Origin: a virus
Reading direction: 5' to 3' (one strand)
Virus record (IMG/VR): IMGVR_UViG_3300018420_000156
Span: 1-20,461 of that record
Length of the DNA: 20,461 nucleotides
Of the stretch, positions 1-20,461 are shown one piece after another (positions within the stretch are counted from its first letter, which is position 1; every line of letters starts with the position of its first letter). The notes beneath the pieces are model-generated. The model saw nothing but the letters and a program-made list of their open reading frames with translations. It was not told the DNA's origin and searched no databases. The position numbers and the translations under genes are program-made.

Positions 1-315
1 AAGAGGATTCAATCTTATCTAGATGAATTAGAGATAAGAAAGGAAGCAGAAGGTGGCATTACTAGTGAGTTCGTAGCAGATGCAGCAAGATTGATAGGAC
101 AGGCTAATACTTCCTTAAAACTAGTTGGGCAGTTGAAGAAAGAAATTGGTGTAGATTCTCAGTTACTTTTAGCACAAATGCAAATGTCTGATGTCAGTAG
201 AATCTTAGTAGATGTTCTTGGACACGACCACTTACTATTAGATAGTGTAGAAAGGAAACTAAATGCTTTATCCGCACCTGTTATAGATGTAGATTATACA
301 GAGGTGGTAGAGTGA
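1..315 (+). CDS. Hypothetical protein, 5' end outside window
   Basis: The reading frame is open from the first base to the TGA at 313-315, so this is the last 104 residues of a longer protein; a TTG at 91 could be read as a start but the frame upstream is just as protein-like. The visible part is mostly charged and helical (KRIQSYLDELEIRKEAEGG, then a Leu/Gln-rich stretch), ending in an acidic tail (DVDYTEVVE). I do not recognise a family. A helical phage protein such as a small terminase subunit is conceivable, but no large terminase follows, so I do not propose it. The stop overlaps the GTG start of the next gene, which suggests translational coupling. Confidence 0.7.
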   Translation, partial: KRIQSYLDELEIRKEAEGGITSEFVADAARLIGQANTSLKLVGQLKKEIGVDSQLLLAQMQMSDVSRILVDVLGHDHLLLDSVERKLNALSAPVIDVDYTEVVE

Positions 316-596
316 GTAAAAAGTGGCGTAACAAACCTACACGCATGATGATTAATCGTACTTTAGAGAAAAAAGAAATACCTAATCTTATCGAGGCTAT
401 GGCCGAAGATGGTGTTAGTGCCTACATAACTAGTAATGGTATAGTGTGGTATCATGCCGAATACAAAGTAGCCAAGAATGTTATAGGTGATGTATGGGGA
501 CTATCCCCTACACAAATGGATAGAGTAAACAATTACATATATGGTAATGACCCATTTGTTAATATTTATAAAGACGAATACAAAAAAATTGACTAA
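312..596 (+). CDS. Hypothetical 94-residue protein
   Basis: Begins at a GTG that overlaps the previous stop (GTGA at 312-315), a typical coupled start. The N-terminus is strongly basic (MSKKWRNKPTRMMINRTLEKK). The middle reads like a small alpha/beta fold (EDGVSAYITSNGIVWYHAEY), followed by a helical segment rich in Asn, Tyr and Asp. No cysteine clusters, membrane segment or known motif are visible. The basic start would suit nucleic-acid contact, but that is only a guess. A TATA-like box for the following gene lies inside its 3' end. Confidence 0.7.
   Translation: MSKKWRNKPTRMMINRTLEKKEIPNLIEAMAEDGVSAYITSNGIVWYHAEYKVAKNVIGDVWGLSPTQMDRVNNYIYGNDPFVNIYKDEYKKID
563..572 (+). promoter_or_regulatory. 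Possible archaeal TATA box
   Basis: TATTTATAAA lies within the 3' end of the 94-residue gene. An archaeal start point about 25 bases downstream would fall near 593, just before the next gene, giving a short leader that contains the purine-rich AAAGGGGG at 605-612. The match to the better-supported TTTATAA boxes in this window is good, but AT-rich coding DNA produces such strings by chance. Confidence 0.35.
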
Positions 597-601
597 AAAA
601 A

Positions 602-1249
602 TTGAAAGGGGGTATAGGCATTATAATTTTTACAAAAGACCCTACACCATTTATGACAGGAGATTATCTTGTTATGTATGGTAAATTAGATACTGCCCCA
701 ACAAATGCTAGTATTACTTACATATTACATACAGATAAGTTTGGGGTAAAAGAAGTGGAACAATGGAGTCCTGTAATACAAAACAAATTAGTTATTGTTA
801 CCGAAAAAGCACCTAGAGTAACTAAGAAGATAGAAGATTTAGTAGTAGTTGACGATAAGTTGCTCATAAAATCTAAGGATAATTACTTCGGCTCTATCAA
901 ATCTTTACTCACATGGAGCGATAGAAAAAGAGTGAGCAAGGTTATACAAGACACGCCTTTACCATTAGTTATTGCTTTCTTAAAACAAAACGATGTAGAC
1001 ATAGAAGTGTGGCGGAGTCTAGCGAAAACATACAAAGTATTACCGGAAAAGTACTCTAGGGCTTTATTGGCTTACAAGATTAAACCTAAAAATATGCGGG
1101 TCAATTGGCCTAAAAAGAAAACTAAGGAAAAAGAAAGACCGGACATTTTTGAACATGATGATGAACATTGGGAGTATATAAAGGACAACTCTATAACCGT
1201 AGCCAACCACTTACGTAAACGTAAGAAGGTGAGTGAGGAATGGGTTTAA
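602..1249 (+). CDS. Hypothetical 215-residue basic protein
   Basis: The N-terminal half looks like alternating beta strands and helices (GDYLVMYGKLD, ASITYILHTD, NKLVIVTEKAP). The second half is helical and basic, with a Lys-rich segment (WPKKKTKEKERP) and a C-terminal run RKRKK. The start is unresolved: TTG at 602 precedes the ribosome-binding-like AAAGGGGGT (605-613), which would instead suit an unusual ATT at 620 or ATA at 623; the first ATG is near 653. I do not recognise the family. Its place two genes before the only clamp-loader ATPase, and the strand-then-helix layout, make a small non-ATPase clamp-loader partner (T4 gp62 or HolA style) a testable but weak idea. Confidence 0.65.
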   Translation: MKGGIGIIIFTKDPTPFMTGDYLVMYGKLDTAPTNASITYILHTDKFGVKEVEQWSPVIQNKLVIVTEKAPRVTKKIEDLVVVDDKLLIKSKDNYFGSIKSLLTWSDRKRVSKVIQDTPLPLVIAFLKQNDVDIEVWRSLAKTYKVLPEKYSRALLAYKIKPKNMRVNWPKKKTKEKERPDIFEHDDEHWEYIKDNSITVANHLRKRKKVSEEWV

Positions 1250-1467
1250 TTATCGACATTTTTATTTTCTTAATAATAATTTTTTTATTGTCTTTACCTG
1301 TCTTTATTTTGTTTGTATATCTTCATGGGTTTGATGCATTGGTTGATGAGTTTAGACCTTATGGGTATATAGAAAGGCGGAGAGAAAGTTCTAGAACAAT
1401 AAATCAAAGGGATGCCGACAATTATCTAGCAAATAGTGTTTTTTGGTCGGATATGGGAAACCATTAA
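1240..1467 (+). CDS. Small single-pass membrane protein
   Basis: A 75-residue protein whose first 29 residues are almost entirely Ile, Leu, Phe and Val (LIIDIFIFLIIIFLLSLPVF), one clear transmembrane segment at the extreme N-terminus. The rest is a polar tail of about 45 residues with an Arg-rich patch (ERRRESSR), so positive-inside orientation would leave the tail in the cytoplasm. The ATG lies in the last 10 bases of the previous gene and is preceded by a strong ribosome-binding sequence (GGTGAGTGAGGA). No family is recognised; it is too small and featureless to separate holin-like, spanin-like or membrane-tethering roles. Confidence 0.7.
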   Translation: MGLIIDIFIFLIIIFLLSLPVFILFVYLHGFDALVDEFRPYGYIERRRESSRTINQRDADNYLANSVFWSDMGNH

Positions 1468-1470
1468 TAA
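1464..1470 (+). promoter_or_regulatory. Possible TATA box before wHTH gene
   Basis: TTAATAA begins exactly 31 bases before the ATG at 1495, the same spacing as the stronger TTTATAA boxes at 2269, 6223 and 10660. No ribosome-binding sequence lies between it and the ATG, which fits a leaderless transcript. It differs from the consensus by one base and includes the previous stop codon, so chance remains possible. Confidence 0.4.
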
Positions 1471-1494
1471 GAACCATAGTGATAACATTTATAC

Positions 1495-1896
1495 ATGAGT
1501 GCAAACAACCGACGGGTTCGTCGGCTTATCGTAGACATCCTATGGAAACATGGGGCTATGACTAAAGAAGCAGTTGCACAAAGGCTTTCTAGTGATAAAA
1601 ATGTTAGGGCAGTACCTTCACCCCATAGTTTATCGGCTCTTTTATCTAAGAATCCTCAGATTGTTGCTGTCGGCTCTGAGAAAGTAGAGAATGCTGTCGG
1701 CCTAAAGGCTAGTCATCTTATTTATGACATAAATAGAGATTTAATCAAGGCAGAAGAGGACATAGTTTATAGTCGTACTCCTACCGTGATGACACCAACA
1801 CAAAGGAGACAAGCCGAACAATGTACGTGTGGAAGGATAAGGGTTTTTCCACCGGATTCAAAGGTTTGTCTACATTGTGTTAGGAATAATTCATAA
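1495..1896 (+). CDS. Winged-helix DNA-binding protein with C-terminal zinc knuckle
   Basis: 133 residues. The N-terminal half (about 5-80) reads as a winged helix: helix RRLIVDILWKHG, then MTKEAVAQRLS, a recognition-type helix SPHSLSALLSKN, and a strand pair PQIVAVGSEKV. The C-terminus carries a probable zinc site, C110-x-C112 and C125-x-x-C128. A DNA-binding regulator or replication-initiation accessory is the natural reading, with transcriptional control of viral genes most likely. It has no visible ribosome-binding sequence and a TATA-like box exactly 31 bases upstream, so it is probably read from its own leaderless mRNA. The exact family and target are not identified. Confidence 0.65.
   Translation: MSANNRRVRRLIVDILWKHGAMTKEAVAQRLSSDKNVRAVPSPHSLSALLSKNPQIVAVGSEKVENAVGLKASHLIYDINRDLIKAEEDIVYSRTPTVMTPTQRRQAEQCTCGRIRVFPPDSKVCLHCVRNNS
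1890..1896 (+). promoter_or_regulatory. Weak TATA-like box
   Basis: TTCATAA overlaps the TAA stop of the wHTH gene, 29 bases before the ATG at 1919. It resembles the TTTATAA boxes found at other gene junctions here, but has a C in the third position and is two bases off the common spacing. A ribosome-binding GGAG at about 1905-1908 also serves this start. Confidence 0.25.
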
Positions 1897-1918
1897 CACA
1901 CTAATGGAGTAGATATAC

Positions 1919-2266
1919 ATGGGGGAGATGATGCGAGAGGATATTAGTAGCATTCTGTCAGCCATGTATCATACCCACCATAATTACGACCTATCGTATT
2001 TACTCTCTCCCGCCCACATTTCCGAAAGTAATTTTATCAGAACAGTATTAGATTACTTTACAGACCCCGATGAAGATGAGGAAATGGATGAGGTGATTGC
2101 AGAAAGATTGTCTCCCGAATATCTAAAGGGTATAATGATGGGTATTGTTATAGCACTAGATACTGAGAAGTTTCACGGTGAGATGATGGGTAGAAGTAGT
2201 CATGGTGAGATTCTACATTTGTTCGATGCAGCCAACGCATTCCTGTTAGAGTCATTAAATAGATAA
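1919..2266 (+). CDS. Acidic hypothetical protein (115 residues)
   Basis: Strongly acidic and probably all-helical, with a run of acidic residues in the middle (DPDEDEEMDEV), a His-rich N-terminal patch (YHTHHNYD) and repeated Met residues (YLKGIMMGIV, GEMMGRSS). No cysteines or membrane segment. The ATG at 1919 has a GGAG about eight bases upstream; in-frame ATGs at 1928 and 1931 are alternatives. The family is not recognised. Its place between a winged-helix protein and the clamp loader suggests a replication-associated or regulatory role, but nothing in the sequence proves it. Confidence 0.65.
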   Translation: MGEMMREDISSILSAMYHTHHNYDLSYLLSPAHISESNFIRTVLDYFTDPDEDEEMDEVIAERLSPEYLKGIMMGIVIALDTEKFHGEMMGRSSHGEILHLFDAANAFLLESLNR

Positions 2267-2268
2267 TA

Positions 2269-2285
2269 TTTATAACCCTAATACA
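2269..2285 (+). promoter_or_regulatory. Archaeal TATA promoter element, copy 1
   Basis: The 17 bases TTTATAACCCTAATACA are identical to those at 6223-6239, and in both places the first T is 31 bases before an ATG. The clamp-loader start at 2300 is preceded by pyrimidines (GTTTTTCTC) with no ribosome-binding sequence, so a start point at or next to the ATG is the simplest model. Confidence 0.65.
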
Positions 2286-2299
2286 ACACAGTTTTTCTC

Positions 2300-3178
2300 A
2301 TGGTAACATGGGCTACTAAATACAGACCGACAAGTTTCGATGAAATGGTAGCCAACGATTACTGTCTAGGCTACAACCAACATATTCTACTACACAGTAA
2401 ACAAGCGGGTGTAGGTAAGACTACCTATGCTCACGTTCTTGCTAATCACATGGGCTTCCCTCTACATATATTCAATGCTTCTTCTAAGAATACTAGAGGT
2501 ATAGCGTTTGTAGAAGAAGAGTTGTTACCTTTGACACGTTCGGGTAACTATAATCAATACATCTTGTTAGACGAAGCAGACCAATTGACACCGGAAGCAC
2601 AGGGCGCTTTGAAAGGCGTGATAGAGAATGCACAAGGTTACTTTATTCTTACTTGTAATAATATCGAAAAAGTAAGTCCTTATTTACGTTCTCGATGTAA
2701 GTTAATGGAGTTTAGACCGATAGAGATAGATGAGATGTTAAAGAGACTACGACAGATTGTTGTAGCCGAAAATGTGATTATAACAGAGGCACATCTTCGT
2801 ATGATTTGTGAAGCACATAGTGGCGATTTAAGAAATGCTATCAATGCTTTACAGGCTTACGATTCTTTAGGTGAAGAGAAAGGTAAAGCATTCGTACATA
2901 GTTTAACGGTAAAAGAGTTTGATAGTAAGTTTCTATTAACTTTATGTTTCAGAGAAAAGGATTTCAAGAATGCTGTAAAGTTCTTTGGTAAGAACGATGT
3001 AAGGCAGACCATAAGAAGCGTATTTGATTACGCAATAGAGTCCGACGCTAGTAGCGAAGGCAAAATGACAGTCATTGATGCGGCTATAACAGCCGAAAGG
3101 GATTTAATTAGCGGTATTGACGAAGATATTGTTAAGGGTAATTTCTTAAGAATGCTAATGCAACCGCATTCTTTATAA
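2300..3178 (+). CDS. Clamp-loader ATPase, RFC small-subunit / T4 gp44-like
   Basis: An AAA+ ATPase of 292 residues, a little shorter than the usual 310-330 of archaeal RFC small subunits. Visible motifs in order: N-terminal WATKYRPTSFDEM typical of RFC; Walker A KQAGVGKT (34-41), where the usual first glycine is Lys; Walker B ILLDEAD (88-94); sensor 1 FILTCNN (115-121); the RFC-box arginine finger SRC (131-133); sensor 2 GDLRN (175-179). The HILLHS lead-in to Walker A also resembles T4 gp44. It would load the PCNA-like clamp encoded at 7203. No large subunit is visible, so it may work with a host RFC-L, as a homo-oligomer, or with an unrecognised viral partner. Probably leaderless. Confidence 0.93.
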   Translation: MVTWATKYRPTSFDEMVANDYCLGYNQHILLHSKQAGVGKTTYAHVLANHMGFPLHIFNASSKNTRGIAFVEEELLPLTRSGNYNQYILLDEADQLTPEAQGALKGVIENAQGYFILTCNNIEKVSPYLRSRCKLMEFRPIEIDEMLKRLRQIVVAENVIITEAHLRMICEAHSGDLRNAINALQAYDSLGEEKGKAFVHSLTVKEFDSKFLLTLCFREKDFKNAVKFFGKNDVRQTIRSVFDYAIESDASSEGKMTVIDAAITAERDLISGIDEDIVKGNFLRMLMQPHSL

Positions 3179-3180
3179 CC
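3172..3180 (+). promoter_or_regulatory. TATA box for the OB-fold/chaperonin unit
   Basis: TTTATAACC overlaps the TAA stop of the clamp-loader gene. It is 47 bases before the ATG at 3219, so a start point near 3200 would give a leader of roughly 20 bases holding GAGGT (3208-3212), a ribosome-binding sequence about seven bases from the ATG. This differs from the leaderless arrangement at 2300. Confidence 0.5.
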
Positions 3181-3218
3181 GTATTAATGGACACGATAAA
3201 ATAACTGAGGTATTAAAG

Positions 3219-4388
3219 ATGTCAAATCAGATGCTTGAAAATATTGCTAAAACATTGAACGTCGCACCGGAGATGGTGCAAGAGAGGGCTGATACAGTCC
3301 TTGTAGAGCAGGGTGCTGCATGGAAAAATGCAGGTCGCTCTGATGAGGATTGTGCCGTACTTGCATTAAGAGTTGCGGGTCGCCAAATCTCTTCTGAAAC
3401 TGCTAGACTAAAAAGAACAGGCTCGGATGTCTACGAAGGTATGTTCATTTCTGTACCACGACCTAAAGAATGGGGTAAAATCCTATACAATAAGATGAAG
3501 AATCAACTTATGACTGCTACTGATGATGTACGTCAAGTACTGATTGATAGTGGAGCAGTTGTTGTCTTTGAAGATAACAATGATGGCACATACACAAGAC
3601 TTGCGGCAGAAATGTTCGGTATCGGTACTGAGTCTGACGTATCTTCTCTACCAAAACACACAATGAGACTAGATGGTAACACACATTTCTATGTAGTGTG
3701 GGATAAAAACAACCCAACATTCCCGTCCGGTGATGCTAACTTCAAATACGGTGCGCCTCGCCCTCAAGATGAGAGAGAAAGAACATCATTGTTCTATGGT
3801 CGTAAACAAGGAACTAATGATTCCTTAAAAATACTTAAAGTAAGTGGTAATGGTGCTGCTGCTGATAGGCAGTTCCCTACATTTACTCCATTAACTATTC
3901 CTATGAAGGGTGGTAATAATGATAGATGTTACCTAAATGCTGATGTCTCAGTACCTACTACTGATGCTTCTTTGGCTAATCTGTTTAGTGGTTCACCTAC
4001 TGATATTATTGGTGATTTGATTGGTAATGAAAATCTTCTACCTAGTCTCGCAGGTTTAGGTACTTACTACGATACCTTCAACGGTCAAGAAGGTTGGTGG
4101 GATAGAAACTGTGCTGTTATTACTGAGGTAATACACATAGACCCAAGAGACAATGGCGGTTACATCCTAGTATGTGCTGATACAGATATTACTTCTATGG
4201 CAGGTACAGTTGATGTATATTGTGATGAAGAAATTGACTTTGCAGTAGGAACAAAGATGCTACTACTAGGTGGGGCTTGGAGAAGCAGAGAAGGTGAAGA
4301 TAGGCTATCAGTCAATGGTTGGTATGCTTTCGACGCTATCCCTCAAATGGTAGAGCCTGTCGTTGAAAACGATGGGTGGGAACAATGA
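3219..4388 (+). CDS. Probable OB-fold ssDNA-binding (RPA-like) protein
   Basis: 389 residues. The N-terminal 65 are helical (MLENIAKTLNVAPEMVQERA). A conserved-looking YEGMFISVPRPKEWGK (72-87) follows. The C-terminal part, about 293-375, reads as a five-strand OB barrel (CAVITEVIHID, GYILVCADTD, GTVDVYCDEE, GTKMLLLGGAWRS, LSVNGWYAFDA), followed by a short acidic tail ending WEQ, as many ssDNA-binding proteins have. I infer an RPA-type protein coating viral ssDNA for replication and recombination. Support: it lies between the clamp loader and a Sak4-like ATPase, the virus otherwise lacks an SSB here, and it heads its own transcription unit. The OB assignment rests on strand pattern, not on exact motifs. 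It ends in an ATGA overlap with groES. Confidence 0.5.
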   Translation: MSNQMLENIAKTLNVAPEMVQERADTVLVEQGAAWKNAGRSDEDCAVLALRVAGRQISSETARLKRTGSDVYEGMFISVPRPKEWGKILYNKMKNQLMTATDDVRQVLIDSGAVVVFEDNNDGTYTRLAAEMFGIGTESDVSSLPKHTMRLDGNTHFYVVWDKNNPTFPSGDANFKYGAPRPQDERERTSLFYGRKQGTNDSLKILKVSGNGAAADRQFPTFTPLTIPMKGGNNDRCYLNADVSVPTTDASLANLFSGSPTDIIGDLIGNENLLPSLAGLGTYYDTFNGQEGWWDRNCAVITEVIHIDPRDNGGYILVCADTDITSMAGTVDVYCDEEIDFAVGTKMLLLGGAWRSREGEDRLSVNGWYAFDAIPQMVEPVVENDGWEQ

Positions 4389-4675
4389 AGGCCGTAGGAG
4401 AATACGTTATCCTAAAGATGGCTGAGACAATAAGTACCACAGGTCTTATTACCGCAAAAGAATATGTCGTAGATAGTATTGGTTCTCTCGTACCCCTAGC
4501 AATAGGGGTCGGAGACACCGTACTATTCAATGGTGATAAGATACAAATGACATTGGATGATGGTAGGGTTTGTGTACATTATTCTGACCTTTTAGCATTT
4601 GACGGTGAAGAAGTACCGTACTACATAGGTGGAGAAGAATACTACGACCAAGATTTACATGACGATTTTATATGA
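4385..4675 (+). CDS. groES: GroES-like co-chaperonin (Cpn10)
   Basis: Lid partner of the GroEL encoded nine bases downstream. The 96-residue chain matches the Cpn10 plan: opening strand VGEYVILKM (4-12, as in gDrVlvk); a short mobile loop containing TTGLIT (18-23) where family members have an aGGIvl tripeptide region; core GVGDTVLFNGDKI (41-53); and closing VHYSDLLAF (64-72, as in esDILAv). Beyond the usual end there is an acidic, Tyr-rich extension of about 24 residues (EEYYDQDLHDDF). The ATG at 4385 sits in an ATGA overlap with the previous stop and is preferred over the GTG at 4376. The short mobile loop suggests specialisation for the viral GroEL rather than a host one. Confidence 0.85.
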   Translation: MKAVGEYVILKMAETISTTGLITAKEYVVDSIGSLVPLAIGVGDTVLFNGDKIQMTLDDGRVCVHYSDLLAFDGEEVPYYIGGEEYYDQDLHDDFI

Positions 4676-4684
4676 GGTATTTTT

Positions 4685-6229
4685 ATGGAAACAATATTAA
4701 CAGGAATGGAAGCAAAGAGTAAATTACTCAAAGGTGTGAACAAGGTTGCTAACGCAGTCAAAGGTACTTTAGGGGTAAATGCAAGAACGGTTATTATTCA
4801 GAACCCTGCGGGTATGCCCGTCATTCTTAATGATGGTGTTACTGTTGCTAGGGCTATCAATGATAAAGACCCCTATGTACAAATGGGTATAGACCTTCTT
4901 AAAGAGGTTGCATCGGAAGCACAGGAAAAATCGGGCGATGGTACTACTACTGCTACGCTTATAGCACAGGCTTTGTGTAATGGTTCTCTTACCTTAATAG
5001 AACAGGGTGTTAGTCCTATTGTTATAAGAGATGCTTTGGGTTATTACTTAGAAGAGACAATAGATTATCTTAACGACATTAAAACTGATGATTTCTCTAT
5101 TGAAGATGTGGCTACTATCGCCGCTAACAATGACCCCGAATTAGGTAAAATGATAGCAGAGGTTATTAGTAATACAGGTAGTGAAGGTACTATTACGATA
5201 GAAAAAAGTCCTACCTATGAAACATACACGGAAGATGTACAGGGATTGGAAGTTTTGGCGGGCTACGCACACAACATTATGATTAACAGTCCGAAGGCTA
5301 GGTGCATCTTAGATAACCCTATGGTTGTAGTTACTACTGAAAGGATAGAGACATTCAATGCATTGATACCTTCTCTAGAACTAGCGGTAAATGCTAACAA
5401 ACCTATCGTTATATTCTGTGCTGACTTTAATCATCAAGCGTTGCAGAATCTTTTAGTCAATATAGCACAAGGTAAAATAAGTGCGTTGTTAGTCAAACCT
5501 TCGGGTATGCCGGAAGAACAACAAGCATGGTTAGAAGATATAGCGTTAGTTACTAAGAGTAATTTGTTTAAGACTTCTCTAGGAGAATCTATCACGAAAC
5601 TAACGTCATTTGATGTTGGCTCTTGTGAGAAAATACAATCTTCTGCTTTGACTACTATTATAACATCGAGTGGTGAATCGTCGGATGAATTAAAAGACCA
5701 TATAACATCCTTAACTTCTTTTAAGGAAGAAGCAACTAATGATTGGATGCAGCAGTATTATCAAAACCGTATATCAAGATTGACTAACGGTATATCTAAA
5801 ATATATGTCGGTGGTAAATCAGAAGTCGAACAACTAGAAAGAAAGGAACGTGTAGATGATGCAGTAAACGCCTGTCGTTTGGCTATGGATAGTGGCGTGG
5901 TCGCAGGTGGTGGTTCAGCACTATATTTTGCTAGAATGAAATTGTCACAACACCCCGAAGATGTTGATTATCATATTAAGAAATTATTTAATCTTGGGTT
6001 ATTAGCGCCTATAACTGCAATAATACAGAATGCAGGTAATAATACGGGCGAGATACCTATACATACGTACAAACAATATATTTGCGGTAAAACTACTGAG
6101 GTTAGAAACGCATTTAATGATGGAGTTATTGACCCCGTACAGGTTACAATTAACAGTTTAGAATCTGCGGTTAGCGTGGCAGCATTACTTCTTATGACTG
6201 ATGCAGCGATACTAACTGAAAGTTTATAA
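4685..6229 (+). CDS. groEL: Group I chaperonin GroEL (Hsp60)
   Basis: Tetradecameric-type folding chamber, here of 514 residues against about 545 in bacteria. Group I signatures: AVKGTLGVNARTVII (24-38), DGVTVARAI (50-58), the ATP-binding SGDGTTTATLI (83-93) with D85 equivalent to E. coli D87, and VDDAVNACRLA..GVVAGGG (390-412) with D392 equivalent to the hydrolytic D398. The apical domain is recognisable (GLEVLAGYA). Differences: Asn49 replaces the lysine of the usual TKDG motif, and the C-terminus stops at LTESL with no Gly-Gly-Met tail. It is not a thermosome, the group II chaperonin most archaea use. A ribosome-binding GAGGT overlaps the groES stop. The likely job is folding viral capsid or tail proteins. 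Confidence 0.95.
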   Translation: METILTGMEAKSKLLKGVNKVANAVKGTLGVNARTVIIQNPAGMPVILNDGVTVARAINDKDPYVQMGIDLLKEVASEAQEKSGDGTTTATLIAQALCNGSLTLIEQGVSPIVIRDALGYYLEETIDYLNDIKTDDFSIEDVATIAANNDPELGKMIAEVISNTGSEGTITIEKSPTYETYTEDVQGLEVLAGYAHNIMINSPKARCILDNPMVVVTTERIETFNALIPSLELAVNANKPIVIFCADFNHQALQNLLVNIAQGKISALLVKPSGMPEEQQAWLEDIALVTKSNLFKTSLGESITKLTSFDVGSCEKIQSSALTTIITSSGESSDELKDHITSLTSFKEEATNDWMQQYYQNRISRLTNGISKIYVGGKSEVEQLERKERVDDAVNACRLAMDSGVVAGGGSALYFARMKLSQHPEDVDYHIKKLFNLGLLAPITAIIQNAGNNTGEIPIHTYKQYICGKTTEVRNAFNDGVIDPVQVTINSLESAVSVAALLLMTDAAILTESL

Positions 6230-6239
6230 CCCTAATACA
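6223..6239 (+). promoter_or_regulatory. Archaeal TATA promoter element, copy 2
   Basis: Identical over 17 bases (TTTATAACCCTAATACA) to 2269-2285 and again 31 bases before an ATG (6254). The box includes the groEL stop codon. An AGAGGA sequence six bases before the ATG could serve messages that read through from groEL, while messages started here would be nearly leaderless. Confidence 0.65.
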
Positions 6240-6253
6240 TCAGAGGAATATAT

Positions 6254-7198
6254 ATGAGCGCATGGGGAACACAAGCAACACCTACGACTACACCAAAGAC
6301 TGCTGAACCTGTAAATAGATTCGATGAATCTTATTACAAGAATCTGTTTGAGAACAATACTATACAGGCTATAACACATCGTGCGGCCTTTGTAGGACAC
6401 GAAAACACGGCTAAAACAGGTTTGGCTCTCTCTTGTTTGACTAAAGAAATAGAAGCGGGTAAAACAATCTATATTTTTGACATAGATAACTCTGCAAAGT
6501 CTACCGTAGACCATGTGTTTCCCAATGCCTCTAATATAGTTGTATTGCCTTTACATGATGAGACTGATGATTCTATCTTTGATGAGGATAACAACGTAGA
6601 CTACAAGGCTCTACTTGACAAGACATCTTGGTATGTTAATATACTTGCTGAGAAAGTTAAGAATGACCCCGACTCAGTAGGTGGTGTCATCTTTGATGGT
6701 GGCTCTACATTCTTGAAATGGTGTGAACACGCTATGAGAGCATCATTACTAAGTCGTGGTGTCATTGAAACAGAAGATGGTACTTTTAACCAAAAAGAAT
6801 GGCGAGAGAGAAACAGACTTTACAGGAATGTTCTGACTAGATTACACAGTCTTAACGTGGCTAAAGTTTACTTTACTTTCCATCTCAAAGCAGTACAGCA
6901 ATATATGGATGACGGTACAGGTAAAAAGGTACTAATGACTGTTGGTTTTAGACCGGAATGGGAAAAGGGTACTATGCGTAAGTTCTCACAACAAGTTTTC
7001 CTAAACCGATACATGAAGAAGGCTGACCCTGCTTCCGGTGTTGAGGGTGATAGAACACTCAACGAAGGTGAATGGGTTGTACGTGCTACCATAGAAGAAA
7101 TGAAGGGTAACAACATAGAAATGGTGGGTACAAAGCACGACATTCTAAAAGTTTCCAATGGCAACGTAGAGTGGTTAGGTCTACCGTTTATGGAGTGA
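6254..7198 (+). CDS. RecA-fold ATPase, Sak4/AAA_24-like recombination protein
   Basis: 314 residues in the style of viral RecA/RadA-like ATPases (Sak4/AAA_24 group) that act in ssDNA annealing, recombination or replication. Walker A is GHENTAKT (48-55), with Ala where the usual glycine precedes Lys-Thr. Strand IYIFDIDNSAKS (72-83) follows, then Walker B GVIFDGG (144-150, Asp148) and a later strand VYFTFHLKAVQ in the position of the sensor. The C-terminal third keeps beta strands (EGEWVVRATIEEM). A Pro/Thr-rich N-terminal tail of about 20 residues precedes the fold. It heads the unit that also encodes the clamp and polymerase, so a replication-coupled role is likely. Whether it hydrolyses ATP normally is uncertain. 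Confidence 0.8.
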   Translation: MSAWGTQATPTTTPKTAEPVNRFDESYYKNLFENNTIQAITHRAAFVGHENTAKTGLALSCLTKEIEAGKTIYIFDIDNSAKSTVDHVFPNASNIVVLPLHDETDDSIFDEDNNVDYKALLDKTSWYVNILAEKVKNDPDSVGGVIFDGGSTFLKWCEHAMRASLLSRGVIETEDGTFNQKEWRERNRLYRNVLTRLHSLNVAKVYFTFHLKAVQQYMDDGTGKKVLMTVGFRPEWEKGTMRKFSQQVFLNRYMKKADPASGVEGDRTLNEGEWVVRATIEEMKGNNIEMVGTKHDILKVSNGNVEWLGLPFME

Positions 7199-7202
7199 TT
7201 AT

Positions 7203-8009
7203 ATGATTACCGTTGATGGCACGTCTTTAACGTGGTTACTTACCTTGTCCCAAAGAAAGCAAAATGTTTCGGGAAAGGTAACACCACAGGTTCATTCTTT
7301 AATGATGAGAGCAGCAAGTGGTAGACTTACTGCTTGCTCTCTTGTCAAAGATGGTCTTACTTCATTGACTTTGTTGTCTATACCTTGTTCCGGTGAAGGA
7401 GACTTTGCTATATCTGATATAGAGGCATTTTTGGGTGCATTGAAATATCATGGTGGTGTTATTAGATTGGAGATTGGAGAAGATAAAATTATCTTAAAAT
7501 CATCTAACAAACAAACTACTATGACTTCTTCTGATAAGGCTCTAGCATTTCCTCACACATCTTCTAATGTAGCAGAGTGGGAAGCGAAATCTGTTAGGTT
7601 GGCTACGAAGATAGATTTGACTGATACAACATATATGCTCAATAGTGGCGCTAAAAGAAAGCCGTTTGCATCTTGGGAGGGTATTGATACCACTACCTTA
7701 TACGAGGCGTTTAGATGCGACAATATGAATAATCAAAGATATAACAAATACAAAATAATTTCTGACGAAAATGGTTTATGTGTAGAAGTTGGAAAACAAC
7801 TTAAAGGTAAAACTATCTCTCAGATTGACCCGAAACCACAAGATGTATTTGAAGCCGACTACAATGGCGGTTTAGAGTATGTTTTCAAAGAGTTGACAGG
7901 AACGGCTGATATACACTTCTTTAACTTTGTACCCGAAGGACAGGGTATTAGAATGCTAATTACATTAGGTGATGGCGACTTTATTTTCCAAGCAGGTAAC
8001 TTGGGGTGA
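7203..8009 (+). CDS. PCNA-like DNA sliding clamp
   Basis: 268 residues, close to the 245-260 of archaeal PCNA. It has the two-part feel of a clamp monomer: an N-terminal half with alternating strands (LTSLTLLSIPCSG, VIRLEIGEDKIILKSSNKQTT) and a C-terminal half ending in three strands (ADIHFFNFVPEGQ, IRMLITLGDGDFIFQAG) like the last strands of PCNA. The connector region contains EWEAKSVRLATKIDL. No single motif is diagnostic. The call depends on size, strand pattern and position between a recombinase and PolB in a virus that also has a clamp loader. It would ring DNA and tether PolB. The ribosome-binding GGAGTGA lies inside the preceding gene's end, five bases from the ATG. Confidence 0.65.
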   Translation: MITVDGTSLTWLLTLSQRKQNVSGKVTPQVHSLMMRAASGRLTACSLVKDGLTSLTLLSIPCSGEGDFAISDIEAFLGALKYHGGVIRLEIGEDKIILKSSNKQTTMTSSDKALAFPHTSSNVAEWEAKSVRLATKIDLTDTTYMLNSGAKRKPFASWEGIDTTTLYEAFRCDNMNNQRYNKYKIISDENGLCVEVGKQLKGKTISQIDPKPQDVFEADYNGGLEYVFKELTGTADIHFFNFVPEGQGIRMLITLGDGDFIFQAGNLG

Positions 8010-8013
8010 TTAA

Positions 8014-8274
8014 ATGGATATAGAAATGACAGGATTAGAATTAGGGAAAAACAAAAGAATGATTGACGGGTACGAGGTTACTATTACCATAATACCTACT
8101 GACTCACAACCTCTGTATAGAGATTATGAGTGGCTACACGCACAGTATGTAAAACACAATAAGAATATGCAAACTATTGCTACCGAATGTGGAGTAACGC
8201 CTATGTGTATCAATAACTGGCTACGTCGCCACAACATTGATACCCGTAGTAGAGGCGCTAGAAGGTTGGATTGA
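8014..8274 (+). CDS. Small helix-turn-helix DNA-binding protein
   Basis: 86 residues. The C-terminal half matches the HTH found at the start of many HNH endonucleases and phage regulators: YRDYEWLHAQYVKHNKN (35-51), QTIATECGVTPMCINNWL (53-70) as the helix-turn-helix, then RRHNIDTRSRGARR. No HNH or other catalytic residues follow, so this is a stand-alone DNA-binding domain, either a regulator or the remnant of a homing-type endonuclease. The N-terminal 30 residues look like two beta strands (YEVTITIIPTD). It lies four bases after the clamp gene and is probably co-transcribed with it and polB. Confidence 0.7.
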   Translation: MDIEMTGLELGKNKRMIDGYEVTITIIPTDSQPLYRDYEWLHAQYVKHNKNMQTIATECGVTPMCINNWLRRHNIDTRSRGARRLD

Positions 8275-8275
8275 T

Positions 8276-8422
8276 ATGGTTAATTACACACAGCGTTGGC
8301 CTAACTGTGAAAGATGTGGGGCTAATTTTTCTTGGGTTTTTGTAGAACATATAGAAAATGCCGAGATATATGAATGCGAGCATTGTAATGACCTTAAGAT
8401 ATTTAGGCATGATGTGGAATGA
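8276..8422 (+). CDS. Zinc-ribbon mini-protein upstream of polB
   Basis: 48 residues starting at ATG 8276, one base after the HTH gene's stop; an in-frame upstream start at 8237 would overlap that gene heavily and is less likely. Two CxxC knuckles (C11/C14 in NCERCGANF and C34/C37 in ECEHCNDL) with about 19 residues between them make a rubredoxin- or ribbon-type zinc site. Its stop overlaps the polB ATG (ATGA), so it is tightly coupled to the polymerase. No enzyme activity is likely at this size; a protein- or DNA-binding accessory is plausible. Similar small CxxC proteins occur before three other replication genes here. Confidence 0.65.
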   Translation: MVNYTQRWPNCERCGANFSWVFVEHIENAEIYECEHCNDLKIFRHDVE

Positions 8423-10656
8423 TTGTAGAGAAAACTAATGGTAGAAATGTTCTCATAAGGGCTAGAGACAGTAATGGTAAAAGATACGAGAAAACTATTA
8501 GTGGTTACTGGCCTTACTGTTACATAGAAGATGCGAACGTACCATATGTTGCAGAGGCAGTAAGGACTGAGGCAGGTTATACTGGATTGTATGGCGAGTC
8601 TCTGACTAAAGTATATTGCGCCACGCCTCACGATGTAAGACAGGTATCTTATGCAGGGCCTACATGGGAAGCAAATATACCTTACACAAATAAAGTGCTA
8701 TGTGATTATATTAATGACGGTAACGAACCTATACCTAACTATAAACATAGAACATGGTATCTTGATTGTGAGTGGTCGCCAACGACAGGACACATGAGAG
8801 TGATTGTAGCCTATGATAATTTTACCGGAAAAGAATATGTATGGTTTGTAGAAAATACACTTTCCGATAGAGACTTAAAGGATGGTGAAGGTGTACCGTA
8901 TTCTGAGTTAGGAGAATACAAGTACGAAACGCCCGCTATGGGATTCCCTAGTGAGCGTTCTATGCTTATACATTTTATGAGAATACTAAAGAACTGCGAC
9001 CCCGATATTATTACAGGGTGGTATGTAGTAGGTGCTGACATAAAGCAGATAGTAGAGCGTACTAGAGCGTGTGGGCTGCCTTCCTATGCTCTATCACCAC
9101 TTAGACGATTAAGGTATGAGTATGGTGATTGGGAACAACCAATAGTGGGTAGGAATTGTATAGACTTGATGCTTGCTGTTTCTAAACTATGGGAAATGAA
9201 GAATGGAAAACTACCCTCTTACAAACTAAACGACGTAGCAGAAGAAATATTGGGGGAAAAGAAAGTTGAGTTAGAAAAAGGACACGATGAATCTTGGTAT
9301 GAAGATAGAGATTTGTACATACATTATTGTAGACAAGACGTTAGGTTACTACCTAAGTTAGATGATGCAGTAAACGCATTGGATTACTACACAGCATTAC
9401 AACACATTGTACAATGTGAGATAAAAAGTACGCCCTTTATCACTAAGATGTTTACTAACTTAGTTTTAAGAGATAAGCAGTTTGATAGAAAAATACCTAC
9501 GCAACCTCAATTCGCTAAAGTAGATTATGAGGGCGCTGAGATTCTAAAGGTAGAGGCAGGTGTATATGATAACGTAGGTATCTTAGATATAAGAGCCATG
9601 TATCATTCCAATGCTGCTAAGTATAACATCAGTTGGGACACACTAGATGAGAACGGTGTAGATTGTGGTAATGGTTCTAAGTTCACACAGGGAGAGCAAG
9701 GATTACTAGTAAGACAAATGGAATTGATGACTGGCTTTAGGAGTGAGTTCAAGATGAAGATGATTATGACCGAAGGTGATGAGAAAAAGAAGTGGGATTG
9801 TATGCAGTTTGCGGCCAAGACCCTTGTTGCTTCTATGTATGGTGTGGCCGGAGATGCTAAGTTTGGTATGTATCACCCCGAAATAGCGGCTGCTATTACA
9901 TACACGTCTAGGCAGACTCTAGGACAACTTATGGATGAGGCTAAAAGGGTAGGGTTTGACGTTATCTATGGACATACTGATTCTGTATTCTGCGTTATAC
10001 CTACACCGGAAGAAGGTCTACAAAAATTAGAGTTAATTAATGAAAGAATGAAGCCCATTGTTACTGAGTTTGAGAAGTGGTGTTCTCGTATAATAATGGT
10101 GGCTAAGAATAGATATACAGGTATGGTTACTTGGACTGATGGTAAGTATCATGAGCCAAACATTTACGTTAAAGGTATTGAGATGAAGCAATCTCGTATG
10201 CCTCCTGTTATGAAAGCCGCCATGTTAGATACTATTACCGGAATATTAACTAATGAACAAGAGTCTGCTGTAACCGATAGACTGTCTGCTATGGTAGATT
10301 CAGTAATCAAGGGAGAAACAGACCCAATAGACCTATGTATGAAGGGTAAATTAGAGAGAGATATAAGCCAGTATAAAGTACTGTCCGGCTCATCAGCAGG
10401 TGCGGCATGGGCTAACGAATACCTAGGTAAAGGATATAGAAAAGGCTCATTCTTTTTAGTTACCTTAAATGAAAATGGTAAGTATATAGCATTTGACAAC
10501 CCAAAGGATGTAGAGGGAATAGAAACCATAGGCAGTAAGGTTATGGTAGATAGATTTGTCATAAAAAAAATAAAGCCATACTTTGATTTGGCGGGGTGGA
10601 GTACGCAACCGATAGAAAATGCTAGAAATGGTTTAGCAAACATGGGTTGGGTATAA
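8419..10656 (+). CDS. polB: Family B DNA polymerase with proofreading exonuclease
   Basis: The replicative polymerase, 745 residues and compact for the family. Exonuclease: Exo I YLDCEWS (Asp116, Glu118), Exo II region DPDIITGWYVVGAD (194-207, retaining Asp207 but with Tyr for the usual Asn) and Exo III YCRQD (303-307). Polymerase: motif A DIRAMYHS (390-397) for the usual DFxSLYPS; motif B KTLVASMYG (467-475), with Ala for the usual Asn of NSxYG; motif C YGHTDS (517-522), keeping catalytic Asp521 but with His for the first Asp. A thumb-side KGIEMKQSRMPP (585-596) matches the KGiExxRRdxP region. The essential carboxylates are all present, so it should be active. It works with the viral clamp and clamp loader. 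Confidence 0.97.
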   Translation: MIVEKTNGRNVLIRARDSNGKRYEKTISGYWPYCYIEDANVPYVAEAVRTEAGYTGLYGESLTKVYCATPHDVRQVSYAGPTWEANIPYTNKVLCDYINDGNEPIPNYKHRTWYLDCEWSPTTGHMRVIVAYDNFTGKEYVWFVENTLSDRDLKDGEGVPYSELGEYKYETPAMGFPSERSMLIHFMRILKNCDPDIITGWYVVGADIKQIVERTRACGLPSYALSPLRRLRYEYGDWEQPIVGRNCIDLMLAVSKLWEMKNGKLPSYKLNDVAEEILGEKKVELEKGHDESWYEDRDLYIHYCRQDVRLLPKLDDAVNALDYYTALQHIVQCEIKSTPFITKMFTNLVLRDKQFDRKIPTQPQFAKVDYEGAEILKVEAGVYDNVGILDIRAMYHSNAAKYNISWDTLDENGVDCGNGSKFTQGEQGLLVRQMELMTGFRSEFKMKMIMTEGDEKKKWDCMQFAAKTLVASMYGVAGDAKFGMYHPEIAAAITYTSRQTLGQLMDEAKRVGFDVIYGHTDSVFCVIPTPEEGLQKLELINERMKPIVTEFEKWCSRIIMVAKNRYTGMVTWTDGKYHEPNIYVKGIEMKQSRMPPVMKAAMLDTITGILTNEQESAVTDRLSAMVDSVIKGETDPIDLCMKGKLERDISQYKVLSGSSAGAAWANEYLGKGYRKGSFFLVTLNENGKYIAFDNPKDVEGIETIGSKVMVDRFVIKKIKPYFDLAGWSTQPIENARNGLANMGWV

Positions 10657-10659
10657 AAC

Positions 10660-10668
10660 TTTATAATA
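10660..10668 (+). promoter_or_regulatory. TATA box for the nuclease/primase unit
   Basis: TTTATAATA begins 31 bases before the ATG at 10691, just after the polB stop. An alternative TATAAAA lies at 10652-10658. A ribosome-binding AAGGTGAG at 10678-10685 would serve read-through messages from polB. Confidence 0.5.
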
Positions 10669-10690
10669 GTAGTAATAAGGTGAGATAAAT

Positions 10691-10978
10691 ATGAAAGATG
10701 AAGATGTGCAGACATTTATGCGAGAGACTGTCAATATAATACAACATATGAGTATAGATATAGTAAAATTACAAAGTATGATGTATAACTTGTTAATTGA
10801 TATAGATAAGATGGATAAAGTTTCTTGCCACTCTTGTGGTGAAGAAATTATGAGGCCGATATTACCTAATATACCACTAGAAGATATGTGTCCTATGTGC
10901 GGCTCTGATTTGTTTGATAAGAGTCAAACCTCTTTTGAGGATTGGGATAACGGAGTTGTTTCCGATGAAAGCGAGTGA
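10691..10978 (+). CDS. Zinc-ribbon protein with helical N-terminus
   Basis: 95 residues. The first 42 form a likely amphipathic or coiled helix (TVNIIQHMSIDIVKLQSM, then LLIDIDKMDK). The rest holds a classical ribbon with C46/C49 (SCHSCGEE) and C67/C70 (MCPMCGSD), and an acidic tail. The helix suggests oligomerisation or docking on a partner, and the ribbon DNA or protein binding. It is the first gene of the last plus-strand unit, overlaps the Cas4-like nuclease by 14 bases, and is preceded by a TATA box. The family is unknown. It belongs to the set of small CxxC proteins placed just before replication enzymes. Confidence 0.75.
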   Translation: MKDEDVQTFMRETVNIIQHMSIDIVKLQSMMYNLLIDIDKMDKVSCHSCGEEIMRPILPNIPLEDMCPMCGSDLFDKSQTSFEDWDNGVVSDESE

Positions 10979-11816
10979 ACAACAAATAAAAGAATCATCA
11001 TACATACCAAGTAATAATTCTTCCTTAAGAGTAAGTAAGTCATCTTTTATGACTTACAATATGTGTCCTAGACAATATTATTGGCGTTATGTTGCTGATA
11101 TACCTACTCCACCACGTACAGAAGAAATGATTCGTGGTGTCGCCATACATAATGTTATGGAGAGAGGTTTATTAGACGGTGCTGACGTGCTGATGGAAGC
11201 GGCAGCAGAAGAAGGCGTAGCAGACGATGACGGAGTTGATTCATTAAACCTTCTATTGCATCAAATAGCCTATGATATGGGTGGATTCGAGGTTGTAGAG
11301 GCAGAAGTAAAACATCAAGTTTATGAAGAGGTAAACGGACAGCCTGTTGTATGGGTTGGTTTGATAGATGGAGTGCTTAGGCATCCCGATACAAAACAGT
11401 TGATTTTAGTAGAACTAAAGACAGGCAATATGTCTATGTCTAAATTAAGTAGAACCCGTAAAGAATTAGTTTACTATACAAGATTACTTAGAAAATTAGA
11501 TTATGATGAAGTCTCTCACTTTTTATACATCAGTCCCGATTACGAATATGACGTAGAAGATAAATTATTATTGGAAGGTAATAAGAGAGGTAAAACTATG
11601 TGGATTGGTGCAGAGAAAGGTTTCGCTCTTTTAGAGCCATTTAGAGAAAGGTCGTATAAAATATTTGAGGAATCATTATATGACACTATTGAGTCTCTTA
11701 CTTCCCAACAATGGCCTATGAATTGGAATGATTATTTCTGTCCAATGTGGTGTGATTTTTCACTAGATTGTGAGGCAGAATTGAACGGCATTAAGGAGTG
11801 GAATACAGATGAATAA
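10965..11816 (+). CDS. Cas4/RecB-like PD-(D/E)XK nuclease
   Basis: A 283-residue nuclease of the Cas4/RecB/AddB type, expected to process DNA ends or ssDNA during viral replication or recombination. In order: VSKSSFMTYNMCPRQYYWRY (23-42) with Cys34; GVAIHNVMERG (59-69) with the motif-I His62; VGLIDGVL (131-138) with metal-binding Asp135; ILVELKTG (147-154) with Glu150 and Lys152; the helix ELVYYTRLL; and C-terminal CPMWCDFSLDC with Cys259, Cys263 and Cys269. With Cys34 these form the four-cysteine iron-sulfur clamp of Cas4 and AddB. The ATG at 10965 is preferred to a TTG-led frame from 10914. No cas genes or arrays are nearby, so it is a replication nuclease, not CRISPR adaptation. Confidence 0.9.
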   Translation: MKASEQQIKESSYIPSNNSSLRVSKSSFMTYNMCPRQYYWRYVADIPTPPRTEEMIRGVAIHNVMERGLLDGADVLMEAAAEEGVADDDGVDSLNLLLHQIAYDMGGFEVVEAEVKHQVYEEVNGQPVVWVGLIDGVLRHPDTKQLILVELKTGNMSMSKLSRTRKELVYYTRLLRKLDYDEVSHFLYISPDYEYDVEDKLLLEGNKRGKTMWIGAEKGFALLEPFRERSYKIFEESLYDTIESLTSQQWPMNWNDYFCPMWCDFSLDCEAELNGIKEWNTDE

Positions 11817-11970
11817 ACCGGAAATAATATGTCAATCTTGTGGAGAAATGGATGCTTGGGAAGGCGAAGAAGAAGTTTGGAGAATAACTGGGCAAGAAGG
11901 ACACAAGCCGGAATTGATGACGTTATTAGCCTGTTCGTGTGGTGCAACTTATACTTTTGCGGTGGAATGA
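11809..11970 (+). CDS. Zinc-knuckle mini-protein upstream of primase
   Basis: A 53-residue gene whose ATG (11809) lies in the last eight bases of the nuclease gene and whose stop is three bases before the primase ATG. Cysteines: C8/C11 (ICQSCGEM) and C42/C44 (ACSCGATY), a probable zinc site joined by an acidic, Trp-containing linker (DAWEGEEEVW). No known family. Gene order and tight spacing suggest it is made together with, and perhaps acts with, the primase. Confidence 0.65.
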   Translation: MNKPEIICQSCGEMDAWEGEEEVWRITGQEGHKPELMTLLACSCGATYTFAVE

Positions 11971-11973
11971 TAT

Positions 11974-12981
11974 ATGTTATTATTCCCTAGAGAGATTGGG
12001 CTTCGTCGTTCACAATGTTTTTCCCGTAAAAGTTTTGATGAATACATAGATAAGGTAAACGGAAAAGCATCCTGTTACACTTCCCTCTATGCATTCCAAA
12101 GGAAAGACCCCACAAGACCTTGGAAATACGATGTAGAGAGTGTTATTATAGATAGAGCATGGTGGGATTTTGACATTGAAGAAGGTGGCTCTATGAATGA
12201 TGTAAAGAATGATGTTGCTACGCTCATATCTCGCCTAGACGGTGATATAAGAACTGTATTTACAGGTAGGGGTTTTCATGTACACCAAATGTTTAAGCGG
12301 CCTGTAATAGGTACTAGTATCGCTAAACACATAGATAGGTACGAAAGAAGTGTGGCTAAGGATTTACCTACATTAGATGGTGTAGGACACCCACAAAAAC
12401 TTACTAGAATACCAAACACTTACAATACGAAGAGAGGTAGATGGGCAGTCAATATACCTACCGAAGATTTTGTAAAAGACCCACTAAATTATGATATTCC
12501 TACTACTCCCAACAAAGATTATAATATACATGACCCATTTAGAGGTAAAGTTGTAGATAGTGATTTTGATATAGTAAAATGGATTGCTAACAACCCAATA
12601 CCTAAAGAACTAAACACTAATGTATTTCATGGAGAAATCACTTCTTCCGGTCAAATACCCGTACCACCATGTATTGCTTCTGCTATGACTCACGAAAACC
12701 CTAAACACCCTGTTAGGTTGGCTTTAGGGTATCATTTAGTAGAAAATCTTAGACTCTTTGCTGACCCAAAAACTTTGTCTATGACTGACAAAAGAAAGAT
12801 AGTAGATGAAGCAGTTGCTTTTATCGAAAAACTAAAGTGGAGAGACTTCAAACCTAGTATGTCTAGGATGCAATTATTTTCTATCATAGACCACGAACAA
12901 CCACCGTCTTGTTCTTGGCTATCTACTAACGTAGGGTGTAAAGGCTCTTGTTGGAGAGATGACGGTACAAGGAGAGAATGA
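11974..12981 (+). CDS. Archaeo-eukaryotic primase, PriS fused to PriL-like C-terminus
   Basis: 335 residues combining both primase parts. The catalytic (PriS/AEP) domain shows WDFDIEE (64-70) with Asp65 and Asp67, TGRGFHVH (97-104) for the sGxGfH nucleotide-binding motif, and KLTRIPNTYNTK (142-153) for the third motif. The C-terminal part resembles the PriL iron-sulfur domain: VPPCIASAM (230-238) with Cys233, HPVRLALGYHLVENL (245-259), then Cys313, Cys322 and Cys326, four cysteines in all as in PriL. In cells these are two proteins; here one chain would both make the primer and bind the initiating nucleotide. It should supply RNA or DNA primers for the viral PolB. The ATG is tightly linked to the preceding zinc mini-protein. 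Confidence 0.88.
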   Translation: MLLFPREIGLRRSQCFSRKSFDEYIDKVNGKASCYTSLYAFQRKDPTRPWKYDVESVIIDRAWWDFDIEEGGSMNDVKNDVATLISRLDGDIRTVFTGRGFHVHQMFKRPVIGTSIAKHIDRYERSVAKDLPTLDGVGHPQKLTRIPNTYNTKRGRWAVNIPTEDFVKDPLNYDIPTTPNKDYNIHDPFRGKVVDSDFDIVKWIANNPIPKELNTNVFHGEITSSGQIPVPPCIASAMTHENPKHPVRLALGYHLVENLRLFADPKTLSMTDKRKIVDEAVAFIEKLKWRDFKPSMSRMQLFSIIDHEQPPSCSWLSTNVGCKGSCWRDDGTRRE

Positions 12982-13142
12982 AAATGATGAACTTAATTAA
13001 TTTAACGGAAAAAGAAATGGAATGCTGCAACTTATGTAAGCACAATTGGACACTAAAAACAGAAAGAGAAAAGTATTGCAGAAGTTGTAATTCACATATC
13101 ATTATATTAGAGGGAGAAGTCTACCATACATTAGGATGGTAA
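12978..13142 (+). CDS. Zinc-ribbon mini-protein upstream of XPF-like nuclease
   Basis: 54 residues, starting in an ATGA overlap with the primase stop and ending one base before the nuclease ATG. C16, C17 and C20 (ECCNLCKHN), with C34 and C37 (YCRSCNSH), form a CxxC pair of pairs; the rest is a basic middle and a short C-terminal strand (HIIILEGEVYH). The pattern is that of a small one-domain zinc ribbon. The partner and function are unknown; coupling suggests a link to the primase or the nuclease. Confidence 0.65.
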   Translation: MKMMNLINLTEKEMECCNLCKHNWTLKTEREKYCRSCNSHIIILEGEVYHTLGW

Positions 13143-13143
13143 G

Positions 13144-13857
13144 ATGTTACTAGTAGATGATAGAGAAAACCCTAAAGTAGTTAATAAGTTGTTAATGCGT
13201 ATGGGTGAAAATAACGTAAAAGTATGTAGAATGGTGAGTGCTGATTATGCTATGGGAGATTGGGGCGTTGAAGCCAAAGAGATTAATGATTTATACCGTT
13301 CTATTCTTGGTATTGGTAGGAATAGAACTATCGTATCTCAGTTAAGAGATTTACAAGACAACTACGAAAACCCAGTCTTAGTAGTGTACGGTACAAAATT
13401 AAAACCCTATGTTCATGGGGGTAGACCGACAGCAAAACAAACTGCTATGGAAATGGCTAGAATGAAAAAAGTAAATACACAATTCAAGATGACATTTCAT
13501 CAAAGATTCCCTAAAATTAAGTATATGGAACTGGCTACAATGGAAGAGTTTATTGAATGGTTAGTAGTAAACCATACCCAACTAGGAATGGCCTTCTCTA
13601 GACACGATTCAGATACACAAAAAGCCATAAAAAAGAGCGATTTAGACCCAAGAATCCAAATCTTATCTTCTGTAAAGGGGGTAACACCTACTATGGCTAA
13701 AGATTTGCTAGAAGAGTTTGGTAGCATACCTAAACTACTAAGGCTTAGAACTACACAAAAGGCAGTTATGGCTGTTAAAGGTGTAGGTAGACAAAGAGCG
13801 CAAGATATACTAGCCCTTAGAAATAATCTAGACGATGTACCACTTAAGAAAGAGTAG
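13144..13857 (+). CDS. XPF/ERCC4-type nuclease with helix-hairpin-helix domain
   Basis: 237 residues, comparable to the compact nuclease part of archaeal XPF/Hef. The ERCC4 domain opens with LLVDDRE (2-8, for the usual vDxRE). The active-site motif that is normally VERK reads VEAK (42-45) followed by EINDLYRSI (46-54), so the Arg is replaced but Asp, Glu and Lys remain. GRNRTIVSQLRDL (58-70) matches the next conserved helix. Residues 174-225 hold paired helix-hairpin-helix motifs (VKGVTPTMAKDLLEEFG, VKGVGRQRAQDIL), which bind DNA and mediate dimerisation. It should cut branched or flap DNA during replication or recombination-dependent packaging. Its last 14 bases are shared with the convergent tail gene. 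Confidence 0.9.
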   Translation: MLLVDDRENPKVVNKLLMRMGENNVKVCRMVSADYAMGDWGVEAKEINDLYRSILGIGRNRTIVSQLRDLQDNYENPVLVVYGTKLKPYVHGGRPTAKQTAMEMARMKKVNTQFKMTFHQRFPKIKYMELATMEEFIEWLVVNHTQLGMAFSRHDSDTQKAIKKSDLDPRIQILSSVKGVTPTMAKDLLEEFGSIPKLLRLRTTQKAVMAVKGVGRQRAQDILALRNNLDDVPLKKE

Positions 13858-16800
13858 AGAATCTAGCAGAGGAAGAAGGGGTATGTGCAACTGCTCTTTG
13901 CATTTTCACATCTATGTTGTGTAAAACAACAGATGTTTCGTTTGCTGTATCATTTCCTGTGTTTGGCTTTCTAGTTATTGTTATCTTAATATTATTACCA
14001 ATAGTATCTAAACCTTTTAGTGGAGTAGTAGGTACTAAAGTGATTGTTTGTTTGTCTAGTCCTCTTCTTACATTTACAGTAGTGTCAATGATTTGTCCTG
14101 TCTCCACACATTCTGTACTTACATAAAATACTGCATAATCTGTAATTGACAAGAACTCACTATGGCTTACGCAAGCAGTTACTTTTATCCTATTACTTAA
14201 CACATCTTCGGGTACTACAAAGGATGTTTCTACCGATACTTCTTGGCTTGTTATAGAAGATGTTTCTTCTCCTTGTAATCCTTTACCCGCAAAAATATAA
14301 CCTTCTGATGTCAAGGATGCTGTACCACTTATCGGTGTTATGTCAACACTCATACCCTCTATACCTCTCATAGAAGAAGGAGTAGAAGGTACAGGGGTTT
14401 GACCTAAAATACTAAACTTAGAATCTCCCGATAACATATCATTTTGTAGATTCATTCTGTTATTATTACTTAATGATGGACTTCTTTTACCTCTAGAAAA
14501 TGTTGCGGTTGCTTCTTGGTTGCCGTCGTCTCTAGCACCCGTTGTTTTTTGGTTATCATCATCTAAATCTACATTAGGTGGGTTACTAGGTATAGGCACA
14601 TAACCACCTTGTTCATAAACTCCCGATGAAATACCACTAGACGAACCTTGTGTTTGTGAACTACCTAGTTGTATGTTTTGTGTTACTTCGGGGAATATTA
14701 ATGACATTAAACCTTCGGCAGCAACGGATTCATCTCTTTCTAATGATAAGTTAACACTTTCAGTTTTTCCCGCTTGTACACTCCAATTTATTCTTTGTAT
14801 TACTAGATTTTCAGAAGTAAGACCTAAACCTGCATCAGTCAATGTAACATAGGTAGCGGGGTTGTAAGAAACATCTCTAGTTATCAAAACCTTGGGTGCA
14901 TACCATTCTGCTCTAGTAGTCTTAAATCCACCACCCATTTCGCTGTATTCTCTCATACCTAGAGGGAATATTGTGTTAGTGTTTGTTGCTACCTGCGCTA
15001 AGATATTAGCGTGTGTTGGGTCGCCACATCTATGACGCAGTAAAGCCCTACAATATTCTGCGTTAAAACTAACTACCATGTTACCTACGCTTGTATCGCT
15101 ATATGTCGAAGGTAAAGCCAACTCATAAAAACCACTATGTTTTACATTTACGCTTGCTGCGCTTTGGCTTGTCGCTGTTCTAGTTTCACCGGAAAAAGAA
15201 TAATCTGCTACGTGTATAGTAAACTCAGCGTTGTCTATATCTGTTCCCGATTGACCGCTTTTCAAATCTACCCATATACGCATAGGATGTGAATGATTAT
15301 CGCTAACAAGTGGTGTGTTGTTAGGTATATGCACTATCTGTACAGCATTAGATACTGAACCACTACCATACCAATAATAATTATCATCCCAAGAAATATC
15401 GCCACTTGTTGTAGCATCTTTACTTACACCATATCTAGAATATAAGTTAGTAGATGTTTTCATATTACCATCTAATGCGTTTACCATACCGTTAAACAAC
15501 GCACCACCTGTACCTAATCTAGTCCAGTTACACACTTTAGTATAATCATCATCTGTGCCTTGTAAAGCCACGTAAGAATCTGCTATGTAACCGTATCTAC
15601 CTGTACCTATCATCTTATATTTTTCTCCCGACTCTAATATAGGCTCTACATTTACTTTTATAGGTGAGTTTTTGTATCTATTATATTGTTGCTTTGCTAT
15701 AATTTGCGCCTCAAAACTTTGTGTGATAGTAGGATATTCTAATATCTTCCATCTAGTAGTGTCTGTTAGATTTGTTGCCGGCCAATCAACAAAACTTTTA
15801 CCGTTATTGTAATATACTCTTACATTTGTAACTTGTGAAGTAGAGGCAGACTTGAAATTACTTATTTTCATATTACTTCTAGTCATACTTTTACCGCTAT
15901 TATATTTAGGTCTAAACTCTATTCTATTATCTCTACCTACTAGATAAGAAAAACTAGTATCTAGACTATTTTCTGTACCTATACCGGAGTTTGTTTCTAT
16001 ATTTTTAATAATAGAAAGTAGTGTTTTACCTTTACCATCTACTATTGAACCGTAACCATCGTTACTACTTGTAGAATTGTAAGTAGTCATTAGAGATGTT
16101 ATTGGTATATTGTTAATATCGTAAATTGATTTTACATTAGTTGGTGGCAACCAAGTGTCCATTATACAAGCATTCCATAATGTTCTAAACTTATCACTAT
16201 CCCAAAATGTACCACTATTCTTATTCTTTATTTCTCCCTCTACGTGCATCAATAAACGCAACATAAATTGACTATGTACAGTAGCGTGTACTTCATATGA
16301 TTCGGGGGTAGTTTCTGTTTCGTCTAGATTATAATTTGTTATAACTCCATAGTCATCCCAAGTTTGGCTAGTAGCCGAGTGTGCATCCCATATTGCTTGT
16401 TCTAGAGAAGTTAAATCTGTTTCTGCACTTGCACTTATACTATCTTCTTCTATCATAAATATTTTACCTAACTGTTTAGGTACTTCATATGTATCTCCTA
16501 TAACCCAATCCCCACTTACTTTCAACACAGTTTCGCTAACTACTTCAATAATATATTGTCTTGTGTACACACCACCTGTTATCTTCTTAATTAACATACC
16601 TTCCTTTAATCCGTCAGTTATATGGTCTGCACCGCTTGGTGCAGTTATTTGTGTACCTCCACCAACCAACGCTGCAACAGCACTTACGGCTGCCGGAGAA
16701 GTATAAGTCGCTTCTAATTTATTATGCCAAACAAAATAATATTCTTCTATATTTCTTTCATTGGCATTACTAGAAAACACAGTAATTAATTTACCAACGC

Positions 16801-19800
16801 CAGTATCGTCAAACTTAGTAGCGTCGTCAACAGGTATTCCTTTATCACCGTAAATAAATCCTTCACTTGCTATGGTAGCATCAGATATTAATCTATACTG
16901 TGCCGGATGTTCACCAGTAATATCTCCTGTTGTCTGATAAGTAGAAGTGGCTTCAGCCCAATAATTATCTATAAGGGCGGGGAAACCTTGTCTTGTTTGC
17001 ACATAATCGCCTAAGTCTGTACCTAGACCGGAAGCCTGTCCTGTTTTACCACCATTTGTATGTGTATTGAGATTAAAGAAAGGAGAAGAATCAATAAGCA
17101 TCAATGCACCTCCTTTATCTTCCCAATCATGATATGTAGATAAATCTTGTTCGCTACCTGTTGTTGTGTAGAAATAACCTTTTGAATCACTACCGCCTGT
17201 TATACTCATAGTAGCACTACTAAAATCGGTAGAAGTTACTAAGTAAGAACTTTGTGTATTTGTTATTGTGTGATAACCATCGTGAGAAGCAGTACCTACT
17301 AGGTAAACTAAATCACCGTTGGCAAAGCCTGTTATAGGAGTCGTGGCCGCATTTATTCTTAGTTTACCGCTACCATCGTTTTGTATAGGTGTAGAGGGAG
17401 AAAGATTTTTTGGGTCGCTGTAATTTACTGGCTTAGAAAAACCTTTTGTCGTTATAGGGTCAGAAGTAGTATCTATGTTCCATATATTTACGTCTTTATT
17501 TACCTCTAAAGTACCAAAGGTATCTACATTACCATCTGCGTCAAATTGGTCTGCATAATACATTTGTACTTCGTAATTATCCTCTAGGGGATATTGTAAA
17601 CCAAAACTAGTTTTTCTTTCTGAACCATCTGCGTCAGCCAAACCATTATTTCTCATGTCAGCCCAAAGCAACCATATATGTTTGTAATCATTACTTATAT
17701 TTTGGAACTTAATTTTGTGTCCCGAACCACTCATTGTAAAGTTTATGTATTTACAGCCCACTAAATAATATTTACTATTAGTATTTATTTTACCTTCATA
17801 AATAAACTTACCCTTAAAAGTATCTCCATACCATACTTCTGCTACCCCACTAGTGGGTGCGTTAGAATAAGCAGCACTACTTATTTCAATAGCCTTTGTA
17901 GATGAAGTAATAGATGTATCTACTATTGTTTGGTTGTCATAATTACTACCTACTTGTAATTCACCTATATTACCAAATTGATATTGAAACCACAATGATT
18001 TAGGTAAATCTCTCATCCATCGTGCGTGTATAGCCCTATATACTAAAGGTTCACCATTTGTTGTAACAAATTGATTAGTAACCCTACCAAAATCTTTAGA
18101 CCACTCAAACCTATCATTACTTGTTAATAAAGTATCTCCGTTTGCTGATACCTCAAACACAGAACTACCTGCATCTTTAGCACCGACAACACCAGTAACG
18201 CCTGTTAATATATTACTACTTTTACCTGTCCACGTAAACGTATCATTAGTGGTTGCACTATTAGCACTACCTATTTGTCCTGTACCACTAGTAGAAAAAT
18301 TACTTGCGTCGGCTAAAACTATTGTAGATGCTCCCGATGCTATTCCTATACTGGCCGTAGATTCAGCAGCATATACACCATGCTCTGCTAAAGAAGAAGG
18401 ATATTCAGTAAAGGTTTGCACTACCCAAACAGCAGTAGCAGTCCAAGTCCCACCAGTAGTAACAGTACTATTATAATTATTAAAATAACCTACTATTTTA
18501 TTTACGCTTTTTACTTTATGCCTACCTGTGTATGCAGCGTTAAGTGCAGAAGAATTATCCATAGCCTCTTGATTAATGTAAAAATAATCACCTACTTCTA
18601 AAGAAGGGTCGGCATTATAATATACATTCATATACCAAGGTCCATCGTGCGGTGTTAAATCGCTAAACTTTGGATGATTGCTATTGAATGCATCCCAAGA
18701 AGCCTTATTCGCAGCCATCAACAAGGGGTTTGATGAATCAAAACCTACCCAATTATCATAATCCGGCAAAGCACTTTGATGTTTTCCTATGTATATTATC
18801 TTTGCAGTTTCGGGAGAAAATGCTAAATCACCGGATGCAAAAGTTAACGTAGCACCACTAACTGCTGTTGGTGTTATGCCAGTAACATTATGATTAGTGC
18901 TTTTTATATCAACCGATGTTGATGTGGTAATAGTATGCGTACTACTATTAAGGTAAACTAAAGTATTACCTGATGTGTCTTTCTGAAATCCTATGATATT
19001 TATACCTTCATAATTATCTTCTATATCATTTGGACCATAAACTGGATTTTCGTTGTTATACATCTGTATAGGCAATCCTGAGTTTAGTTGTGTTCTTTGT
19101 GTTGATGTCTCTAGATAACTACTATCACTATCAAATCCAACATCACTACCTGTAAGTTTTAATTTAGTAGCACCTAGATTCATTATGTCTCTAAAACCTT
19201 GAGCGTCATACAACCAATAAGGAGTCTCAGATACATCGTCATTTAGTGCTTCCTGCCCTATTTCCCACAAAGGTACTTGTCTATCTAAGAATGATAAAGA
19301 GTCTTGCGCTGAAAAACTTAAAACTCTACTTCTTTGTTTTTGTGATATACTAAAATCACTTATTTCTCCCCTCCAAACTGGCCTGTCTATTCTAGAATTA
19401 ATGTCTGCAAAATACAATACATTCCAATCTAAAGGTGCAGTACTTGTAAATATATCACTTAAGTTTTCTACATAATCACTAGAGTTAGTTCCTGTTGAGC
19501 CACTTGCTCTTTTTGGGTCATCACTTATATCTACCTTAAAATTACTAATACCATTATTTGTTTTAGTCAAGTTGGCAGATAAAATCTGTACTTGTTCGCT
19601 AGTAGTTATGTCATCTGTAAGATACCTTACCATACCTACTCTATCTAGCATTAAATAAGATACATAACCAAAGTTACCATTAGATGATTCTTGACTGTTT
19701 ATAGTCATTTGCCAACCATACATATTTGACGGTGTAACTCCTGTACCACTAGCAAGAGAGCCGTTTAGTACAACTCTAGTACCATTAACATAAACATCGT

Positions 19801-20461
19801 ATTTACCTGTTGAGTATTTCATTACAAAATCAATATCCAACCAAGCATCATCGTTAGTATATGATTGTAAACTAGAGCCGTCATACAAAAGACCTTTAGT
19901 ATCGTATGCACTTATCGCTCCCGAAAAAGTATCGCTTAAGTCTAAAGTATAATCTATTTCCGGTGTACCGGAATGACCTGCATCAGATGTTAATAAGGTA
20001 GATGTCGGAGTAGGAAATCCTATCTCAAACTTTATACCTACTTCATCCCAATCATTAGAACCTACTGCAAAGAAACTTCTTACTGCTACTCTAGTAGTAA
20101 AAACGTCTCTATCTAATCTTGAGTTTAGTTTACCGTCATATATAATTGTAGGTACATCGGGAGAACTTGTGTTTGCTTTTCTAACTGTTTGTACACAAAG
20201 AAATGGTTTTTTTGCCGGAGAAGTAACTTCTGCAAATACTCTAGAGGGGGTAGTGCTTGTTGTTTGTAGTAATTTTTCTCCCATCCAAGAGCCTGTAAGA
20301 TGCGCTCTTTGTACAAAATCTCCTGTGGTAGAAATAAAACCTGCGTTTTCTGCCGCATAGTTTGTAGCGTCAAATCTTTTCATGTCTGCTCTACCAAATG
20401 TTGCGTCGTTTGCGCCAACAGAAACTAAGTAAGAACCGCTAGTATCGTGTCCATTTACAAA
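13844..20461 (-). CDS. Giant tail baseplate hub/adhesin-like protein, N-terminus outside window
   Basis: At least 2,205 residues. The frame is open to the window edge, so the ATG at 20383 (residue 1 in this numbering) is probably internal: upstream codons read GSYLVSVGANDATFGRAD without a stop. Order: a concanavalin/laminin-G-like domain (about 55-255, with WLDIDFVMKYSTGKYDVYVN); a hub segment (263-376) with PVWRGEISDFSISQKQRSR and LSFSAQDSLSFLDRQ, as in phage tail-hub (Gp37/gpD-like) proteins; about 1,050 residues of beta-rich insertion; the hub resumed (1427-1600, with GKTLLSIIKNIETNSG, IEFRPKYN, TNVRVYYNNGK) and again at 1855-1900; then a linker and a C-terminal beta domain. Likely a structural tail tip that recognises the host surface. 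Family assignment is from pattern only. Confidence 0.8.
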   Translation of the reverse strand, partial: FVNGHDTSGSYLVSVGANDATFGRADMKRFDATNYAAENAGFISTTGDFVQRAHLTGSWMGEKLLQTTSTTPSRVFAEVTSPAKKPFLCVQTVRKANTSSPDVPTIIYDGKLNSRLDRDVFTTRVAVRSFFAVGSNDWDEVGIKFEIGFPTPTSTLLTSDAGHSGTPEIDYTLDLSDTFSGAISAYDTKGLLYDGSSLQSYTNDDAWLDIDFVMKYSTGKYDVYVNGTRVVLNGSLASGTGVTPSNMYGWQMTINSQESSNGNFGYVSYLMLDRVGMVRYLTDDITTSEQVQILSANLTKTNNGISNFKVDISDDPKRASGSTGTNSSDYVENLSDIFTSTAPLDWNVLYFADINSRIDRPVWRGEISDFSISQKQRSRVLSFSAQDSLSFLDRQVPLWEIGQEALNDDVSETPYWLYDAQGFRDIMNLGATKLKLTGSDVGFDSDSSYLETSTQRTQLNSGLPIQMYNNENPVYGPNDIEDNYEGINIIGFQKDTSGNTLVYLNSSTHTITTSTSVDIKSTNHNVTGITPTAVSGATLTFASGDLAFSPETAKIIYIGKHQSALPDYDNWVGFDSSNPLLMAANKASWDAFNSNHPKFSDLTPHDGPWYMNVYYNADPSLEVGDYFYINQEAMDNSSALNAAYTGRHKVKSVNKIVGYFNNYNSTVTTGGTWTATAVWVVQTFTEYPSSLAEHGVYAAESTASIGIASGASTIVLADASNFSTSGTGQIGSANSATTNDTFTWTGKSSNILTGVTGVVGAKDAGSSVFEVSANGDTLLTSNDRFEWSKDFGRVTNQFVTTNGEPLVYRAIHARWMRDLPKSLWFQYQFGNIGELQVGSNYDNQTIVDTSITSSTKAIEISSAAYSNAPTSGVAEVWYGDTFKGKFIYEGKINTNSKYYLVGCKYINFTMSGSGHKIKFQNISNDYKHIWLLWADMRNNGLADADGSERKTSFGLQYPLEDNYEVQMYYADQFDADGNVDTFGTLEVNKDVNIWNIDTTSDPITTKGFSKPVNYSDPKNLSPSTPIQNDGSGKLRINAATTPITGFANGDLVYLVGTASHDGYHTITNTQSSYLVTSTDFSSATMSITGGSDSKGYFYTTTGSEQDLSTYHDWEDKGGALMLIDSSPFFNLNTHTNGGKTGQASGLGTDLGDYVQTRQGFPALIDNYWAEATSTYQTTGDITGEHPAQYRLISDATIASEGFIYGDKGIPVDDATKFDDTGVGKLITVFSSNANERNIEEYYFVWHNKLEATYTSPAAVSAVAALVGGGTQITAPSGADHITDGLKEGMLIKKITGGVYTRQYIIEVVSETVLKVSGDWVIGDTYEVPKQLGKIFMIEEDSISASAETDLTSLEQAIWDAHSATSQTWDDYGVITNYNLDETETTPESYEVHATVHSQFMLRLLMHVEGEIKNKNSGTFWDSDKFRTLWNACIMDTWLPPTNVKSIYDINNIPITSLMTTYNSTSSNDGYGSIVDGKGKTLLSIIKNIETNSGIGTENSLDTSFSYLVGRDNRIEFRPKYNSGKSMTRSNMKISNFKSASTSQVTNVRVYYNNGKSFVDWPATNLTDTTRWKILEYPTITQSFEAQIIAKQQYNRYKNSPIKVNVEPILESGEKYKMIGTGRYGYIADSYVALQGTDDDYTKVCNWTRLGTGGALFNGMVNALDGNMKTSTNLYSRYGVSKDATTSGDISWDDNYYWYGSGSVSNAVQIVHIPNNTPLVSDNHSHPMRIWVDLKSGQSGTDIDNAEFTIHVADYSFSGETRTATSQSAASVNVKHSGFYELALPSTYSDTSVGNMVVSFNAEYCRALLRHRCGDPTHANILAQVATNTNTIFPLGMREYSEMGGGFKTTRAEWYAPKVLITRDVSYNPATYVTLTDAGLGLTSENLVIQRINWSVQAGKTESVNLSLERDESVAAEGLMSLIFPEVTQNIQLGSSQTQGSSSGISSGVYEQGGYVPIPSNPPNVDLDDDNQKTTGARDDGNQEATATFSRGKRSPSLSNNNRMNLQNDMLSGDSKFSILGQTPVPSTPSSMRGIEGMSVDITPISGTASLTSEGYIFAGKGLQGEETSSITSQEVSVETSFVVPEDVLSNRIKVTACVSHSEFLSITDYAVFYVSTECVETGQIIDTTVNVRRGLDKQTITLVPTTPLKGLDTIGNNIKITITRKPNTGNDTANETSVVLHNIDVKMQRAVAHTPSSSARFSTLS

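Follow-up and report, generated by a model that had tools for sequence, protein, structure and literature searches.

The haloarchaeal C(P)XCG micro-proteins, according to the available parts of two reports, are smaller than 70 amino acids and carry two C(P)XCG motifs (PMC11241148, PMC10716476). Among archaeal PCNA binders, the available text of PMC4929162 describes TIP and NreA, which are small or C4-bearing, TIP of the Thermococcales being one that blocks PCNA; the same text gives the PIP box consensus as QXXhXXaa, h being L, I or M. In viruses, the Hafunaviridae HRTV-25, HRTV-27 and Serpecor1 have annotated zinc-finger/CxxC mini-genes near PolB and a Cas4-like nuclease, and the Magrovirales, in the available parts of PMC10768690, encode PolB, an AEP primase, a clamp, a clamp loader and GroEL, and also an MCM helicase and a ligase. 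The word "zinc" is not found in the main text of the examined literature on or mentioning magroviruses, the founding paper aside.

The window, i.e. the whole stretch of 20,461 nucleotides analysed here, has the PolB, AEP primase, clamp, clamp loader and GroEL of this set and, by gene content, is a magrovirus-type marine archaeal virus. GroES gave a weak match (Cpn10, 0.014, under the Pfam cut-off). None of the 26 stretches of GTDB genome contigs that matched the primase patterns was confirmed.

Four small genes with two CxxC or CxC pairs, named A to D, alternate in the window with PolB, the Cas4-like nuclease, the primase (Pri) and the XPF-like nuclease (Table 1). Like the haloarchaeal micro-proteins, which are archaeal and have two short cysteine pairs, A (48 aa), C (53 aa) and D (54 aa) fit the limit of less than 70 aa, which B (95 aa) exceeds. 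The haloarchaeal proteins, as far as described in the available text, are however cellular, whereas B and C keep constant places among the replication genes of a virus, and the spelling of the motifs differs (CERCG/CEHCN in A, CQSCG/CSCG in C, CNLCK/CRSCN in D). The Hafunaviridae differ from the window by a Cas4-like gene located 5' of PolB and by mini-proteins that match the window families weakly (E 0.011 or worse).

Table 1. Position, strand and supporting match or prediction of the features discussed in the window.
Feature	Coordinates	Strand	Basis
E, 133 aa, C-terminal CxC/CxxC zinc-type site, 5' of clamp-loader gene	1495..1896	+	
Viral sliding clamp (PCNA-like)	7203..8009	+	predicted fold
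D86, HTH-type protein	8014..8274	+	HTH_23 (Pfam) 0.0057, under curated cut-off; PHROG matches to 1.7e-9
A (zPOL1), 48 aa, CxxC/CxxC, zinc-type, lineage-specific	8276..8422	+	
Family B DNA polymerase (PolB)	8419..10656	+	Pfam DNA_pol_B 1e-26
TATA-like box, ~30 nt 5' of B start	10660..10666	+	window sequence
B (zHEL), 95 aa, CxxC/CxxC, core gene	10691..10978	+	
Cas4-like PD-(D/E)XK nuclease	10965..11816	+	Pfam PDDEXK_1 3.4e-11, 44.0 bits (cut-off 22)
C (zPRI), 53 aa, CxxC/CxC zinc-type ribbon, core gene	11809..11970	+	
Pri, archaeo-eukaryotic primase (AEP) fold	11974..12981	+	predicted fold
D (zX1), 54 aa, CxxC/CxxC, zinc-type, lineage-specific	12978..13142	+	
XPF-like nuclease (ERCC4 + HHH)	13144..13857	+	Pfam ERCC4 1.5e-9, HHH_5 1.2e-7

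A reading of the sequence alone had placed each of these mini-genes directly before a replication enzyme, and the coordinates bear this out. The two-pair cysteine pattern is not due to chance: it was present in 261 of 544 distinct small proteins compared to 57 of 2720 shuffles (five per protein). The presence of four zinc-type mini-genes beside replication enzymes is confirmed. Each one overlaps or abuts the next enzyme, as had also been noted, with overlaps of 4 nt (A with PolB) and 14 nt (B with the likely Cas4-like start, an ATG chosen by the gene caller, the listed ORF opening at TTG 10914) and gaps of 3 nt (C to Pri) and 1 nt (D to XPF); the gap between PolB and B is 34 nt. C and D also overlap the preceding enzyme, by 8 nt (Cas4) and 4 nt (primase), which the earlier reading did not mention. 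Concerning E, its terminal zinc-type site was found as described, but for the "wHTH" label Pfam gave nothing at E <= 1, and PHROGs gave only a weak match of unknown function.

The clamp gene had no Pfam match and no PDB sequence match, and its profiles found nothing among PDB sequences at E <= 1. Its predicted structure (pLDDT 96.3) matched P. furiosus PCNA best in Foldseek (1isq_A, E 1.4e-10, probability 1.00), and the model confirms a PCNA/beta-clamp fold. Primase profiles likewise found nothing among PDB sequences at E <= 1, and the match is by fold alone: the predicted structure aligned with the CRISPR-associated Prim-Pol 7nqe (VIA Z 14.0, 175 residues, rmsd 2.9), with P. furiosus primase (VIA Z 11.3) and, in Foldseek, with 7p9j_B (E 4.3e-5), so that the modelled Pri has an AEP/Prim-Pol fold. 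Cysteines are visible near the C-terminus of the Cas4-like nuclease. The PolB C-terminus adjoins a tryptophan that is invariant in the aligned sequences and that could be PolB's own clamp contact.

Relatives were collected by four locus searches, the best 80 of 150 to 213 being taken from each, and 81 of the 333 analysed records form the non-redundant set (redundancy by shared 5-mers at 35%). The gene caller was purpose-built; after it had missed D, the cysteine-codon scores were set at zero or above and the threshold was lowered, a change that favours cysteine-rich genes in all regions alike. In the non-redundant loci, a zinc-type mini-gene was present in 67/72 Cas4-Pri and 63/71 PolB-Cas4 intervals, compared to 4/66 and 0/24 for the control intervals RadA-PCNA and GroEL-RadA. 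The Pri-XPF interval contained one in 34/65 loci and the PCNA-PolB interval in 27/71. In five large contigs, small genes of zinc type number 24 of 49 within or next to the replication module and 25 of 266 elsewhere (p 7e-10), an approximately ninefold excess in odds over the rest of the genome. B and C, whose counts rest on profiles built for this analysis, each hold one slot down to a relative with 47% primase identity (L104), and the families of A and D were recognised 9 and 11 times, respectively. The zinc share of small genes 5' of PolB (34/139) was not above the local background (33/190, p = 0.13). Upstream of RFC, a zinc-type protein was found within three genes in 16 of the 17 loci with that stretch, the family varying. 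Between the window and five close relatives, the dN/dS values were low wherever they were computable: 0.03-0.06 for A, 0.00-0.03 for C and 0.02-0.05 for PolB. For B, dS was unsaturated in two pairs, with ratios of 0.09 and 0.13; D gave 0.23-0.36 in four pairs, dS being 0 in the fifth. The proposal that a regular pairing denotes dedicated accessories finds support in B and C, near-universal in the relatives examined, and in the enrichment in the module, but A and D are often missing: the enzymes occur without a zinc-type mini-gene in 44/71 PCNA-PolB and 31/65 Pri-XPF intervals, the outcome that the earlier reading had named as refuting the pairing.

The neighbourhood of each mini-gene was then compared across loci, a "large" insertion being a gene of 160 aa or more. 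Such insertions occur at the PolB|B junction in 5/63 and at C|Pri in 4/68 non-redundant loci, but at B|Cas4 in 0/62 and at Cas4|C in 0/68; pooled, the contrast is 9/131 versus 0/130 (p 0.003), the single contrasts being nonsignificant (p 0.06 and 0.12). At all four C|Pri insertions, C stays with Cas4, apart from Pri. B and C are thus shown to be conserved genes that flank the Cas4-like nuclease, neither being parted from it by a large insertion in the loci examined. In the L023/L026 clade, PolB and Cas4 are separated by large genes, and a B-like protein without ribbon and without PIP-like motif is encoded 3' of GroEL, followed in L023 by one small gene and then Cas4, and in L026 by the end of the locus. 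The promoter and spacing counts, like those of distinct tails below, are of distinct proteins and not of the 81 non-redundant loci, so that close relatives weigh more in them. Of the 80 distinct regions upstream of B in relatives, 52 have a promoter-like TATA box compared to 6.4 expected from shuffles; such a box precedes Cas4 in 1/86, C in 1/83 and Pri in 0/85. The reading frames of Cas4 and C overlap in 68/90 distinct pairs; counting against a link with Cas4 alone, the end of C lies within 10 nt of Pri in 63/79. In 45 loci, the partial correlation of distances was highest for C-Cas4 (0.37) and was 0.14 for C-Pri, mirror-tree correlations being weak for such short proteins and shared ancestry and contact not being separable by them. 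C is linked to Cas4 at least as closely as to the primase it precedes. B lies directly 3' of PolB in 55/63 loci, and a role with PolB is therefore possible for B. A overlaps the PolB start in 27/27 distinct pairs, and the D-type genes of relatives are near the primase and usually farther from XPF, although D of the window abuts both. The idea that each mini-protein precedes its own enzyme thus holds only in part: no large insertion splits B from Cas4, but C is linked to Cas4 at least as closely as to Pri, D-type genes of relatives lie nearer the primase, and A is often absent. On the spacing, promoter and insertion data, we reject a general rule that a mini-protein belongs with the following enzyme. 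The functional interpretation made from the sequence alone is, overall, partly supported.

B consists of an N-terminal stretch, a C4 zinc-type ribbon, a tail with the sequence QTSFEDWD and an acidic end. Its PDB and Pfam matches are scattered across many zinc-finger and other proteins. When the last 30 residues were scanned for the pattern Qxx-hydrophobic-xx-W/F/Y, the motif was found in B at 27 of 64 non-redundant loci and was lacking at 37. The same pattern occurred in the enzyme tails in 0/72 (Cas4), 0/72 (Pri), 0/64 (XPF) and 3/76 (PolB) cases, and in the background in 10/573 unnamed genes and 28/1227 shuffled tails; it was also present in the D family (3/11), RFC (4/31), PCNA (2/71) and the A family (1/9). 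Among distinct B tails, 52/83 have it compared to 0.83 after shuffling. Examined by eye, the 27 matched tails have I or L at the h position in 14 cases and F or V in 13, the Q being present in all 27 by construction. The window B has F at this position, where L, I or M is usual according to the consensus in the available text of PMC4929162. Since the second aromatic residue of the PIP box was seen in 0/27 tails, we call the tail PIP-like and not a PIP box. Compared by description only with TIP and NreA, as the available text presents them, B is viral, nuclease-adjacent and has a motif without the second aromatic.

In the C family, 7/45 members match the Pfam Zn_ribbon_TFIIS at E <= 0.01 (best 2.2e-7), C of the window not being among them, and the C profile matches the PDB chain 1qyp at 1.5e-5. 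The TFIIS ribbon has an acidic hairpin; C differs from TFIIS/RPB9 ribbons by a TGQEG-type stretch at this place and by its location in a replication operon. A second D-type family gave nothing useful against PHROGs. Four hhalign comparisons among the mini-protein profiles yielded probabilities of 19 to 60, which may reflect the cysteine pairs only and give no good support for a single paralogue family. Readthrough from C to the primase was also discarded: the two genes share a frame in the window but in only 12 of 79 distinct pairs, so the arrangement is not conserved, and in a model of the read-through product, where C has low confidence (pLDDT about 44-66), no evidence of docking of C on the primase was seen.

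Taken together, we consider, with a probability of about 0.4, that B and C are core accessories of a nuclease-primase operon in the order B-Cas4-C-Pri, which a D-type gene closes in some lineages, with B as a putative clamp tether and A and D as optional helpers. B would join the Cas4-like nuclease and would dock on the viral sliding clamp via its C-terminal PIP-like motif, and such docking would supply a clamp tether for the nuclease in trans. For C, a small ribbon, the target may be this nuclease or else the adjacent primase, to which it could lend, for instance, a hold on single-stranded DNA. A and D would be helpers of a broadly similar sort, optional and confined to certain lineages. A broader version, which we regard as rather improbable, is a replisome composed in part of swappable zinc micro-subunits, in which the nuclease, lacking its own clamp motif, would be tethered to the clamp by a separate 95-aa protein with a ribbon and a PIP-like tail, a second ribbon would couple nuclease and primase, and the pre-PolB and post-primase slots would be refilled from different zinc families in each lineage.

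The mini-proteins could instead be small zinc transcription regulators, comparable to the haloarchaeal micro-proteins, that archaeal viruses gather in early operons, their adjacency to enzymes reflecting tight packing and not partnership. This is somewhat unlikely, although it agrees with the lack of enrichment of the pre-PolB slot, with the TFIIS/RPB9 ribbon matches of some C relatives and with the mini-genes of HRTV-25, HRTV-27 and Serpecor1, whose PolB and Cas4-like proteins are related and whose mini-proteins have unclear homology to B and C. The available text of PMC7230728 notes many small CxxC proteins in HF1-like haloviruses and ties proteins of this type to regulation, and 49 such proteins are counted among about 400 H. 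volcanii micro-proteins in that of PMC11241148. Against it stand the single slots of B and C down to 47% primase identity and the enrichment of zinc-type genes in the module relative to other parts of the genome; the long N-terminal stretch of B and, in some relatives, its clamp-motif-like tail are also unexpected for a bare regulator. Instead of acting as a tether, B could inhibit the clamp or serve in host takeover, blocking host or viral PCNA as TIP does. This would suit a small protein with a PIP-like tail, but the gene of B stands next to a nuclease gene within the viral replication operon, and the virus encodes a clamp itself; we hold this to be very improbable.

Cellular PriS has its zinc module within its own chain. 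Each mini-protein could accordingly be the detached zinc domain of the next enzyme, C replacing the module of PriS, as suits a Pri with an AEP fold and no paired cysteine motif, the short distance from C to Pri and the constant overlap of A with PolB. We judge this improbable, since the relatives examined contain no fused PolB, Pri or XPF: the paired motif was found in 0/74 PolB, 0/72 Pri and 0/64 XPF, and in 2/71 Cas4, which speaks against the earlier suggestion of zinc ribbons once fused to the enzymes. The two Cas4 proteins (L263 and L302) have an N-terminal C-pair motif and yet their loci retain B. C also remains with Cas4 and not with Pri at the four large insertions, and the D-type genes of relatives are nearer to Pri than to XPF. 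The commonest fusion, in 11/71 loci, is an N-terminal zinc-type ribbon on the HTH protein (D86) before PolB.

In these ocean viruses, the conservation of B and C is nearly as wide as that of the surrounding enzymes. This points to short length as a reason why core replication genes of such viruses escape notice. Should B prove to be a clamp tether, the replisome would have its clamp-binding peptide encoded apart, by a gene of its own. The clamp, B, the nuclease and C form a small, directly testable set of four proteins.

The gene content of the window, an IMG/VR virus record of 20,461 bases, is Magrovirales-like (family B polymerase, archaeo-eukaryotic primase, clamp, clamp loader and GroEL) and fits the Magrovirales content described in a section of PMC10768690. 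By predicted fold, the product of the gene before D86 is a sliding clamp, the virus thus having a clamp, and Pri is an archaeo-eukaryotic primase. Over 8014-13857 small genes are interleaved with large ones, in the order D86 (HTH-type protein), A, PolB, B, Cas4-like nuclease, C, Pri, D and XPF-like nuclease. The mini-genes adjoin replication enzymes, as the sequence-only reading had it: each abuts or overlaps a neighbour, C and D at both ends. Purifying selection on them was found wherever measurable. A gene for a 2179-aa protein directly follows XPF on the minus strand, and a comparably long gene lies there in many relatives.

Coordinates of the features (window unless a relative is named)
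Feature	Position	Remark
Sliding clamp (PCNA)	7203-8009	
D86	8014-8274	HTH-type
A	8276-8422	mini-gene
PolB	8419-10656	
TATA-like box before B	10660-10666	similar boxes before RadA in relatives
B	10691-10978	mini-gene
Cas4-like nuclease	10965-11816	
C	11809-11970	mini-gene
Pri	11974-12981	
D	12978-13142	mini-gene
XPF-like nuclease	13144-13857	
2179-aa protein	13844-20383	minus strand
E	1495-1896	133 aa
C tandem, L140	6391-6686	
C tandem, L153	6547-6823	

The PolB search gave 26 loci (47-100% identity); further loci came from profiles for the primase and for XPF and from two more divergent ones, each of these profile searches retaining the best 80 of 150-213 relatives; gene calling on 333 records left 81 non-redundant loci. 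Slots were counted only in loci with both flanking genes and scored as occupied by at least one zinc-type mini-gene (two CxxC/CxC pairs). Across relatives the Cas4-Pri (67/72) and PolB-Cas4 (63/71) slots are mostly occupied, the Pri-XPF (34/65) and PCNA-PolB (27/71) slots less often. The RadA-PCNA slot was occupied in 4/66 loci and the GroEL-RadA slot in 0/24. Family recognition in these slots identified 60 genes as B, 66 as C, 9 as A and 11 as D, and missed three Cas4-Pri genes (L202, L258, L260) that are C-like by eye. Along five large contigs taken end to end, zinc-type genes made up 24 of the 49 small genes within or adjoining the replication module, versus 25 of the 266 located elsewhere (odds ratio 9.3, p 7e-10). 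The share in the pre-PolB slot (34/139) is not above that outside the PCNA-XPF span (33/190, p 0.13).

In B a C4 ribbon sits between a cysteine-free N-terminal stretch and an acidic tail. C is a single ribbon, some members matching TFIIS/RPB9 ribbons; two relatives have tandem copies of C. The pre-PolB slot holds at least three families, and the post-primase slot two main ones, found side by side in L073, plus several single cases. Therefore, B and C aside, a slot persists more often than the sequence that fills it. The pre-PolB HTH protein D86 has a fused N-terminal zinc-type ribbon of its own in 11 of 71 loci (L188, L195, L263, L302, L181, L182 and others), all 11 of them lacking a recognised gene of the zPOL (pre-PolB mini-gene) families. 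In L263 and L302 the Cas4-like protein (gene start 6978) opens with a short CxC...CxxC motif that none of the remaining 69 inspected shows. E lies upstream of the clamp loader, where 16 of the 17 loci in which this is visible have a zinc-type protein no more than three genes away, in most of the 16 with a C-terminal end like that of E.

In three haloviruses whose PolB and Cas4-like genes are related to the window's, mini-genes annotated as CxxC or Zn-finger lie close by, their products matching the window's families only weakly; the abundance of small CxxC proteins in HF1-like haloviruses is remarked on in a passage of PMC7230728. Archaeal zinc micro-proteins are a known class, of which five of 14 purified were zinc-free (PMC11241148, in part), and metal binding by the window's mini-proteins is therefore only presumed. 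We found no published text on these mini-genes; the founding magrovirus paper, outside this scope, may show some. The word zinc is absent from the main texts of PMC10160649, PMC10768690, PMC12999244, PMC7318539, PMC5628999, PMC8651126 and PMC12451623. PMC7544198 speaks of magroviruses and of zinc, the zinc of its relevant sections referring to polymerase motifs, not to these mini-genes.

The tail of B exhibits the motif Qxx[ILVMF]xx[WFY] in 27/64 loci (52 of 83 distinct tails, versus 0.83 in shuffles). Within the last 30 residues it occurs in no Cas4 (0/72), Pri (0/72) or XPF (0/64), in 3/76 PolB and 10/573 unnamed genes, and also in 4/31 RFC and 3/11 D-family proteins. The PIP consensus, QXXhXXaa with h = L/I/M and two aromatics (PMC4929162, in part), has a second aromatic that is absent from all 27 B tails with the motif, and the window's copy reads QTSFEDWD; we therefore call it PIP-like. 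Through it the tail may act as a putative tether to the viral sliding clamp, a role that cannot be general in its present form, since only part of the relatives carry the motif.

A TATA-like box lies about 30 nt upstream of B in 52/80 cases (6.4 expected), of RadA in 25/54 (2.0 expected) and of XPF in 16/71 (4.8 expected), and hardly ever upstream of Cas4 (1/86), C (1/83) or Pri (0/85). In the window, a single nucleotide separates XPF from D, and no such box precedes XPF. Boxes at this distance from the start codons of B and RadA would fit leaderless transcripts.

B follows PolB without an intervening gene in 55/63 loci and immediately precedes Cas4 in 26/62, only small genes lying between in the other 36; many relatives (L241, L218, L195, L294 and others) have there a recurring protein of about 85-110 aa that is not zinc-type and whose tail is often rich in lysine; the window lacks it. 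Taking genes of at least 160 aa as large insertions, B and Cas4 were never split (0/62), nor Cas4 and C (0/68), versus 5/63 for PolB and B and 4/68 for C and Pri; the pooled contrast gives p 0.003, each contrast alone being not significant. In L023 and L026 large genes including GroEL separate PolB from a B-like protein located after GroEL, which keeps the N-terminal part without ribbon or tail motif. The start of C runs into the end of Cas4 in 68/90 distinct pairs, and at most 10 nt separate C from Pri in 63/79, close relatives weighing more in such counts. A read-through model of C and primase is confident for the primase and not for C, with no evidence of docking. At most 10 nt separate genes of the D family from the primase in 27/32 distinct pairs and from XPF in only 9/29; for the second D-type family the counts are 6/14 and 0/14, and both large insertions near it lie between it and XPF. 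That a mini-gene belongs to the enzyme it precedes is favoured for B, which no large insertion splits from Cas4, but not for the D-type genes, which in relatives lie nearer the primase than XPF. From these arrangements we infer that the natural unit is B-Cas4-C-Pri, with D added in some lineages.
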